Source: Sphingomonas rosea
GTDB taxonomy: Bacteria; Pseudomonadota; Alphaproteobacteria; Sphingomonadales; Sphingomonadaceae
Direction: 5' to 3'
Length of the DNA stretch: 64,000 bases
NCBI RefSeq assembly: GCF_039538065.1
Contig: NZ_BAABBR010000001.1
Location: 62,001 to 126,000, forward strand
Shown: piece by piece, positions 1 through 64,000 of the stretch
Numbering within the stretch: the first letter of the stretch is position 1
Layout of the letters: each line of letters opens with the position of its first letter
The notes under the pieces: model-generated
Told to the model about the DNA's origin: nothing
Databases searched by the model: none
What the model saw: the letters and a program-made list of their open reading frames with translations, nothing else
Translations under genes and position numbers: made by a program

Positions 1-200
1 CCATTGCCCGAACGGCGCGACAGGAACTCGATACCGAGGCCAACGCTTGCCAGCATCACGCCCATGATAACGAAATCTCCGCCGCTCCAGGGAAAGCGCA
101 GGATGGCGGGCAGTGCCAGCAATAGCGCCAACGCGCCCCAGCCGAGCAGCCGCAATGGATGCAAGGCGAAGCGTGGCGGCCGAGAAGCGAAGTCGGTCAT
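1..200 (-). CDS. Small membrane protein, 5' part only (runs off the left edge)
   Basis: An ATG on the minus strand at 198-200 opens a frame that stays open to the window edge (66 codons seen). It starts MTDFASRPPR and continues into a long hydrophobic stretch rich in Leu, Ala and Gly (about residues 17-30), a short FPWSGGDF loop and a second hydrophobic segment (about residues 40-53), as in a small multi-pass membrane protein. The amphipathic start, hydrophobic helices and Arg/Ser-rich loops look like real coding sequence. The gene is divergent from the winged-helix regulator that begins at 286. I do not recognise the family and the C-terminus is missing, so no function is given. Confidence 0.6.
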   Translation of the reverse strand, partial: MTDFASRPPRFALHPLRLLGWGALALLLALPAILRFPWSGGDFVIMGVMLASVGLGIEFLSRRSGN

Positions 201-285
201 GATGCGGCATCCTGTCGTTGGTCGATGGTGCCTGTCCAAGTGCCGCCGCTTCTGCTGAATGGCATGAGGAGCAGGTGAGGAGTTT

Positions 286-1329
286 GTGAGCGACGTGAGC
301 AATGCGCGGATCAGCTTCGGACCGTTCGTCCTTGACCCGCGCGAACGCCGGCTGCTGCGCGGCGAAGCGCCGGTCGACTTGAGCGGCCGCTATCTCGACG
401 CGCTGCTGCTGCTCGCCCGGCATCCGGGCCAGCTCGTCACCAAGGACCGCTTCATGGCCGAGGTGTGGCGCGGGGTGCCGGTCACCGACGAGGCGCTCAC
501 CCAATGCATCCGGTCGCTCCGCAAGGCGCTCGGCGACGAGGCCGGGCGGCCGCGCTTCATCGAGACGGTCCCGAAGCACGGCTACCGGTTCGTGGCCGGG
601 GTCGGCGAACCCGCGCGGATCACAGGCGATGCGGTCGGGGCCCGGCCTGGCGTGCGCTCGCTGTTGCTGCTGACCGGCGCCGGTCTCGTGGGCGGCGCGG
701 CGGCCGGTCTCGTTGGTGGCCTGGGCTACGGATTGCTAGCGGCGAACGACCCGCCGCCGGGGGTCGGTGCGATCTCGGTGGTGCTGGTGATGACCTGTCT
801 CTGCCTCCTGATCGGGACGATCGGCGGGCTGGGTGTCGGCCTTGGTGTTGCGGTCGGCCGGCGGATCGACGCCCGCCGACTCTTCCCGACGATGGTCGGC
901 GGTGCGCTCGGCGGGCTGGTGGTCGGCACGCTCGGCCGCCTGATCGGCCTCGATGCCTTTTCGCTGCTGATCGGAAGCCGCCCGGTGGCGATCACCGGCG
1001 GGAGCGAAGGATTGCTGGTCGGCGCGATCGCCGGCGCGGCCTTCTGGTCGGCCCAGCGCATGGCCGCCGCCGGCCTTGTCGCCATTACCGCCATGGCCGC
1101 CTGCTTCGGCGCCATCGCGGGCCTCCTCATCACCGCGGCGGACGGGCAGATGATGGCCGGAAGCCTCGGCGTCCTCGCAGCGACCCAGCCCGCCTCCCCG
1201 CTGGCCCCGCTCCTCGCCGGGCTTCCGCCGCTTGCTCGATACGCAAGTGCCGCGATCGAAGGGGCTACCTTCGTCGCGGCACTGACGCTTGCCATGACCC
1301 TCGCGCTGCGAGGGCGCCCGGCGGCTTAA
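286..1329 (+). CDS. Winged-helix transcriptional regulator with C-terminal membrane domain
   Basis: 347 aa with a GTG start. Residues about 8-105 form an OmpR/PhoB-type winged-helix DNA-binding domain: FGPFVLDPRERRL at the start, LLVRHPG-like helix, GVPVTDEALTQCIRSLRKAL recognition helix and the closing ETVPKHGYRF wing. There is no receiver domain. From about residue 120 to the end the protein is almost entirely hydrophobic and Gly-rich, with several transmembrane helices. This is the architecture of ToxR/CadC-like one-component membrane regulators, but with a polytopic membrane part instead of a periplasmic sensor. A GAGGAG box (277-282) lies only 3 bases before the GTG; an in-frame GTG at 295 is an alternative. 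The TAA stop overlaps the stop of the convergent aldolase gene. The target genes are unknown; the divergent membrane gene at 1-200 is a candidate. Confidence 0.8.
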   Translation: MSDVSNARISFGPFVLDPRERRLLRGEAPVDLSGRYLDALLLLARHPGQLVTKDRFMAEVWRGVPVTDEALTQCIRSLRKALGDEAGRPRFIETVPKHGYRFVAGVGEPARITGDAVGARPGVRSLLLLTGAGLVGGAAAGLVGGLGYGLLAANDPPPGVGAISVVLVMTCLCLLIGTIGGLGVGLGVAVGRRIDARRLFPTMVGGALGGLVVGTLGRLIGLDAFSLLIGSRPVAITGGSEGLLVGAIAGAAFWSAQRMAAAGLVAITAMAACFGAIAGLLITAADGQMMAGSLGVLAATQPASPLAPLLAGLPPLARYASAAIEGATFVAALTLAMTLALRGRPAA

Positions 1330-2213
1330 GCGATCGAAGCGGCGTGGATCTCGTCGATGGCGCCGCCGAGGGTCTTGTCGAACTCCTCGTCCGACTGCCC
1401 GTGGCGCAGGTCCGACAGCAAAGCGCGGCTGAAGCTTGCGATCATGCCCTTGTTCTTCGCCAGCTCGGCGCAGGCGTCCTCGCGGCTGAACCCGCCCGAC
1501 AACGCCACGACGCGCAGCACCTTCGGGTGATCGACCAGCGGCTGGAACAGGCCGGCCTCGCTCGGGATCGACAGCTTGAGCATGACCTGCGTGCCCTCGG
1601 CGAGCCGATCGAGGTGGCGGAGGATCTCGTCGCGCAGGATGCGGTCGCAGTCGGCGCGCTCGGCGCTCTTGATGTTCACCTCCGGCTCGATGATCGGCAT
1701 CAGGCCGTGGCGAAGCACCTGCGCGGCGACCTCGAACTGTTGGCCGACGACCGCGGCGATGCCGGCCTCGTTGGCGAGGTTGATGACCGAACGCTCCTTG
1801 GTCCCGAACACGCCCAGACCCTTGGCGCGGGCAAGGAGATCGTCGAGGCCGGGGATCGGCTTCATCAGCTGGACGCCATTGGCCTCGTCCTCGAGACCCT
1901 TGTCGATCTTGATGAAGGGCACGATCCCGCGCTCGATCAGCGCCTGCGGGGTCGGTTTGCCGTCGACGTCGCCATCCATGGTCCGCTCGAACAGGATCGC
2001 GCCGATGACCTTGTCGCCCGAGAAGCAGGGCGAGGTGATGATCCGGCTGCGCATGTCGTGGATGAGGCCGAACATCTCCTCCTCGGAGCCGTAGGCGTCT
2101 TCCTCGATGCCATAGCCCTTGAGCGCCTTGGGGGTCGACCCGCCCGACTGGTCGAGCGCGGCGATAAACCCTTGGCCCGCCGCGATCTTGTCCCGCATTT
2201 CCTGGCTATTCAT
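1326..2213 (-). CDS. fba: Class I fructose-bisphosphate aldolase
   Basis: 295 aa. It catalyses reversible cleavage of fructose 1,6-bisphosphate to dihydroxyacetone phosphate and glyceraldehyde 3-phosphate in the cytoplasm. The sequence has the class I (Schiff-base, metal-independent) signatures: ALDQSGGSTPKAL near the N-terminus, ILFERTM, PFIKIDKG, IIEPEVNI and QVMLKLSIPSE, whose Lys is the likely Schiff-base residue. The start at 2213 is preferred because GGGAG lies 6 bases upstream; a frame extension adds eight residues with no ribosome site. It is the last gene of the minus-strand run tkt-gapA-pgk-fba, so it is probably co-transcribed with the other triose-phosphate enzymes. Its stop codon overlaps the stop of the convergent regulator (TTAA). 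Confidence 0.93.
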   Translation of the reverse strand: MNSQEMRDKIAAGQGFIAALDQSGGSTPKALKGYGIEEDAYGSEEEMFGLIHDMRSRIITSPCFSGDKVIGAILFERTMDGDVDGKPTPQALIERGIVPFIKIDKGLEDEANGVQLMKPIPGLDDLLARAKGLGVFGTKERSVINLANEAGIAAVVGQQFEVAAQVLRHGLMPIIEPEVNIKSAERADCDRILRDEILRHLDRLAEGTQVMLKLSIPSEAGLFQPLVDHPKVLRVVALSGGFSREDACAELAKNKGMIASFSRALLSDLRHGQSDEEFDKTLGGAIDEIHAASIA

Positions 2214-2285
2214 GACGCTCCCTTGAACCTGCTGCATACGTATGCGGGCGGGCTCTAACGAGCGGTCTTGGCCGAGGCAACCGAC

Positions 2286-3488
2286 CTAGCGCTGAAGCGC
2301 GGCGACTCCGGGGAGGGTGCGGCCTTCCATCCACTCGAGGAAGGCACCGCCGGCGGTCGAGACGAAGGTGAAGTCGGCCGCGACCCCGGCATGGTTGAGC
2401 GCGGCGACCGTATCGCCGCCGCCCGCGACCGAGACGAGGCTGCCGTCCTGAGTCAGCGCGGCCGCGGTCCGTGCAAGCGCCACCGTCGCGGCGTCGAACG
2501 GCTCGGTCTCGAAGGCACCCAGGGGACCGTTCCAGACGAGCGTGCGGCAGGTCTTGAGCGCGTCGCCGAGCGCCTCGACCGCCGAAGGACCGATGTCGAG
2601 GATCATCTCGTCAGCGGCGACTTCGTGGACGTTGCAGGTGCGCATCGACGGCGGATTGGCCGCGAATTCCTTGGCCACGACCACGTCATAGGGAAGGTGG
2701 ACGGTGCAATTGGCCTTGTCGGCGGCCTCGAGGATCGCCTCGGCCTCGCCGGTCAGGTCATGCTCGCACAAGCTCTTGCCGACAGCGACCCCGCGCGCGG
2801 CGAGGAAGGTGTTGGCCATGCCGCCGCCGATGATCAGGTGGTCGACCTTGCCGACGAGGTTGTGGAGCACGGTGAGCTTGGTCGAGACCTTGGCCCCGCC
2901 GACCACGGCCGCGACCGGCCGCTCGGGGTTGCCGAGCGCCGCTTCGAGCGCCTTCAATTCCTTTTCCATCGCCCGGCCGGCGAAGGCGGGGAGCAGGTGT
3001 GCGACGCCCTCGGTCGAGCTGTGCGCCCGATGCGCGGCGGAAAAAGCGTCGTTGACGTAAAAGTCGCCGAGCGCCGCAATTCCCTGGCTGAGCGCGCGAT
3101 CGTTCTTTTCCTCGCCCGCGTGGAAGCGGGTGTTCTCGAGCACCCCGATCGCCCCCGGCGTCATGGTCGTAATCGCCCGCGCCGCCTGCTCGCCCTGGCA
3201 ATCCTCGACGAAGCGGACCGAGCGGCCGGTGAGGTCGGTCAGCGGCTTGACCAGCAGGGCGGTCGACATGTCGGGACGGTTCTGCCCCTTGGGCCGGCCG
3301 AAATGGCTGAGCAGCAGCACGATCGCGCCGCGGTCCGACAGTTCGAGCACGGTCGGCAGCGCGGCCTGGAGCCGGGTCGCATCCGACACCGCCCCGTCCT
3401 GCATCGGCACATTGAGGTCGACGCGGACGAGGACGCGCTTGCCGGTGAGGTCCGAGGGGAGGTCGTCGAGGGTCTTGAAGTTCGGCAA
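2286..3488 (-). CDS. pgk: Phosphoglycerate kinase
   Basis: About 400 aa, the normal size. It transfers phosphate between 1,3-bisphosphoglycerate and ADP. Typical motifs are present: [12 protein letters not shown] at the N-terminus, [10 protein letters not shown], the [11 protein letters not shown] loop, GGAKVSTK, and the nucleotide-binding [13 protein letters not shown] near the C-terminus. No ATG or GTG is available near the start. A TTG at 3486-3488 has GAGGA 8 bases upstream and gives [10 protein letters not shown], which matches the usual family N-terminus; another TTG at 3503 lacks a usable ribosome site. The gene lies between gapA and the class I aldolase gene in the same orientation, separated from gapA by 113 bases containing a large inverted repeat. 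Confidence 0.95.
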
Positions 3489-3513
3489 GTTAGCAATCCT
3501 CAATCTCGTTGGT

Positions 3514-3577
3514 CCTGAGCGGAAGCGCGAAGCGCGAAGTCGAAGGGCCGGTCCGCCGCCCTTCGACTTCGCTCAGG
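3514..3577. repeat. Extragenic inverted repeat of the CCTTCGACTTCGCTCAGG type
   Basis: Arms GAAGTCGAAGGGC (3536-3548) and GCCCTTCGACTTC (3558-3570) form a 13-bp perfect stem with a 9-base loop. The outer parts CCTGAGC (3514-3520) and GCTCAGG (3571-3577) extend the symmetry, but the left arm carries a 15-base insertion (3521-3535). The core CCTTCGACTTCGCTCAGG is familiar as a dispersed extragenic palindrome of sphingomonads and related bacteria (from memory, not searched). In the gapA-pgk spacer it may modulate or stabilise operon mRNA. Confidence 0.7.
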
Positions 3578-3601
3578 GCGAACGAACACCCTTGCTTGCG
3601 C

Positions 3602-4609
3602 TTACCCCAGCTTGGCCATGGCGGCAGCGGTGTCGACCATGCGGTTCGAGAAGCCCCACTCGTTGTCATACCAGCTGACCACGCGGACCAGCTTGCCTTC
3701 GAGAACCGCGGTCTCGAGGCTGTCGACGGTCGAGCTTGCCGGATTATGGTTGAGGTCGATCGAGACCAGCGGCTCGTCGGTGTAGGCGAGGATGCCCTTG
3801 AGCGGTCCGCTTTCCGAGGCAGCCTTGAGGACGCCGTTCACCTCGTCGAGCGTGGTGTCGCGCGACGGGGTGAAGGTCAGGTCGACCATCGACACGTTCG
3901 GCGTCGGCACGCGCACGGCCGACCCGTCGAGCTTGCCCTTCAGTTCGGGCAGCACCTCGCCGACGGCACGGGCGGCGCCGGTGGTGGTCGGGATCATGCT
4001 CATGCCCGCGGCACGCGCGCGGCGCATGTCCGAGTGGATCTGATCGAGGATCTTCTGATCGTTGGTGTAGGCGTGGATGGTGGTCATCAGCCCGCGCTCG
4101 ATGCCGATCGCGTCGTTGAGGACCTTGGCCACCGGCGCGAGGCAGTTGGTGGTGCAGCTCGCGTTCGAAACGACCCGATGCTCGGCGGTCAGCTTGTCGT
4201 GGTTGACGCCATAGACGACGGTCAGGTCGGCGCCCTTGGCCGGAGCCGAGATGAGGACGCGCTTGGCCCCCGCCTGGAGGTGCTTCTCGCCGCCCGCCTT
4301 GTCGGCGAAGAAACCGGTGCACTCGAGCGCCAGCTCGACCCCATGGTCCTTGTGCGGGAGGTTGGCCGGATCGCGCTCGGCGGTGACCGCGATGCGCTTG
4401 CCGTTGATTACGATGTCGTTGCCCTCGGCCTTCACCTCGCCCGGGAACTTCCCGTGCACGCTGTCGCGGCTGAACAGCCAGGCATTGGCCTTGGCGTCGG
4501 ACAGGTCGTTGATCGCGACGAGCTCGAGCCCGCAATCGGGACGCTCGAGGATGGCGCGGGCGACGAGGCGGCCGATGCGGCCGAACCCGTTGATGGCGAC
4601 TTTGGTCAT
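3602..4609 (-). CDS. gap: Glyceraldehyde-3-phosphate dehydrogenase (type I)
   Basis: 335 aa, the standard length. It oxidises glyceraldehyde 3-phosphate to 1,3-bisphosphoglycerate with NAD(P). The N-terminal Rossmann motif is [12 protein letters not shown], the catalytic cysteine is in [12 protein letters not shown] near residue 150, and the C-terminal [13 protein letters not shown] is canonical. The residue after the second beta strand lies in AINDLSD, which suggests NAD preference, but this is inference. The start codon overlaps the tkt stop by four bases (ATGA), so the two genes are translationally coupled. pgk follows downstream after 113 bases. Confidence 0.96.
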
Positions 4610-6570
4610 GCTTGGAGAGCCTCCGTGATCTTGGCGGTGATGGCGTCGGCCGTGAGGCCGAAGTGGCGGTAAAGGTCGGGTGCGGGCGCGCTGGCGCCGA
4701 AGCCGTCGAGACCGAAGCGAAGGCCGTTGACCATCGTCAGACGCTCCCAGCCGAAGGTCGTTCCCGCCTCGATCGAGACGCGAAGGACCTGGTCGGGGCC
4801 GACGTTGGGCAGGATGGCTTCGCGATAGGCCTCGTCCTGCGCCTCGAACCGGCGCCAGTTGGGCAGGCTGACGACGCGGGCCGGAACCTCGAGCCGGTCG
4901 GCGACGTCGAGCGCGATCTCGAGCTCGGAGCCGGTGGCGATGAGGATGACCTTGGGGTCTGCAGCCTCGCGGACGACATAGCCGCCGCGCGCGCTGAGGT
5001 TCTCGGCCGCCGCCACGGTGCGGACCGGCTTCAAATTCTGGCGCGACAGGCAGAGCACGCTCGGACCGTCATGCTTCAGCGCGTCGGCCCAGGCCTCGGC
5101 GGTCTCGATCGCGTCGGCCGGACGCCAGACCTCGAGGTTCGGGATCATCCGGAGGCTCATGATGTGCTCGACCGGCTGGTGGGTCGGGCCATCCTCGCCG
5201 AGCCCGATCGAATCGTGGGTCATGACATAGATGACCCGCGCATTCTGCAGGGCCGACAGGCGCATCGCGGCGCGGCAATAGTCGGAGAAGACGAGGAAGG
5301 TGCCGCCATAGGGGATGACGCCGCCGTGGAGCGCCATGCCGTTCATCGCCGCGGCCATGCCGAATTCGCGGATGCCGTAATAGACGTAGCGCCCGGCATA
5401 ATCTTCGGCCGTCAGCGGGCCGGTCGACTTGGTCTTGGTGTTGTTCGAGCCGGTGAGGTCGGCCGAGCCACCGATGGTGGCGGGCACGGCGGTGTTGATC
5501 ACCTCAAGCGCCATTTCCGACGCCTTGCGGGTGGCGACGGTGGGCGGGCTCTTAAGCAGCTCGTCGAGGTAGGGCGCAAGCCAGCGCTCGTCGACCTCGC
5601 CCGCCATGCGGCGCTTGAACTCGTCGGCCTTGCCGCTCTTGGCGAGACGCGCTTCCCACGCCGCCCGTTCGCCGGCGCAGCGCTGGCCGGCCTTGGCCCA
5701 GGCCTCGCGGACGTCGGCGGGGATGGTGAATTCCTGCGGATCGAGCCCGAGCTCCTTGCGCGCGGCTTCGACCTCGGCCTTGCCGAGCGCCGCCCCGTGG
5801 GTCGCCGATGTGCCCTGCTTGTTGGGCGCGCCGTAGCCGATGATCGTCTTGCAGCGGATGAGGCTCGGGCGCGGGTCGGCATTGGCCTTCTCGAGCGCCT
5901 GCGCGACTTTGCCCGCGTCGAGGCCGTCGCACTCGAGCGTGTGCCATCCGCTGGCCGCGTGGCGCGCCATCACGTCCTCGGAGCGCGACAGGTCGGTCGA
6001 CCCGTCGATGGTGATCTTGTTGTCGTCCCACAGGACGATCAGCCGGCCGAGCTTGAGGTGGCCGGCAAGCCCGACGGCCTCGTGATTGATGCCTTCCATT
6101 AGGCAGCCGTCGCCCGCGATCACATAGGTGCGGTGGTCGACCAGCTCGTCGCCGTAGATGGCGTTGAGGTGACGCTCGGCGATCGCCATGCCGACCGCGG
6201 TGGCGAGGCCTTGGCCGAGCGGGCCGGTGGTGGTCTCGACTCCGGCAAGCTCGAAATTCTCGGGGTGGCCGGCGCAAGGGGAGCCGAGCTGCCGGAAGCG
6301 CTTGATCTCGTCGAGCGTCGGATGCGCGTAACCCGTGAGGTGGAGCAGCGCGTAGATCAGCATCGACCCGTGGCCGGCCGACAGGACGAAGCGGTCGCGG
6401 TCGGGCCACTTGGGATCGGCCGGATCGTATTTCATTACCTTGGTGAAGAGGGCCGTCGCGGCATCGGCCATGCCCATCGGCATGCCGGGATGGCCGGAGT
6501 TGGCGGCCTCAACCGCGTCCATGGCCAGTGCCCGAATGGCATTGGCGAGACGGCGCTGGGTCGGCTGCAT
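4606..6570 (-). CDS. tkt: Transketolase
   Basis: 654 aa, the usual size. This thiamine-diphosphate enzyme moves two-carbon units between sugar phosphates in the pentose phosphate pathway. Diagnostic stretches are [12 protein letters not shown] at the N-terminus, [10 protein letters not shown], the ThDP motif GDGCLMEG with the following DDNKITIDG, and in the Pyr domain [13 protein letters not shown] and [17 protein letters not shown]. The ATG at 6568-6570 follows GGAG with a 5-base gap; the open frame runs further upstream but has no family sequence there. It is the first gene of the minus-strand central-carbon operon and overlaps gapA by four bases. Confidence 0.96.
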
Positions 6571-6706
6571 CGGAGCTCCGCTTTTTGGTTTCGGCGCCGC
6601 ACCGGAATCGGCGGCCCCGACAGTGCGGCCCCTTTGGTCGGTGAGCCGTTGAGCGTCAACCTCCGCACCGCTTGTGAGCGGCGATGAAGAGGCATAGGTC
6701 GGACTT

Positions 6707-6880
6707 ATGACACATGAGGCACTGGAAGTGGCGCTGACCCGCGCCGAGCGCGCGCTCGCTCGCGTCGAACGCGTGGCCGAGCAGATGAAAAAGCCGAGCG
6801 ACGGCGAGGAGCGGCTTCGCGCCAAGGTGCGTGCGGCGATCGCGGAACTCGACACCATCATCAGCAAGGTCGAGGCCTGA
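6707..6880 (+). CDS. Small coiled-coil protein upstream of zapA
   Basis: 57 aa. It starts MTHEALEVALTRAERALARV and is almost wholly predicted helix, with heptad-like Ala/Leu/Val spacing and many Glu and Arg residues. It ends five bases before the zapA start, so the two are surely co-transcribed. No function is known to me. The position beside zapA suggests a link to cell division or simply a conserved small partner, which is inference only. It is divergent from tkt, with a shared 136-base promoter region (6571-6706) in which I see no certain promoter boxes. Confidence 0.7.
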   Translation: MTHEALEVALTRAERALARVERVAEQMKKPSDGEERLRAKVRAAIAELDTIISKVEA

Positions 6881-6885
6881 AGCAT

Positions 6886-7209
6886 ATGGCCGAAGTCGAC
6901 ATCACCATTGCCGGTCGCCACTATCGCGTCGCCTGCCGCGACGGCGAGGAGCAGAATCTGAGCCACGCCGCCGAGCTGGTCGACGCCAAGAGCCGCGAGG
7001 CGCTGGCCGGACTGGGCGCGCTGTCCGAGGGCCGCCAGCTCCTGTTCGCTTCGCTCCTGCTGGCCGACCAGCTGATCGAGAAGAAGGGCGCTTCGGCCAC
7101 CGCGCCCCCGCCCTTGCCCGATCCGCAGGTGGTGCGCCGGGTCGACGCGCTCGCCGAACGGCTCGAGCGGCTTGCCGGCAACCTTGAGAATGAAGTCGCA
7201 AACGCCTAG
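6886..7209 (+). CDS. zapA: Cell division protein ZapA
   Basis: 107 aa. ZapA binds FtsZ and promotes protofilament bundling at the septum. The N-terminal half shows the family pattern VDITIAGRHYRVACRDGEE followed by LSHAAELVD, then a helix SREALAG and the C-terminal coiled coil from about residue 75 (RRVDALAERLERLAGNLE). It follows the 57-aa ORF by five bases. It is immediately followed by 6S RNA and then fau, the classic zapA-ssrS-fau order of proteobacteria, which supports all three calls. Confidence 0.9.
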   Translation: MAEVDITIAGRHYRVACRDGEEQNLSHAAELVDAKSREALAGLGALSEGRQLLFASLLLADQLIEKKGASATAPPPLPDPQVVRRVDALAERLERLAGNLENEVANA

Positions 7210-7211
7210 AT

Positions 7212-7362
7212 AAGGCGGTGACGGGTACTGTCTGGCACGAGCTTTCAGAAATCCCTGAGGCTATTCCCGATCCTTGGGGGCTGTCCCTGGTTGGACCCTG
7301 GTCCGGCACATATGGTCCCCACCTGACGTTACCGGCGTCAGTGGATTACAGAGCAACGACCT
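7212..7362 (+). ncRNA. ssrS: 6S RNA (ends approximate)
   Basis: The 154-base gap between zapA and fau is the conserved home of 6S RNA, which binds the sigma-70 RNA polymerase holoenzyme and down-regulates transcription in stationary phase. The gap has a central stretch CTATTCCCGATCCTTGGGGG like alphaproteobacterial 6S RNAs, a GGACC/GGTCC pairing in the apical part, and a perfect hairpin CTGACG-ttaccgg-CGTCAG near 7322-7340 in the 3' half. Boundaries were set from the flanking genes rather than from a covariance model. Processing must occur very near the fau start at 7364. Confidence 0.75.
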
Positions 7363-7363
7363 C

Positions 7364-7951
7364 ATGACGGTCCCGTCACTTCCTTCCTCCGCCGACAAGA
7401 AAGCGCTGCGGGCCGCGATGCGCGCCCGGCGCAAGGACTATGCCGCGAGCCTCGCGCCTTCGCTTCGAATCGCACTCGAAGGCGAGGTGGCGCGGATCCT
7501 CGAACCATTGCTCTTCGCCGCCAAGGTGGTCGCTGCCTACCAGCCGATGAAGGAAGAATTGAGCCCGCTGCCGGCGCTCGAGATGGCCCGTGCGATGGGC
7601 AAGACCACGGTGCTCCCGGCCTTTGCCGCGCGCGACAGCCGGATGACCTTTCATGAGGGCGACGCCACCGCGGCCGGTCCCTGGGGGCTGCTCCAGCCGC
7701 CGATCGACTCACCCCCGCTGGCGCCCGACCTCGTTCTCGTGCCGCTGATCGCCTGCGATTTGCTGGGCAATCGCATCGGCATGGGACAGGGGCATTACGA
7801 CCGTGCGCTCGAGGGGCTTCGCGGCCAGGCGACGCTCGTCGGGATCGGCTGGGACTTCCAGCTCCTTGCCGACACATTTGCCGCCGACCCCTGGGACCAG
7901 CCCTTGCACGCCTTTGCCGCGCCTTCGGGCCTGACGGAGTTTTCCACGTGA
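7364..7951 (+). CDS. fau: 5-formyltetrahydrofolate cyclo-ligase
   Basis: 195 aa. It converts 5-formyl-THF to 5,10-methenyl-THF with ATP. Family features are the N-terminal KKALRAAMRARRKDY basic helix, VVAAYQPMKEELSPLP, a region ending in GPWGLLQP, LVLVPLIACDLLGNRIGMGQGHYDRAL (the GxGxGxYDR nucleotide site), and VGIGWDFQ. The ATG at 7364 gives MTVPSLPSSADK; the open frame extends upstream only through the 6S RNA. The stop overlaps the GTG of the next gene (GTGA), so the two are coupled. Confidence 0.93.
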   Translation: MTVPSLPSSADKKALRAAMRARRKDYAASLAPSLRIALEGEVARILEPLLFAAKVVAAYQPMKEELSPLPALEMARAMGKTTVLPAFAARDSRMTFHEGDATAAGPWGLLQPPIDSPPLAPDLVLVPLIACDLLGNRIGMGQGHYDRALEGLRGQATLVGIGWDFQLLADTFAADPWDQPLHAFAAPSGLTEFST

Positions 7952-8187
7952 CCACCGACGAACAGCCGCCCCGCCCGCGCCCCACGGCGGGCGTCTTCAT
8001 GATCATCGGGGTGATCATCGTCTGGGCGATCTTCATCGCCTCGCTGTCGGACTTCGTGGGTCGCTGGCCGGCGCTGCTGCAGCTGCCGTTCTACATCGTG
8101 GCGGGGGTCGTCTGGATCCTCCCGCTGAAGCCGATTCTTCGCTGGAGCGAGACCGGGCGCTGGCGCGCGGACCCGCCCCAACCTTGA
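7948..8187 (+). CDS. DUF2842 small membrane protein
   Basis: 79 aa, GTG start overlapping the fau stop. A Pro/Arg-rich N-terminus of about 15 residues is followed by two transmembrane helices (about 17-33 and 44-60). The C-terminal LPLKPILRWSETGRWR matches my memory of the alphaproteobacterial DUF2842 family. The function is unknown. Location directly behind fau is common in this group and says little about its role. Confidence 0.8.
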   Translation: MTTDEQPPRPRPTAGVFMIIGVIIVWAIFIASLSDFVGRWPALLQLPFYIVAGVVWILPLKPILRWSETGRWRADPPQP

Positions 8188-8224
8188 AAAATCGCGCTGA
8201 TTTAGCTATCTGACACAGCTCAGC

Positions 8225-9376
8225 ATGACTTCTTTGGCGCTTCCCCCAGCCCGGCCGACCGCGGCCCGATCGGCCCGTGACCTGCTGCGCGCGCACCCGC
8301 GCGAAGCGGTCGGCGGGCTGCTGCTCGCCGGCGCCGCCTTGGCCTCGATCGCCGCCGCCGCCGTCCCCCACGAGACGGCGAGCGTGCGCCAGCAGGAGGC
8401 GGCGACGCCGGTCACCGCCGTCCAGCAGATGACCCCGTTCGCGGTGCGCCAGGTCGCGCCCGACGAAGCGCAGCGCCTCAATGCGGCGGTGCCGCTCAGC
8501 GGCGGTCCCAATCCCGCCGCCGCGCCCTTTGTCCTCAAGACCGACGCCAAGACCTACGCCCGCGCCGAGGAATGCCTCGCGCAGGCGATCTATTACGAAG
8601 CGGCCCGCGAACCCGAGGAAGGCCAGCGCGCGGTCGCGCAGGTCGTCCTCAACCGGGTCCGCCACCCGGCCTATCCGGCGACCATCTGCGGCGTCGTCTA
8701 TCAGGGTGCCGAGCGTCCGACCGGCTGCCAGTTCAGCTTCACCTGCGACGGCTCGCTCGCGAGCGCGCCGATGCGCAGCTACTGGGACCGCGCCAAGCGG
8801 CTCGCCGACGAGGCCCTGAAGGGCCATGTCGCGGCCGAGGTCGGCAATGCGACCCATTATCACGCCAACTACGTGCTGCCTTACTGGGCGCCGACTCTGG
8901 TCAAGAACGCCGTGCTCGGCGCGCACATCTTCTATCGCTGGCCGGGCGGCTGGGGACAGCCCAATGCCTTCAGCCAGAAGTGGGCGCGCAAGGAGCCCGA
9001 TCCCAAGGGCCTCAAGATGGCCGCGCTGGCCGCCGAGGCGCGGTTCGCGGCGATGAAGCCCGAGACCGAGGACACCCCTGCCCTCGTCGCCCAGGCGCGC
9101 CAGGAGCTTCCGCCCGAGCTCGCCAAGCTGGTCGAGGCCGAGATCGGTCCCGACGGCAAGGGCCGTGTCGCGATGCGCATCAATGCGCCGCGCCACGACC
9201 AGATGACGCGCGAGGCCGCGCAGGCGGCGGAGAAGAACATGATCGGCTCAGCCTCGTCGAGCCTGAAGTGGGGCCTCACGGGGGCCGACACCGAGGCGGC
9301 CAGCCAGACGCCGCTTGGCAAGAAGCCGGCCGATCCGGCCCCGGCTCCGGCGCCCGCCGCCGCGTCCAGCAACTAA
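8225..9376 (+). CDS. Cell wall hydrolase, SleB/CwlJ family
   Basis: 383 aa. One N-terminal hydrophobic segment (about residues 30-48) anchors or exports the protein. The Hydrolase_2 domain spans about residues 115-235: EECLAQAIYYEAARE with the likely catalytic Glu, AVAQVVLNRVRHPAYP, GCQFSFTCDG and NATHYHANYVLPYW. In Gram-negative bacteria this fold acts on periplasmic peptidoglycan as a lytic transglycosylase-like enzyme. The long C-terminal tail is Ala/Pro-rich and low in complexity. It starts 37 bases after DUF2842, and may belong to the same transcript. Confidence 0.85.
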   Translation: MTSLALPPARPTAARSARDLLRAHPREAVGGLLLAGAALASIAAAAVPHETASVRQQEAATPVTAVQQMTPFAVRQVAPDEAQRLNAAVPLSGGPNPAAAPFVLKTDAKTYARAEECLAQAIYYEAAREPEEGQRAVAQVVLNRVRHPAYPATICGVVYQGAERPTGCQFSFTCDGSLASAPMRSYWDRAKRLADEALKGHVAAEVGNATHYHANYVLPYWAPTLVKNAVLGAHIFYRWPGGWGQPNAFSQKWARKEPDPKGLKMAALAAEARFAAMKPETEDTPALVAQARQELPPELAKLVEAEIGPDGKGRVAMRINAPRHDQMTREAAQAAEKNMIGSASSSLKWGLTGADTEAASQTPLGKKPADPAPAPAPAAASSN

Positions 9377-9443
9377 AGACAAACAGCACGCGCGAGCGCG
9401 CCCGCAGCGGGGCGCGGTGCGCCGATTTCCAACGATGGGGAAA

Positions 9444-9520
<77 letters not shown>

Positions 9521-9579
9521 GTGGTGTGGGCGGCCAACTAGGCGGCGGGCTTCCCCACGTCAATCAGGAAATCACCTGA

Positions 9580-10806
9580 TCACGGCAATTGTCGATCTTG
9601 CCGCGCGGCAGATAGCGGCGGGGCTGCCTTGGCTTCCTCTTCCTCGTCCTCTTCGCCGGCATGGGTGAGCGTGCCGTGCTCGAACAGGAAACCCGCGATA
9701 TCCGGCGTTCCCGCGGCCGCGAAGACGGTCTTGAAGATGATCAGCAGCGGGATGGCGAGCAGCGCGCCGGTGGTGCCCCAGATCCACGCCCAGAAGCTCA
9801 GCGAGATGAGGATGAGGATCGGGTTGATCTTCACCCTCTTGCCCACGACCAGCGGCGTGATGGCATTGGCCTCGACCATGTGCATGCCGATGAAGATGAG
9901 CGGCGGCAGGATCGCCTTCCATGCCTCGGCGCCGCCGAAACTGATCATCCCGCCGAGCGCCAGCAGGACCGCCGAGGCGATGGGACCAAGATAGGGGATG
10001 TAGTTCAGCACCGCGACGATGCCGCCCCACATCAGCGGCGAATCCATGCCCAGCGTCCACACGATCAGCGCCACGATCGCGCCCAGCGTCACGTTGATGA
10101 GCGTGATGGTGCCCAGATAGGTCGAGGTCGCGGTGACCATCTGCTGGATGACGCGCGCGGTCGTCAGCGCGCCCTCGAAGCTGCCGCGGCTGGTGATCGT
10201 CTGCTTGCGCATCGCGGTCCAGCCCGAGAGGAAGAAGAAGATCAGGAGCAGCGCGAAGAACATCTGGATCAGCGCATGCGGGGCCGAGTTGGTCAGCAGG
10301 TCGAGCATGCTGTTCGGCGTCTCGAGCTGCACCGTGCCGCCCTTGCCGCCCTGCGGGCTCGGCAACTGACGCACGATCCGGTCGATGAAGCCCTGGAATT
10401 TCTCGTACAGTTTGAGCGCGGGCGCGAGCGCTTCCTGGACGCGCCCGATCCGCTGCGGAAGCAGCGCGACCCAGTCGATCGCGGGGATCACGATCGAGAG
10501 GATGGCGAAGGTCGCCACCGCAATGAAGATCAGCACGCAGGCGAAGGCCGAGAGCGCCGACGGCAGGCCGCGCCGCTCGAACCATTCGAGCAGCGGCACC
10601 AGCGCGATGGCGATGACGATCGCAGCGGTGACCGGAAGGAAGAATTCCGCCCCGCCGCGCAAGGCGAAGGGAAGCGCGAAGACGAGGCCGATGCCCGCAA
10701 TGAGGGTCAGCGACGCGAGGAGGCGGTCCCGCTTGATCGTGACGTGCTCGGCAAGCGCCGCCGCATCGTCGTGGGGCTGTTCAGGGCGGGTGGCGGGTGC
10801 GTCCAT
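9580..10806 (-). CDS. AI-2E family (PerM/YdiK-like) transporter
   Basis: 408 aa inner-membrane protein. After a polar N-terminus of about 25 residues come paired hydrophobic helices (about 28-75), a helix pair near 85-115, a soluble amphipathic region (about 115-175) and further helices to about residue 375. The stretches LNYIPYLGPIASAVLLAL and HMVEANAITPLVVGKRVKINPILI are the family signatures. The tail is acidic (EEDEEEEAK). Members include autoinducer-2 exporters and Na/H antiporters, so the substrate here cannot be named. It is monocistronic, between tRNA-Asp and a DUF962 gene read in the same direction. Confidence 0.85.
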   Translation of the reverse strand: MDAPATRPEQPHDDAAALAEHVTIKRDRLLASLTLIAGIGLVFALPFALRGGAEFFLPVTAAIVIAIALVPLLEWFERRGLPSALSAFACVLIFIAVATFAILSIVIPAIDWVALLPQRIGRVQEALAPALKLYEKFQGFIDRIVRQLPSPQGGKGGTVQLETPNSMLDLLTNSAPHALIQMFFALLLIFFFLSGWTAMRKQTITSRGSFEGALTTARVIQQMVTATSTYLGTITLINVTLGAIVALIVWTLGMDSPLMWGGIVAVLNYIPYLGPIASAVLLALGGMISFGGAEAWKAILPPLIFIGMHMVEANAITPLVVGKRVKINPILILISLSFWAWIWGTTGALLAIPLLIIFKTVFAAAGTPDIAGFLFEHGTLTHAGEEDEEEEAKAAPPLSAARQDRQLP

Positions 10807-10833
10807 GCGACCTTCTATCTGGCGAACCGCCGC

Positions 10834-11169
10834 TTAACCAGCGTCCACCCCGGCCCGGACAAGATGGGGCCCGAGCCGGCCGCTCACCGCGAGGAAGAAC
10901 ATGCGGAAGTCGCTGAGCAGGCTCCACCAGGGGTGGGTGAAGGTGGCGGGGCGATTCTTCTCGACGAAGAAATGCGCGAACCAGGCAAAGCCGTAACCGC
11001 CGACCGGCATCGCGAGCGCCCACCAGCCATTGCCCGTCACGACCAGCGCCGCCGCGGCCGCGAGGACCAGCGCGGTGCCGACATAATGGATGGCCCGCGT
11101 TCGGCGGGCGGAATGCTCGCGCAGATAGTGCAGCCAGAAGTCGCGGTAATCGGGGATCCGCTCAGCCAT
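10834..11169 (-). CDS. DUF962/Mpo1-like membrane protein
   Basis: 111 aa. The order is DYRDFWLHYLREHS, RTRAIHYVGTAL, a hydrophobic helix, a second helix VGGYGFAWFAHFFVEKNRPATFTHPWWSLLSDFRM-type region (given here only as key parts: FAHFFVEKN and HPWWSLLSDF). These His-bearing motifs match the DUF962 family, whose yeast member Mpo1 is an Fe-dependent dioxygenase of 2-hydroxy fatty acids. Whether the bacterial protein has the same activity is inference. Its ATG is 27 bases upstream of nothing recognisable; the stop is 27 bases before the AI-2E transporter start, so both may share a transcript. Confidence 0.8.
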   Translation of the reverse strand: MAERIPDYRDFWLHYLREHSARRTRAIHYVGTALVLAAAAALVVTGNGWWALAMPVGGYGFAWFAHFFVEKNRPATFTHPWWSLLSDFRMFFLAVSGRLGPHLVRAGVDAG

Positions 11170-11241
11170 GGTGGAACGCTAGCGCCGCTTGCTCGTCTGC
11201 TCAATCGACCTCTTCACCTGCCCGTCCGGAGAAACTTCCCC

Positions 11242-12138
11242 ATGCGCGTTGCCCCCTTCACCCTCGCTTTGTCGCTCGTCCTCGCCGCTGCCGCCGGCGC
11301 CGCCGCCTTCGCCCAGACCCCCGCCCCCGTCGCCCCCGCCGCGCAGGACGTGCGGCTCGGCGCGCTGCGCGTGACCCCGGTCCGCGACGGCGCCAATCCG
11401 GTGCCTAATGACGGTTCGGTGTTCGGTAAGGACGTGGGGCCGGCCGCCGTCGCCGCTTTCCTCCGCACCAAGGGCCAGCCGACCGACACCATTCCGCTCA
11501 ACGTCGGCGGCCTGCTCGTGCGCGGCATCCCGGGGCGCGTGGTGCTGATCGACACGGGCAATGACCCGAAGAAGGGCGGCCAGCTGATGGCGAGCCTCGC
11601 CCGGGCCGGCGTCCGCCCCGGCGACGTCACCGACATCCTCATCACCCACGGTCATGGCGACCATATCGGCGGGCTGGTCGATGCGTCCGGTCGCCGCGCC
11701 TTCCCGCGCGCCACGGTCCGGATGTCGGCGCCCGAATGGGCCTATGTCCGAACGCAGGACGCATCCAAGGAGATCGCCGGCGCCATTTCCGCGCGGGTGC
11801 GGACCTTCGCGCCCGGCGCCGCGGTGCTGCCGGGGATCGTCGCGGTCCCGCTGCGCGGCCACACGCCGGGCCACAGCGGCTACCGGATCACCTCGGGCCG
11901 CCAGAGCCTGCTCGACATCGGGGATACCGCGCACAGCTCGGTGATCTCGCTCGGCCATCCCGAGTGGACGATCGGCTACGACGGCAACAAGATGCTGGGA
12001 GAGCGAACCCGGATCACCGAGCTCGCGCGGATCGCGGGCACCGGCACGCTGATCTTCGCGCCGCATTTCCCCTATCCGGGAATCGGCCGGGTGGTGCGCA
12101 GCCGGCCGGGCTATGCCTGGCAGCCGGCGCTTCGTTGA
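11242..12138 (+). CDS. Periplasmic metallo-beta-lactamase-fold hydrolase
   Basis: 298 aa with a clear Sec signal peptide (MRVAPFTLALSLVLAAA, cleavage near AFAQ). The metal site ITHGHGDHIGG (HxHxDH) lies near residue 135; later metal ligands are RGHTPGHSGY and LLDIGDTAH, and a final His in IFAPHFPYPG. This pattern fits the MBL-fold group that includes quorum-quenching lactonases and other secreted hydrolases. The substrate is unknown. The ATG at 11242 gives the signal peptide; the open frame upstream is antisense to the two genes before it. The gene stands alone and its stop lies seven bases before tRNA-Leu on the other strand. Confidence 0.85.
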   Translation: MRVAPFTLALSLVLAAAAGAAAFAQTPAPVAPAAQDVRLGALRVTPVRDGANPVPNDGSVFGKDVGPAAVAAFLRTKGQPTDTIPLNVGGLLVRGIPGRVVLIDTGNDPKKGGQLMASLARAGVRPGDVTDILITHGHGDHIGGLVDASGRRAFPRATVRMSAPEWAYVRTQDASKEIAGAISARVRTFAPGAAVLPGIVAVPLRGHTPGHSGYRITSGRQSLLDIGDTAHSSVISLGHPEWTIGYDGNKMLGERTRITELARIAGTGTLIFAPHFPYPGIGRVVRSRPGYAWQPALR

Positions 12139-12145
12139 GCTTGGC

Positions 12146-12229
12146 TGGTACGGGCGGTCGGACTCGAACCGACAAGGATTGCTCCGGCGGATTTTGAGTC
12201 CGCTGCGTCTACCATTCCGCCACGCCCGC
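12146..12229 (-). tRNA. tRNA-Leu (CAA)
   Basis: Minus strand, 84 bases with encoded CCA. The anticodon arm GCGGA-CTCAAAA-TCCGC gives anticodon CAA (Leu, UUG codons), with a class II variable arm (about CGGAGCAATCCTTG). The acceptor starts GCGGGCG and ends CGCCCGT-A-CCA, so base pair 1-72 is a G·U wobble rather than G-C. Confidence 0.95.
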
Positions 12230-12285
12230 GTGGAATGCGGCTCGCCCCTAGCGCGGTTTCGCGCCGGGGGCGAGACCCTGTCGGC

Positions 12286-12714
12286 TCAGCGGGCGAAGGA
12301 GAAAGCGGTCGGGCTCGGACCCCAGCGGTTGGGGACCTTGCTGCCTTCCTTGACCCAGTGACGCAGCAGCGCGGCAAAGAAGATCAGCGCAGTGCCGATG
12401 ACGCCGAGGCGGACCATCTGCGGGAGCAGACCCGGAAAGGCCGCGAGCCAACCCGCCGCGAACATCATGACGATCGGGATCAGCATTTCCTTGCCCGAGC
12501 AATTGACGTCGTGGAGGCGGCGCACCGCAACCGACATCGAGGGCACCAGCAGGACCAGCCCGATGATCCCGCCGAAGCGCAGGCCGAACAGCCCGCCCAC
12601 CATGCTCAGGAGGAGCATGAAGCCGAGGAAGATCCAGAATTCCGAGCGCGAGGCCCGGCCCTTGAAGTCGGCATAGTGACGAAAGCTATGCCCGATCGAT
12701 TCGAACGCACCCAT
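12286..12714 (-). CDS. DUF805 membrane protein
   Basis: 142 aa. The N-terminus HYADFKGRASRSEFWIF is the DUF805 signature (F-x-GRASRxEFW), followed by hydrophobic helices and the second signature SVAVRRLHDVNCSGKEM. About four transmembrane helices are visible. The C-terminal tail is short and basic. The function of DUF805 proteins is not known. The gene is monocistronic, between tRNA-Leu and comM; the 84-base gap to comM shows nothing distinctive. Confidence 0.88.
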   Translation of the reverse strand: MGAFESIGHSFRHYADFKGRASRSEFWIFLGFMLLLSMVGGLFGLRFGGIIGLVLLVPSMSVAVRRLHDVNCSGKEMLIPIVMMFAAGWLAAFPGLLPQMVRLGVIGTALIFFAALLRHWVKEGSKVPNRWGPSPTAFSFAR

Positions 12715-12798
12715 GACGGTCCCCTTTTACGTTGCGCGGAAGATTGCGGCCGATCCGTTAATTTCGCGTTGCGTTCCCGCCGCGTTAGTCGTGCCCGG

Positions 12799-14307
12799 TC
12801 AGGCACGCGGCGCGACGCGACGGTAGCTGAGGGCCTCGGCGATATGGATTCGCCCGACCGTCTCCGCCCCGGCGAGGTCGGCGATGGTGCGGGCGACTCG
12901 CAACACGCGGTGGTAGCCGCGCGCGGACAGGCGCATCGCGGCCGACGCGTCGGCGAGGAGCTTTCGGCCCGGCTCGTCGGGCGTGGCGACGGCGTCGAGG
13001 ATGTCGCCATCGGCCTCGGCATTGGTCCTCGGCCCGTGGCCATTGTAGCGCGCGGTCTGGACGCTCCGCGCCCGTGCGACGCGCTCGGCCACCACGGTGC
13101 TTCCTTCCGATGGCGGCGGTAGCGACAGGTCGGCAGCGCTGACCCCGGCCACCTCGACATGAAGGTCGATCCGGTCGAGCAGCGGACCTGACACCCGCGC
13201 CTGATAGTCGGCGGCGCAGCGCGGCGCGCGGGTGCAGGCGAGCGCCGCATCGCCGAGGTGCCCGCAGCGGCACGGGTTCATCGCCGCGATCAGCTGGACC
13301 CGCGCCGGAAAGGTCAGGTGGCTGTTCGCCCGGGCGACGCTGACCGTCCCGGTCTCGAGGGGCTGACGGAGGCTGTCGAGCACCGCGCGCTGGAACTCGG
13401 GCAATTCGTCGAGAAACAGGACGCCGAGATGCGCGAGGCTGATCTCGCCCGGCCGCACCTTGAGGCCGCCGCCGACCAGCGCCGGCATCGAGGCGCTGTG
13501 GTGCGGCGCCCGGAACGGACGTCGGCGCTTCATCTGCCCGCCTTCCATCGTGCCCGCGACCGACGCGACCATCGACACTTCGAGTGCTTCGGCGGGGCTC
13601 AGCGGCGGGAGGATTCCGGGCAGGCACGAGGCGAGCAGCGACTTGCCCGCGCCCGGCGGCCCGCTCATCAGCAGGTTGTGGCCACCGGCGGCGGCGATCT
13701 CGAGCGCGCGCTTGGCGACTTCCTGTCCCTTGACCTGGACGAGGTCCGGACCGCCCGCCGCCGGCTCCGCCTCGCCCGGCGGCGGCGCGGGCAGGAGCGT
13801 CGTGCCCTTGAGGTGTGCGAACAGCGCCAGCAGGTCGGGTGCGGCGAGCACCTCGACTTCCCCCGCCCAGGCCGCTTCGGCGCCTTGGGCGGCGGGACAG
13901 ATCAGTCCCTTGTCCTCCTGCGCGGCGTGAAGCGCGGCGAGCAGCACGCCCGGCGATCCGGCGATCCGGCCGTCGAGGCTCAGTTCACCCACCACCACGT
14001 AATGCGACAGCATCTCGGCATCGACCGCGCCGACCGCCGCCAGCAGCCCGAGCGCGATCGGCAGGTCGAAATGGCTGCCCTCCTTCGGGAGGTCGGCCGG
14101 CGAGAGGTTGATGGTGATGACCTTGGGCGGCAACGCGAGCCCGATGGCGGAAAGTGCGGCGCGAACCCGCTCGCGACTCTCGGCGACCGCCTTGTCGGGC
14201 AGGCCGACGATGACGAAGCGCGGGATCCCGGTCGCCAGCTGGACCTGCACCTCGACCGCGCGTGCCTCGAGGCCGAGATAGGCGACGGTGCTGACGATCG
14301 CGACCAT
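12799..14307 (-). CDS. comM: YifB/ComM family Mg-chelatase-like AAA+ ATPase
   Basis: 502 aa, full length. The N-terminal ChlI-like domain starts with AYLGLEARAVEVQVQL and contains the Lon-type fold. The AAA+ core holds Walker A GPPGAGKS (near residue 215) and Walker B LFLDELPEF (near 295). A Cys-rich insertion MNPCRCGHLGD...CTRAPRC is typical of the family, as is the C-terminal arginine-rich RVLRVARTIADLAG. ComM acts as a branch-migration helicase in natural transformation in some Gram-negatives. Here it is monocistronic and divergent from the small membrane gene at 14443. Confidence 0.93.
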   Translation of the reverse strand: MVAIVSTVAYLGLEARAVEVQVQLATGIPRFVIVGLPDKAVAESRERVRAALSAIGLALPPKVITINLSPADLPKEGSHFDLPIALGLLAAVGAVDAEMLSHYVVVGELSLDGRIAGSPGVLLAALHAAQEDKGLICPAAQGAEAAWAGEVEVLAAPDLLALFAHLKGTTLLPAPPPGEAEPAAGGPDLVQVKGQEVAKRALEIAAAGGHNLLMSGPPGAGKSLLASCLPGILPPLSPAEALEVSMVASVAGTMEGGQMKRRRPFRAPHHSASMPALVGGGLKVRPGEISLAHLGVLFLDELPEFQRAVLDSLRQPLETGTVSVARANSHLTFPARVQLIAAMNPCRCGHLGDAALACTRAPRCAADYQARVSGPLLDRIDLHVEVAGVSAADLSLPPPSEGSTVVAERVARARSVQTARYNGHGPRTNAEADGDILDAVATPDEPGRKLLADASAAMRLSARGYHRVLRVARTIADLAGAETVGRIHIAEALSYRRVAPRA

Positions 14308-14442
14308 CAGTCGCGCGTCCCCGGCACCAGCAATGCGACGAACAATTGTCCCCCTAGCTCGGCAGGGCGAAGACTATGGCAAGCCCGGCCAACGCACAAG
14401 CGGCCCTTGGCCCGACCGTCTTAGCTTCCTACATCACCGCCC

Positions 14443-14868
14443 ATGACGCTGCGGCAACGCTTTCAAGCCATCCGCGACACGCGCCTGTTCCAGGGCGTGG
14501 TGTTCGCCACCGGCGTGCTCCTGATCCTGGTGACGCCGCTGGTCAGCGCGCTGCCCGGTCCGGGCGGCATCTTCGTCTTTGCCGCCGGCCTCACGCTCAT
14601 CCTGCGCTCGAGCCTGTGGGCGAAGAAGCATTATGTCCGGTTCAAGCGCTGGCAGCCCCGCGCCGGCGGCTGGGCCGACTGGGGACTCCGCCGCGCCAGC
14701 GCCAAGCGGCGCGAGGCCATCCGCAAGGAGCGCGAACGGGCCGAATCGCCGCCACCGGGCGAAGCGCCGCGGATCGACGATCCGCTCCCCGGCGCCGGGA
14801 TGGAACTCTCTCCCGTCGATCACGGACCGGCCGCCAGCGCGCGTGCCTCGACGCCACCCCAGCATTGA
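14443..14868 (+). CDS. Small PGPGW-like transmembrane protein
   Basis: 141 aa. One hydrophobic helix (about residues 17-35) is followed by the turn LPGPGG and a second helix (about 42-58), then a basic SSLWAKKHYVRFKRW and a polar, charged C-terminus rich in Arg, Glu and Pro. The LPGPGG turn between two helices resembles the putative PGPGW transmembrane family; this match is from memory. It lies upstream of rpmH and is separated from it by a terminator-like hairpin. Function unknown. Confidence 0.7.
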   Translation: MTLRQRFQAIRDTRLFQGVVFATGVLLILVTPLVSALPGPGGIFVFAAGLTLILRSSLWAKKHYVRFKRWQPRAGGWADWGLRRASAKRREAIRKERERAESPPPGEAPRIDDPLPGAGMELSPVDHGPAASARASTPPQH

Positions 14869-14908
14869 CTTGCCAGCCTGCCTTGAGTATCGGCCCCGCA
14901 AGAACGGC

Positions 14909-14936
14909 GGCTGCCCTCGATGGGGCGGCCCTTTTT
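14909..14936 (+). terminator. Terminator or attenuator hairpin ahead of rpmH
   Basis: GGCTGCCC (14909-14916) pairs with GGGCGGCC (14923-14930) through a 6-base loop with one T·G, followed by C and TTTTT. It could end the upstream membrane-protein transcript or act as an attenuator in the leader of the rpmH operon. It lies 26 bases before the rpmH start. Confidence 0.65.
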
Positions 14937-14954
14937 ATTCCAACTCTCAAGGCA

Positions 14955-15419
14955 ATGAGCGATGAAGCGCACTTTCCAGCCCAGCAACCTCGTCCGCAAG
15001 CGGCGTCACGGCTTCCGTTCGCGCTCGGCGACGGTGGGCGGTCGCAAGGTGCTGGCGGCGCGCCGCGCCCGCGGCCGCAAGAAGCTCAGCGCCTAGTCAC
15101 CCTAAGCAAGCGTGCCGACTTTCTGGCTGCCAATGGCGGCCGGCGAGCGGCCATGCCCGGCTTCGTCCTGCTGGTCCGCCCGCGCGGCGACGACTCGGCA
15201 CAGAAGCGGGTCGGCTTCACGGTCACCAAGAAGATCGGCAACGCCGTCGTCCGTAACCGCATGAAACGGCGGCTGCGCGCGCTGGCGGCCGAGATGCTAC
15301 CCGAAGGCGGCACGGCCGGGGCCGATCACATCCTGATCGGACGCCAAGGCGGGATCGAGCGCGATTTCGCCCTCCTCCGCGCGGACCTCGCCAAGGCGCT
15401 GCGCAAGGTTGCGGCATGA
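14955..15419 (+). CDS. rnpA: RNase P protein component, extended frame enclosing rpmH
   Basis: 154 aa if started at ATG 14955. The conserved part begins near residue 48: [48 protein letters not shown] (RNR motif) and DHILIGRQG. It is the protein subunit of RNase P, which trims tRNA 5' ends. Between ATG 14955 and an internal ATG 15148-ish inside the conserved domain, this frame has no ATG, GTG or TTG, so the upstream ATG, seven bases before the rpmH start, is the only canonical choice. rpmH then lies entirely inside rnpA in another frame. The first 47 residues are Pro/Arg/Gln-rich and not family-like. The stop overlaps yidD (ATGA). Confidence 0.8.
14962..15096 (+). CDS. rpmH: 50S ribosomal protein L34
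   Basis: 44 aa, exact family length. It starts [19 protein letters not shown] and ends in a basic RGRKKLSA tail. It binds 23S rRNA in the large subunit. AAGG at 14949-14952 lies 9 bases before this ATG, so the ribosome site fits L34 better than the overlapping rnpA start. It is fully nested within the extended rnpA frame. The order rpmH-rnpA-yidD-yidC is the universal one. Confidence 0.97.
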
Positions 15420-15628
15420 TCGCCAGGCTCCTCATCCTGCTCGCTCGCGGGTGGCAATTGGGTCCGAGCGCGATCCTGCCGCCCTCCTGCCGCTTCCAGC
15501 CCAGCTGTTCCGCCTATGCAATCACCGCCTGGCGCCGCTATGGGGCGCTTCGCGGGAGCTGGCTCGCATTGAAGAGAATCGGCCGCTGCCATCCCTGGGG
15601 CGGCCAGGGCCCTGACCCGGTACCCTGA
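15416..15628 (+). CDS. yidD: Membrane protein insertion efficiency factor YidD
   Basis: 70 aa. The three conserved cysteines are in PPSCRFQPSCSAYA and GRCHPWGGQG, the family signatures; the N-terminus is an amphipathic membrane-binding helix. YidD assists YidC-dependent insertion of inner-membrane proteins. Its ATG overlaps the rnpA TGA by four bases, and yidC starts 16 bases after its stop. Confidence 0.93.
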   Translation: MIARLLILLARGWQLGPSAILPPSCRFQPSCSAYAITAWRRYGALRGSWLALKRIGRCHPWGGQGPDPVP

Positions 15629-15644
15629 CGAGGATCGAACTCAA

Positions 15645-17381
15645 GTGAACAACGACACGCGCAACATGATCCTCGCGATCGTCCTGTCGGCCCTCGTGCT
15701 GTTCGGCTGGGGCGTGCTGTCCGAGCGCTTCTTCCCGCAGCCCAAGAAGCCCGCCGCGACCGCGCCCGCGACGCCCGGAGCGCCTGCGTCGTCCACGACC
15801 ACCGCGAATGCGCCGGCTGCACCCGCCGCGCCGACCATGAGCCGCGCGCAGGCGATCGGAAGCGTGCCGCGCGTGCGGGTCTCGACCCCGAGCCTCACCG
15901 GCTCGCTCAACCTCAAGGGCGCGCGCTTCGACGACCTGTCGATGGTCCGCCAGACCCAGAGCGTCGCCAAGGATTCGCCCCCGGCCCGCCTGCTCAGCCC
16001 GGCCGGTGCCCCCGGCGCCTATTTCGCGAGCTTCGGCTGGACCGGTCAGGGCGTCGCCGTGCCCGACGCCAACACCGTCTGGACCGCCAGCGCCCCGACC
16101 CTGACCCCGGGCAAGCCGGTCACCTTGTCGTGGACCAATCCCACCGGCCAGCGCTTCGAGCTCCTGGTCGCGGTCGACGACGGCTATCTCTTCACCGTTA
16201 CCCAGAAGGTCTCGAACGCGGGCGCCGGTCCGGTCGCGATCCGGCCGTACGCGCTCCTCAGCCGCGCCGACGCGGGCCCCGACGCCAAGGCCGACGGCTG
16301 GACCCACCATTTCGGTCCGATGAGCGTCATCGACGGCAAGGCCGATTACGGCATCAACTACAAGACGCTCGACGAGGAGCGCTCGAAGAGCTTCAGCGGC
16401 AATGGCGGCTGGCTCGGCTTCACCGACAAATATTGGCTCACCGCGCTCGCCCCGGCCGGCAATGGCACGATCGCCGCCAGCTTCCGCCGCGGCGCCGGCA
16501 CCAGCTACCAGGCCGATTACGCGCTCGAGAACCAGATCCTGCCGCCGGGCAAGGCGCTGAGCGACACCACCCACCTCTTCGCCGGTGCCAAGGAGAAGAA
16601 GTGGCTCGACACCTACGAGGCGTCGGGCGCGCTGCCGCGCATCTCCAAGTCGATCGACTGGGGCTGGTTCGAATGGTTCATGCGCCCGATCTTCGCGCTC
16701 CTGGTGTGGCTGTTCCACACGCTCGGCAACTTCGGCTTCGCGATCATCGCGCTGACCTTCATCGTCCGCGGCCTCATGTATCCGGTGTTTGACCGCCAGT
16801 TCCGCGGCATGGCCGCGATGCGGGCGGTGCAGCCCAAGATCAAGGAGCTGCAGGAGCGTCACAAGGACGACAAGACCCGGATGCAGCAGGAGCTGCTCGA
16901 GCTCTACAAGCGCGAGAAGATCAACCCGGCCGCCGGCTGCCTTCCGATCTTCCTCCAGATCCCGGTCTTCTACGCGCTCTACAAGGTGCTGACCGTCAGC
17001 GTCGAAATGCGCCACCAGCCCTTCATCCTGTGGATCAAGGACCTGTCTGCGCCCGATCCGCTGACCCCGGTCAACCTGTTCGGCCTGCTGCCGTTCGACC
17101 CGCCGGGCCTGCTTCACCTCGGCGTGCTGCCGATCCTTCTCGGCATCACCATGTGGCTCCAGTTCCGCCTCAACCCGGCACCGATGGACGACATCCAGAA
17201 GCAGATCTTCTCGTTCATGCCGTGGATCCTGATGTTCACCATGGCGAGCTTCGCCGCGGGCCTGCAGCTTTACTGGGTGGTCTCGAACCTGCTCGGCATC
17301 GCGCAGCAGAAGTATCTCTATTCCAAGTATGATGCGGACAAGCTCGCGGCCAAGGCCGGCCTGTCGACGGTGAAGACATGA
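15645..17381 (+). CDS. yidC: Membrane protein insertase YidC
   Basis: 578 aa, GTG start. An N-terminal transmembrane helix (about 5-25) is followed by an Ala/Pro-rich linker, the large periplasmic domain (about 60-330) and the conserved insertase core with FGFAIIALTFIVRGLMYPV, the coiled hairpin LQERHKDDKTRMQQELLEL, AGCLPIFLQIPVFYALY and the last helices ending in LYWVVSNLLGIAQQ. It inserts proteins into the inner membrane alone or with SecYEG. The stop overlaps the engB start (ATGA), tying synthesis of the two together. Confidence 0.96.
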   Translation: MNNDTRNMILAIVLSALVLFGWGVLSERFFPQPKKPAATAPATPGAPASSTTTANAPAAPAAPTMSRAQAIGSVPRVRVSTPSLTGSLNLKGARFDDLSMVRQTQSVAKDSPPARLLSPAGAPGAYFASFGWTGQGVAVPDANTVWTASAPTLTPGKPVTLSWTNPTGQRFELLVAVDDGYLFTVTQKVSNAGAGPVAIRPYALLSRADAGPDAKADGWTHHFGPMSVIDGKADYGINYKTLDEERSKSFSGNGGWLGFTDKYWLTALAPAGNGTIAASFRRGAGTSYQADYALENQILPPGKALSDTTHLFAGAKEKKWLDTYEASGALPRISKSIDWGWFEWFMRPIFALLVWLFHTLGNFGFAIIALTFIVRGLMYPVFDRQFRGMAAMRAVQPKIKELQERHKDDKTRMQQELLELYKREKINPAAGCLPIFLQIPVFYALYKVLTVSVEMRHQPFILWIKDLSAPDPLTPVNLFGLLPFDPPGLLHLGVLPILLGITMWLQFRLNPAPMDDIQKQIFSFMPWILMFTMASFAAGLQLYWVVSNLLGIAQQKYLYSKYDADKLAAKAGLSTVKT

Positions 17382-18028
17382 CGGACGAGATCGCGGACCG
17401 CGCGGAGCTGGTCGAACGGGCGCGTCGCCTGTTCGCCGGCCCCGTCGAATTCCTGAAGTCGGCTCCGGGGCTGGAATTCCTGCCCGGCGCCGACGCGCCC
17501 GAGATCGCCTTCGCCGGCCGTTCGAACGTCGGCAAGAGCTCGCTGCTCAATGCGATCACCGGGCGCAACAAGCTGGCGCGGACGTCGAACACGCCGGGTC
17601 GCACGCAGGAACTGAACTTCTTCGACGTCGGCAATCCGCTGGCGCTGCGGCTCGTCGACATGCCGGGCTACGGCTTTGCCGAGGCGCCGCGCGACATGGT
17701 CAAGCGCTGGCGCTTCCTCGTGAACGACTATCTGCGCGGACGGCAGGTGCTGAAGCGCGCCATCGTCCTGATCGACAGCCGCCACGGGGTGAAGGACGTC
17801 GATCGCGAGATCATGGAAATGCTCGACGCCGCGGCGGTCGGTTACCGGCTCGTCCTGACCAAGGCCGACAAGATCAAGGCGAGCGAGCTGGCAGCGGTGA
17901 CCGCCGCGACCGAGGCCGAAGCGCGCAAGCATCCCGCCGCTTTCCCCCAGCTCATCGCCACCTCGAGCGAAAAGGGCATGGGCATCGCCGAAGTTCGCGC
18001 GGCGGTGCTGGAAGACGCGCTTAGCTAA
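17378..18028 (+). CDS. engB: Ribosome biogenesis GTPase EngB (YihA/YsxC)
   Basis: 216 aa. All G motifs are visible: G1 GRSNVGKSS (near residue 49), G2 TPGRTQELNFF, G3 DMPGYGFAEAP, G4 TKADK and G5 TSSEKGMG. This small GTPase acts in assembly of the large ribosomal subunit. It is the last gene of the rpmH-rnpA-yidD-yidC-engB run and starts inside the yidC stop. Confidence 0.95.
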   Translation: MTDEIADRAELVERARRLFAGPVEFLKSAPGLEFLPGADAPEIAFAGRSNVGKSSLLNAITGRNKLARTSNTPGRTQELNFFDVGNPLALRLVDMPGYGFAEAPRDMVKRWRFLVNDYLRGRQVLKRAIVLIDSRHGVKDVDREIMEMLDAAAVGYRLVLTKADKIKASELAAVTAATEAEARKHPAAFPQLIATSSEKGMGIAEVRAAVLEDALS

Positions 18029-18071
18029 GCCCGAGCTTGCGCCCGGGCCTTCCAGCCGCGAAGGAGGGCCG

Positions 18072-18743
18072 ATGCTCAAACTGATCCTCGGCAACAAGGC
18101 CTATTCCTCCTGGTCGATGCGCGGCTGGCTCGCGCTCAAGACCTCCGGCCTCGAGTTCGAGGAACTGGTCGTGCCGCTTTATGACGGCGGCTGGGACGAG
18201 CGCCGCGAAGGCGACGAGTTCGCTCCATCCTCGGGCAAGGTTCCCCTCCTGTGGCATGACGACCTCGTTGTCTGGGACAGCCTCGCGATCATCGAATATT
18301 GCGCCGACCTCACGAGACGCGAGCTGTTCTGGCCCGAGGATCTCGGCGCCCGCGCCATGGCCCGGTCGATGGCCGCCGAAATGCATTCGAGCTTCGCTGC
18401 CCTGCGCCGCGAATGCCCGATGAACGTGCGCCGCGACGTGCCGACGCCCAACCTGTCGCGCGAGACCATTGCCGACATCAACCGGATCCTCGTCCTGTGG
18501 GCGCAGGCCCGCGCGCGGCACGGCTCGGGCGGTCCCTTCCTGTTCGGGGCATGGAGCGCGGCGGACATCATGTATGCCCCCGTCGTCACCCGCTTCCTGA
18601 CCTATTCGATTCCCGTCCCGCCCTTCGCGCGCCAATATATGTCGGACGTCCTTCGCCACCCCCATGTCGCCGAGTGGATCGACGCCGCGCAGGACGAGCC
18701 GTGGGTGATCGAACAATATGAGGGCGGACAAGGAACCGCCTGA
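18072..18743 (+). CDS. Glutathione S-transferase family protein
   Basis: 223 aa. The N-terminal thioredoxin-like domain (about 1-80) has NKAYSSWSMRGWLALK with the likely catalytic Ser/Tyr positions, SGKVPLL with the cis-Pro, and DSLAIIEYCA, the glutathione gamma-glutamyl site. The C-terminal helical domain carries the FGAWSAADIMYAP capping-box region. The substrate is unknown. It starts 43 bases after engB and is followed by a small lipoprotein gene. Confidence 0.88.
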   Translation: MLKLILGNKAYSSWSMRGWLALKTSGLEFEELVVPLYDGGWDERREGDEFAPSSGKVPLLWHDDLVVWDSLAIIEYCADLTRRELFWPEDLGARAMARSMAAEMHSSFAALRRECPMNVRRDVPTPNLSRETIADINRILVLWAQARARHGSGGPFLFGAWSAADIMYAPVVTRFLTYSIPVPPFARQYMSDVLRHPHVAEWIDAAQDEPWVIEQYEGGQGTA

Positions 18744-18764
18744 CTCCTCGAACGTCGGGAGGGC

Positions 18765-19124
18765 ATGCGTTTTTCTTTTGTTGTCGCTGCCTCGATCTGC
18801 GCGACCTTGACGGCCTGTGCCTCACCCCAGGAGCGGATCAGCGACACGCTGGCCGGCTATGGGCTGGAGCGCGCCCGCGCCGATTGTGTCGGCGGATATC
18901 TACAGTCCGAGCTGTCGCTCTCGCAACTGCTCGAACTCAGCCGAGCGGCGAAGGCCTATCGGGCGCGCGATCCCAATCCCAAGGCGATCACGATCGACGA
19001 CCTGCTCATCATCTCGAGCGAGATCCGCGATCCCAAGATCCCGCTGACGGTGGCCAAGTCGGCCGGCCGCTGCGGCCTCGTGCCGCTCGGCTTCACCGAC
19101 CTCAGCAGGGCGCTGCTCGGCTAA
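18765..19124 (+). CDS. Small predicted lipoprotein
   Basis: 119 aa. A short signal peptide ends in the lipobox LTAC at about residue 18, so the protein is probably lipidated. The mature part is mostly helical and has two further cysteines (RADCVGGY and GRCGLVP) that could form a disulfide. I do not recognise the family. It is 21 bases behind the GST gene. Its TAA stop overlaps the stop of the convergent cupin gene (CTAA). Confidence 0.75.
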   Translation: MRFSFVVAASICATLTACASPQERISDTLAGYGLERARADCVGGYLQSELSLSQLLELSRAAKAYRARDPNPKAITIDDLLIISSEIRDPKIPLTVAKSAGRCGLVPLGFTDLSRALLG

Positions 19125-19561
19125 TCCTCGCCGAGGCTATAGGCGCCGGTCTTTCCGTCCAGGTGCATGCCGATATCGGGATAATGGCAGTCGCCGTCGC
19201 CCTCGCGTCCAATCGCGACGAAGCGGCAAGGCTTGTCGCTGCGGTTGATCAGGTGATGGGCGTTGGCGACGCCCTTGGCCCAGGTCGCCATGTCGCCCGG
19301 CCGGAGGACGGTCTCGCCATCCTCTTCGACCAGCAAGGCTTCGCCCTCCAGCATGATCACCATTTCGTCTTCCCCCTCGTGCCAGTGGCGCTGGCTCGAC
19401 CAGGCGCCGGGTTCGAGGGTGACATGGCTCGCGCCCCATTCGGTCAGCCCCGTGGCCGGCCCGAGGCGCTGGTACCAGCGGCCCTCGACTTTTTCCGAAT
19501 GCGGAGGCGGATAGCCCGTCCGGTTGCTGGCCTCGATGCTGGCGAGATCGACTTTCGGCAT
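19121..19561 (-). CDS. Cupin-domain protein
   Basis: 146 aa, compact single cupin barrel. The two cupin motifs are visible: SSQRHWHEGEDEMVIMLEG (metal ligands H, H, E) and VANAHHLINRS. Such proteins bind a metal and can be enzymes or sugar/auxin-type binding proteins. Another His pair lies at GDCHYPDIGMH. The ATG at 19561 is preceded by a GGGGAAGGGA ribosome site; the longer frame upstream is antisense to dapE. It is divergent from dapE, with only 28 bases between the starts. Confidence 0.85.
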   Translation of the reverse strand: MPKVDLASIEASNRTGYPPPHSEKVEGRWYQRLGPATGLTEWGASHVTLEPGAWSSQRHWHEGEDEMVIMLEGEALLVEEDGETVLRPGDMATWAKGVANAHHLINRSDKPCRFVAIGREGDGDCHYPDIGMHLDGKTGAYSLGED

Positions 19562-19589
19562 TTCCCTTCCCCGTGCTAGCGCGTGCCCC

Positions 19590-20720
19590 ATGTCTATCGA
19601 CCCCGTCGACCTCGCCGCCAAGCTGATTTCGGTCCCCTCGGTCACTCCCGCCAGCGGGGCCGTGTTCGACGTGCTTGATGACGCGCTGCGTTCAATCGGC
19701 TTCACCGTGCACCGCTTCACGATGGGCGAAGCACCCGACGGCCCGACCGAGAACATGGTCGCGATCCGCGAGCGCGGACCCGGACCGCATGTCGGATTTG
19801 CCGGTCATCTCGACGTCGTTCCGGCAGGCGAGGGCTGGACGGGAAGCGCCTTCGAAGCGCGGATCGAGGACGGGCGACTGATCGGCCGCGGCGCCAACGA
19901 CATGAAAAGCGCGATCGCCGCCGCCGCCGCGGCCGCCGCGGAACTCGATCAGCAGGGCGGCACCCTCTCCTTCCTGATCACCGGCGACGAGGAAGGCTAT
20001 GCGACCTACGGCACGCCGCGGATCATCGACTGGCTGAACGAGCGCGCGATCCGCCCCGACATGATCCTGATCGGCGAACCGACAAGCGAGACCCGCCTCG
20101 GCGACACGGTGAAGATCGGCCGGCGCGGCTCGGTCAATTTCTGGCTGACCGTCACGGGCACGCAGGGCCACGTCGCCTATCCGCACAAGGCCGATAATCC
20201 CGTCCCCCGCCTCGCCCGCATCGTGGCGGCGCTGAGCGCGCTTCACCTCGACGACGGCAGCGCGGCCTTCCCGCCTTCCAACCTCGAATTCACTGCGGTG
20301 GGAACCCCGACCAACGCGAGCAACCTCATCCCGGGCGAAGCCACCGCGCAGTTCAACATCCGCTTCAACAACCTGCAGCGGGGCGACGACCTGATCGCGC
20401 TCGTCACCCGCACCGCCCGCGACATCGATCCCGGCTGCGAAGTCCGGTCGCGTATCTCGGGCGAGGCGTTCCTCACGCCGGCAGGCAAGCTCTATGATCT
20501 GGTCACCGGGGCGATCGAGGCCGAGTGCGGGATTTCGCCCGAGCTTTCGACTGGCGGCGGCACCTCGGACGGGCGTTTCCTGATCCAGCTCTGCCCGGTC
20601 GTCGATTTCGGCCTTCCCAACGCCACCATGCACAAGGTGGGCGAAAGCGCTGGCATCGAGGATATCCGGGCACTGGCGCGCATATACCGGCGTGTCTTCG
20701 CAGGCGGGCTCGAGGCCTAG
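19590..20720 (+). CDS. dapE: Succinyl-diaminopimelate desuccinylase
   Basis: 376 aa. It hydrolyses N-succinyl-LL-diaminopimelate in lysine and peptidoglycan synthesis. The M20 di-zinc motifs are present: VGFAGHLDVVPAG, GRGANDMKSA, the catalytic Glu pair in ITGDEEGYA, GEPTSE, and the C-terminal STGGGTSDGRF and NATMHKVGE. The dimerisation domain sits at about 180-290. The start MSIDPVDLAAKL fits the family; an upstream in-frame ATG would add 22 residues antisense to the cupin gene. The stop overlaps that of the convergent GGDEF/EAL gene (CTAG). Confidence 0.95.
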   Translation: MSIDPVDLAAKLISVPSVTPASGAVFDVLDDALRSIGFTVHRFTMGEAPDGPTENMVAIRERGPGPHVGFAGHLDVVPAGEGWTGSAFEARIEDGRLIGRGANDMKSAIAAAAAAAAELDQQGGTLSFLITGDEEGYATYGTPRIIDWLNERAIRPDMILIGEPTSETRLGDTVKIGRRGSVNFWLTVTGTQGHVAYPHKADNPVPRLARIVAALSALHLDDGSAAFPPSNLEFTAVGTPTNASNLIPGEATAQFNIRFNNLQRGDDLIALVTRTARDIDPGCEVRSRISGEAFLTPAGKLYDLVTGAIEAECGISPELSTGGGTSDGRFLIQLCPVVDFGLPNATMHKVGESAGIEDIRALARIYRRVFAGGLEA

Positions 20721-22399
20721 GCCGCGCTCCGGCCCTCGCTGCTCGCGTGGGCGGTCCAGCTGAGGAATTCGGTCTCGAGCATGGGCTCGGCAAAGACGAA
20801 GCCCTGAATGGTCTCGCACCCCATCGCCCGCAGGATGTCGGCCTGCGCGACGGTCTCGACCGCTTCGGCGACGAGCTCGCACTCGACCCCGCGGACGAGC
20901 TGGATCACCGCCTGCACCACGTTGCGGGCCTGCTCGGAGCTGACGATGTCGTGGATGAACGACTGGTCGAGCTTGACCCGGTCGATCGGCAGTTGCCGCA
21001 GCCGGGCAAGGTTCGAATAGCCCGTGCCGAAATCGTCGATCGCGATGCTTGCCCCGTCACGCCGCAGCGCGGCGATCTCGGCCAGCACCGGCTGCGGGCA
21101 TTCCATCGCCGCGGTCTCGGTGAATTCGAGTTCGACCCGGCTGAGCGGCACGTTGGCGTCGGCGAAGATCTGCCGCAGGCGCGCGAAGAAATCCTGCCGC
21201 TCGAGCTGGCGCGGCGAGACGTTGAAGGCGACCCGGCCAAGGCCGTCGCCCGTCTCGGCCCAGCTCGCCAGCATCGCGGCGACCTCGGCCATGACCCAGT
21301 CGCCGATGTCGTTGATGACCCCGGTCTGCTCGGCGATGGTGATGAAGTCGGCCGGGGGAATCAGCCCGCGCGTCGGGTGGTTCCAGCGCAGCAGCGCTTC
21401 CGCCCCGGTGACCGCGCCGCTGATGAGGCTCAGCTGCGGCTGCAGCGCGACCACGAATTCCCCGCGCTGGACCGCGTCGACCAGCGCCTTCTCCGTTTCG
21501 AGGCGATGCCGATGCTCTTCGGCGAGCGCGTCGCTGAACAGGCAATGCTGGTTCCCGCCACGCCCCTTGGCGCGATACATGGCGACGTCGGCCGCCTTCA
21601 TCAGCTCCTCGACCGAACGGCCATGCTTGGGTCCGAGCGCAACCCCCACCGATGCGCCGATGTCGACGCTGTGACCCTGGAGCTCGAAGGGTTCGCCAAT
21701 GGCGAGCACGATCCGGCGCGCAAGGCGCTCGGCCTCGGTTTCGCTGGCAACATCGGGGAAGAAGAGCGTGAATTCATCGCCCGCGAGCCGCGCCAGGAGC
21801 GGCCGTGAGGAGGCCTGCGCCGCCTCGCCGTTGATCAACACGCGCAGGCGGTTGGCCACCATCACCAGCAGCTGGTCACCGCGGGCATGGCCGAAATTGT
21901 CGTTCACCGCCTTGAACCGGTCGAGATCGAGGAACAGCATCACGCTGCTCTTGCCGCTCGCGCTCGCCAGCAGGCGCTCGGCCTCAGCCCGGAAGTTGAG
22001 GCGATTGGGGAGGCTCGTGACCGGATCGTACATGCCCAGCGCATGGGCGTTGTCGATCGAGTTGCGGACCTCGGCGAACAGGCTGTCGACCGCCGCGGCG
22101 ACCTTGGGCATCGCGCGCTGGACGATCTCGGGCGCGGGGCTGGTAAGATCCCCCTCCTCGACCGCCAACAGGCGATCGCGCAGCGACGCCAGCGCGCGTG
22201 CACCCTCGGTGTTGGGGCGCTCGGAGGCGACGTAGCAGACGACCAGGCAGAAGGCGCCCGCGATGACGGCGGCGGCGATCTGCTGGGGCAGCTGGGTGAC
22301 GGTGACGAAGGCGTAGAGCGAGAAGACGAACGAGGCCACGCCGGCGAGGCCGGAGAGGAGGATGTTGCTGATCTTCTGGGCCGTGCCGACTCTCATCAT
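20717..22399 (-). CDS. Membrane-anchored GGDEF-EAL cyclic-di-GMP protein
   Basis: 560 aa. Two N-terminal transmembrane helices (about 10-32 and 38-60) are followed by a short linker helix, a GGDEF domain (about 120-290) and an EAL domain (about 305-550). The GGDEF signature is LARLAGDEF, with Ala in the first position, and no RxxD inhibitory site precedes it. The EAL domain looks intact: TGAEALLRW, ELEFTET, IDDFGTGYSNL and the Lys in VKLDQSF. It is therefore likely a c-di-GMP phosphodiesterase, with uncertain cyclase activity. No separate sensory domain is visible. It is monocistronic. Confidence 0.9.
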   Translation of the reverse strand: MMRVGTAQKISNILLSGLAGVASFVFSLYAFVTVTQLPQQIAAAVIAGAFCLVVCYVASERPNTEGARALASLRDRLLAVEEGDLTSPAPEIVQRAMPKVAAAVDSLFAEVRNSIDNAHALGMYDPVTSLPNRLNFRAEAERLLASASGKSSVMLFLDLDRFKAVNDNFGHARGDQLLVMVANRLRVLINGEAAQASSRPLLARLAGDEFTLFFPDVASETEAERLARRIVLAIGEPFELQGHSVDIGASVGVALGPKHGRSVEELMKAADVAMYRAKGRGGNQHCLFSDALAEEHRHRLETEKALVDAVQRGEFVVALQPQLSLISGAVTGAEALLRWNHPTRGLIPPADFITIAEQTGVINDIGDWVMAEVAAMLASWAETGDGLGRVAFNVSPRQLERQDFFARLRQIFADANVPLSRVELEFTETAAMECPQPVLAEIAALRRDGASIAIDDFGTGYSNLARLRQLPIDRVKLDQSFIHDIVSSEQARNVVQAVIQLVRGVECELVAEAVETVAQADILRAMGCETIQGFVFAEPMLETEFLSWTAHASSEGRSAA

Positions 22400-22452
22400 C
22401 GGCGATGGTTAAAGGGGTGGAGTTAAAAAGCCGTGTAGAGCCGATCCGGCCG

Positions 22453-22995
22453 TTAGCGGCGGAGGATGAGGTAGAGGCTCCCGCCCCCGCCGTGGCGCCG
22501 GTGCGCGCTTCGGACGGCCGCGATCCGCTCGGCATGGCGCGAGACCGCAAGCCAGTCGTGGACCGCCGCGCGGATGCGGCCGCGCTGGATCGGGGGCTCG
22601 CCCGGGCGATGGTGGCCGGTGACGAGCAGGAGCACGCGTTCGCCGCTCGCCACGGCCCGCTCGAGCGCGCGATCGATCGATTCCCAGGCCGCGTCGAGAT
22701 TATGTCCGTGAAGGTCGACCGTGCGATCGACCGCAATGTTGCCGCTCTTGAGCCGCTTTTCCCAATGGCCGTCGAGATTGCCGTGAATGGTCGCGCGGCG
22801 GACGGGCGCGGCAGTGACCGGGCGCGGCGGCGGGACGCGGCCCTTGGGGAGCTTGGGCCTAGGCTCGGGAAGCGGCGGCGGCGCGGGCGCGAGGGCCTGC
22901 GCGGGCGCGGGCATCGGCCGGTCGCGTTCGAGCGGCGTGATGGTCGCGGCTACCCGCGCCCACAGCGCCGCTTCCTCAGGGCTGAGGCTGCGCAA
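22453..22995 (-). CDS. Smr-domain protein
   Basis: About 180 aa. The N-terminal part is charged and Pro-rich; the C-terminal Smr domain (about 95-180) has TVDLHGHNLDAA, RVLLLVTGHHRPG and the final HGGGGSLYLILRR. Smr domains act as nucleases or nicking enzymes on DNA and on stalled ribosome mRNA. There is no ATG; TTG at 22995 gives MRSLSPEEAALW, which fits the family, while TTG at 23025 would add ten residues and overlap mltA more. The gene follows mltA with an overlap of 20 bases. Confidence 0.85.
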   Translation of the reverse strand: MRSLSPEEAALWARVAATITPLERDRPMPAPAQALAPAPPPLPEPRPKLPKGRVPPPRPVTAAPVRRATIHGNLDGHWEKRLKSGNIAVDRTVDLHGHNLDAAWESIDRALERAVASGERVLLLVTGHHRPGEPPIQRGRIRAAVHDWLAVSRHAERIAAVRSAHRRHGGGGSLYLILRR

Positions 22996-24199
22996 CGGTC
23001 GGCTGGGGAACGGCGGTCGCGGCAAGCGCCGCGCGGGCCTTGGCGGCGGCGAGGCTTCCGCGCGGGAGCAGCAGGAGCGCGCTTCCCTTGGCGGCCATGC
23101 CGCCCGCGATCCGGGTCGCCTCGGCGCCGTGACCCCAGAAGGTGTCGAAGCGGTTCGAGCCCTTGATCGCCCCGCCGGTATCCTGCGCCACCCACAGGCC
23201 CTGTGCTTCCACCCGGTCGGTCGTGAGGAAGACGGGTGCGCCCAGCGGCACGAACAGCGGATCGGCAGCGACGGTCGCGCGGCCGGTGACGGGCACGTTC
23301 ATGGCGCCCAATGGCCCGGGACCGGTCAACTCGCGGAAGAAAACGTAGGACAGATTCTCGCGCATGATCAGCCGCCCCGCCTCGGGGTTGGCGCGCAGCC
23401 AGGCGACGATGTCCTGCATGCTCGTGCCGCCCGGCTGGAGGATCCCGCGCTCGCGCATGATCCGCCCGATGGCCTTATATTCCCGGCCGTTCTGCTCGGC
23501 ATAGCCGATCCGCATCTCGGTCCCGTCGGGCTGGCGGAGCCGGCCCGAGCCCTGGATCTGGAGGAAGAACAGTTCGATCGGATCGGCCGCCCAAGCGAGC
23601 TCGAGCCCCTTGTTGGCCAGCGCGCCATCTTCGATCTCGGGACGGCTGTAGTAGAGGACGCAGGCGCCGGTCTCGTCGACCCGTCCACGACCGGTCGTGC
23701 CGTCGGCCTTGGTGCAGCGGACGAGGTCGGTCGGCGTGCGATAGATGGGGACGTAACCCGGCAGCGGCGTCCGCGACCCGGCAAGCTCAGGCTCGTAGTA
23801 ACCCGTCGCAAAGGCCTTGCCGTCAGCGACCTGCACCCAGTCGAAGCGCTGCTCGAAGAAGCTGCGGGCCTGCGTCGGGAGAAGGCTCGTGGCCTCGGCG
23901 CAGAGGGGCTGCCAATCGGCGGCGAGCGTCAGGCCCGAGCCGTCGCTCCGCCGGATCAGCGCCGGACAGGAAAGCTTGAACGCCTCGAGCCCGCGGATCG
24001 CCTGCTCGTCGGTCAGCGTCCGCGGCGCCGCGAGGAACGCCCCCGCCTCGATCGCGCGCTTGGGCGGCGGCGGGGCCGGCGGAGTGGTCGGCACCGGGGC
24101 CGGCGTCGGCAAGGGCGCGGGTTGCGGGACCGGGCGACTGACGCAGGCGGCGAGCGAGAGGGCGAGCAGCGCGGCCAGCCCGGACGAGGAGAAGCGCAC
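22976..24199 (-). CDS. mltA: Murein transglycosylase A lipoprotein
   Basis: 407 aa, GTG start. The signal sequence ends in the lipobox LAAC, so it is probably an outer-membrane lipoprotein. A Pro-rich linker is followed by the MltA domain and the C-terminal 3D domain: ATGYYEPEL, FFLQIQGSGRLRQPDG, the catalytic-type DTGGAIKGSNRFDTFWG (3D domain Asp residues) and GHGAEAT. It cleaves glycan strands to anhydromuropeptides. The GTG overlaps the timA stop by one base, and the gene is in the timA-mltA-smr operon. Confidence 0.93.
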   Translation of the reverse strand: MRFSSSGLAALLALSLAACVSRPVPQPAPLPTPAPVPTTPPAPPPPKRAIEAGAFLAAPRTLTDEQAIRGLEAFKLSCPALIRRSDGSGLTLAADWQPLCAEATSLLPTQARSFFEQRFDWVQVADGKAFATGYYEPELAGSRTPLPGYVPIYRTPTDLVRCTKADGTTGRGRVDETGACVLYYSRPEIEDGALANKGLELAWAADPIELFFLQIQGSGRLRQPDGTEMRIGYAEQNGREYKAIGRIMRERGILQPGGTSMQDIVAWLRANPEAGRLIMRENLSYVFFRELTGPGPLGAMNVPVTGRATVAADPLFVPLGAPVFLTTDRVEAQGLWVAQDTGGAIKGSNRFDTFWGHGAEATRIAGGMAAKGSALLLLPRGSLAAAKARAALAATAVPQPTVAQPQP

Positions 24200-24849
24200 T
24201 ATTCGTCGTCGGTTTCGATCAGGATCCAGTTGGGATCGCGCGAGGCGAGATCGCGGCGGAAGGTCCAGCGATCGCGGGTCTGGACCGCGTCGCTGAGCGA
24301 GCCGGCAACGACATTGCCATCGCCGTCGCGCGTCACGGCCGCGATGTCGGCCTCGAAGCGGACGGTCACGGTGGCGACCTTACCCGACAGGTGCGCGGCG
24401 GCGATGACGGCCTGCTCGATCGCGATCAGGCGGTTGTCGAGCGTCTGGCCGGCGCTCGCGCGGTCGGCGATTGCCTCGTCGAAAGCGGCGGCGATCTCGG
24501 GATCGAGGAAGGTGCGGACATCGTCGAGACGCCCGGCCCAGAAGGCCTCGAGCACCATGCGATAGGCACCCTGCGCACCCTCGAGGAAGCGCGCGACGTC
24601 GAAGCCGGGATCGGCCGCGAGCAGCGCGCGGACGCCGGGCCCGGCGGTCGGGAGATAAGCGGTGTCGAGCGGCTCGGCCGCGGCCGGCTGGCCGGGCGTC
24701 GTCACCGCGGCGCGCGGCGCGGGCGGCGTGTCGGCATCGGCGGGCTTCAGCGACAGCTTCTGCTCATGCCCGGTGCGTTCGCCCAGGACATTGTACAGCC
24801 TGAGGCCGATGAACAGGGCAACCAGCGCGAGGATGATGATGGAAACCAA
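24199..24849 (-). CDS. timA: Tim44/TimA family protein
   Basis: 216 aa. One N-terminal transmembrane helix (about 2-19) precedes RLYNVLGERTGHEQKL, the family hallmark, then a variable Ala/Pro linker and the Tim44-like domain (about 80-213; FLEGAQGAYRMVLEAFWAG, AVTVRFEADI). The bacterial relatives of mitochondrial Tim44 are periplasm-side or membrane-associated proteins of uncertain role. The start codon is TTG at 24849, as no ATG or GTG is suitable. It is the first gene of timA-mltA-smr and is divergent from secB across 201 bases, where I see no certain promoter. Confidence 0.85.
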   Translation of the reverse strand: MVSIIILALVALFIGLRLYNVLGERTGHEQKLSLKPADADTPPAPRAAVTTPGQPAAAEPLDTAYLPTAGPGVRALLAADPGFDVARFLEGAQGAYRMVLEAFWAGRLDDVRTFLDPEIAAAFDEAIADRASAGQTLDNRLIAIEQAVIAAAHLSGKVATVTVRFEADIAAVTRDGDGNVVAGSLSDAVQTRDRWTFRRDLASRDPNWILIETDDE

Positions 24850-25050
24850 TGAACCGCTTTCTCAACTGCCCAGGATTAGGATCGACAACGCTTAACATAG
24901 GCGCTGGTGCCTCGGCTTCAAACCCTCGCCGAAAGACCTGCCCGCGCCATTGCACCGGTTCAACCCGACTGCTAGTCGCCCGCGCCAACATGACCGGGCG
25001 GGCTGAACCCTACCTGAGTCTTCCTTGTAGCAGAGTTAAGGGCGAAATTC

Positions 25051-25566
25051 ATGGCTTCCGATCCTCTCATCGCCGGCGCCAACGGTTCCGACGACAATAG
25101 CGACGCTCCCCAGGTTGCCGCGCTGGCGCAATATGTGAAGGACCTGTCGGTCGAGAATCCGTCCTCGCCGCAGGTGTTCCAGTGGAACGAGCAGCCGCAG
25201 CTCGACGTCCAGTTCAACATCGCCGTGAACAAGGTCGCCGACGACGTCCACGAAGTGGTGCTCAAGATCGACGCCTCAGCCCGCTCGGCGCAGGGCGTGC
25301 ACTTCGTCTTGGACCTCAGCTACGCCGGCATCTTCGGCCTGCGCAACCTGCCCGAGGAGCAGCTCGCGCCGTTCCTGCTGGTCGAGGCCCCGCGCCTCCT
25401 CTTCCCGTTCGCGCGCCAGGTCGTCGCCTCGTCCGTCCAGGACGCCGGCTTCCCGCCGCTGATGCTCGATCCCATCGACTTCGCCGCCATCTACATGGCG
25501 CAGATCGAGCAGGCCGCGCAGGCCGAGGGCGGCGAGCAGCCCGCCGGTGAGCCGACCGTTCAGTAA
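25051..25566 (+). CDS. secB: Protein-export chaperone SecB
   Basis: 171 aa. It keeps preproteins unfolded and delivers them to SecA. Family motifs are QYVKDLSVENP near residue 27, the beta strand WNEQPQLDVQFNIAV, LDLSYAGIF and LLVEAPRLLFPFARQ, with PPLMLDPIDF before the C-terminal helix. The tail is Gln/Glu/Gly-rich. The ATG follows a GGCG-rich leader. Beside timA and murJ it marks the usual alphaproteobacterial order. Confidence 0.95.
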   Translation: MASDPLIAGANGSDDNSDAPQVAALAQYVKDLSVENPSSPQVFQWNEQPQLDVQFNIAVNKVADDVHEVVLKIDASARSAQGVHFVLDLSYAGIFGLRNLPEEQLAPFLLVEAPRLLFPFARQVVASSVQDAGFPPLMLDPIDFAAIYMAQIEQAAQAEGGEQPAGEPTVQ

Positions 25567-25578
25567 GCAGACGAGCCG

Positions 25579-25600
25579 CTCCCCGGGGCAGCCCGGGGAG
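25579..25600 (+). terminator. GC hairpin between secB and murJ
   Basis: CTCCCCGGG (25579-25587) and CCCGGGGAG (25592-25600) form a perfect 9-bp stem with loop GCAG, 12 bases after the secB stop. There is no T-tract, so it may protect or process mRNA or terminate only partly. murJ starts 47 bases later. Confidence 0.5.
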
Positions 25601-25647
25601 TCGGACCAGCGAGCCGGACGGGGCCCGGCGAGGGGAAGAACAAGCCG

Positions 25648-27207
25648 ATGAATCTCCTCAAATCGACCGGCACGATCGGCGGCCTGACGATGGTCAGCCG
25701 CATCCTCGGCTTCGGCCGCGAGATGCTGACTTCGCGCATCCTCGGCGCGAGCAACGCCACCGACGCGTTCGTGGTCGCCTTCCGGCTTCCCAACACCTTC
25801 CGCCGGCTGTTCGGCGAAGGCGCCTTCTCGGCCGGATTCGTGCCGCTCTTCTCGCAGCGTCTCCATGGCGAGAACGGCGCGGAAGAAGCCCGCAAATTCT
25901 CCGAGGAAGTGCTGGCGGTCTTCCTGCCGACGCTGATCATCTTCACGCTGGTGTTCCAGGTGATCATGGGGCCGTTCGTCGCGGCGCTGTCGGGCTATGT
26001 CGGCGACAAGCTCGAATTCACCACCTTCCTGACGCGGATCACCTTCCCCTATCTCCTGCTGATCAGCCTGGTCTCGCTCTTCTCGGGCATCCTCAACAGT
26101 CTGACGCGCTTCACCGCGGCCGCCTTCGCGCCGGCGCTCCTCAACCTGATGATGATGCTGGCGCTTCTGGTCGTTCCCGACGGCGGCAAGCCGAGCGCCA
26201 CCGCGCTCGCGGTCGCGGTCACCGTCGGCGGCGTCATCCAGCTTGCCCTGCTGCTGATCGCGACCAAGCGGGCGGGCATCAGCCTGCGCCTTCGCCGCCC
26301 GCGCATGACCCCGGGCGTCCGGCAGTTCGTCCGCGTGGTCATCCCCGCGACGCTGGGCGCCGGCGTCTACCAGATCAGCGCCTTCATCGACACCTTCTTC
26401 CTCACCCGCCTCGGCACCGGCGCGCCGAGCTATTTCAATTTCGCCGACCGTCTGAACCAGCTTCCGCTGGGCGTCATCGGCGCCGCGCTCGGCACTGCCA
26501 TCCTCCCGCAGATCAGCCGCCACGTCGGTGCAGGCGAACCCGACAAGGCCGCGACCATCCAGGCGCAGGCCGCCGAACTCGCCATGCTGCTCTGCCTCCC
26601 CGCCGCGCTGGCGCTATGCGCTGCCGCCGGGCCGCTGGTCGGCGCCTTGTTCCAGGGCGGGCGCTTCAGCGCCGAGGATACCGCCATCACCGCGCAGGTG
26701 CTGGCGATCATCGTGCTCGGGCTTCCCGCCTACGTTCTGGTCAAGGTGCTCACGCCGGGCTTCTATTCGCGCCAGGACACCGGAACGCCGGTCAAGATCG
26801 CGGCGCTGGTCCTGGTCGCCAACGTCGTCCTGAACTTCGCGCTCATCCCGGTCTTCGGGATTGCCGGCCTGTCGGCGGTGGTCGCCTTCACCAGCTGGCT
26901 CAACTGCGCCATCCTCTACGTGATCCTTCACCGCCGCGGCCATTTCCGCATGCCCGGCTGGCTCATGACCCGGATCCTGCGTCAGTTCCTCGCTGGCGGC
27001 GTGATGGTCGCGGCGATCTACGGGGTGCGACTGGTCATCGGCGACTGGTTCACCGGCGGCTTCGGCCACCGCATCCTCGGCCTCGGCGCGCTGATCGGTA
27101 GCGGCCTCGCGGTCTACTTCCCGCTGGTCTGGGTGCTCGGCGGCGTCGACAAGGAGGCGTTCCGCACGCTCCTGCGCCGCAAGAAGCCCGTGGCGGACGC
27201 CGGCTGA
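25648..27207 (+). CDS. murJ: Lipid II flippase MurJ (MviN)
   Basis: 519 aa, about 14 transmembrane helices. It flips lipid II across the inner membrane for peptidoglycan synthesis. The N-terminus STGTIGGLTMVSRILGFGRE and LGASNATDAFVVAFRLPNTFRRLFGEG-type region (key parts: DAFVVAFRLPN and FRRLFGEGAFSAGFVP) are hallmarks. The ribosome site GAGGGGAAGAA precedes the ATG. The stop TGA overlaps the trpS ATG by one base (TGATG), so the genes are coupled. Confidence 0.95.
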   Translation: MNLLKSTGTIGGLTMVSRILGFGREMLTSRILGASNATDAFVVAFRLPNTFRRLFGEGAFSAGFVPLFSQRLHGENGAEEARKFSEEVLAVFLPTLIIFTLVFQVIMGPFVAALSGYVGDKLEFTTFLTRITFPYLLLISLVSLFSGILNSLTRFTAAAFAPALLNLMMMLALLVVPDGGKPSATALAVAVTVGGVIQLALLLIATKRAGISLRLRRPRMTPGVRQFVRVVIPATLGAGVYQISAFIDTFFLTRLGTGAPSYFNFADRLNQLPLGVIGAALGTAILPQISRHVGAGEPDKAATIQAQAAELAMLLCLPAALALCAAAGPLVGALFQGGRFSAEDTAITAQVLAIIVLGLPAYVLVKVLTPGFYSRQDTGTPVKIAALVLVANVVLNFALIPVFGIAGLSAVVAFTSWLNCAILYVILHRRGHFRMPGWLMTRILRQFLAGGVMVAAIYGVRLVIGDWFTGGFGHRILGLGALIGSGLAVYFPLVWVLGGVDKEAFRTLLRRKKPVADAG

Positions 27208-28223
27208 TGAGCACCACCCCCGTCACCCGCGTCCTGTCGGGCATCCAGCCGACCGGCAACCTCCACCTCGGGAACCTGCTGGGCGCGATCCTGCGCTGGG
27301 TCCGGATGCAGGACGAGGCGCCCTGCACCTTCTTCCTCGCCGACCTCCACAGCCTGTCGGATCACATCCCGGCCGAGGCCCGCCGGACGCAGGTTCGCGC
27401 CATGGCGGCCGCGCTGATCGCCAGCGGGATCGACCCGAAGCGCTCGACCCTGTTCGCGCAGAGCGACGTGCCGGCGCATGCCGAGCTGTGCTGGATCCTG
27501 AACGGCACCGCGCGGATGGGCTGGCTTAGCCGGATGACCCAGTGGAAGGACAAGTCGGGCAAGAACAAGGAAGGGGCGAGCGTCGCCCTGTTCGACTATC
27601 CCGTCCTCCAGGCCGCCGACATCCTCCTCTACCAGCCGAGCCATGTGCCGGTCGGCGAGGACCAGAAGCAGCATATCGAGCTGACCCGCGACATCGCGAT
27701 CAAGTTCAACCAGGACACCGGCACCGAGACCTTCACCGTGCCCGAGCCGTTCGTCGGCGGCGGGGTCGCGGCGCGGGTCATGTCCCTGCGCGATGGCAGC
27801 AACAAGATGAGCAAGTCCGATCCGTCGGACATGAGCCGCGTCAATCTCGGCGACAGCGACGACGAGATCGCCGCCAAGATCCGCAAGGCCCGGACCGATC
27901 CCGAGCCCCTCCCCGGCGATCCCGAATTGCTCAAGGAACGGCCCGAGGCGCGCAACCTCGTCGGCATCCTCGCCGCCGTCACGGGCGAGAGCGAAACCGC
28001 GATCCTCGCCCGGTTCGAAGGGCAAGGCTTCGGCGCGTTCAAGCCGGTACTCGCCGAAGCGCTCGTCGCGCTGATCAGCCCGATCCGCGCGCGCTACCAG
28101 GAGCTCGAGCGCGACACGCCGGCGCTCGACCGGATCCTCGACGAGGGCGCGGAACAGGCCATCGCGCTCGCCGCGCCGACCCTGCTCGCCGCCAAGCGCG
28201 CGGTCGGCCTGTCCCGCCGCTAG
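27207..28223 (+). CDS. trpS: Tryptophanyl-tRNA synthetase
   Basis: 338 aa, class I synthetase. The HIGH-like motif is in GIQPTGNLHLGNLLG near residue 12 and the KMSKS loop is in DGSNKMSKSDPS near residue 200. Other family pieces are FFLADLHSL, DYPVLQAADILLY and PVGEDQKQHIELTRD. It charges tRNA-Trp. It is translationally coupled to murJ, an order common in the group. Confidence 0.96.
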   Translation: MSTTPVTRVLSGIQPTGNLHLGNLLGAILRWVRMQDEAPCTFFLADLHSLSDHIPAEARRTQVRAMAAALIASGIDPKRSTLFAQSDVPAHAELCWILNGTARMGWLSRMTQWKDKSGKNKEGASVALFDYPVLQAADILLYQPSHVPVGEDQKQHIELTRDIAIKFNQDTGTETFTVPEPFVGGGVAARVMSLRDGSNKMSKSDPSDMSRVNLGDSDDEIAAKIRKARTDPEPLPGDPELLKERPEARNLVGILAAVTGESETAILARFEGQGFGAFKPVLAEALVALISPIRARYQELERDTPALDRILDEGAEQAIALAAPTLLAAKRAVGLSRR

Positions 28224-28307
28224 GCCGCTTCATCGACGGTTCAACCGGAAACATGTTATAAGCCACTCGTTTACCGGGAATATTCCCGAGTCGAGGGTTT
28301 GCTCCAC

Positions 28308-29015
28308 ATGATGTTCCTCAAGAAGATTGCCGCCGCCGCGCTGATCGGTGTCGCGTCGGTCGGCCTGTCGGGCTGTGCCATGGGCCTTCCTGCCAAGGTC
28401 ACCCGCTTCCAGGCGATGCCGGCTCCGCAGGGCCAGAGCTTCTACGTCGTACCGGGCGAAGGCCTGGCGCGTGGCGGCGGGCTCGAATGGAGCCGCTACG
28501 CCGCGCTTGTCAGCCAGCAGATGCAGGCGCAGGGCTATGCCGTCGCGCCGAGCCCGCAGGCGGCGACCATGATCGTCCAGCTCGGTTACAACGTCGACAA
28601 GGGCACCGAGCGCGTCGTCGTCGATAATTTCGGGCCGCGCGGTTACGATCCCTTCTACCGCAGCCTCTACGGTCGCTACGACCCGTTCTTCGGCGGCTAT
28701 TATGGCCGGCCCTATTACAGCCGCTTCGGCTATTATGGCGCCTACCGCTCGCCGTTCTTCTTCGGGTGGGACGACCCCTTCTGGTACGGCGGTCCGGACG
28801 TTCGCCAGTATACCGAGTACAAGTCGGAGCTGGATCTCGACATCCGTCGCCGCGCCGACAACCAGCAGCTGTTCGACGGCCGGGCGCAGGCGCGTTCCAC
28901 CACCGACAACACGCAGGTGCTGGTTCCGAACCTGATCCAGGCGATGTTCACCGGCTTCCCGGGGCGCGACGGCGAAACGGTGAAGATCACGGTGCCGGCG
29001 CAGAAGAAGGGCTGA
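28308..29015 (+). CDS. DUF4136 lipoprotein
   Basis: About 235 aa. The signal peptide ends with the lipobox LSGC near residue 22, so it is a lipoprotein. The core with VTRFQAMPAPQGQSFYVVPG, YAALVSQQMQAQGY and MIVQLGYNVDKGTERV matches DUF4136. The middle (about 110-165) is a Tyr/Phe/Gly-rich segment with repeated RYDPFF, GGYYGRPYY and YGAYRSPFF, likely an extended low-complexity loop. ATG 28308 or 28311 is the start; a TTG at 28299 is less likely. It is monocistronic and ends in a strong terminator. Confidence 0.82.
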   Translation: MMFLKKIAAAALIGVASVGLSGCAMGLPAKVTRFQAMPAPQGQSFYVVPGEGLARGGGLEWSRYAALVSQQMQAQGYAVAPSPQAATMIVQLGYNVDKGTERVVVDNFGPRGYDPFYRSLYGRYDPFFGGYYGRPYYSRFGYYGAYRSPFFFGWDDPFWYGGPDVRQYTEYKSELDLDIRRRADNQQLFDGRAQARSTTDNTQVLVPNLIQAMFTGFPGRDGETVKITVPAQKKG

Positions 29016-29038
29016 GCCCCTCGCCCACGCCGATTGAC

Positions 29039-29074
29039 AAAAGCCCGTCCGGACCTTGGTCCGGGCGGGCTTTT
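29039..29074. terminator. Strong bidirectional rho-independent terminator
   Basis: A near-perfect 17-bp stem runs from AAAAGCCCG-T-CCGGACC to GGTCCGG-G-CGGGCTTTT with a TT loop and one T·G pair. A-tract and T-tract on both sides make it work in both directions. It separates the DUF4136 gene from the convergent flippase gene, whose stop begins three bases later. Confidence 0.93.
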
Positions 29075-29076
29075 CC

Positions 29077-30363
29077 TTAGGCCGTCCGTTCGACTTGCGG
29101 CTTGGGCGTCCCGCGCAACGCCCGCCACCCGGTCAGCACCATCGTGATTGCGCTTCCGATAAGAGCGGCCCAGGCGCCGCCGATGACCCCGAAGCGGGGA
29201 AGCAGGACGAGCAGCAGCAGGACCTGCACGATCGCGGTGATCAGCAGCACCCGAACCGCCACCCCGACCTCGCCGCGCGCGCTCAGCGCGGGTTCGAAGG
29301 CGAATCCGACAAGGTCGAAGCCCGCCGCGCAGACGAGGATGATGATCGGCACATAGGCCGCCTCGAACTGCTTGCCGGCGATCAGGTGGATGATCTGCTC
29401 GCCGAACAAGGCGGCGATCCCCGCCATCAGCAGCGCGCCGACCGCTGCAATCCCGGTCAGTTCGAGCAGCAGCTTGCGGTCGCTCCCCCGGTTGAACGCC
29501 TCGACCAGCTCGGCATAGGCCGCGCGCGACACCGTCTGCGTGAGCTTGACCAGCGACTGCGCGAGCTGCGCCGCGAGCCGGTAGATCCCCGCCGCCGCGG
29601 GGCCGGCAAAGGCCCCGACCACAATCAGCGTCACCTGCTTGCTGGTCATGCCGAGCGTTTGCGAGACGTTGGTCAGGAAGGCGAAGCGAAGGATGCTCGG
29701 CTCGTCGCGGGCGAGCTGCCGTAGCGCCGCCGGACGCAGCGTCATTCTCTGGGTGGCCAAGGCCGCGCGCCAGTAGGCGATCGCGCAGATCACTTCCCCC
29801 GCCGCCCAGGCGATCAGGAAGCCGGTGATCGTCGGCATCAGCAGCGCCGCGATGCCCGAACCGAAAAAGCGGACGATCGGGACGACCGAATCGACCGCGG
29901 CCGCCGTCTTGAACCGCCGCTCGAGCCGCAGGATGCCGGTCGGGGTCGAGCGAACCGCGATCAATTGCGCGAAACAGAAGCCGATCGCGGGCCAGCTGAG
30001 GTCGGGCGGAAGCGACAGCGTCGGGCCGAGCAGCAGCACCGCGGCCACCGCCGCGAGCGTCCCCAGCACCGCCGCGACCACGTCGAGCGCGGCGGCGAAA
30101 CCGACCACATGGCCGACCCCGTCCTCGTCGCTCCGTTCGCGCCGTTCGGTCCCGTAGCGCACCACCAGCTGCCAGGTCTGGAAGCCGACAATTCCCGCGA
30201 TCCCGCCCGAAATGGCGATGACGAGGCCGAACCGCCCGAAATCCGCGACTCCGAGCGTGCGTGTCACCAGGGCGAGATAGGCGATGCTCAGCACCGCCTG
30301 CAGGCCGCGCGCGAGGAGCAGCCAGCTGGCGTTGGCGCCGATCCGCTTGAGACGTGCGCTCAC
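29077..30363 (-). CDS. Polysaccharide/lipopolysaccharide flippase (Wzx/MATE-like)
   Basis: About 428 aa with roughly 12 transmembrane helices. It begins with a basic ARLKRIGANASWLL followed by LARGLQAVLSIAYLALVTRTLG and FGRFGLVIAISGG, the standard opening of polysaccharide flippases of the MOP superfamily. Later pairs of hydrophobic helices and LPRFGVIGGAWAAL support this. Such proteins export lipid-linked oligosaccharides. GTG 30363 has GGAGAG five bases upstream and is preferred over an upstream start. No glycosyltransferase or polymerase lies beside it, so the exported polymer is unknown. Confidence 0.85.
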   Translation of the reverse strand: MSARLKRIGANASWLLLARGLQAVLSIAYLALVTRTLGVADFGRFGLVIAISGGIAGIVGFQTWQLVVRYGTERRERSDEDGVGHVVGFAAALDVVAAVLGTLAAVAAVLLLGPTLSLPPDLSWPAIGFCFAQLIAVRSTPTGILRLERRFKTAAAVDSVVPIVRFFGSGIAALLMPTITGFLIAWAAGEVICAIAYWRAALATQRMTLRPAALRQLARDEPSILRFAFLTNVSQTLGMTSKQVTLIVVGAFAGPAAAGIYRLAAQLAQSLVKLTQTVSRAAYAELVEAFNRGSDRKLLLELTGIAAVGALLMAGIAALFGEQIIHLIAGKQFEAAYVPIIILVCAAGFDLVGFAFEPALSARGEVGVAVRVLLITAIVQVLLLLVLLPRFGVIGGAWAALIGSAITMVLTGWRALRGTPKPQVERTA

Positions 30364-30461
30364 GCCGGCTCTCCGGCCACAGGCTTGGGCACGCCATCGC
30401 TCATTCCGCCCCCTTAAGCGCAAGGAGCCGCCTGCGGAAAGAGGAAGCGCTTTTGCGTGTC

Positions 30462-30499
30462 ACCGCCATTCGTCATTCGATCAATCGACGAACGGCGGT
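30462..30499. repeat. Inverted repeat between flippase and blaI-like genes
   Basis: ACCGCCATTCGTC (30462-30474) and GACGAACGGCGGT (30487-30499) pair over 13 positions with one mismatch, around a 12-base centre. There is no T-tract. It sits between two divergent promoters and could be an operator or a boundary element. The flanking bases 30364-30519 hold no gene. Confidence 0.55.
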
Positions 30500-30519
30500 C
30501 CGCGGTCCATTGACCCCTA

Positions 30520-30555
30520 GCTACAATTGTAGCATCACCACGTTACAAATGTAGC
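30520..30555 (+). promoter_or_regulatory. Two BlaI/MecI-type operators upstream of the regulator gene
   Basis: A perfect palindrome GCTACAATTGTAGC (30520-30533) and a near copy GTTACAAATGTAGC (30542-30555) carry the TACA-N2-TGTA core recognised by BlaI, MecI and CopY repressors. Their centres are 22 bases apart, about two helical turns, suiting side-by-side dimers. A TTGACC at 30510-30515 is a possible -35 box; the second site ends 16 bases before the GTG. Autorepression of the following operon is the expected outcome. Confidence 0.8.
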
Positions 30556-30571
30556 ACATGGGAGCCCTTTC

Positions 30572-30949
30572 GTGCTCAATCGCCTGCCGCCCAAGGAACG
30601 CCAGATCGTCGACATCCTCTACCAGCAGGGTGCGATGACGGCCGCCGACGTGACCGAAGCTTTGCCCAGCCAGGTCAGCGGCTCGGCGGTCCGGACGATG
30701 CTCAAGCGGCTCGAGGACAAGGGCTTCGTCACCCGCGCCGACAGCGACCGCGGCTTCCTCTACAGCCCGACCGTGCGCGAGGAGACCGCACGCAAGTCGG
30801 CACTGAGCGAAGTCGTCCGGGTCTTCTTCAACGGCTCGCCGACCAGCGCCGCCAGTGCCCTCCTCGGCATGTCCGACCGGATCGACACCAACGAGCTCGA
30901 CGCGCTCGAGAAGATGATCGCGGAAGCCCGCAAGGCGAAGGGGAACTGA
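30572..30949 (+). CDS. BlaI/MecI/CopY family transcriptional repressor
   Basis: 125 aa, GTG start preceded by GGGAG. The winged helix (about 1-80) has LPPKERQIVDILYQQGAMTAADVTEAL, of which LPPKERQIVD and GSAVRTMLKRLEDKGF are the family signatures, then the wing VTRADSDRGFLYSP. The C-terminal helices (SEVVRVFFNGSP) serve dimerisation and carry the region cut in BlaI upon induction. It is expected to bind the two operators upstream. It is followed after one base by the M56 peptidase gene, the usual BlaI-BlaR pairing. Confidence 0.93.
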   Translation: MLNRLPPKERQIVDILYQQGAMTAADVTEALPSQVSGSAVRTMLKRLEDKGFVTRADSDRGFLYSPTVREETARKSALSEVVRVFFNGSPTSAASALLGMSDRIDTNELDALEKMIAEARKAKGN

Positions 30950-30950
30950 C

Positions 30951-32738
30951 ATGGAACAGCTGATCGCCTTTGCGCTGAAATCGCTGCTGATCGCCGGAGT
31001 GACGCTCGGCCTCCTCCACCTTCTTCGCCACCGCTCCGCCTCCGAACGCTCCATGGTGGCCCATTTCGGCCTGCTGGCGCTGCTGCTGCTGCCGATCGGC
31101 TCGATGTTCCTGCCGCAACTCGTCGTCCACCAGACGTTCACGGCGCCGGCCGCCGGGACCGTCACCGCTCCCACGATCGCCGAGACCGCGGCGGTGATGG
31201 CGACGTCGCCCGCGCCGCTCACCCCGGCGGAAAGCTTCGCGCTCACCGACCTGTGGCCGCTCGCCTACGGCCTGCCGGTCGCGGTCCTGCTCGCGATCAC
31301 CTTCCTTGCGGTCTTGCGCCTGCTGACCCTCCGCGCCCGCTCGTCGGTGCTGCTCGAGCCCACCTGGCTCACCGCGCTGGCCCAGGCGCAGCACCGGATG
31401 GACTTCAAGCACGGCACCGCGCTGCTCACCAGCAAGGACCTCAAGTCGCCGATCAGCTGGGGTGTCATGAGCCCGGTCATCCTCCTCAACGAGGAAGCGC
31501 TCGAGGCGAAGGGCGAGGCCGAGGCGATCATCGCCCACGAGCTCGCCCACGTCCGCGGCATGGACTGGGCCAAGCTGCTGCTCGCCCGCGCGGTCAGCGC
31601 CATCCACTGGTTCAATCCGCTCGTCTGGATCCTCGCCCGCGAAGCGCACCAGCTGCGCGAAGAGACCGCCGACGACGCCGTTCTGGCCGCCGACGTCGCC
31701 GGTCCCGATTATGCCCAGCTACTCGTCGGGGTCGCCCGCCACGAATGCCGTGGCCTGTTGATCGGCGCGCATGGGGTCGCCCCCTCGAAAAGCAGCCTGT
31801 CGCGCCGGGTTCGCCGGGTCCTCGACGGCAGCCTTCCCCGCACGCCGGCCGCGCGCGGCTTTGCCGCCGGGATCGCGCTGGGCGTCGTCGGCACCGCCGC
31901 GCCGCTCGCCGCGCTCACCCTGTCACCCGCGCAAGGCACCGCCGCTGACCAGCGCTATGCCGTGAGCGCCCCGGCCCCGCAGCAGTCGCTTCCGGCCGTG
32001 GTCGCCCGTTCGGTGGCCGGCGCCGCCGCGATCACCAGCCAGGCGGTCGCCGCCAACGTCAGCGCCGCCATCACCGGCAAGGCCGCGCCCTCCGCCGACC
32101 TCGAACGCCAACTCAAGACGCAGATCGCGCAGGAATTGGCAGCGGCCGAAGCCCCCGAGCCGCCCGAAGTCGCCTACGGCGGCCCCCTCCCGCCCCGCGC
32201 GCCGCGCACCCCGCGGTCGCCGAAGCAGGCCGAACTCGACCGCGCCGTCGACCAGGCCGTCGCCAATCGCGCGCTCGGCGTCACCGCCCAATATGCCGCC
32301 GAGATCCGCGCCGCGGTGCCGGGCGTCACGATCGCCGACGACGACATGCTGGCGCTCAAGGCTGTCGGGGTCAGCCCGCAATGGCTCGCCGAGATGCGCC
32401 GCGCCGGCTACAGCGTGCGCGACGTCGACGACCTCGCCGGCGCCCGCGCGGTGGGGGTCTCGCCCGCCTATGTCGCCGACCTGGCATCCGCCGGCATCCG
32501 CAACGTCGGGCTCGAGGACCTGACCGCGATGCGCGCCCTCGGAGTCACCGGCGCCTATGTCCGCCAGCTTCGCGCATCGGGACAGACCAACCTCACCCCC
32601 GACCGGATCGTCACGCTCCGCGCCAACGGCTTTGCCGCCGAAGCGCTGCGGTGGGGCCATAAGCCGCCGCGCGCGCCGAAGACGCCCGAACCGCCCGAGG
32701 CACCGGAGCCCGACGAGCCGGACGAGCCCGGCAACTAA
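30951..32738 (+). CDS. BlaR1-like M56 membrane metallopeptidase with C-terminal 29-residue repeats
   Basis: 595 aa. N-terminal helices (about 5-25, 40-58 and 100-125) surround an M56 zinc peptidase domain with AEAIIAHELAHVRGMDW (HExxH near residue 198) and the third-ligand region REETADDAVLAAD. A further helix near 305-325 leads to an exported part. Instead of a penicillin-binding sensor, the exported part has an Ala/Pro linker and about four 29-residue repeats from roughly residue 440, each like RAVGVSPAYVADLASAGI, closing with a Pro/Glu/Asp-rich tail. By analogy, ligand sensing outside would activate the peptidase, which inactivates the repressor. The signal is unknown. The repeats match those of the next gene. 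Confidence 0.88.
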   Translation: MEQLIAFALKSLLIAGVTLGLLHLLRHRSASERSMVAHFGLLALLLLPIGSMFLPQLVVHQTFTAPAAGTVTAPTIAETAAVMATSPAPLTPAESFALTDLWPLAYGLPVAVLLAITFLAVLRLLTLRARSSVLLEPTWLTALAQAQHRMDFKHGTALLTSKDLKSPISWGVMSPVILLNEEALEAKGEAEAIIAHELAHVRGMDWAKLLLARAVSAIHWFNPLVWILAREAHQLREETADDAVLAADVAGPDYAQLLVGVARHECRGLLIGAHGVAPSKSSLSRRVRRVLDGSLPRTPAARGFAAGIALGVVGTAAPLAALTLSPAQGTAADQRYAVSAPAPQQSLPAVVARSVAGAAAITSQAVAANVSAAITGKAAPSADLERQLKTQIAQELAAAEAPEPPEVAYGGPLPPRAPRTPRSPKQAELDRAVDQAVANRALGVTAQYAAEIRAAVPGVTIADDDMLALKAVGVSPQWLAEMRRAGYSVRDVDDLAGARAVGVSPAYVADLASAGIRNVGLEDLTAMRALGVTGAYVRQLRASGQTNLTPDRIVTLRANGFAAEALRWGHKPPRAPKTPEPPEAPEPDEPDEPGN

Positions 32739-32746
32739 CCGCCTCA

Positions 32747-32792
32747 CCCGTTCCGCCTGATGCCTGCCCAACGCTGCGCCGCAGCGAACGGG
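32747..32792 (+). other. Stem-loop between M56 peptidase and repeat-protein genes
   Basis: Outer arms CCCGTTC (32747-32753) and GAACGGG (32786-32792) enclose an inner near-palindrome CGCTGCG-c-CGCAGCG (32772-32786). It lies 9 bases after the M56 gene stop and 42 before the next start. No T-tract follows, so mRNA processing or differential expression within the operon is more likely than termination. Confidence 0.5.
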
Positions 32793-32833
32793 CGAGGTCT
32801 GCCCGCCGCACCTGCTTTCCCGAGGAGTTCGCC

Positions 32834-33778
32834 ATGAACCGTCCGCTTGCCCTGTGTCTGTCCGTCCTGCTTGGCTGCGCCACGCTCAGCACCACCGGTT
32901 TCGCGGCCGAGGTCGGTGCCCTCACCTTCCGCATCGCCGCCGACCAGTCGGGCGCGCCGCGGCTGTCGCTGCGCTCGGCGGGTGACCGCGACCGGATGGA
33001 CGGCGACTTCCGCTGGGCCGAGATCAAGGGCTTCGACCAGGCCCGGCTCCGCGCCACCGCCGGCCAGCCCGTCCGCTTCGCCGTGGTCCGCGAGGCCGGG
33101 CGCATCGACTGCGCCGGCACGTCGCGCGGCGACCATGCCGAGGGCGGCTGCAAGTTCACCGCCGACCCCGCCTTCGCCAACCTGCTCGCCGCGCGCGGCA
33201 TCGAGCGTCCGGACGAGCGCGAGGCCTTCGCGCTGACCATGACCGGCGCCACGCGCGCGCTGGTCAAAGCGCTCGCCGCGGCGCGCTACCCGACCCCGAC
33301 GCTCGACGACCTGATGGGCATGGCCGCGGTCGGTGTCAGCCCGGCCTATATCGGTGACCTCGCCGCGCACGGCTATCGGCCCAAGGACCTCAGCCATCTC
33401 ATCGCCTTCAAGGCGCTCGACGTCACACCCGCCTATGTCGACGAACTGCGTCGCTTCGGCTTCGCGCAGCTGACCGGCGAAGAGATCGTCCAGTTCAAGG
33501 CGCTCGACATCTCGCCCGCCTATGCCCGCTCGCTCCGGAATGCCGGCTATCCCGACATCTCCGCCGAGGACATCGTCCAGCTGCGCGCGCTCGGTGTCAC
33601 CGCCGACTACATCCGCTCGATGCAGCCGGCCGGCTTGCCGCGCCTCAGCATCGACCAGCTGGTCCAGTGCAAGGCGCTCGGCGTGACTCCGGGTGAGCTT
33701 CGCGCTGCGCAGGGCAAGCGCCTCAGCTGGTCGTCCGACGACCTCGTGGCGATGAAGGTCGCCGGCCTTCTTCCCTGA
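32834..33778 (+). CDS. Secreted protein with five 29-residue repeats shared with the M56 sensor
   Basis: 314 aa. A Sec signal peptide ends near residue 24 (STTGFAAEV). An N-terminal domain (about 25-150) with two cysteines (IDCAGTS and GGCKFTAD) is followed by tandem repeats from about residue 165: AAVGVSPAYIGDLAAHGY, KALDVTPAYVDELRRFGF, KALDISPAYARSLRNAGY, RALGVTADYIRSMQPAGL and KALGVTPGELRAAQG, each with a D-(L/I)-V-x-(F/L) end. The period is 29 residues (87 bases). Each unit should form two helices, so the whole may be a small solenoid. I know of no function. The position suggests a soluble partner or ligand of the M56 sensor. Confidence 0.85.
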   Translation: MNRPLALCLSVLLGCATLSTTGFAAEVGALTFRIAADQSGAPRLSLRSAGDRDRMDGDFRWAEIKGFDQARLRATAGQPVRFAVVREAGRIDCAGTSRGDHAEGGCKFTADPAFANLLAARGIERPDEREAFALTMTGATRALVKALAAARYPTPTLDDLMGMAAVGVSPAYIGDLAAHGYRPKDLSHLIAFKALDVTPAYVDELRRFGFAQLTGEEIVQFKALDISPAYARSLRNAGYPDISAEDIVQLRALGVTADYIRSMQPAGLPRLSIDQLVQCKALGVTPGELRAAQGKRLSWSSDDLVAMKVAGLLP

Positions 33779-33816
33779 TGTCCCTTTCCCCCAGACACCC
33801 CTCCGGAGTGCCCTTC

Positions 33817-35877
33817 ATGTCGCGTGCCTTGTTCCGTTCCGCACTCCTTGCCGGGGCGATCCTTACCCCGACGCTCGCCCGCGCGGTCCCGCCGTCCGCG
33901 ACCGACACGGGCGCGATCGTCTACACGCCGGCCGATTTCGCCCGCTTCGCCCCGCGTACCGCGCTCGACATGCTCAATCAGCTTCCGGGCTTCACCATCC
34001 GCAGCGAGGATGGCGGCCGCGGGCTCGGCCAGGCGACCGAGAACGTCCTCATCAACGGCCAGCGCGTCGCCAACAAGTCGGGCGGCGCGATCGACGAACT
34101 CCAGCGCACCAATGCCGCCAGCGTCGAGCGGATCGAGCTGGTCGACGCCGCCCGCCTCGGGATCGCGGGCCTCTCGGGCCAGGTCGCCAATGTCGTCCTC
34201 AAAGCCGAGAAGAAGGGCCAGGGCCAGTTCGAATGGAAGCCGCAGATCCGCGCGCATTACGCCTATCCGCGGATCATCAACGGCTCGGCGAGCTGGTCCG
34301 ACAAGGCCGGACCCTTCGACTACAAGCTGTCGGTGCAGACGCAGGGCGGGCGCGGCGCCTTCGGCGGGCCGATCACGATCACCGACGGTGCCGGCAACGT
34401 CATCGAGCGCCGCAGCGAACGCTTCCGGGCGCTGTCCGAGCTCCCCCGCTTCGCCGCCACCACCAAGATCGATGGCTGGGGGTCGTCCGAGGGCAACGTC
34501 ACCCTCGCCTACACGCCCTACTGGACCCATTCCGACATCACCGACCGCCGGGTCCGTGCCGACGGCGACAATCGCACCCGCTTCACCAAGCAGCGGCAGA
34601 GCAACGGCAGCGTGTTCGACGCCAATGCCGATTACAGCTTCGCGCTCGGGCCGGGCCGCCTCAAGGTGATCGGAGTTCACAAGTTCGACCACGAACCCAC
34701 CGACACCGTCCAGACCACGCGCTTCGACAGCGGCCGACCCGACGAGGGCGTGCGCTTCTTTCGCCTCGCCCGCATTTCCGAGACGATCGGCCGCGCCGAA
34801 TATGACTGGAAGATCGGCCGCAACAGTTTCCAGCTCTCGCTCGAGCGCGCCGACAACCGGCTCGACCAGCGTGGCCGCCTGTCGCTGCTCGACCCCGCCG
34901 GCAACTTCGTCGAGCAGGAGTTTCCCGGCGGCTCGGGGATCGTCCAGGAGCGCCGCTACGAATCGCTCCTGACCTTCAGCCGCGCGCTCTCGCCCAAGCT
35001 CGACGTTCAGCTCGTCGGCGGCGGCGAGATCTCGAAGCTCAAGCGGGTCGACGGCAACCTCCCCGCCCGCAAATTCTTCCGCCCCAAGGGCAGCCTGACG
35101 CTGGGCTGGCGGCCGAGCGCGCCGTGGGATGTCAGCCTCAAATTCAATCGCAAGGTCGGCCAGATCAGCTTCTACGACTTCCTCTCGCAGCCGCGGCTCG
35201 CCGAGGACCGCCAGAACAGCGGCAACCCCGACCTCGTGCCCCCGCAGAGCTGGGAAGCCGAGCTCGAAGTGGGCCGCAAGCTCGGGCCATGGGGCCAGAC
35301 GCGGCTTCGTGCCTTCCGTCACTGGATCACCGACATCATCGACATCATTCCGATCGGCGAGGATGGCGACGGCGTCGGCAACCTCCCGCGCGCGAGCGAG
35401 ACCGGGTTCGAATGGACCAGCACCTTCACCCTCGACCCGATGGGCTTCAAGGGCGCCAAGCTCGACACCGGCCTGTTCGTCCAGCGCACCCGCGTGCGCG
35501 ATCCGCTGACCGGCGACCTCCGACCGATCAGCGGCAGCCAGAAGCTCGGGATCAACGTCGGGTTGCGCCACGACATCCCGGGCAGCAAATGGGCCTGGGG
35601 GGTCAGCGCCAACCATAATGTCAGCGCCAGGGACTATTATCTCAACGAGATCGGCCACGGCTGGGAAGGCCCGTGGTTCGACGAATGGTTCGTCGAAAAC
35701 AAGGACGTCGCCGGGCTCAAGGTCCGCGCAACCGTCGTGAACCTCTCCAACGCGCGGCATCGCAACGACCGGCTCGTCTACGCCGGGCGGCGCAACGTCT
35801 CGCCGCTGCTCTTCCGGCAGCAGAACAACCAGCTCATCGGACCGATCTTCATGCTCTCGGTCCAGGGAAGCTTCTAA
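33817..35877 (+). CDS. TonB-dependent outer-membrane receptor
   Basis: 686 aa. A signal peptide (MSRALFRSALLAGAILTPT, cleavage near ARA) is followed by a plug domain with ALDMLNQLPGFTIRSE, NVLINGQRVANKSG and ASVERIELVDAARLG, then a 22-strand-type barrel that ends in a terminal Phe (MLSVQGSF), as outer-membrane proteins do. GGAG nine bases upstream supports ATG 33817. There is no N-terminal signalling (secretin-like) domain. It is 38 bases behind the repeat-protein gene, so it should be under BlaI/M56 control. The transported ligand cannot be told. Its stop overlaps that of the convergent DUF2141 gene. Confidence 0.88.
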   Translation: MSRALFRSALLAGAILTPTLARAVPPSATDTGAIVYTPADFARFAPRTALDMLNQLPGFTIRSEDGGRGLGQATENVLINGQRVANKSGGAIDELQRTNAASVERIELVDAARLGIAGLSGQVANVVLKAEKKGQGQFEWKPQIRAHYAYPRIINGSASWSDKAGPFDYKLSVQTQGGRGAFGGPITITDGAGNVIERRSERFRALSELPRFAATTKIDGWGSSEGNVTLAYTPYWTHSDITDRRVRADGDNRTRFTKQRQSNGSVFDANADYSFALGPGRLKVIGVHKFDHEPTDTVQTTRFDSGRPDEGVRFFRLARISETIGRAEYDWKIGRNSFQLSLERADNRLDQRGRLSLLDPAGNFVEQEFPGGSGIVQERRYESLLTFSRALSPKLDVQLVGGGEISKLKRVDGNLPARKFFRPKGSLTLGWRPSAPWDVSLKFNRKVGQISFYDFLSQPRLAEDRQNSGNPDLVPPQSWEAELEVGRKLGPWGQTRLRAFRHWITDIIDIIPIGEDGDGVGNLPRASETGFEWTSTFTLDPMGFKGAKLDTGLFVQRTRVRDPLTGDLRPISGSQKLGINVGLRHDIPGSKWAWGVSANHNVSARDYYLNEIGHGWEGPWFDEWFVENKDVAGLKVRATVVNLSNARHRNDRLVYAGRRNVSPLLFRQQNNQLIGPIFMLSVQGSF

Positions 35878-36317
35878 AGGACGTAGCGGACCCGGATCCG
35901 CTGCACCGAGGCCGTGGCCGGCACGGTGAAGCGGATCTCGTCCCACTTCGGTGCTCGTGGCCGCAGCGCGGGATTGTTCGAAAAGCCGAAGCCCTCGCGC
36001 GGGATGCCGAGGGTCATGTCGAGCTTCCCGTTGTTGTTCTCGTCATGGACGACGAGCAGCGCATAGGTGCCGGGCTTGACCGCGCCGAGGTCGAACCGGC
36101 CCGCCTGGCCTGCGGGGACTGTCCGCCACAGCGCGCCCTTGTCGCCCTTGCAGTCGAGGTAGCGCGAAGGATCGCCCGACAGGCACAGGTGCACCACGCC
36201 CTTGGCCGAGCGGATCCCGGTCAGTTCCACCCGCAGATCGTTCCCGGCCGGCGCCGCGGCGGCAGGCATGGCGACGACGAGCGCAAGCGCGCCCAACAAC
36301 TTCGAAATTCGGCTCAT
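35874..36317 (-). CDS. DUF2141 periplasmic protein
   Basis: 147 aa. A signal peptide ends near AAAAP; the core has DLRVELTGIRSAKGVVHLCL, a stretch with KPGTYALLVVHDENNNGKLDMT and GIPREGFGFSNNP, the clear DUF2141 pattern (a beta-sandwich with an EF-like DENNNGKLD loop). Function unknown. The ATG at 36317 fits the signal peptide. Its stop overlaps the TonB receptor stop (CTAA), so the two messages collide at their 3' ends. It is divergent from crtY (92 bases between starts). Confidence 0.85.
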   Translation of the reverse strand: MSRISKLLGALALVVAMPAAAAPAGNDLRVELTGIRSAKGVVHLCLSGDPSRYLDCKGDKGALWRTVPAGQAGRFDLGAVKPGTYALLVVHDENNNGKLDMTLGIPREGFGFSNNPALRPRAPKWDEIRFTVPATASVQRIRVRYVL

Positions 36318-36409
36318 TTGCGCCCTTTGCCCCCAAGCTCCCTGCTCCAAGCTTAACGGACCACGGGCGGGGTCGCCAGCGTGGCCTCGTCCCGCTACAG
36401 CCTGACGCG

Positions 36410-37549
36410 ATGCGGCGGGCTGACCTGGTGATCGTGGGAGGAGGGTTGGCCGGCGGCCTGTGCGCCCTTGCCGTGCGCCACCGCCGCCCCGACCTCCGCC
36501 TCCTTCTGATCGAGCCGGGCGAAACGATCGGCGGCAACCACCTCTGGTCCTTCTTCAAGGGCGATGTCGCGTCCGCCGACCGATGGCTGACCGATCCGCT
36601 GATCGGGCACCGCTGGACGGGCTACGAAGTCCGCTTTCCCGCGCACCGCCGCGACCTTCCCGACGTCTACCAGACCATCGAAAGCGAGGCGCTCGACCAA
36701 GCTGTCCGCGCCGCGCTCGGCCCCGATGAGATCCTCCGCGGTGAGGCCCGCGCGCTCACCCCCACGGGCGTCACGCTGGAGGACGGCGAGACGGTGCAGG
36801 CCGGCGCGGTGCTCGATGCGCGCGGCGGCAAGGCCGAAGGACTCGACCTCGGCTGGCAGAAATTCCTCGGCCAGCTCCTGTCCATTCCCCAGGGCCATGG
36901 CCTCACGCGCCCGATCGTCATGGACGCGACCGTCGACCAGCATGACGGCTATCGCTTCGTCTACTGCCTGCCCTTCTCAGCCACCGAGCTGTTCGTTGAG
37001 GACACCTATTACAGCGACACGCCCGCCATCGATCCCGACCTGCTGCGCGACCGGATCGGCGACTATGCCGCTTCGCAGGGCTGGCAGATCGCGGCGCGAA
37101 AGCGCGAGGAACATGGCTCGCTCCCCGTCGTCACCGGCGGCGATTTCGACAGGCTCTGGCCGTCATCCGACCCCGTCGCCAGGGCCGGCGCGCGCGGCGG
37201 CTTCTTCCACCCGCTGACCAGCTATTCGCTCCCCGATGCGGTCCGCTTCGCCGTCTGGCTCGCCGACAGGGCCCCGCTGGACGCCGGGCTCGGTGTCGCC
37301 ACCCGGGCGCGCGGCAAGCGCCACTGGAAGAGCGGCGCCTTCTACCGCCTTTTGACCGCCCTCCTCTTCCATGCGGCAGAGCCCGGCGCCAGATACAAGG
37401 TTCTGGAGCGCTTCTACCGCCTTTCCGGCCCCTTGATCGGGCGCTTCTACGCTGGCGAAAGCAATGGCTTCGACAAGGCGCGTGTCCTCGCGGGCAAGCC
37501 GCCTGTGCCCTTCTTCCGGGCGCTCAAGGTTCTGAAGGATAGTTTGTGA
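36410..37549 (+). CDS. crtY: Lycopene beta-cyclase
   Basis: 379 aa. The N-terminal dinucleotide-binding motif is DLVIVGGGLAGGLCAL, followed by IEPGETIGGNHLWSFF, a hallmark of bacterial CrtY. Later motifs are FVYCLPFSATELFVEDTYYSD and EEHGSLPVVTGG. It forms the beta-ionone rings of beta-carotene from lycopene at the membrane. It is the first gene of crtY-crtI-crtB; the stop overlaps the crtI GTG (GTGA). Confidence 0.94.
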   Translation: MRRADLVIVGGGLAGGLCALAVRHRRPDLRLLLIEPGETIGGNHLWSFFKGDVASADRWLTDPLIGHRWTGYEVRFPAHRRDLPDVYQTIESEALDQAVRAALGPDEILRGEARALTPTGVTLEDGETVQAGAVLDARGGKAEGLDLGWQKFLGQLLSIPQGHGLTRPIVMDATVDQHDGYRFVYCLPFSATELFVEDTYYSDTPAIDPDLLRDRIGDYAASQGWQIAARKREEHGSLPVVTGGDFDRLWPSSDPVARAGARGGFFHPLTSYSLPDAVRFAVWLADRAPLDAGLGVATRARGKRHWKSGAFYRLLTALLFHAAEPGARYKVLERFYRLSGPLIGRFYAGESNGFDKARVLAGKPPVPFFRALKVLKDSL

Positions 37550-39009
37550 AGACTGCAATCGTCATCGGTGCCGGTTTCGGCGGCCTCGCCCTCGCCATTC
37601 GTCTCCAGTCGGCGGGGGTGCAGACCACGATTGTCGAGGCACGCGATCGGCCCGGCGGCCGTGCCTATGTCTGGGAGAAGGACGGCCACGTGTTCGACGC
37701 GGGGCCGACGGTCATCACCGATCCCGACTGCCTCGAGCGGCTGTGGAAGCTGTCGGGCCACGACATTGCCGAGGATGTCGAACTCGTGCCGGTCAAGCCC
37801 TTCTACCGGCTCTCCTGGCCCGACGGGACGGTGTTCGACTACACCAATGACGACGCCCAATTGAAGGCGTCGATGGATGCGATGAGCCCCGGCGACTGGG
37901 CCGGCTATCAGCGCTTCCTCGCCTACAGCAAGGGCGTGTTCGAGGAAGGCTATGTCAAGCTCGGCACCAAGGCCTTCGAGAGCCTTGGCGACATGCTCAA
38001 GGCCGCGCCCGCGCTCGCCAAATATCAGGCCTGGCGGTCGGTCTATTCGATCGTGTCGAGCTACGTGAAGGACGAGCACCTCCGACAGGCGCTGTCGTTC
38101 CATACGCTGCTGGTCGGCGGCAATCCGATGACCACCTCGTCGATCTACGCGCTGATCCACAAGCTCGAGCGCGACGGCGGCGTGTGGTTCGCCAAGGGCG
38201 GCACCAACAAGCTGATCGCCGGCATGGTTCGTCAGTTCAAGCGGATCGGCGGCACCATCCGCCTCGGCGATCCGGTGACCGCGATTCTGGCCGAGAACGA
38301 CCGCGTGACCGGCGTCCGCACCGCTTCGGGCTGGAGCGCAACGGCCGACGCGGTCGCCTCCAACGGCGACGTCGTCCACAGCTACGGGCTGATCGAAGGC
38401 TCCGACCGCGGCCAGCAGCAGGTGCGTGCCTTGAAGCGCAAGCGCTTCTCGCCCGGCCTGTTCGTGCTCCACTTCGGGCTCGAGGGCACCTTCGACATCG
38501 CCCACCACACGATCCTGTTCGGGCCGCGCTACGGCGGGCTCGTCAACGACATCTACAAGACCGGCAAGCTCGCGACCGACCCGGCGCTCTACATCCACCA
38601 CCCGACCGTCACCGATCCGTCGATGGCGCCGCCGGGCTGCTCGACCTTCTACGCGCTCGCGCCCGTCCCCAATGCCGCACGCGCCGACGTCGACTGGGCG
38701 GTCGAGGGACCGAAATATCAGGAGGTCATCCTCGATACGATCGCCGAGCGGATGATCCCCGACGTGCGGGAACGCATCCGGACCATCTTCCACTACACCC
38801 CGGCGAACTTCAGCACCGATCTTGCCGCGCATCTCGGCTCGGCCTTCAGCCTCGAGCCCGTGCTGTGGCAGTCGGCCTGGTTCCGCACCCACAATCGCGA
38901 CGACAAGCTGAAGAACCTCTATTTCGTCGGCGCCGGCACCCATCCGGGCGCGGGCATTCCGGGCGTGGTCGGAAGCGCGGAGGCAACCGCGGGACTGATG
39001 CTGGCGTGA
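37546..39009 (+). CDS. crtI: Phytoene desaturase
   Basis: 487 aa, GTG start overlapping crtY. The FAD-binding motif is AIVIGAGFGGLALAIRLQ, followed by RPGGRAYVW and DAGPTVITDP; the C-terminal carotenoid dehydrogenase signature is LYFVGAGTHPGAGIPGV. It converts phytoene stepwise to lycopene at the membrane. GTGA overlaps couple it to crtY upstream and crtB downstream. Confidence 0.96.
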   Translation: MKTAIVIGAGFGGLALAIRLQSAGVQTTIVEARDRPGGRAYVWEKDGHVFDAGPTVITDPDCLERLWKLSGHDIAEDVELVPVKPFYRLSWPDGTVFDYTNDDAQLKASMDAMSPGDWAGYQRFLAYSKGVFEEGYVKLGTKAFESLGDMLKAAPALAKYQAWRSVYSIVSSYVKDEHLRQALSFHTLLVGGNPMTTSSIYALIHKLERDGGVWFAKGGTNKLIAGMVRQFKRIGGTIRLGDPVTAILAENDRVTGVRTASGWSATADAVASNGDVVHSYGLIEGSDRGQQQVRALKRKRFSPGLFVLHFGLEGTFDIAHHTILFGPRYGGLVNDIYKTGKLATDPALYIHHPTVTDPSMAPPGCSTFYALAPVPNAARADVDWAVEGPKYQEVILDTIAERMIPDVRERIRTIFHYTPANFSTDLAAHLGSAFSLEPVLWQSAWFRTHNRDDKLKNLYFVGAGTHPGAGIPGVVGSAEATAGLMLA

Positions 39010-39944
39010 GTGCGGCCGACGAACGGGCGCGGCTGGTTCAGGCGGCGCTCGAAAGCATTTCTGTCGGCTCCAAGAGCTTCCGTTTCGCCAGCCAGCTGTT
39101 CGACCTGACCACGCGCGAGCGCAGCTGGCTGCTCTACAGCTGGTGCCGCGCCTGCGACGACGTGACCGACGGGCAGACGCTCGGCCATGACGCCGAGCGG
39201 GTGGACGATCCAACGGGCCGCATCGCCTTCCTGAAAGCACGAACCGCCGACGCCTTCGCCGATCGTCCGACCGGTCTCGTCCCGTTCGAAGCGCTGCGTA
39301 TCGTCGCCGGTGAATGCGCCATCCCCGAAGCGGTTGCCGACGATCACCTCGCCGGCTTCGAGCGCGACGCCGCCGGCTGGCGGCCGCAGACGACCGACGA
39401 CCTCCTCTCTTATTGCTACCAGGTCGCGGGCGCGGTCGGCGTAATGATGGCGCATGTCATGGGCGTGCCGCCCGAGGACGAGGACACGCTCAACCGGGCA
39501 GCCGACCTCGGGATCGCCTTCCAGCTCGCCAACATCGCCCGTGACATCGTCGACGACGCCAAGGTCGGGCGGGTCTATCTGCCGACCGAATGGCTCGCCG
39601 CCGAGGGCCTCGACGATGCCGATCTCGCCGACCCGCGCCACCGCCCGGCGCTGGCCCGTATCGGTCGCCGTCTCGCCGACATGGCCGCCGACTATCGCCG
39701 CTCGGCCCGTGTCGGTGCGGCGCGGCTCCCCTTCCGAAGCCGCTGGGCAGTCCTGTCGGCGAGCGGAATCTACGGCGAGATCGCGACCCGCGCCGCCGCC
39801 TTGGGCACGCGCGCCTGGGACGATCGGATCACGACGTCCAAGGCCGAAAAGGCCGCGCTGGTGATGGAAGCCTTCTGGGAAACGCTGTGGCCGGTCAGGC
39901 CCGTTCCTCGGACCGGGCTGTGGACGCGCCCTTCGCGGCCCTGA
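39006..39944 (+). CDS. crtB: Phytoene synthase
   Basis: 312 aa, GTG start overlapping the crtI TGA. It condenses two geranylgeranyl diphosphates. The two Asp-rich substrate motifs are RACDDVTDG (near residue 51) and NIARDIVDDAKVGRVYLP; SYCYQVAGAVGVMM lies between them. The last 50 bases overlap the 3' end of crtZ on the other strand. No GGPP synthase (crtE) lies in the window. Confidence 0.95.
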   Translation: MSAADERARLVQAALESISVGSKSFRFASQLFDLTTRERSWLLYSWCRACDDVTDGQTLGHDAERVDDPTGRIAFLKARTADAFADRPTGLVPFEALRIVAGECAIPEAVADDHLAGFERDAAGWRPQTTDDLLSYCYQVAGAVGVMMAHVMGVPPEDEDTLNRAADLGIAFQLANIARDIVDDAKVGRVYLPTEWLAAEGLDDADLADPRHRPALARIGRRLADMAADYRRSARVGAARLPFRSRWAVLSASGIYGEIATRAAALGTRAWDDRITTSKAEKAALVMEAFWETLWPVRPVPRTGLWTRPSRP

Positions 39945-40425
39945 TCGTCTTGCCCCGGCTGGCCGCGAGGCTGCGCTTCACCGCCTCGACCGGCGGCGCA
40001 TAAAGAAAGCCGAAGCTAACCGCCCCGTCGCGGCTCTCGACCGCATGGTGCAGCTTGTGCGCCTGGACGATCCGCTTGAAATAGCGCGAGCGCGGGACGA
40101 TCCGGTGCGGCAGGCGGCCGTGCACGATGACGTCGTGGAATCCGAAGTAGATGACACCGTAGAAGGCGACGCCGGCGCCGACCCACGTCGCCCAGTCCCC
40201 CGCCAGCCCATGCAGCCCGGCATAGATGAGCGCTACCGACGGAAGCGCGAAGACGACCGCGTAAAGATCGTTCTTCTCGAACCAGCCGTCGCGCTCGCGG
40301 TGATGGCTCTGGTGCCAGTTCCACCCAAACCGCGAATGCATCACGAAGCGGTGCAGCCCATAAGCGAAGGCTTCCATGACAAGAACGGTCGCCGCGAACA
40401 GGAAAAGGCCGCCGATCAGGGACAT
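39895..40425 (-). CDS. crtZ: Beta-carotene hydroxylase
   Basis: 176 aa with about four transmembrane helices. It hydroxylates beta-ionone rings to give zeaxanthin. The di-iron His boxes are HRFVMH, HQSHH, FHDVIVH and HKLHH. This is the CrtZ family rather than a P450. It is convergent with crtB, sharing 50 bases of 3' overlap, so it has its own promoter. Together with crtYIB it implies a zeaxanthin-type yellow pigment. Confidence 0.94.
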   Translation of the reverse strand: MSLIGGLFLFAATVLVMEAFAYGLHRFVMHSRFGWNWHQSHHRERDGWFEKNDLYAVVFALPSVALIYAGLHGLAGDWATWVGAGVAFYGVIYFGFHDVIVHGRLPHRIVPRSRYFKRIVQAHKLHHAVESRDGAVSFGFLYAPPVEAVKRSLAASRGKTIRAAKGASTARSEERA

Positions 40426-40473
40426 GGGGTCGATATAGGCGGGCGCGGGCGCAGCGTCACCTGCCCTGTCGGC

Positions 40474-40776
40474 CTACCGCCCTTCGCTCAGGAACTTCAT
40501 CAGTTCGGCGAGCGTGCTTTCCATCTGGTCCTGCATCTGGCTCACCAGTTCGTTCTCGCGCATGCCCTCATGGTCGAGCGGCTTCGAATAGCTTTCCGAA
40601 AAGGCCTTCAAGTCCGAGGCGTCGAACACGCCGCGCGCGACCAGCTTGGCGAGGATCACGAGGAGGCCGTTGGTGTTGGCGATAGTACCCGCGACCAGCG
40701 CCTCGTCGACCATCGACAATTGGGTGCGGTCTTCTTCGCCTTCCTCGGTCGGCGCGTCGATCGGCTCGTCGGTCAT
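40474..40776 (-). CDS. Small acidic protein of unknown function
   Basis: 100 aa. The first 20 residues are acidic (TDEPIDAPTEEGEED), the middle is a helix GTIANTNGLLVILAKLVARG, and the C-terminus is helical with regularly spaced Met and Gln (ENELVSQMQDQMES). No family is recognised. The ATG at 40776 has GAGGAC just upstream; the open frame runs further through the mismatch-glycosylase gene antiparallel. It is between crtZ and the mug-like gene, all on the minus strand, with 32 bases to the latter's stop. Confidence 0.65.
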   Translation of the reverse strand: MTDEPIDAPTEEGEEDRTQLSMVDEALVAGTIANTNGLLVILAKLVARGVFDASDLKAFSESYSKPLDHEGMRENELVSQMQDQMESTLAELMKFLSEGR

Positions 40777-40808
40777 GTCCTCGCTTAAAGATAAGCCGCC
40801 CGGCCCCG

Positions 40809-41303
40809 TCAATCGAGAAAGGGGGCGAGCGCGCGCCAGCGGCTGAGCTTGTCGCCGAAGGCCGTGGTGTGCGCGGGGCTCGACGATGGCAGGTTCACGA
40901 GGGCGAGGTGAGTGGCGCCGAGCTTCTTCCGGCCGAGCTTCGCCGCGGTCGCTCCGTTGAACCCGATCGCACGAAGGCCGGGCAGGCCCGCGACGAACCC
41001 GGCGAGGTCGCGCACCTCGATCTTGGCCATGCGCTGGTCGAGGCTTCCCTCGCGCCGCGCCGCATGGACCACGTCCCACAAGGCGATCCTCCGATCGAGC
41101 AGCGTCTCCAGTCGCGCGTCATGGTCGAGCGCCGCCAGCGGCTCGCCAATCACCTCGCCCAAGAGCCGCCAGAACTGGTTCTGCGGATGCGCATAATAGC
41201 GCTCGGCCTTGAGCGATGCCTCGCCCGGCAGGCTGCCCAGCAACAGCAGCCGCGCGTCCGCCCGCGCGACCGGTGCCAGGCCGAGCTTCCGCGTCCCATT
41301 CAT
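40809..41303 (-). CDS. DNA-deoxyinosine/uracil glycosylase family protein
   Basis: 164 aa. The UDG-fold motifs of the hypoxanthine/mismatch glycosylase group are LLLGSLPGEASL near the N-terminus, RYYAHPQNQFWRLLGEV, DVVHAARREGSLD and the C-terminal NLPSSSPAH. It is expected to remove deaminated bases from DNA. The ATG at 41303 gives MNGTRKLG just before the first motif. It precedes the acidic small-protein gene. Confidence 0.85.
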   Translation of the reverse strand: MNGTRKLGLAPVARADARLLLLGSLPGEASLKAERYYAHPQNQFWRLLGEVIGEPLAALDHDARLETLLDRRIALWDVVHAARREGSLDQRMAKIEVRDLAGFVAGLPGLRAIGFNGATAAKLGRKKLGATHLALVNLPSSSPAHTTAFGDKLSRWRALAPFLD

Positions 41304-41318
41304 GCTATGCCCGGCCCC

Positions 41319-41417
41319 ATGCCCCGTCTTTTCCGCTTCGCCATCCTCGGTCTTCTGCCCCTTCTCCTCGCCCGCTCGAGCCGCCGCGATTGGACGAACG
41401 CCCGCCGGCGCGGCTAA
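41319..41417 (+). CDS. Possible 32-residue membrane peptide
   Basis: ATG 41319 opens a 32-codon frame, MPRLFRFAILGLLPLLLARSS and then a basic tail, so one hydrophobic helix flanked by Arg. It lies 15 bases after the divergent glycosylase start and ends 10 bases before the glycosyltransferase ATG. It could be a real small protein or a chance frame in GC-rich DNA. Confidence 0.3.
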   Translation: MPRLFRFAILGLLPLLLARSSRRDWTNARRRG

Positions 41418-41427
41418 GGCCCCCGCC

Positions 41428-42594
41428 ATGGCTCCGGAGGATCTCCGCATTGCCCTCGTATCGGGCAATTACAATTACGTGCGCGATGGCGCGAACCAGG
41501 CACTCAACCGCCTGGTCGGCTTCCTTCTGCGCCAGGGCGTACACGTGCGCGTCTACTCGCCGACGGTCGAGCATCCGGCCTTTCCGCCGACGGGCGACCT
41601 CGTCTCCCTGCCCTCGGTCCACGTCCCCGGCCGCGACGAATACCGCTTTCCGCTCGGGCTTCCGGGCGCCATCCGCCGCGACCTCGAGGCGTTCAACCCC
41701 AACATCGTCCACATCGCGAGCCCCGACATCAGCTCGCACCGGGCGGTGACCTGGGCGCGGAAGCGCAACATCCCCGCGGTGGCCTCGGTGCACACGCGGT
41801 TCGAGACCTACCTGGCTTATTATCACCTCGAGGCCTTCGAGCCCGTCGTCCGCGGCATCATCCGCCGCCTGTACCTGCGCTGCGACGCCTTGCTCGTGCC
41901 GGCCGAATCGACCGCCTCGGTGCTTCGCGCACAGCGGATGAACCGCAACATCGCCATTTGGTCGCGCGGGGTCGACCGCCAGCAGTTCAACCCCGAGCGC
42001 CGCGACATGGAATGGCGCCGAAGCCTCGGCATCGCCGACGACGAACTGGTCATCGCCTTCCTCGGCCGGATCGTGATGGAAAAGGGGCTCGACGTCTTCG
42101 CCGCGGTGCATGACGCGCTGCGCGAGCGCGGGCTTCGCCACAAGGTGCTCGTGATCGGCGAGGGCCCGGCCCGCCCGTGGTTCGAAAAGGCCCTCCCAGC
42201 CGGCGTCTTCGTCGGCCACCAGGAAGGCCCCGACCTCGCCCGCGCGCTCGCCAGCGCCGACCTGTTCCTCAATCCCTCGATCACCGAGGCCTTCGGCAAC
42301 GTCACGCTCGAGGCCATGGCCTGCGCCCTGCCGGTGGTCGCGGCCGAGGCGACCGGCGCGACCAATCTCGTCCGCGACGGCGAGACCGGAACCCTGTGCG
42401 ATCCCGGCGACATCGGCTCGTTCGCCGATGCGATCACCGCTTATGCGGCCGATCCCGCGCTCCGCGCCCGGCACGGCGAGGCGGGCCTCGATTATGCCAA
42501 GACGCAGGACTGGGACGTGATCAACGCCTCGGTGCTGCGGACCTACGCCCGCGCCATCGAGCGGCGCGAGCGTCTGACCCGCATCAAGGGCTGA
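41428..42594 (+). CDS. Family 4 glycosyltransferase
   Basis: 388 aa GT-B enzyme. The N-terminal domain begins LRIALVSGNYNYVRDGANQ; the C-terminal domain has AFLGRIVMEKGLDVF, VLVIGEGPARPWF and the EX7E motif in TEAFGNVTLEAMACALPVV. It resembles GT4 enzymes that add mannose or glucose to lipids (MgtA/PimB/DGD-like); the acceptor is unknown. The ATG at 41428 follows an Ala-rich leader with no strong ribosome site. It is convergent with the PadR gene, three bases apart. Confidence 0.87.
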   Translation: MAPEDLRIALVSGNYNYVRDGANQALNRLVGFLLRQGVHVRVYSPTVEHPAFPPTGDLVSLPSVHVPGRDEYRFPLGLPGAIRRDLEAFNPNIVHIASPDISSHRAVTWARKRNIPAVASVHTRFETYLAYYHLEAFEPVVRGIIRRLYLRCDALLVPAESTASVLRAQRMNRNIAIWSRGVDRQQFNPERRDMEWRRSLGIADDELVIAFLGRIVMEKGLDVFAAVHDALRERGLRHKVLVIGEGPARPWFEKALPAGVFVGHQEGPDLARALASADLFLNPSITEAFGNVTLEAMACALPVVAAEATGATNLVRDGETGTLCDPGDIGSFADAITAYAADPALRARHGEAGLDYAKTQDWDVINASVLRTYARAIERRERLTRIKG

Positions 42595-42597
42595 GCC

Positions 42598-43254
42598 TTA
42601 CTTCAGCCGTTCGATCTTCTTGGCGGCCTCGTCGATGATGTCGACGATCTGCTCGAGCAATTCCTCGCTCCAGCCGTCGCGCTTCACCCGGTTGTTCCAG
42701 GCGCTCATGAGGTTCTTCACCGCGCGGTGAAGCTCCGGCCGGTTCCGCTCGCGGCGGTGCGAGCCCGTTTCCTCGAGCCGTTCGAACAGGCGCTCGACGT
42801 CCTCGCCATTCTCCTCGAGCTGCGCCCGTCCCGCGGCGGTCGCCGCGAAGCGCTTGCGCGCGCCCTCGCCCGGCTGCTCCTCGATCAGGCCCTCGTCCGA
42901 CAGCAGGCTCAAGGTCGGATAGATGACCCCGGGGCTCGGCGCATAATCGCCATGGGTCAGCTCCTCGATCGCGCGGATGAGGTCGTAGCCGTGGCGCGGC
43001 TCGTCGGCGATCAGCTTGAGCAGGACGAGGCGAAGCTCGCCCGACCCGAACATCCGTCCGCGCCGCCCGCCGCGACCGCCGCCGCCGCGCCCGAAGGGAC
43101 CGTCGGGACCGAAGGGGCCATTGGGGCCAAACGGACCCTCAGGGCCGAACGGGCCGTCGGGACCGAAGCCCCTGCCCCAGCCGCCACGGCCCATCGCCGC
43201 CATCGTGCGCGTCCAATGCTCACGCCCGCCATGCCGCATATTGTGCCAACCCAT
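42598..43254 (-). CDS. PadR family transcriptional regulator with Gly-Pro-Phe repeat N-terminus
   Basis: 218 aa. The N-terminus (about 15-65) is a tandem repeat of the type GPFGPEGPFGPNGPF, a low-complexity region; the winged helix follows with GELRLVLLKLIADEPRHGYDLIRAIE-type sequence (key: LLKLIADEPRHGYDL, YPTLSLLSDEGLIEE), then a long C-terminal dimerisation helix. It probably represses its own gene and a transporter. AGGAG nine bases upstream supports ATG 43254. A palindromic operator lies just upstream. Confidence 0.88.
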   Translation of the reverse strand: MGWHNMRHGGREHWTRTMAAMGRGGWGRGFGPDGPFGPEGPFGPNGPFGPDGPFGRGGGGRGGRRGRMFGSGELRLVLLKLIADEPRHGYDLIRAIEELTHGDYAPSPGVIYPTLSLLSDEGLIEEQPGEGARKRFAATAAGRAQLEENGEDVERLFERLEETGSHRRERNRPELHRAVKNLMSAWNNRVKRDGWSEELLEQIVDIIDEAAKKIERLK

Positions 43255-43282
43255 CACTGCATTCTCCTATCTTAGTTATTGC

Positions 43283-43294
43283 AAGATATATCTT
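43283..43294 (-). promoter_or_regulatory. Palindromic operator upstream of the PadR gene
   Basis: AAGATATATCTT is a perfect 12-base palindrome 29 bases before the PadR start and in AT-rich DNA that otherwise breaks the local GC-rich pattern. A further AAGATA half site lies closer to the gene. It overlaps the likely -10 region, which fits autorepression. The divergent rarA promoter is close enough to be affected. Confidence 0.6.
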
Positions 43295-43354
43295 CGATAG
43301 GACGGATACAAGAGTGGCTGGCGTGTCTTCGGGCGCTTGCCTAGAAGCGCCGCG

Positions 43355-44674
43355 ATGGCGGACCTCTTCGACACTGGCGCCGGGTCGGGCGAGCCGCCGG
43401 CCGCGGCCGTTCCCCTCGCCGAACAGCTCCGCCCGACCGACCTGTCGGAGATCATCGGGCAGGAGCATCTCACCGGCCCCGAGGGCGCGATCGGGCGGAT
43501 GGTCGCTGCCGGCCGCCTGTCGAGCCTGATCCTCTGGGGCCCGCCCGGCACCGGCAAGACCAGCATCGCCCGCCTCCTCGCCGGCGCGGTCGGCTATCGC
43601 TTCGTCGCCATCTCGGCGGTGTTCAGCGGGGTCGCGGACCTGAAGAAGGTGTTCGCCGAGGCCGAGGTCCACGCCCGCACCGGCCAGCGCACCCTGCTGT
43701 TCGTGGACGAGATCCACCGCTTCAACCGCAGTCAGCAGGACGGCTTCCTGCCCTATGTCGAAAGCGGCGCGGTGACCCTCGTCGGCGCGACCACCGAGAA
43801 CCCGAGCTTCGAGCTCAACGCCGCGCTCCTCTCTCGAGCGCAGGTGCTCGTCCTCCACCGGCTCGACGAGGCCGCGCTCACCACCCTTCTTGCCCGCGCC
43901 GAGGAGGTCGAGGGCCGCGCGCTGCCGCTGACCGACGACGCCCGCGCCGCGCTCGTCACCACTGCCGATGGCGACGGCCGCTTCCTCCTCAACCAGGCCG
44001 AGATGCTGTTCGCGGCGGGCATCGAGACGCCGCTCGACACCGCGGCGCTGCGCGATCTCATCCAGCGCCGCCTGCCCGTCTACGACAAGGACCGCGAGGG
44101 CCATTACGGCCTCATCTCCGCCCTCCACAAATCGATCCGCGGCTCGGACCCGCAGGCCGCGCTCTACTATCTCGGGCGCATGCTCACCGCGGGCGAAGAG
44201 CCGCTCTATCTCCTTCGCCGCCTGACCCGTGCCGCGGTCGAGGACATCGGCCTCGCCGACCCGCAGGCGCTGGTCCAGTGCATGGCCGCCAAGGACACCT
44301 ACGATTTCCTCGGCTCGCCCGAGGGCGAACTGGCGATCGTCCAGGCCTGCCTCTACCTCGCCACCGCCCCCAAATCGAACGCGCTCTACACCGCTCAGAA
44401 AGAGGCGTGGAAGAGCGCTAAGGCCCACGGCTCGCTGTCCCCGCCCAAGCATATCCTCGGCGCGCCCACCCGGCTCATGCGCGACCTCGGCTACGGCAAG
44501 GGCTATCAATACGACCATGACGCGCCCGACGCCTTTTCCGGGGCCAGCTACTGGCCCGAGGAGATGGCGCCCGAAACTTACTATCGCCCCACCGATCGCG
44601 GATTCGAAAAGCGGCTTGCCGAACGGCTCGCCTGGTGGGACGAGCAGCGTCAAAGACAGCAGGAGGGAAGCTGA
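43355..44674 (+). CDS. rarA: Replication-associated recombination protein A
   Basis: 439 aa AAA+ ATPase. Walker A is WGPPGTGKTSIARLLA and Walker B is LFVDEIHRFN; sensor 1 is VGATTENPSF. The C-terminal MgsA/WHIP part includes ALHKSIRGSDPQAALYYLGRM and DYHY-type YQYDHDAPDAF. It acts at stalled replication forks. ATG 43355 gives MADLFDTG; a TTG 18 bases upstream is possible. Its stop overlaps the next start (TGATG). Confidence 0.95.
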   Translation: MADLFDTGAGSGEPPAAAVPLAEQLRPTDLSEIIGQEHLTGPEGAIGRMVAAGRLSSLILWGPPGTGKTSIARLLAGAVGYRFVAISAVFSGVADLKKVFAEAEVHARTGQRTLLFVDEIHRFNRSQQDGFLPYVESGAVTLVGATTENPSFELNAALLSRAQVLVLHRLDEAALTTLLARAEEVEGRALPLTDDARAALVTTADGDGRFLLNQAEMLFAAGIETPLDTAALRDLIQRRLPVYDKDREGHYGLISALHKSIRGSDPQAALYYLGRMLTAGEEPLYLLRRLTRAAVEDIGLADPQALVQCMAAKDTYDFLGSPEGELAIVQACLYLATAPKSNALYTAQKEAWKSAKAHGSLSPPKHILGAPTRLMRDLGYGKGYQYDHDAPDAFSGASYWPEEMAPETYYRPTDRGFEKRLAERLAWWDEQRQRQQEGS

Positions 44675-45993
44675 TGTATCCACCGTCCACCACCGAGACC
44701 TGGCGCGCCCAGGCGATCGAATGGGGTCCGCGCATCCTGATCGCGCTGGCGATCCTCGTCGCGACCTGGATCGTGGCGCGCGCGGTCAAATGGGCGCTGG
44801 CCAAGGCCATCTCCAAGTCGCCGGCGCTGCAGAAGCATTCGCCCGGCAACAGCCATGAGACCGTCGGCCACCAGATCGGCACGGTCGCCAAGCTGATCGT
44901 CTGGCTGGTCGGCATCATGGCCGCGCTCAACTTCCTGCAGATCGGGCAGATCCTCGCCCCGGTGAACACGCTGACGCAGGAAATCTTCGCCTTCCTGCCC
45001 AAGCTGATCGGCGCCGGCCTGATCTTCTTCATCGGCCTCATCCTCGCGCGCATCGTCCGCCGCCTGATCGAAACGCTCTTCACCGCCGCCAACATCGACG
45101 GCCTGATGGCCCGCGCCGGGCTTGGCGATCATCCGCCGACCTATCGCGGCGATCCCGAAGCGGTGCCGCCGGGCGCCGCCCCGGGTGCCAGCCGCGCGAC
45201 CCTCGCCCGGGCTGCCGGAATCCTCGCCTTCGCCCTGATCATCATCCCGGTCTCGATCGCCGCCCTCCAGGTCCTGGGCATCGAGGCGATCAGCGGCCCG
45301 GCTATCACCATGCTCGACGAGATCAGCGCCGCGATCCCGCGCCTGCTGACCGCCGCCTTGTGGCTCGGCATCGCCTTCGTCGCCGCCAAGTTCCTCAAGA
45401 CCATCATCGAGGCGGTGCTCCCGCCGATGGGCTTCGACGACGCGCTGCGCTCGACCGGGATCATGCCGCTCCGCACCCAGCCGAGCCGGGTGGTCGGCAA
45501 CATCGCCTTCATCGCCATCATGCTCGGCGCCGGGATCGAGGCCGCGCACCAGCTCGGCGGCGACACCGTCGCGATCTTCCTCGTCCAGATCACCGAGCTC
45601 GGCTCGAAGGTCATTTTCGGAACGCTGATCATCGTCGCGGGCATCTTCCTCGCCCGGATCCTCGCCAACCTCGTCGGCTCCTCGACCGGCGAGGGCGGGT
45701 TCGCGCAGACCATCGTCCGCTACGCCATCATCGCGTTGTTCACCGCCATCGGCCTCACCTTCATGGGGTTGGCCGACGTGATCGTCTACATGGCGTTCGG
45801 GCTGATCCTCGGGTCGGCCGCCATCGCCGCCGCACTCGCCTTCGGGCTTGGCGGACGCGAAGCCGCGGGTCGCATCCTCGGCCATTATGCCGACCGCATC
45901 GTGGGCACGCCGATCAAGCCGGTGCCCCCGCGCCCGCCGCGGCTCGAGGGCACCAGGGAAAAGCCGACCAACGACGGCCCGACCCTGGTGTGA
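44674..45993 (+). CDS. Mechanosensitive channel-like membrane protein (CmpX type)
   Basis: 439 aa with about eight transmembrane helices in repeated pairs. Each pair carries an Ala/Gly-rich helix such as LPKLIGAGLIFFIGLILARIVRRL and LLTAALWLGIAFVAAKFLK (quoted in part), the TM-helix repeat of the CmpX/MscS-related family. A soluble linker PPTYRGDPEAVPPG lies between repeats and the tail is Pro-rich. It is expected in the inner membrane with an osmotic or envelope-stress role. It starts inside the rarA stop and its own stop overlaps the next GTG. Confidence 0.82.
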   Translation: MYPPSTTETWRAQAIEWGPRILIALAILVATWIVARAVKWALAKAISKSPALQKHSPGNSHETVGHQIGTVAKLIVWLVGIMAALNFLQIGQILAPVNTLTQEIFAFLPKLIGAGLIFFIGLILARIVRRLIETLFTAANIDGLMARAGLGDHPPTYRGDPEAVPPGAAPGASRATLARAAGILAFALIIIPVSIAALQVLGIEAISGPAITMLDEISAAIPRLLTAALWLGIAFVAAKFLKTIIEAVLPPMGFDDALRSTGIMPLRTQPSRVVGNIAFIAIMLGAGIEAAHQLGGDTVAIFLVQITELGSKVIFGTLIIVAGIFLARILANLVGSSTGEGGFAQTIVRYAIIALFTAIGLTFMGLADVIVYMAFGLILGSAAIAAALAFGLGGREAAGRILGHYADRIVGTPIKPVPPRPPRLEGTREKPTNDGPTLV

Positions 45994-46328
45994 GCGAGCT
46001 TGGCGACTGGGCGGCGGTCAACGCTTTTGCCGCCGCCCGTACCGGCGCCGTCGAGGGCCGATACTATGGCGGCCCGGCGGTGATGGCCGAGGCGAGCGGT
46101 CGCCCGGTCGTCACGCCGTCCCGCGAGCCCGACAGCTTCGTCCTCCACATCGACGCCGACCAGAAGGCGATGCTGCTCGACCTCGATCCCGCGCGCTTCT
46201 GGGAGACGCCGCATTATCAGGGCTATCCCGCCCTGCTCGTCCGCTACGGGCCCGCAGAGGGCGTCGGCGAGTGGATCGACCGCGCGATCGAACTCGCCGC
46301 CGGCAAGCCCCGCCGCAAGACGAAGTGA
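45990..46328 (+). CDS. MmcQ/YjbR family protein
   Basis: 112 aa, GTG start inside the channel-gene stop (GTGA). The C-terminal half has ARFWETPHYQGYPALLVRYG, the family hallmark, and the N-terminus has a short helix. YjbR-like domains bind DNA in some cases; the role is unclear. The stop overlaps the following DUF429 start, giving an unbroken chain from rarA to DUF429. Confidence 0.82.
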   Translation: MSELGDWAAVNAFAAARTGAVEGRYYGGPAVMAEASGRPVVTPSREPDSFVLHIDADQKAMLLDLDPARFWETPHYQGYPALLVRYGPAEGVGEWIDRAIELAAGKPRRKTK

Positions 46329-47170
46329 GCTTCACCCGCTTCGTCGCGATCGACTGGTCGGGCGCCAAGGGCCGCAAGCATAAGGGCATCGCGCTCGCTG
46401 CCTGTGGGCTCGACGGCGCACCCAGGCTCGTGCGCCCGGGCCATGTCTGGAGCCGGACCGAAGTCGCCGACTGGCTCGTCGCCGAGGCCGCGCGCGAGCC
46501 CACTCTCTTCGGCTTCGACTTTTCCTTCGCCCCGCCCTTTGCAGAGCGCGGCGCCTACCTTCCGGGCGAGACCGGCATCCCCGACACCGCCCGCGCCTTC
46601 TGGGCCTATGTCGACCGCAAGGCGCCCGACGAAGACCTCGGCGCGGCGAGCTTCCTCGAGACGGTCCACCGCCCGCATTTCTATTTTGGCATCGCCGACG
46701 GGGTGAAGGCCGACTTCGTCCGCTTCCGCCAATGCGACCACCGCCTGAACGAAGCCGGCGGCCGCAAGACCGCGAGCGCCTATGACGCGATCGGCGCCGC
46801 GCAGGTCGCCAAGGCGAGCTTCGCGGGGATGCGCCTCCTCCACCAGATCGACGGCAAGGTCCCGATCTGGCCGATGGACCCGCTCACGCCCGGCGGCAGT
46901 GCGGTGGTCGAGATCTATACGCGCATCTACCTGCGCAACGCCGGCCTGTCCGGCACCAAGCTGCGCACCCGCGCCGACCTCAACGCGGCGCTCGCCGGCC
47001 TCGGCAGCCCGCCCGCGCGGCTCCGCTTCGAGCCCGACGATCACCAGACCGACGCGCTGGTCACCGCAGCGGGGATGCGCGTCCATGCGCGGCAGCCCCA
47101 TGCCTTTGCGCCGCCGGGCCTCACTCCGACCCTCGCACGCACCGAGGGCTGGACCTTCGGCATCGTCTAG
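46325..47170 (+). CDS. DUF429-like RNase H-fold protein
   Basis: 281 aa, GTG start overlapping the previous stop. The N-terminal strand FVAIDWSGAKGRK, the second Asp in LFGFDFSFAPPF and the C-terminal DDHQTDALVTAAGM have the acidic residues expected of the RNase H-like DUF429 nuclease group. The middle contains HRPHFYFGIADGV and FRQCDHRLNEAG. No function is established. It is the last gene of the rarA transcript, ahead of tRNA-Thr. Confidence 0.75.
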   Translation: MSFTRFVAIDWSGAKGRKHKGIALAACGLDGAPRLVRPGHVWSRTEVADWLVAEAAREPTLFGFDFSFAPPFAERGAYLPGETGIPDTARAFWAYVDRKAPDEDLGAASFLETVHRPHFYFGIADGVKADFVRFRQCDHRLNEAGGRKTASAYDAIGAAQVAKASFAGMRLLHQIDGKVPIWPMDPLTPGGSAVVEIYTRIYLRNAGLSGTKLRTRADLNAALAGLGSPPARLRFEPDDHQTDALVTAAGMRVHARQPHAFAPPGLTPTLARTEGWTFGIV

Positions 47171-47188
47171 GCCAAGGGGCGCCACAGC

Positions 47189-47264
47189 GCCGGTTTAGCT
47201 CAGCTGGTAGAGCAGCGGTTTTGTAAACCGAAGGTCGCGGGTTCGATTCCTGCAACCGGCACCA
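47189..47264 (+). tRNA. tRNA-Thr (TGT)
   Basis: 76 bases with encoded CCA. Acceptor GCCGGTT pairs with AACCGGC; the D arm is GCTC-AGCTGGTA-GAGC; the anticodon loop TTTGTAA has anticodon TGT (Thr, ACA codons); the T arm GCGGG-TTCGATT-CCTGC is normal. Position 27-43 is a G·A mismatch rather than a pair. Confidence 0.95.
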
Positions 47265-47272
47265 CCACCCCG

Positions 47273-48667
47273 TCAGGCCGTCAGCGCCGCATGGACTGCG
47301 GCAGCGCAGTCGCGACCCTCGCGGATCGCCCAGACGACGAGGCTCTGGCCACGCCGCGCGTCACCGCAGGCGAACACCCGCGGGCGGCTGGTCGCGAAGC
47401 TTGCCGTGTCCGCCCGGATCGCAGCGCCGGCCTGGTCGAGGCCCGCTGCCGCGGCCGGGAACGCCGTGCCGGTGAAGCCCATCGCCAGGAAGACGAGGTC
47501 GGCGGGGATGGTGAAGCTGCTTCCCTCGACCGGCGCCATCCGCCCCTCGTCCCACCGCACCCGCAAGCAGCGCAGCCGCTCGACCTTGCCGTCGCCCTCG
47601 AAACCCTCGGTGACCACCGCGAAATCGCGCGCGCAGCCTTCTTCCTGGCTGCTCGAGGTCCGGAGCCGCAGCGGCCAGTGCGGCCAGGTCAGCGCCTTGT
47701 CCTCGCGCGCCGGCGGCTCGGGCATGATCTCGAGCTGGGTGACCGAGGCCGCGCCCTGCCGGTTGGCGGTCCCGATGCAGTCCGAGCCCGTGTCGCCGCC
47801 ACCGATGACGACGACATGCTTGCCCGTCGCGCTGATCGGCGCGGCCGCCTCGGCATCGCCCGCCACCCGCCGGTTGGCCTGTGCCAGATAGTCCATCGCG
47901 AAATGCACGCCGCCCAGCTCGCGGCCGGGAATGGCGAGGTCGCGCGGCTGCTCGGCGCCGGCGGCGATCACCACCATCTCGTAATCGTCGAGCATCCGGT
48001 CGAGCGAGACGTCCACCCCGACCTCGAAATTGGTCCGGAAGAGGACGCCCTCGCGCTCTATCTGCGCGACCCGGCGGTCGATGATCGACTTCGCCAGCTT
48101 GAAGTCGGGAATGCCGTAGCGCAGCAGTCCGCCGATCCGGTCGGCCTTCTCGAACACCGTCGGATTATGCCCCTGCCGCGCGAGCTGCTGGGCGCAGGCG
48201 AGCCCGGCCGGCCCCGAGCCGACGATCGCGATCCGCCGCCCGGTGCCGCGCGCCGCCAGCCGCGGCGCCACCCAGCCCTCGCCGAACGCCCGGTCGGCGA
48301 TCTCGCATTCGATCGACTTGATCGTGACAGGCGCGTCCTCGAGGTTGAGCGTGCAGGCCGCCTCGCAGGGCGCGGGACAGACCCGGCCGGTGATCTCGGG
48401 GAAGTTGTTGGTGGCGTGCAGCCGCTCGGCCGCCGCCTTCCAGTCGCCCTCGCTGACCAGCTCGTTCCAGTCGGGAATGAGGTTGTTCACCGGGCAGGCC
48501 GAGTGGCAGAAGGGAATGCCGCACTCCATGCAGCGCCCCGCCTGCCGGCCCGCTTCCTCGGGTCCCAGAGGCGCGGTGAATTCGTCCCAGCTGCGCACCC
48601 GCTCGGCCACCGGCCGGGTGCTGCGCTCGCGCCGCTCGATGTCGAGGAAACCGGTCGGGTTCGCCAT
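47273..48667 (-). CDS. gltD: Glutamate synthase small subunit
   Basis: 464 aa. The N-terminal Fe-S cluster region has [17 protein letters not shown] and [11 protein letters not shown]; the two nucleotide-binding folds start [17 protein letters not shown] (FAD) and [13 protein letters not shown] (NADPH). The C-terminus ends with [20 protein letters not shown]. It passes electrons to the large subunit for glutamate formation from 2-oxoglutarate and glutamine. It begins four bases after the gltB stop, in the same operon. Confidence 0.96.
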
Positions 48668-48671
48668 GCGC

Positions 48672-51600
48672 CTACTCCGCCGCCAGCACGGCCTGCGCCA
48701 GCGCGCGGCGATATTCGTGCGGCATGACCTGGACGAACTGCCCCCGCGCCTTCGCCCAGTCGTCGAGGATGGCGCGCGCCCGGGCGCTTCCCGTCAGCTG
48801 CGCATGCTGCTCGACGAGAGTGCGAAGATGGCCCTCGTCCTCGACCGCCTCGAGCGCGACCCCGGCAAGGTTGCAGCGGCTTTCGAACGTCCGCTCCGGG
48901 TCCCACACGTAAGCGACGCCGCCCGACATGCCGGCGGCGAAGTTGCGCCCCGTGGATCCGAGCACGACCACCGTCCCGCCCGTCATATATTCGCAGCCGT
49001 GGTCGCCCGTCCCCTCGACCACCACCACCGCGCCCGAATTGCGCACCGCAAAGCGCTCGCCTGCGACCCCGCTGAAGAAAGCCTCGCCGCTGGTCGCGCC
49101 ATAAAGGCAGGTGTTGCCGACGACGATGTTGGCCGCCGCCTCGCGCGCGACCCCGTCGGGCGGCCGGACCACCAGCCGACCCCCGCTCAGCCCCTTGCCG
49201 ACATAGTCGTTCGCGTCGCCGACGAGGTCGAGCGTGACGCCGGGCGCGAGGAAGGCGCCGAAGCTCTGTCCCGCGGTGCCGGTCAGCACGGCGTGCATGG
49301 CCCCATCGTCGAGCCCGTCGGGCCCGAACCGCCGCGCGATCTCGCCTGACAGCCGCGCTCCGACCGAGCGGTCGACGTTGGTGATCGCAAGCTCGATCCG
49401 CACCGGCAGCGCGCCGTCGAGCCGGCCGATCAGCACCTCGTCGATTCGGTGTGCGGCCGGCGCCTTGACCCCCGCTCGGAAGCGGCGCGGCGCGGCCGCG
49501 TCGACCGATCGCAGAAGCTTCGACAGGTCCGCGCCCGCCGCTTTGCCCCCGGCCGCCTCGCGGACCCGCAAGAGGTCGACGCGGCCGATCATCTCCTCGA
49601 CCGAGCGGACCCCCAGCCCGGCCATGATCTCGCGCAATTCCTCGGCGACGAAGAAGAAATAGTTCACCACATGCTCGGGGCTCCCGGCGAACTTGGCCCG
49701 CAGCCGTTCGTCCTGCGTCGCGATCCCCACGGGGCAGGTGTTGAGGTGGCATTTCCTCATCATGATGCAGCCTGCCGCGATCAGCGGGGCGGTCGCGAAG
49801 CCGAACTCGTCCGCGCCGAGCAGCGCCGCCACCGCCACGTCGCGCCCGGTCCTCAGCCCCCCGTCGGCCTGCACCACGATCCGGTCGCGAAGCCCGTTGA
49901 GCATCAGCGTCTGCTGGGTCTCCGCTAGCCCCAGCTCCCACGGGCTTCCGGCATGCGTCAGGCTGGTCAGCGGCGAAGCCCCGGTCCCGCCTTCGTAGCC
50001 CGAGATGGTGAGGTGGTCGGCGGTGCACTTGACCACGCCCGCCGCGACCGTCCCCACGCCCGCCTCGGCCACGAGCTTGACCGAGACTCGCGCGGCCGGA
50101 TTGACCGAGCGCAGGTCGAAGATCAGCTGCGCCAAATCCTCGATCGAATAGATGTCGTGATGCGGCGGCGGCGAGATGAGCCCGACGCCCGGTGTCGAGT
50201 GCCGGACCGCGGCGATTGCGGCATCGACCTTGTGCCCCGGCAACTGCCCGCCCTCGCCGGGCTTGGCGCCCTGCGCGATCTTGATCTGGATGTCGTCGGC
50301 ATTGACCAGATAGTCGGCGGTGACCCCGAAGCGGCCCGAGGCGACCTGCTTGATGCTCGAGCGCTCGTCGGTCGCGAACCGTGTCCGCTCCTCGCCGCCC
50401 TCGCCCGTGTTCGACTTGCCGCCGATCCGGTTCATCGCCCGCGCCAGCGTCGTATGCGCCTCGCGGCTGATCGAGCCGAAGCTCATCGCGCCGGTCGCAA
50501 AGCGCCTGACGATCTCGCTCGCGGGCTCGACCTCGTCCAGCGGCACCGCCGGCCCGGCGGGGCGGAAATCGAGCAGGCTGCGGATGGTCAGCAGTTCGCC
50601 GCTCCGCGCATTCATCTCGGCGGCATAGCTGCGATACTTGTCCGGAAGATTGCCCCTGACCGCATGCTGGAGATGCGCGATCGTCGCGGGGGTCCAGGCA
50701 TGCGCTTCGCCGCCCGCGCGAAAGGCGTAGAGCCCGCCGACGCCCAGCCGCTCGACCTCGGCGCCGTGCGCCGCCCGGTGCCGCGCTGCGCTCTCGTCGG
50801 CGATCTCCTCCAGCCCCGCGCCCTCGATGCTCGTCGAGGTACCGGTGAAGTAGCGCTGCACGAAGGCGCTGTTCAGCCCGACCGCGTCGAAGATCTGCGC
50901 CCCGCAATAGCTCTGGAAGGTCGAGATCCCCATCTTCGACATGACCTTGAGGAGGCCCTTGCCGATCGCCTTGATATAGTTCGCCTGGGCCTTGTCGGGC
51001 GCCAGCGCGACCTTGCCGCGCTCGCACAAGGCGTCGATCACGTCGAACGCCAGCCACGGGTTGATCGCCTCCGCGCCATAGCCCGCGAGCACCGCGAAAT
51101 GATGCACCTCGCGCGCTTCACCCGTCTCGACCACGAGGCCCGTCTGCATCCGCAGGCCCTGCCGGATGAGGTGATGGTGCACCGCTCCCGTCGCCAGCGC
51201 GGCCGGGATCGGAATGCGCCCCTTCCCTTCCTTGCGGTCCGACAGGATCAGCACGTTGATGTCGGCGAGCACCGCCTCGGTCGCTTCCCAGCACAGCCGC
51301 TGGAGCGCGGCCTCGAGGCTCTGCGCATCGCCCCCGCTCGGCCAGGTCGCGTCGAGCGTCGCGGTCCGGAATGCGCCGTCCAACGTGTCATGGATCGAGC
51401 GGATCTTCTCCACATCCTCGTTGGTGAGGATCGGCTGGCTGACCTCGAGCCGTTTGTGGTTGCCCGCGTTGCGCCCCAGGAGATTGGGGCGCGGCCCGAT
51501 CATCGAAACGAGGCTCATCACCAGGCTCTCGCGGATCGGGTCGATCGGCGGGTTCGTCACCTGCGCGAAGTTCTGCTTGAAGTAATCGTAGAGGAGCCGC

Positions 51601-53183
51601 GGCTTGGCCGACAGGACCGCGAGCGGCGTGTCGGTCCCCATCGAGCCCACCGGATCGTCGGCAGCCGACGCCATCGGCGTCAGGAACAGCCGCAGGTCCT
51701 CCTCGGTATAGCCGAAGCTGAGCTGGGTCCGCCGGAACACCTCCTCGTCGGGCGGCCGCACCAGCGGGTTCGACCCCGCCGGCAAGTCGGCGAGGTTGAA
51801 CTGCGTCTCCTTGAGCCATTCGCCATAAGGCTCGGCCCCGGCCAGCTCGGCCTTGATCTCCTCGTCCTCGACGATCCGCCCCTTGGCGAAGTCGATCAGC
51901 AGCATCCGCCCGGGCTGGAGCCGCCACTTGCGGACGATTCGTTCCTCCGGGATCGGGAGCACGCCGCTCTCCGACGCCATCACCACCAGGTCGTCGTCGG
52001 TGACGAGGAAACGCGCCGGCCTCAGGCCATTGCGATCAAGCGTCGCGCCGATCTGCCGCCCGTCGGTGAAGGCGATCGCAGCGGGGCCGTCCCACGGCTC
52101 CATCAGCGCCGCATGATATTCGTAGAAGGCGCGGCGCCTGGGCTCCATCTCGGCATGCCCGGCCCAGGCCTCGGGGATCAGCAGCATCACCGCGTGGGGC
52201 AGCGAATAGCCGCCGGCGATCAGCAGCTCGAGCGCGTTGTCGAGGCAGGCGGTATCCGACTGGCCGTGCGGGATGATCGGCCACATCTTGTCGAGGTCGG
52301 CGCCGAGCAGCGGCGATTCGAGCGTGCGGCGCCGCGCGTTCATCCAGTTGACGTTGCCGCGCACCGTGTTGATCTCGCCGTTGTGCGCGATGAACCGGTA
52401 GGGGTGCGCCAGCCGCCAGCTCGGAAAGGTGTTGGTCGAGAAGCGCTGGTGCACCATCGCCAGCGCCGACACAGCGCGCGGATCTGCCAGGTCGCGGTAG
52501 AATTCGCCCACCTGGTGGGGCAGCAGCAGCCCCTTGTAGACGAGCGTCCGGCTCGAGAAGCTCGCAATGTAGAAATCGGTCAGCGCCGGCTGCTTTCGGC
52601 GTTCGGCAAGCTCGGCCAGCGGATTGAGCGTCTGCTTGCGGATCGTCAGCAGCTTGCGCTCGAACGCATCGCCCTCGCGCGTGTCGGGACCGCGCCCGAC
52701 CAGCGCCTGGCGGATCACCGGGACGGTCGCCTGCACCGAGGCGCCGAGTACGCCGGGATCGACCGGCACGTCACGCCAGCCGAGGAAGATCTGTCCTTCC
52801 TTGCGGACGAACTGCTCGAGCCGTTCCTCGGCGAGCGCCCGGCTGTCGGCATCGACCGGCAGGAAGCACATCGCCACCGCATAGCTGCCCGGCGCGGGCA
52901 GGCTGATCGACCGGCCGTCCGCCCAGTCGCGCAACAGCGCGTCGGGCAACTGGATCAGGCAGCCCGACCCGTCGCCCATCTCCGGGTCCGCTCCGACCCC
53001 GCCGCGATGATGGAGGTTGGCGAGGATCTCCAGCCCCTGCGCGATGATCCGGTGGCTCGCCGCGCCGCCGACGTGGGCGACGAAGCCCATGCCGCAGCTG
53101 TCATGCTCGCGGGCGGGATCGTACAATCCCTGGGCCTTGGGCAAGCCGTCCAATCCGTCACACCTCTCGCTGCTGCAACGCAC
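48672..53183 (-). CDS. gltB: Glutamate synthase large subunit
   Basis: 1503 aa, full length. The class II glutaminase domain begins after a short propeptide at [11 protein letters not shown] (nucleophilic Cys near residue 31) and has [11 protein letters not shown]; the central domain ends near residue 800; the FMN/synthase domain has [31 protein letters not shown] and the cluster cysteines [12 protein letters not shown]; the last part is the GXGXG-rich beta-helix ([17 protein letters not shown]). GTG 53183 is the outermost start; TTG 53153, preceded by GAGAGG, is a strong alternative. It works with gltD and supplies glutamate from ammonia fixed by glutamine synthetase. Confidence 0.95.
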
Positions 53184-53494
53184 AATAAGTCACTGGATTG
53201 CGAGCAGACTGACGAGTCTTGCTCCGGCCTGCAATAGCCTCGGGAATAAGCCTCCATCGCTCTCACGACATGACGTTTCACAGCAATCTGAATGAGTTAT
53301 GCCCCGGATGGCACACTTGGACTGAGCTAAGTCGTTGTCAAACAGGGCCAAAATCATATCGCGCGTGAAATATTCTCACGGCGCTCTGCTGCCGTTGTGC
53401 GCCGCAGCAAAGCTCTGCATCATCCACTCGTTGAATGCGTAAGCGGAGCCTCCCGTCGGGCAATCGGGGCTCCTCAAATCAACGGGGGCTGACC
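53184..53494. promoter_or_regulatory. Divergent promoter region of gltB and the TorF-glnK-amtB operon
   Basis: This 311-base gap holds no gene. It is more AT-rich than its surroundings (for example TAAGTC, ATCATAT, AATATT). An inverted repeat CGTGAAATATTCTCACG lies at 53364-53380. I looked for a sigma-54 GG-N10-GC element on both strands and for an NtrC-type dyad and found no convincing case, so nitrogen control is expected from context but not shown. Confidence 0.5.
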
Positions 53495-54235
53495 ATGCGC
53501 ATCATCACCGTCACCACTGTCATCGGCCTTCTTCTCGGGCTCGCCGCGACACCCGCCGCCGCGCAGGAGAAGAAGGCCCCGATCACCATCCACGGCGGCG
53601 CCACGCTCGTCACCGACTATCGCTTCCGAGGCATCTCGCAGACCGACCGGCGCCCCGCCCTCCAGGGCTTCGTCACCGTCGAGCACGAATCGGGCGTCTA
53701 CGCCTCGGTCTGGGGCTCCTCGATCGACGACTATGTCGCCCACGGCGCCGATCAGGAGCTCGACCTCATCGCGGGCGTCAAGCACAGCTTCGGCGCGACC
53801 ACGATCGATGCCGGCGTGCTCTATTACTATTACCCCGGCTCGGGCGGCGTCGCCTCGGACTTCGTCGAACCCTATGCCTCGATCACGCAGGCCGTGGGGC
53901 CGGCCAGCATCAAGGGTAGCATCGCCTACGCGCCTAGGCAGAATGCGCTGTCGGTCGGCAACGGGCGCGAGGACAATCTCTACCTCGCGGGCGACGTCAG
54001 CCTTGCGGTGCCCGATAGCCCGATCAGCCTGACCGGCCACCTCGGCCACAGCAAGGGGCCGAGCTTCATCACCATCGGCCGATCGACCACCGACTGGAGC
54101 CTCGGCGCGTCGGCGGCGTGGCGCGGCCTCACCCTCGGCGTCGCTTATGTCGATACCGACGCCACCGCCTTCAGCCCGCGCGGGCGCCAGATCGCCGGGA
54201 GCGGGATCGTCGCCTCGCTCGGCGCCAGTTTCTGA
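53495..54235 (+). CDS. TorF family putative porin
   Basis: 246 aa. A signal peptide ends at AAAQEKK; the mature protein has the TorF/TIGR02001 pattern: GGATLVTDYRFRGISQTDRRPALQGF near residue 30 (quoted in part), then amphipathic beta strands such as YASVWGSSID and VLYYYYPGS, ending in a C-terminal Phe (GASF), as for an outer-membrane beta barrel. GGGGG seven bases upstream supports ATG 53495. It is co-oriented with glnK (27 bases) and amtB, which suggests a role in letting ammonium or another N source through the outer membrane. Confidence 0.85.
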   Translation: MRIITVTTVIGLLLGLAATPAAAQEKKAPITIHGGATLVTDYRFRGISQTDRRPALQGFVTVEHESGVYASVWGSSIDDYVAHGADQELDLIAGVKHSFGATTIDAGVLYYYYPGSGGVASDFVEPYASITQAVGPASIKGSIAYAPRQNALSVGNGREDNLYLAGDVSLAVPDSPISLTGHLGHSKGPSFITIGRSTTDWSLGASAAWRGLTLGVAYVDTDATAFSPRGRQIAGSGIVASLGASF

Positions 54236-54262
54236 TGCCGTGACAAGGGAGGGGGCAACAAG

Positions 54263-54601
54263 GTGAAACTCATCATCGCCATCATCAAGCCATTCATGGT
54301 CGAGCCCGTGCGCGAGGCGCTGATCGAGGCGGGCGTGCAGGGCATGACCGTGTCGGAAGTGCGCGGCTTCGGCCGCCAGAAGGGCCAGCCGGTGTTCTAC
54401 CGCGGCGCCGAATATGACACGCAATTCGTGCCCAAGGCGCGGATCGAGGTCGCGGTCGAGGACGATCTCGCCCCGCGCGTCGTCGAGGCGATCGAGACCA
54501 CCGCGCGCACCGACCAGATCGGCGACGGCAAGATCTTCGTCCTCGATCTCGAGAAAGCGGTCCGGATCCGCACCGGCGAGACCGGCGACGATGCACTCTA
54601 G
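54263..54601 (+). CDS. glnK: Nitrogen regulatory protein P-II
   Basis: 112 aa, GTG start. P-II trimers sense 2-oxoglutarate and ATP/ADP and gate the AmtB channel. The T-loop region RGAEYDTQFVPKARIEVAV keeps Tyr-51, the uridylylation site; the B and C loops are TARTDQIGDGKIFV and RIRTGETGDDAL. It lies directly upstream of amtB (13 bases), the standard glnK-amtB pairing. Confidence 0.95.
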   Translation: MKLIIAIIKPFMVEPVREALIEAGVQGMTVSEVRGFGRQKGQPVFYRGAEYDTQFVPKARIEVAVEDDLAPRVVEAIETTARTDQIGDGKIFVLDLEKAVRIRTGETGDDAL

Positions 54602-54614
54602 GGAGGGGATGACG

Positions 54615-56006
54615 ATGGGGCTTTCGAGCAGGCTTGGCCGCTTCGGCGCGGCGTTCCTGATGGCGGCGAGCCTCGCCGCGCCGGCCTTCGCGCAAGGGGC
54701 GCCCGCACCGACACCCGACAAGGGCGACACCAGCTGGATGCTCGTCTCCTCGGCCCTCGTGCTGATGATGTCGGTGCCCGGCCTCGCGCTCTTCTACGGC
54801 GGGCTGGTCCGCGCCAAGAACATGCTGTCGGTGCTGATGCAGGTGCTGACCATCGTCTCGATCGCGGCGCTCGTCTGGGTCGGCTGGGGCTACAGCCTCT
54901 CCTTCACCGGCGGCAGCCCCTACATCGGCGGCCTGTCGAAGGCCTTCCTGTCGGGCGTGACGACCAGCAGCCTCGCCGCCACCTTCTCGAACGGCGTCTA
55001 CATCCCCGAATTCGCCTACATCGTCTTCCAGATGACCTTCGCCTGCATCACGCCGGCGCTGATCGTCGGCGCCTTCGCCGAGCGGGTCCGCTTCTGGCCG
55101 CTGATGCTGTTCGTGGTGCTGTGGCTGACCATCGTCTATTTCCCGGTCGCGCACATGGTCTGGTACTGGGCCGGCCCCGACTTCCTGCCCAACCAGCCGG
55201 GCGACCATGGCCTCATCTACGGTTGGGGCGCGCTCGACTTCGCCGGCGGGACGGTGGTCCACATCAATGCCGGCATCGCGGGGCTCGTCGGCTGCCTCGT
55301 GATCGGCAAGCGCATCGGCTACAATTCGGAGCCCCTGCCCCCGCACAGCCTCGTCATGACCATGATCGGCGCCTCCTTGCTGTGGGTCGGCTGGTTCGGC
55401 TTCAATGCCGGCTCCACGCTCGAGGCCAATGGCCTCGCCGCCCTCGCCTTCCTCAACACCCTCGTCGCGGCGGCCGCGGCCGCGCTGGTCTGGGCGGGGA
55501 TCGAGCAGGCGGTGCACAGGAAGTCGTCGTTGCTCGGCGCCGCCACCGGCGCGGTCGCGGGCCTCGTCGCGATCACGCCCGCCGCCGGCTATGGCGCGCC
55601 CGGCACCTCGATCCTGCTTGGCGCGGTCGCCTCGGCGGTCTGCTTCTTCTTCGTCGCCAAGGTGAAGGGCCGCTTCGGCTACGACGACAGCCTCGACGTC
55701 TTCGGCGTCCACTGCATCGGCGGGATCGTCGGGGCGATCGGCACGGGGATCGTCGCGGCGCCCGCGCTCGGCGGGCAGGGCTGGTTCGATTACAATGTCC
55801 TGCCCGCGGTCCCCGGCACCTACGACATCGCGGGACAGGTGCTGACGCAGGTGAAGGCAGTCGCGCTGACGCTCGCCTGGTCGGGCGGCGTCTCGGCCCT
55901 ACTGTTCCTCGCGATCGACAAGATCATCGGGCTTCGGCCGGCCAGGGATGCCGAGCGCGAAGGCCTCGACATCAGCGCACACGGTGAGCGCGCCTATAAT
56001 TACTGA
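54615..56006 (+). CDS. amtB: Ammonium transporter
   Basis: 463 aa. A cleaved signal peptide (about 1-24, ending APAFAQ) precedes 11 transmembrane helices. The pore twin histidines are in GGTVVHINAGIAG and DVFGVHCIGGIVGAIGTG; the phenylalanine-gate region and FYGGLVRAKNML are also typical. ATG 54615 is chosen because GGAGGGG lies six bases upstream; ATG 54609 touches the ribosome site. It works with GlnK. Confidence 0.95.
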   Translation: MGLSSRLGRFGAAFLMAASLAAPAFAQGAPAPTPDKGDTSWMLVSSALVLMMSVPGLALFYGGLVRAKNMLSVLMQVLTIVSIAALVWVGWGYSLSFTGGSPYIGGLSKAFLSGVTTSSLAATFSNGVYIPEFAYIVFQMTFACITPALIVGAFAERVRFWPLMLFVVLWLTIVYFPVAHMVWYWAGPDFLPNQPGDHGLIYGWGALDFAGGTVVHINAGIAGLVGCLVIGKRIGYNSEPLPPHSLVMTMIGASLLWVGWFGFNAGSTLEANGLAALAFLNTLVAAAAAALVWAGIEQAVHRKSSLLGAATGAVAGLVAITPAAGYGAPGTSILLGAVASAVCFFFVAKVKGRFGYDDSLDVFGVHCIGGIVGAIGTGIVAAPALGGQGWFDYNVLPAVPGTYDIAGQVLTQVKAVALTLAWSGGVSALLFLAIDKIIGLRPARDAEREGLDISAHGERAYNY

Positions 56007-56014
56007 GGGGTAAG

Positions 56015-56040
56015 CGAGGGGTGGGTTCGCCCACCCCTCG
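56015..56040 (+). terminator. Hairpin terminator after amtB
   Basis: CGAGGGGTGGG (56015-56025) and CCCACCCCTCG (56030-56040) form a perfect 11-bp stem with a TTCG tetraloop. No long T-tract follows, yet the position eight bases after the amtB stop and just before a convergent gene stop suits a terminator. Confidence 0.6.
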
Positions 56041-56047
56041 TGGGTCG

Positions 56048-56356
56048 TCAGGCGGCGCGGGGCAGTTCGATGGCCTCGTTCACCGGCTCCGCCACGGTCG
56101 GCGCGGCCGGGGCCGCCGCGACCTGCTCGACGCGGTCCGGGAAGAAGGTGCGGCTCACGAACACGAGCACGCCCAGCGCGAGATAGATGCCGACCATCAG
56201 CATCGGCGCGAAGATGATCCCCGCGGCCAGCGGCACGCGCAGGAAGTTCGGGTTGAAGCCGAGATCATGACCCAGTGCTTCGCAGACGCCCAGCAACGTG
56301 TCGTTGCGGAAGGCGACATTGTTGCGAAAGTAATCGGGTCCGGGCAGCCACTTCAT
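56048..56356 (-). CDS. PspC-domain envelope-stress protein
   Basis: 102 aa. The N-terminal half has RNDTLLGVCEALGHDLGFNPNFLRVPL, in the pattern of PspC (LGVCAGIA...IDPTLVRL-like), followed by one strong transmembrane helix (about 43-68) and an Ala/Pro/Glu-rich tail. PspC proteins sense inner-membrane stress or secretin mislocation. GGAGAAG upstream supports ATG 56356. A sigma-54 promoter lies 50 bases upstream, so it behaves as a stand-alone phage-shock gene. Confidence 0.72.
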   Translation of the reverse strand: MKWLPGPDYFRNNVAFRNDTLLGVCEALGHDLGFNPNFLRVPLAAGIIFAPMLMVGIYLALGVLVFVSRTFFPDRVEQVAAAPAAPTVAEPVNEAIELPRAA

Positions 56357-56405
56357 TTGTCTTCTCCATTCGGCGACCGTTCGGGCCGGCGCTTGTCCGT
56401 CCAGA

Positions 56406-56421
56406 TGCACGCATCGTGCCA
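56406..56421 (-). promoter_or_regulatory. Sigma-54 (RpoN) promoter for the PspC-type gene
   Basis: On the minus strand the sequence reads TGGCACGATGCGTGCA, with GG and GC separated by exactly ten bases, close to the -24/-12 consensus TGGCAC-N5-TTGCA (GTGCA here). The start site would fall near 56395, giving a leader of about 38 bases. The 170 bases upstream hold two TCCTGACC direct repeats 21 bases apart (56483-56490 and 56504-56511), candidate activator sites. Confidence 0.8.
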
Positions 56422-56590
56422 CCTGCCGAAAAAGCTCCCCGTTCCGAGACTTATGGACACGCCATCAAATCTGGCCGCCGTGTCCTGACCCTTAGGTTGG
56501 GATTCCTGACCACATTGTGAAGGCCCGCGTCGGCAGGCGTGGGCGGCGCCTCGACCAAAGGCCGTAGGGCTCGACCAATGGCCAGACGGC

Positions 56591-57811
56591 CTAGAGCGTC
56601 GCGCCGTTGCTCTCCGCCAGGCGGATGTGCGGTGCGGTCGGAAGCAGCGGATATTTGTTGCCCGCCGCGCAATTGAACAGGAGCACGCGCTCGTCCCGGC
56701 CGACCAGCCCGCGCTCGAGCGCCAGCCGCCAGCCCGCGAGCACCGCCGCGCCCTCGGGGCAAAGCAGCATCCCGTCCTCGCGCGCCGCATCGCCGAGCGC
56801 GGCATGGATCGCTTCTTCCTCGACCGCGATCGCGAAGCCGCCGCTTTCACGCACCGCGCGCAGAATCAGGAAGTCACCCACTGCCTTGGGCACGCGAATG
56901 CCCGTCGCGACCGTCGCCGGATCTTCCCAGCGCTCGGCAAATTCGTCGCCCTGTTCCCACGCCCGGACCATCGGCGCGCAGCCGGTCGCCTGGACCGCCA
57001 CCATCCGCGGTCGCTCGGAGCCGATCAGCCCGGCCGCTTCCATCTCGGCGAACGCCTTCCACATGCCGATGAGGCCGGTGCCGCCGCCGGTCGGATAGAA
57101 GATGACGTCGGGCAGCCGCCAGCCATATTGCTCGGCAAGCTCGAGCCCCATCACCTTCTTGCCCTCGGCACGGTACGGCTCTTTCAGCGTCGAGACGTCG
57201 AACCAGCGCCCCGCCGCCGCGCCCTCGCCGACCAGCCGTCCGCACTCGTCGATCTGCCCGTCGGCGACGAGCACGCGCGCGCCATAGGCTTCGGCCTCGG
57301 CGACGTTGATCGGCGGCGTTTCCTCGGGGCAGATGACCGTTGCCCGGATCCCCGCCGCCGCCGCATAGGCCGCGAGCGCGGCGCCGGCATTGCCGTTGGT
57401 CGGAAGCGCCATGTCGGTGATTCCGAAATGCTTGCCCATGCTGACCGCCATCGCCAGCCCGCGCGCCTTGAACGAGCCGGTCGGAAGCCGGCCCTCGTCC
57501 TTGACCATGAGCGGCGCGACCCCGGCCTTCGCCGACAGGTTCGCAAGCGGCAGCAGCGGCGTCTCGATCTCGCCGAGGCTGACCGGCGCCGACCCGGCGG
57601 GCAGCGGCAGCAGCTCACGCCACTTCCACATCCCCGGCGCACGCGCACCCACGACGTCGCGCGTCAGCACGCGGCCGACCGCCTCGAGGTCGTAGCGCAC
57701 CAGCAGCGGACGCCCCGCCTTGCCGAGGTTATGCACCTCGTTCGCGGCATAATGCTCGCCCGTCAGCGAGCATTCGAGATGGGTGACGAAGGTGGCGCGG
57801 GGATCGGTCAT
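56591..57811 (-). CDS. thrC: Threonine synthase
   Basis: 406 aa PLP enzyme that makes threonine from O-phosphohomoserine. It opens with THLECSLTGEHYAANEVHNLG, of which LECSLTGE and NEVHNL are typical of the group, then the PLP lysine region PTGSFKARGLAMAVS, ALPTNGNAGAALAAYAA and the C-terminal VIFYPTGGGTGLIGMWKAF-type loop. It is monocistronic; 234 bases separate it from the PspC-type gene, taken up by that gene's sigma-54 control region. Confidence 0.92.
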   Translation of the reverse strand: MTDPRATFVTHLECSLTGEHYAANEVHNLGKAGRPLLVRYDLEAVGRVLTRDVVGARAPGMWKWRELLPLPAGSAPVSLGEIETPLLPLANLSAKAGVAPLMVKDEGRLPTGSFKARGLAMAVSMGKHFGITDMALPTNGNAGAALAAYAAAAGIRATVICPEETPPINVAEAEAYGARVLVADGQIDECGRLVGEGAAAGRWFDVSTLKEPYRAEGKKVMGLELAEQYGWRLPDVIFYPTGGGTGLIGMWKAFAEMEAAGLIGSERPRMVAVQATGCAPMVRAWEQGDEFAERWEDPATVATGIRVPKAVGDFLILRAVRESGGFAIAVEEEAIHAALGDAAREDGMLLCPEGAAVLAGWRLALERGLVGRDERVLLFNCAAGNKYPLLPTAPHIRLAESNGATL

Positions 57812-57946
57812 GCCTCCCCTCTAGCCCCATTCCGCCGACGCGCACGCCCCTTTCGTCGAAGCCGCGCGATCCGACGCTTGTCACAATGTATCATCGCTCG
57901 TAGGGCGCCCGCCGAACGACGAATATCAGTCTAGCGGAGCCTACCC

Positions 57947-60040
57947 ATGTTGCTGACCCTCGCCGCGGCGCTCGCCGCCCAGACCACCGCCGCCCAGCCC
58001 GCCGCGCCCGCTCCTGCCCCTGCCCCCGCCCCGGCCCCGGCCCGCGCCAGCGACCATGACAGCGCGCAGGACAATGCGATCGTCGTCACCGGCATCCGCC
58101 GCAACCGCGAGGACGTGCTCGGCGGGACCAGCGTGCTCACCTCCGAAGAGCTCGCCCGCGAAGTTCGCCCGACCATCGGCGAGACGCTCCAGCGCCAGCC
58201 GGGCGTCGCCTCGACCGGCTTCGGTCCCAATGCCAGCCGCCCGATCATCCGCGGCCTCTCCGGCGACCGCATCCGCATCCTCACCGACGGCATCGGCAGC
58301 TTCGACGTGTCGAGCTCGAGCCCCGACCACGCCGTCGCGATCAACCCGCTCACCGCCGACCGAATCGAGGTCCTCCGCGGCCCCGCCGCCCTCCTGTTCG
58401 GAAGCTCGGCGAGCGGCGGCGTCGTCAACGTGATCGATTCGCGCATTCCCCGCGCCGTCCCCGAGAGCCCGCTCCACGTCGACCTGATCGGCGCTTACGG
58501 AAGCGCGTCCAACGAGCGCTCGACCAATGGCCGGGTCGACGTGCCGCTCACCTCGCACCTCGTCCTCCACGGCGACGGCAGCTGGGTGAAGAGCGACGAC
58601 CTCGAGATCGGCGGCTACGTCCTCGCCAAGCCGCTGCGCGACCAGGCCGCGGCCAGCGCCGATCCCGAAATCCGCGCCCTCGCCGATTTGAAGGGCCGCC
58701 TGCCCAATTCCTCGGCAAAGAGCAGCGAAGTCGCCGGCGGCCTCGCCTGGGTCGATGGCCCGCTCAACGTCGGCGTCTCGATCAGCCGCCTCGACAACAA
58801 TTACGGCACGCCCATCCGCTACAGCCTCGACCCCGCGGTCGAAGCCGAGGCGGTGCGCCTCGACGTCAAGCAGACCCGCTACGACGCCCGCGCCGAAATC
58901 CCCGTCGGCAAGGGCTTCATCGACCAGGTCCGAATCCGTGCGGGCGGCGCCAAATATCGTCACTTCGAACAGGCCGCCGACACCGGCGAGATCAACAGCA
59001 CCTTCCGCTCCAAGGCGCAGGAAGGCCGGATCGAAATCGTCCAGCGCACGATTGATGGCTGGGGCGGCGGGTTCGGCGTCCAGGCGCTCAACCGCCGCGT
59101 GTCGATCGAGGGCGACGAGAAGTTCCTGCCGCCCAACCGCCAGCGCCAGTTCGGCCTGTTCGCGCTCCAGAATTACGAGACCGGCCCGTTGCGGGTCGAG
59201 GTCGGCGGCCGGGTCGAGAAGAGCCGGCTCGAGGCCGCGGCCGATGCGACCATCGGCAATGCCGCCATCACCCGCCGCTTCACCAGCCTCTCGGGCTCGG
59301 TCGGCGGAAGCTATAATCTGGGCGGCAACCTGCGCGCGGGCGTCAACCTCTCCTACACCGAGCGCGCACCCTCGACCGACGAACTGTTCGCCAACGGCCC
59401 GCATGGCGGCACCCAGGCCTATGAGATCGGCAATCCCCTGTTCGGCAAGGAAAAGAGCACCTCGATCGAGGGCACCCTGCGCCGCACCAGCGGGCCCCTG
59501 ACGATCACCGCCTCGGTCTACCGGACGCACTTCGACAATTACATCTACCAGGCGCTGACCGGCGCGGTCGAGGACGACCTGCCCGTCTACCAGTACAGCC
59601 AGGCCCCCGCGAACTTCACCGGCTTCGAGCTCGAGACCAACGCCAAGGTCGGCGTCCTGGGCGGGATCGACTGGTCGGTCGAGGGCGTCGCCGACGCCGT
59701 CCGCGCGACCATCAAGGGCTTCGGCCCGGCCCCGCAGATCCCGCCGCTCCGCCTCCTCGGCGGGGTCGAGGGCCGCAAGGGCAATGTCGACGGCCGGGTC
59801 GAGCTCGAGCACAGCTTCGCCCAGAACCGCACCGCGCCGGTCGAGACTCCGACCAGGGCCTTCACCCTCGTCAACGCCTCGCTCAACTGGAAGCCCCTCG
59901 CCAGCCGGCCGCAGCTCAACCTCGGGCTCCAGGCCAACAACATCTTCGACGTGACGGTCCGCCGCCACACCAGCCTGCTCAAGGACTATGCCCCGGGCCC
60001 CGGGCGCGACATCCGGCTCACCGCCCGGCTCGGCTTCTGA
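57947..60040 (+). CDS. TonB-dependent receptor, ZnuD-like
   Basis: 697 aa. A signal peptide-like start leads to an unusually Ala/Pro-rich linker (about 18-35), the TonB box region NAIVVTGIRRN, the plug with IGETLQRQPGVAS, RPIIRGLSGDRIRIL and GPAALLFGSSASGGVVNV, and a barrel ending in terminal Phe (TARLGF). ELFANGPHGGTQAYEIG is typical of the ZnuD zinc/heme receptor group. Zinc uptake is therefore plausible but inferred. It ends in a strong terminator. Confidence 0.85.
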   Translation: MLLTLAAALAAQTTAAQPAAPAPAPAPAPAPARASDHDSAQDNAIVVTGIRRNREDVLGGTSVLTSEELAREVRPTIGETLQRQPGVASTGFGPNASRPIIRGLSGDRIRILTDGIGSFDVSSSSPDHAVAINPLTADRIEVLRGPAALLFGSSASGGVVNVIDSRIPRAVPESPLHVDLIGAYGSASNERSTNGRVDVPLTSHLVLHGDGSWVKSDDLEIGGYVLAKPLRDQAAASADPEIRALADLKGRLPNSSAKSSEVAGGLAWVDGPLNVGVSISRLDNNYGTPIRYSLDPAVEAEAVRLDVKQTRYDARAEIPVGKGFIDQVRIRAGGAKYRHFEQAADTGEINSTFRSKAQEGRIEIVQRTIDGWGGGFGVQALNRRVSIEGDEKFLPPNRQRQFGLFALQNYETGPLRVEVGGRVEKSRLEAAADATIGNAAITRRFTSLSGSVGGSYNLGGNLRAGVNLSYTERAPSTDELFANGPHGGTQAYEIGNPLFGKEKSTSIEGTLRRTSGPLTITASVYRTHFDNYIYQALTGAVEDDLPVYQYSQAPANFTGFELETNAKVGVLGGIDWSVEGVADAVRATIKGFGPAPQIPPLRLLGGVEGRKGNVDGRVELEHSFAQNRTAPVETPTRAFTLVNASLNWKPLASRPQLNLGLQANNIFDVTVRRHTSLLKDYAPGPGRDIRLTARLGF

Positions 60041-60044
60041 CACG

Positions 60045-60079
60045 AAAAAGGGCCCCGGCGCTTGGCCGGAGCCCTTTTT
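60045..60079 (+). terminator. Rho-independent terminator after the ZnuD-like receptor
   Basis: AAAAAGGGC-c-CCGGC (60045 onward) pairs with GCCGG-a-GCCCTTTTT around a short loop, with one mismatch. The A- and T-tracts make it symmetrical, so it can also end the convergent psp-like operon that stops at 60100. Confidence 0.9.
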
Positions 60080-60099
60080 CTTCCCCGCTCTGCAAGACT

Positions 60100-60339
60100 C
60101 TAGAGGTCGATCCCGCTGGCGATCGCCTCGAGCTTGCGGACCCGGGCCTTCAGATCCGCCAGTTCGATCAGGTCCGGACCGCCGCCCGCCACCGCCGTGT
60201 CGTGCCGCGGCAAACCGCTCGCCAGCTCCATCTTGCGGACTTCGAGCCAGCCGTTCCAGCCCTTGAGGAGGAAGTGGGCGGCGAGCACCAGGCCGGTCAG
60301 TCCGAACAGCCCGGTGAGGCCAAGGGAAATCGTATCCAT
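60100..60339 (-). CDS. Small PspB-like membrane protein
   Basis: 79 aa. One transmembrane helix (about 5-25) is followed by a basic WNGWLEVRKME and a C-terminal coiled-coil-like helix IELADLKARVRKLEAIAS. This layout (short helix, then leucine-zipper-like tail) is that of phage-shock protein B, the partner of PspC, but the match is structural rather than by clear sequence. AAGGAG eight bases upstream supports the ATG at 60339, which overlaps the pspC stop (TGATG). It is the last gene of the operon. Confidence 0.65.
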   Translation of the reverse strand: MDTISLGLTGLFGLTGLVLAAHFLLKGWNGWLEVRKMELASGLPRHDTAVAGGGPDLIELADLKARVRKLEAIASGIDL

Positions 60340-60722
60340 CACGCCTGCTCCTTGCGCAGCGCCTCGATCTCGCGGGCGAGGGCGTCGCTTTCGCTGTTAT
60401 GAAGATGCTGGTCGATCGCCATCATCCGGCGGTCGGTCGTGTCGAGCTTGGTCCGCACGTCGTGGACGCTCGCCCGACGATGGTCGCCCATCCGCTCATA
60501 GTCGCCGCGGCGCCGCAGCTTGCCGCTCTTCGCCGCGCCGATGAGGCCGCAGATGAAATAAGCCAGCAGCGCCTGCCACACGGTGACGAAGGTCAACAGC
60601 GGCACCGCGACCCACGCGATCCGGACGAAGGTCGGATCGATGTTGAGCGAGTTGCCGATGCCGGCGCAGACGCCGAGCAGCTTGCGGTCGCGGGTGGCAA
60701 GGCGGAACGGAAGGCGGTCCAT
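60339..60722 (-). CDS. pspC: PspC-domain protein
   Basis: 127 aa. The PspC domain begins RLATRDRKLLGVCAGIGNSLNIDPTFVRIAW (key: KLLGVCAGIG and IDPTFVRIAW), with a transmembrane helix (about 38-62), and continues into a charged helical tail. In the phage-shock response PspB and PspC form the membrane stress sensor. It follows the two small ORFs and a sigma-54 promoter on the same strand. Confidence 0.85.
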   Translation of the reverse strand: MDRLPFRLATRDRKLLGVCAGIGNSLNIDPTFVRIAWVAVPLLTFVTVWQALLAYFICGLIGAAKSGKLRRRGDYERMGDHRRASVHDVRTKLDTTDRRMMAIDQHLHNSESDALAREIEALRKEQA

Positions 60723-60755
60723 GGGACGAACGTCCTTGAATAGAGGGGTGCGGGA

Positions 60756-60917
60756 TTAGCGCTTGATGAGGTTGAACAGGCTCTGAAGGGTGCCGGCCAG
60801 CCAGATGTCGACGGTGTCGAGCACCTGGCCGACCGGGCCCAAGGGAGTCTCGGGCGCCTCGATCGACCCGAGATATTCGAGCCGCGAGACCGGGCGGGCC
60901 AGTGCGCGATCAAGCAT
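60756..60917 (-). CDS. Small 53-residue protein of the psp-like operon
   Basis: The frame starts with ATG 60917 and reads MLDRALARPVSRLEYLGSIE, ending with an amphipathic helix IWLAGTLQSLFNLIKR. It overlaps the 42-residue ORF before it by eight bases and ends 33 bases before pspC. No family is recognised. A membrane-surface role is plausible from the amphipathic end. Confidence 0.5.
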   Translation of the reverse strand: MLDRALARPVSRLEYLGSIEAPETPLGPVGQVLDTVDIWLAGTLQSLFNLIKR

Positions 60918-61038
60918 ATTGCGCGATCTTCACGGGGGCGGCGATGGCAACGCCGGCCGGGGCAATCGCGGAACCGACCGCCAGGCCGCTCAGGACCAGC
61001 GCGCCGATCGCGGAAAGGAGGGTCGTCTTGATGTTCAC
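60910..61038 (-). CDS. Small 42-residue exported or membrane peptide, first gene of the psp-like operon
   Basis: GTG 61038 has AGGAG six bases upstream and opens MNIKTTLLSAIGALVLSGLA, a signal peptide or single membrane helix, with a short Ala/Val-rich mature part ending in PVKIAQYA. It is the first frame after the sigma-54 promoter. The function is unknown. The longer upstream frame is not supported by a ribosome site. Confidence 0.55.
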   Translation of the reverse strand: MNIKTTLLSAIGALVLSGLAVGSAIAPAGVAIAAPVKIAQYA

Positions 61039-61091
61039 TATAGGCTCCTGTCTCTTCTGGCCGATCCCCTGACCGGCCATGTCGTTCATCA

Positions 61092-61108
61092 TGCAGACAG
61101 CGTGCCAA
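61092..61108 (-). promoter_or_regulatory. Sigma-54 (RpoN) promoter for the psp-like operon
   Basis: The minus strand reads TTGGCACGCTGTCTGCA, matching the -24/-12 consensus with GG-N10-GC spacing and only CTGCA in place of TTGCA. The leader to the 42-residue ORF is about 43 bases. Upstream lie GTTGGGATTTTTCACC (61159-61174) and an inverted TCCCAAC (61193-61199), likely activator sites. Confidence 0.83.
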
Positions 61109-61292
61109 TTGCCGTTTTCCGGGGTTTTTGACGTGATCAGCCCGTCCCGGCGGCCCGTGTTGGGATTTTTCACCGTGAGGCATGGCGGCTTTTCCCAACC
61201 GGCCGCCGCGGGAACCCGAAATGGCGATGGCGCGTCTTGACGCGTGACCCGCGCGGGGCTGTCCTCGCGCCATGAACAAGAGGAAAAAACAC

Positions 61293-61544
61293 ATGTTGGG
61301 GAAGATCGCTGGCGCCATCATCGGCAACCGCATGGCCGGCCGCAATGACGGCCTGAAGGGCGCGCTCCTGGGCGTTGCCGGTGCGCGGATCGCCGCGCGT
61401 GGGCTCGGGCCGCTCGGCACCGCGCTCACCATCGGCTGGGGCGCGAAGAAGCTCTATCAGTGGAACAAGCAGCGCAAGGCGAACCCGGGCTATCCCGCCT
61501 CGGCCACCCCGGCCCGCGGCACCACCCGCACCAACTCGCTGTAA
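61293..61544 (+). CDS. Small Gly/Ala-rich basic protein
   Basis: 83 aa from ATG 61293, which has GAGG nine bases upstream; ATG 61272 would add seven residues. It reads MLGKIAGAIIGNRMAGRNDG, with alternating Gly, Ala and Arg, then a probable membrane-associated helix GPLGTALTIGWGAKKLYQW and a polar C-terminus. I do not recognise the family. It is divergent from the psp-like operon across 254 bases that include that operon's sigma-54 control region. Confidence 0.6.
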   Translation: MLGKIAGAIIGNRMAGRNDGLKGALLGVAGARIAARGLGPLGTALTIGWGAKKLYQWNKQRKANPGYPASATPARGTTRTNSL

Positions 61545-61564
61545 GTTTTCAGTCTAGCTGAAAC

Positions 61565-61593
61565 CGTCACCCCGGGCCCGGCCCGGGGTGACG
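61565..61593. repeat. 29-base near-perfect palindrome
   Basis: CGTCACCCCGGGCC-c-GGCCCGGGGTGACG pairs over 14 bases each side around one base. It lies in the gap between convergent small genes (stops at 61544 and 61600). It resembles dispersed extragenic GC palindromes of sphingomonads and may also stop both transcripts. A separate hairpin TTTCAG-tctag-CTGAAA lies just before it (61547-61563). Confidence 0.6.
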
Positions 61594-61599
61594 CAAGTT

Positions 61600-61884
61600 T
61601 CAGTCTTCCGACGTGTCGGCCTGACCCTCGCCCTCGGCCGCCCGCTCGTAATAAGGCTCGACCGTGCCCTTCAAGGTCAGCAGCATCGGGTTGCCGTAAC
61701 GGTCGCGGCTCTTGCCCGCGGCGACCTTGATCCAGCCTTCCGACACCGAATATTCCTCGACGTTGGTCTTCTCGACCCCGTTGAAGCGGATACCCACACC
61801 GCGCTGAAGCTTGGCTTCGTCGAAATGCGGGCTGCGCGGGTCGAGGCTGAGCCGGTCGGGCGGCGTATCGGTGATGTCGGTCAT
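61600..61884 (-). CDS. DUF3297 protein
   Basis: 94 aa. The sequence PPDRLSLDPRSPHFDE, GVGIRFNGVEKTNVEEYSVSEGW (quoted in part as GIRFNGVEKTNVEEY) and MLLTLKGTVEPYYE matches the small DUF3297 family. No function is known. ATG 61884 is chosen for the MTDITDTPPDRLS start. It is followed on the opposite strand side by nothing until 61544, and the serine hydrolase starts upstream on the same strand. Confidence 0.82.
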   Translation of the reverse strand: MTDITDTPPDRLSLDPRSPHFDEAKLQRGVGIRFNGVEKTNVEEYSVSEGWIKVAAGKSRDRYGNPMLLTLKGTVEPYYERAAEGEGQADTSED

Positions 61885-61922
61885 GAGAAAAGCCCTGCCA
61901 ATCCCCCCGCCGACGGTCAACC

Positions 61923-63329
61923 TCAGGCGGGATTGACCAGGAACTGCTCGAACCGCCCGTTCGCGCCCGGCTCGGTGAAAACCGAGATCGACAATGCGCG
62001 CGTGGGATAGGTCACCTTGTACGAGCGGATCTCGAACCCGCCGCGAAGCTCGGGCTCGCCCTGCACCTCGAAGCCCGTCGGATCGCCCAGCGGCGCCAGG
62101 CTCGACTGGAAGTCGGCGCGGACCTGCGGGGTGAAGTAATAAGCCAGGTTGTCGGTCACCTGCCGGCGGTCGAGCGCGCCGCGGCGCAGCGCATCGTAGA
62201 GCGCCCGCGTCCGCGCGGTCATCGCCGCCTCGCCGCTCATCGCCACCGGCGTCGCCTTGGCCGGAAGCACGATCCCCGCGATCTGCCGGGCGATCGCGCC
62301 ATAGGCCCGGCCCGACCAGCTGTTGGTCAGTACCACGATCGCCGCCTTGTCGTCGGGATAGACGTTGTTGACCGAAAGGAAGCCGACCGCCTCGCCGGTG
62401 TGGGTGATGGCGTGGCGCCCGTCACGGTCGGCGTTGAAGACCCCGAGCCCGTAATGCGTATCGGTGCCGTCGGTCAGCTTGACGCTCGTCTCCTGCGCGG
62501 CCCAGTCGTCGGCGGGAAGCAAAGTCCGGTTCATCCGCGCGATGTCCCACTTGGCGAGATCCTCGGCGGTCATCGACAATTCGCCCGCGGCATAAAGCCA
62601 GCCGCGCGCCGCCGGCACCGCCGGCCGCACCGGCCCGAGCGCCGCCCGGCCATAGCCCTGCGGATAACGCGCGCCGATCGCGAGATCCTGGTCCATCACG
62701 CTGGTCATGCCGAGCGGCTTGAACACGCGCTTCTGGAGGAAGGAGAGCAGCGGCATCCCCGACACCTTCTCGGCGATCATGCCTGCGACGACATAGCCCG
62801 TGTTCGAATATTGCCACTTGGTGCCCGGCACATAATCGAGCGGCTTCTTGGCCCAGATGTCGACGATCCCCTGCGGCGTCACCGGCCTCGCCATCGCCGC
62901 GAAGCTGTAGTCGTGCGGCCAGTAATCCTGCAGCCCCGAGGTGTGGCTGAGCAACTGGCGGATGCTGATCTGGTCACCCCCGCTGATCCCCGGCAGATAT
63001 TTCGCGACCTTGTCGTCGAGGCTGAGTTTCCCCTCGTCCTCGAGCAGCAGCAGCGCCGCGGCGGTGAACTGCTTCGAGTTGCTCGCAATCTGGAACGGCA
63101 TGGCCGGGCTCGCCACCGGCAGCGTCTCGGACGCCTTGCCATAGGCCTTGGCCATGACGATTCGCCCGCCCCGCACCACCGCGACCGACGCGGCCGGGAC
63201 GCCATAGGTCGCGAGCGAACTCGTCACCGCGGCGTCGATCTTCTGCTGTTCCTCGGGCGTGAGGCTCTGGGCGGCGGCGGGCGCGCAAAGGGCGACGAAG
63301 GCGGCAAGCGCCATGAGGGGACGGTGCAT
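61923..63329 (-). CDS. Periplasmic serine hydrolase, beta-lactamase/class C fold
   Basis: 468 aa. Signal peptide about 1-20 (cleavage near AAAQS). The beta-lactamase-like motifs are SNSK (catalytic Ser and Lys) in QIASNSKQFTAAAL near residue 85, YSNTGY (Y-x-N) near 170 and the HTGEAVGF box near 335, in place of KTG. The C-terminal 120 residues are a lipocalin-like extra domain. This is the common Pfam beta-lactamase family of esterases and peptidases rather than a drug-resistance enzyme. It is 38 bases upstream of DUF3297 on the same strand and divergent from the E1 alpha gene. Confidence 0.87.
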   Translation of the reverse strand: MHRPLMALAAFVALCAPAAAQSLTPEEQQKIDAAVTSSLATYGVPAASVAVVRGGRIVMAKAYGKASETLPVASPAMPFQIASNSKQFTAAALLLLEDEGKLSLDDKVAKYLPGISGGDQISIRQLLSHTSGLQDYWPHDYSFAAMARPVTPQGIVDIWAKKPLDYVPGTKWQYSNTGYVVAGMIAEKVSGMPLLSFLQKRVFKPLGMTSVMDQDLAIGARYPQGYGRAALGPVRPAVPAARGWLYAAGELSMTAEDLAKWDIARMNRTLLPADDWAAQETSVKLTDGTDTHYGLGVFNADRDGRHAITHTGEAVGFLSVNNVYPDDKAAIVVLTNSWSGRAYGAIARQIAGIVLPAKATPVAMSGEAAMTARTRALYDALRRGALDRRQVTDNLAYYFTPQVRADFQSSLAPLGDPTGFEVQGEPELRGGFEIRSYKVTYPTRALSISVFTEPGANGRFEQFLVNPA

Positions 63330-63413
63330 GGCCGCGAGCCTAGCCCGCGCGAACGCCAAGTCCAGCCCGCCGGAGTTGCCGCCTCGCCTCGACCGCTTTA
63401 AGCGGCGGCGGCA

Positions 63414-64000
63414 ATGAGCGAGCTCGACCCCCAGACCCGCCGCAATGCGCCGGCCCTGTCCCTGCACGTGCCGGAGCCGAGCTATCGCCCGGGCGACACG
63501 CCGGACTTCTCCAATGTCGTGGTGCCTGCCGCCGGCGCGGCCCCGCGCCCCGACTCCGCCGCGCCTGCCGCCGAGACCCACCCGCTGACGAACCATCTCG
63601 TCCGCGTGCTCGACGAGAACGGCCAGGCCGTCGGTCCGTGGGACCCGCGCCTCGACCCCGACCGGCTGCGCAAGATGCTGCGCGACATGGTCACCGTGCG
63701 CGCCTTCGACGACCGCATGTACCGTGCCCAGCGGCAGGGGAAGACCAGCTTCTACATGAAGTGCACCGGCGAGGAGGCGATCGCGGTCGCCGCCGCCAAT
63801 GCGCTCCATGCCGACGACATGTGCTTCCCGACCTATCGCCAGCAGGGCCTGCTCGTGGCGCGCGGCTATCCGCTCACCGACATGATGTGCCAGATCTATT
63901 CGAATGCCGGCGACAAGCTCCACGGCCGCCAGCTGCCGATCATGTATTCGGACAAGCCGCACGGCTTCTTCTCGATCTCGGGCAATCTCGGCACCCAATA
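63414..64000 (+). CDS. bkdA: Branched-chain 2-oxoacid dehydrogenase E1 component, alpha subunit (3' end cut by window)
   Basis: 195 codons seen. The N-terminus is longer than in pyruvate dehydrogenase alpha subunits and Pro/Ala-rich, then VLDENGQAVGPWDPRLDPD, MVTVRAFDDRMYRAQRQGKTSFYMKCTGEEA (key: RAFDDRMYRAQRQGK and TGEEAIAVA) and FPTYRQQGLLVARGYP are typical of branched-chain 2-oxoacid dehydrogenase E1 alpha. The GDG thiamine motif lies beyond the edge. It likely heads an operon with the beta subunit and E2. Confidence 0.85.
   Translation, partial: MSELDPQTRRNAPALSLHVPEPSYRPGDTPDFSNVVVPAAGAAPRPDSAAPAAETHPLTNHLVRVLDENGQAVGPWDPRLDPDRLRKMLRDMVTVRAFDDRMYRAQRQGKTSFYMKCTGEEAIAVAAANALHADDMCFPTYRQQGLLVARGYPLTDMMCQIYSNAGDKLHGRQLPIMYSDKPHGFFSISGNLGTQ

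What the first reader, a model, noticed from the sequence alone, without database searches (positions are those of the whole stretch)
30520..35877. BlaI-M56-repeat protein-TonB receptor operon: a possible undescribed sensing and uptake system
Seen: a BlaI-type repressor, a BlaR1-like M56 peptidase without a penicillin-binding sensor, a secreted repeat protein and a TonB-dependent receptor in one run with gaps of 1, 95 and 38 bases, behind two BlaI operators. Known: in bla/mec systems a membrane M56 peptidase responds to ligand and ends repression. Inference: here the ligand is not a beta-lactam, and the regulated output is an outer-membrane uptake receptor.
Basis: partly seen in the sequence, partly recalled or inferred. 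Interest (0 to 1): 0.8.

Follow-up and report, generated by a model that had tools for sequence, protein, structure and literature searches.

The report
BlaI-M56 regulon with outer-membrane receptor
A sphingomonad operon appears to use the same repressor-plus-membrane-protease logic that controls penicillin resistance elsewhere, but with a different, repeat-built sensor and with a set of exported proteins, an outer-membrane receptor among them, as its predicted targets.

Summary
In detail: blaI, a BlaR1-like M56 protease gene, a secreted-repeat gene (REP) and a TonB-dependent receptor gene form one run behind two BlaI-type operators.

It is not a chance neighbourhood. In 71 genomes of the window's genus, REP, twin operators and the close receptor orthologue (TBDR-A) occur only with the M56 (37, 36 and 25 of 40 genomes; 0 of 31 others). 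In ten genomes TBDR-A, or in one only its presumed promoter, lies beside dapE instead of in the operon; in the nine where the receptor's start is on the contig it has its own twin operators. Operator scans give 78 site groups: 41 at blaI-M56, 36 at other genes (16 DUF2807/'Toastrack', 9 TBDR-A, 4 of an unnamed family, 3 PF00144 hydrolases, 4 others), 1 at a contig end. In the window's genome the only other site precedes a DUF2807 gene.

The M56 core matches S. aureus BlaR1 but lacks the penicillin-binding sensor; its predicted periplasmic domain is an alpha-solenoid homologous to REP's.

So: BlaI/BlaR1-type control with a new sensor and a regulon of predicted exported proteins. Ligand and transport function are unknown; 'uptake system' is too narrow a reading.

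The parts
30510..30515 (+). -35-like TTGACC; its TTG begins 12 bases before the first operator core
   Evidence: Sequence. In 23 chosen operator promoters a TTG lies exactly 12 bases before the first core in 14, 10 bases in 5, elsewhere in 3, absent in 1. Role inferred.
30520..30533 (+). Operator 1, GCTACAATTGTAGC (core 30522-30531)
30542..30555 (+). Operator 2, GTTACAAATGTAGC (core 30544-30553), 22 bases after operator 1
30572..30949 (+). blaI: BlaI/MecI/CopY-family repressor, 125 aa, GTG start
   Evidence: Pfam Penicillinase_R 1.6e-23; 62-82% identical to 16 relatives.
30951..32738 (+). M56 membrane metalloprotease, 595 aa: hydrophobic helices about 4-22, 41-59, 104-122 and 304-322, HELAH at 196, EETADD at 237, C-terminal alpha-solenoid about 446-569
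32834..33778 (+). REP: export-type N-terminus, small beta domain with Cys93 and Cys106 (invariant in 28 aligned sequences), then alpha-solenoid repeats homologous to the M56 C-terminus
33817..35877 (+). TonB-dependent receptor (TBDR-A); mechanical ORF begins at 33778, homologues favour 33817
   Evidence: Pfam Plug, and barrel just under cut-off; start from alignment; profile match of the N-terminal region to the colicin I receptor, 1e-6.

Best explanation
An extracytoplasmic signalling regulon of the BlaI/BlaR1 type. (1) BlaI sits on twin GCTACAAATGTAGC-type operators in the promoter and represses the operon and a few distant genes (operators shown; binding inferred). (2) The M56 spans the inner membrane, with an HExxH zinc site predicted to face the cytosol and a predicted periplasmic alpha-solenoid in place of BlaR1's penicillin-binding domain. 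(3) An envelope or extracellular signal reaching the solenoid activates the protease, which cleaves BlaI (inferred from BlaR1). (4) Derepression raises blaI, the M56, REP and exported outputs: the TonB receptor where present, DUF2807 proteins and, in some species, hydrolases (inferred). (5) REP, a free exported copy of the sensor's solenoid joined to a beta domain, most likely meets the signal or the M56 solenoid itself as co-sensor or feedback partner (inferred). The ligand is unknown.
Against: No binding, expression or cleavage data. The 71 genomes are related, so the counts are not independent. The detached receptor site is always beside dapE, so few events may underlie it: with G055 rightly labelled, the tree needs 4 label changes, of which well-supported branches force 2 (the first tree, mislabelled G055). 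Receptor relatives at 531-618 bits exist away from any M56 operon and without operators (G068, G028, second copy in G023). TBDR-A is absent from 15 of 40 M56 genomes, REP from 3. Four M56 genomes lack the exact twin pattern: G008 and G069 have one exact and one mismatched site, G066 and G065 one site found. The window's genome has no exact GCTACAAATGTAGC; its own cores are exact but flank or centre differ. REP homologues in Acidobacteria lack detectable blaI or M56 neighbours.
Confidence: 0.72

Rival explanations
1. Substrate-induced uptake: the M56/REP sensor detects the very compound that the receptor imports.
For: Receptor gene directly after REP in 18 of 24 loci; operators kept after separation; a different TBDR family (one member tested: OMP_b-brl_3) takes the same place in several genomes; an acyl-CoA dehydrogenase-family gene follows in 13 of 57 rows, which I had first overlooked and for which I raised this from 0.25.
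Against: Regulon rich in DUF2807, part of the Toastrack group tied to envelope stress (PMC11237479, passages read), and in hydrolases; 15 of 40 M56 genomes lack TBDR-A. The dehydrogenase may be inherited position; it was not found next to the window's operon.
Confidence: 0.28
2. Envelope or antimicrobial stress response: peptidoglycan, membrane or antibiotic damage is sensed, and the exported set, including the receptor, remodels or defends the envelope.
For: DUF2807 at 16 of 78 site groups, PF00144 hydrolases at 3 and after the receptor in 5 Sphingomonas loci, two of which look near-identical; DUF2807 unified with DUF4097 and DUF2154 as Toastrack of PSP/Lia systems (PMC11237479, passages); a lytic transglycosylase gene (c5, one member tested) is divergent from blaI in 15 of 57 rows.
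Against: The transglycosylase and dapE neighbours may be inherited position only; Toastrack is pan-bacterial and proves no stress role; a TonB receptor is an unusual stress output.
Confidence: 0.38
3. A retained beta-lactam response: the M56 reports beta-lactam damage indirectly and the PF00144 proteins are lactamases.
For: BlaI-M56 pair and PF00144 genes under the same operator.
Against: No penicillin-binding sensor; PF00144 at only 3 of 78 site groups, and that family covers many hydrolases that are not lactamases (recalled).
Confidence: 0.1
4. Mere neighbourhood: receptor and REP are fixed beside blaI-M56 by descent, without regulation.
For: Related genomes; one syntenic detached site.
Against: The detached receptor and distant DUF2807, PF00144 and other genes carry the operators; control hits 0 and 2 (also 85).
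Confidence: 0.04

Closest known systems
bla/mec system (BlaI-BlaR1, MecI-MecR1)
   Same: BlaI-family repressor next to a membrane M56 protease with the BlaR1 core fold; palindromic TACA..TGTA-type operators (operator likeness recalled); predicted derepression by cleavage of the repressor (mechanism in PMC7593790, passages read).
   Different: No penicillin-binding sensor; a helical-repeat C-terminal domain instead; predicted outputs are a TonB receptor, a sensor-like secreted protein and DUF2807 proteins.
CopY/TcrY copper repressors
   Same: Same repressor superfamily; best NCBIfam hit of this BlaI (3e-10, 40.5 bits); related operator form (recalled).
   Different: Far under the equivalog cut-off of 121.95 bits; paired here with an M56 protease.
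Fec/Pup-type TonB receptor signalling through anti-sigma factors
   Same: Envelope signal leads to proteolysis and to expression of a TonB receptor (recalled).
   Different: Repressor plus M56 protease in place of an ECF sigma and anti-sigma factor; the window's run holds only the four genes described.
Toastrack proteins (DUF2807/DUF4097/DUF2154) of PSP/Lia systems
   Same: 16 of 78 site groups, one in the window's genome, precede DUF2807 genes.
   Different: Here behind BlaI-type operators; word searches of that paper's main text found no BlaI, BlaR or M56.

Membership tests
BlaI/MecI/CopY repressors | Penicillinase_R winged-helix domain | tested here: met
   Pfam 1.6e-23, 83.7 bits against 22.6.
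BlaI/MecI/CopY repressors | Palindromic operator in its own promoter | tested here: met
   Two sites, 0 in 100 shuffles; sites in 22 of 22 loci with blaI. Sequence only; binding not tested.
BlaR1/MecR1 beta-lactam sensors | M56 zinc protease with HExxH and membrane helices | tested here: met
BlaR1/MecR1 beta-lactam sensors | C-terminal penicillin-binding (class D-like) sensor domain | tested here: not met
   BlaR1 model matches only its positions 4-296 of 585, 62.2 bits against 400; no other Pfam domain than M56 and weak M48; C-terminus modelled as alpha-solenoid.
BlaR1-type signalling | Signal-dependent cleavage of the repressor | not testable with these tools
   Needs biochemistry.
TonB-dependent receptors | Plug domain | tested here: met
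   27.3 bits against 23.9; profile match to Cir.
TonB-dependent receptors | Beta-barrel domain | tested here: inconclusive
   25.3 bits against a cut-off of 27; not modelled.
TonB-dependent receptors | TonB box and energised import of a substrate | not tested
   No TonB-box test was run; import needs experiment.
TAL-effector-like or mTERF-like solenoids (fold of REP) | Shared fold beyond general helical-repeat likeness | tested here: inconclusive

The most novel reading that the evidence does not exclude
M56 sensors of this kind work with free, exported copies of their own sensor domain: REP (and perhaps, in other species, the 'YVIRD/LG-Q' protein, some of whose relatives a source names BlaR1) is made on derepression and competes with, or presents the signal to, the membrane-bound solenoid, closing a periplasmic feedback loop that sets expression of an outer-membrane receptor and a Toastrack protein. 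I know of no such design described for BlaR1 (recalled).
Probability: 0.3. Interest if true: 0.75.

Novelty: new variant of a known kind. Interest (0 to 1): 0.6.

Why it matters
BlaI-M56 gene pairs tend to be read as penicillin resistance. Here one such pair has a sequence-supported regulon of predicted exported proteins with a TonB receptor as a frequent close partner, a sensor repeat for which I found no Pfam model, and compact operators that make the regulon readable from sequence. That makes it directly testable what M56 sensors without a penicillin-binding domain respond to.

Tried and rejected
Ligand guess from neighbours: acyl-CoA dehydrogenase (c9, two members tested), LemA- and DUF2207-type genes, BTAD regulator, GH16 plus SusC-like TBDR plus tryptophan halogenase, lytic transglycosylase (c5), dapE and a GGDEF/EAL gene (c10, one tested) (LemA by eye) differ between genomes or may be inherited position, so I drew no ligand from them.

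Fold of REP: Foldseek's only match at E 0.001 or below was a designed nanocage (by sequence profile too); VIA-align rows (TAL effectors, BurrH, MTERF4) are middling and were not used. AbiEi_4 and MTH865 hits in 3 and 1 of 28 REP members I took as helical-repeat noise. PDB searches with single REP and TBDR sequences gave nothing useful.

Acidobacterial REP homologues (6 loci, 3 of them short or cut near the gene) show no blaI or M56 by phmmer, so REP alone does not mark this system.

Rows dropped before counting: one search lists 41 genomes, the G012 hit (45.5 bits) was left out, 40 counted; one search lists 39, G037 and G043 match only through the M56's own repeats, 37 counted; one search lists 15 genomes, G037 for the same reason leaves 14. 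TBDR-A counts use matches of about 730 bits or more plus partial copies: G032 in two fragments inside the operon, G041, G048, G054 (40 bits) and G055 cut by contig ends. Matches of 327-618 bits were otherwise not counted, among them the four operon copies of G019, G022, G023, G029; the cut is mine. Site groups were assigned by hand. Four of the 16 DUF2807 targets (G029, G037, G040, G067) rest on homology to the own-genome protein, the other 12 on Pfam.

Literature: searches (open-access PMC library) and passages of PMC10470040, PMC12864828, PMC12204202, PMC7190382, PMC12915585, PMC2529317, PMC7593790, PMC11237479. None of what I saw describes a BlaI-M56-TonB receptor unit; other listed papers were seen as listings only, and several 'blai' hits are author names. 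PMC10470040 tables a BlaI gene and an M56 gene of Porphyromonas gingivalis with neighbouring locus tags. No claim is made beyond these searches.

Corrected on checking: the first tree labelled G055 as without operators; one search repeats it with the right label on 29 rows. I had overlooked the recurring c9 gene and raised the uptake rival from 0.25 to 0.28 and lowered the stress rival from 0.40 to 0.38.
Full report
What is there. The four genes and two operators are as described. The genome is held as one contig of 2.68 Mb with a single BlaI and a single M56 match, so the operators elsewhere in it can be ascribed to this pair.

Conserved unit. A scan of named genomes with a REP alignment gave 30 loci: 24 Sphingomonas/Sphingomicrobium and 6 Acidobacteria. 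In the 24, phmmer finds M56 in 23 and blaI in 22 (L018 lacks both and L006 lacks blaI; both begin near a contig end) and a TBDR directly after REP in 18; of the other six, one has a BTAD regulator before two TBDRs, two have GH16 and another TBDR, two no receptor next, and one ends. At least 15 of the 24 are also among the 71 genus genomes used below, judged by equal contig lengths and positions, so the two sets overlap. An order-wide sample of 247 genomes has REP in 14 (15 listed, one through the M56's own repeats), in 2 of 70 genera; in all 8 loci of the second genus M56, REP and TBDR are contiguous, and these loci end before blaI and its promoter. The system is conserved but narrow.

Operators and regulon. 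One or two sites lie upstream of blaI in 22 of 22 named loci with blaI, two in 20. In 71 genomes of the window's genus the twin pattern occurs at 53 places in 36 genomes, the reversed control nowhere; the exact 14-mer adds 25 places, against 2 control hits. Of these 78 site groups, 41 precede blaI-M56 (36 twin, the window included; single in G008, G047, G065, G069 and at a distant second pair in G038), 9 TBDR-A, 16 DUF2807, 4 a family with a YVIRD motif and LG-Q repeats without a Pfam match, 3 PF00144 hydrolases, 2 DUF5694, 1 S15-like hydrolase, 1 amidohydrolase, and 1 is at a contig end beside dapE. The 14 non-receptor outputs examined, and REP and the receptor, have hydrophobic N-termini of the export kind; the other targets were not scored.

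The separated receptor. In ten genomes the receptor site is outside the operon and beside dapE (cluster c11; two members confirmed). In nine the receptor's start is on the contig and twin operators precede it: seven with 378-824 bits of receptor (L073, L083, L090, L094, L104, L106, L116) and two with only its first part (L109 40 bits, L110 118 bits); in the tenth (L098) the contig ends just after the operators. In the seven, the operators end 9-37 bases before the start chosen by the script; the dapE start is 53-139 bases away in the five where it was resolved. With G055 labelled as detached, a 29-row receptor tree needs 4 changes between arrangements, 2 of them forced by well-supported branches, so more than one move is likely, though few. 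In G043 the whole blaI-M56-receptor run lies beside dapE, which suggests how the split arose.

In the window's genome the third site cluster lies 22 bases before a DUF2807 gene, C1:2533802-2534512. Seven of seven orthologues in M56-bearing genomes, its own included, have an exact or one-mismatch core 30-61 bases before the matched region; two more distant ones in genomes without the M56 have only a two-mismatch core at -40 or a one-mismatch core at -157.

Co-occurrence. M56 40 genomes, REP 37, twin operators 36, TBDR-A 25; the last three never without the first (Fisher p 5e-17, 4e-16, 5e-9; relatedness not corrected). Three M56 genomes lack REP (G037, G043, G061); in G061 a DUF2807 gene stands between M56 and two TBDR copies.

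Mechanism. The operators begin 12 (14 of 23) or 10 (5 of 23) bases after the start of a TTG element in the promoters chosen for display, which suits a repressor that blocks polymerase. The step from signal to BlaI cleavage is borrowed from BlaR1 (PMC7593790, passages). What REP does is inference.

Stress or uptake? Exported hydrolases and Toastrack proteins tilt me towards an envelope signal. Against that, a receptor is the usual next gene, and an acyl-CoA dehydrogenase-family gene follows in 13 of 57 rows. Nothing here identifies the ligand, and I keep both open.

Verdict. Real, more than neighbourhood, and a new variant of BlaI/BlaR1-type control; membership in the BlaR1 beta-lactam sensors fails on the missing sensor domain.

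Noticed in passing
own genome C1:2533802-2534512 (locus L036, 753-1466, minus): DUF2807 gene behind a BlaI-type twin operator, outside the window; second unit of the predicted regulon in this genome.
   Followed up: yes
L168 4046-4696, L171 3346-3969, L174 4058-4654, L183 3331-3966: Protein family with export-type N-terminus, YVIRD motif and LG-Q repeats, no Pfam match, behind BlaI-type operators; some relatives are named BlaR1 by a source.
   Followed up: partly
L176 2978-7132: Distant second BlaI-M56 pair (91 and 113 bits) behind the same operator, next to an M13 peptidase gene.
   Followed up: no
L013, L015, L016, L020, L021, downstream of the TBDR: Gene of a beta-lactamase-fold (PF00144) protein overlapping the receptor gene by one base (TPR also found in L013, the one tested); the same cluster is detached behind twin operators in G026 (L081).
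   Followed up: partly
L024-L029: REP homologues in Acidobacteria without blaI or M56 detected nearby; three of the six loci are short or cut near the gene.
   Followed up: partly
L186 3518-4576: REP-like protein (352 aa) outside any blaI operon, next to a permease-like and a TetR-like gene (by eye).
   Followed up: no
L100: In G043 the blaI-M56-receptor run lies beside dapE, the place where the receptor stands alone in other genomes.
   Followed up: no
window 35874-39009: DUF2141 gene facing the receptor gene, then a lycopene cyclase gene and a phytoene-desaturase-like gene (the last by eye).
   Followed up: no
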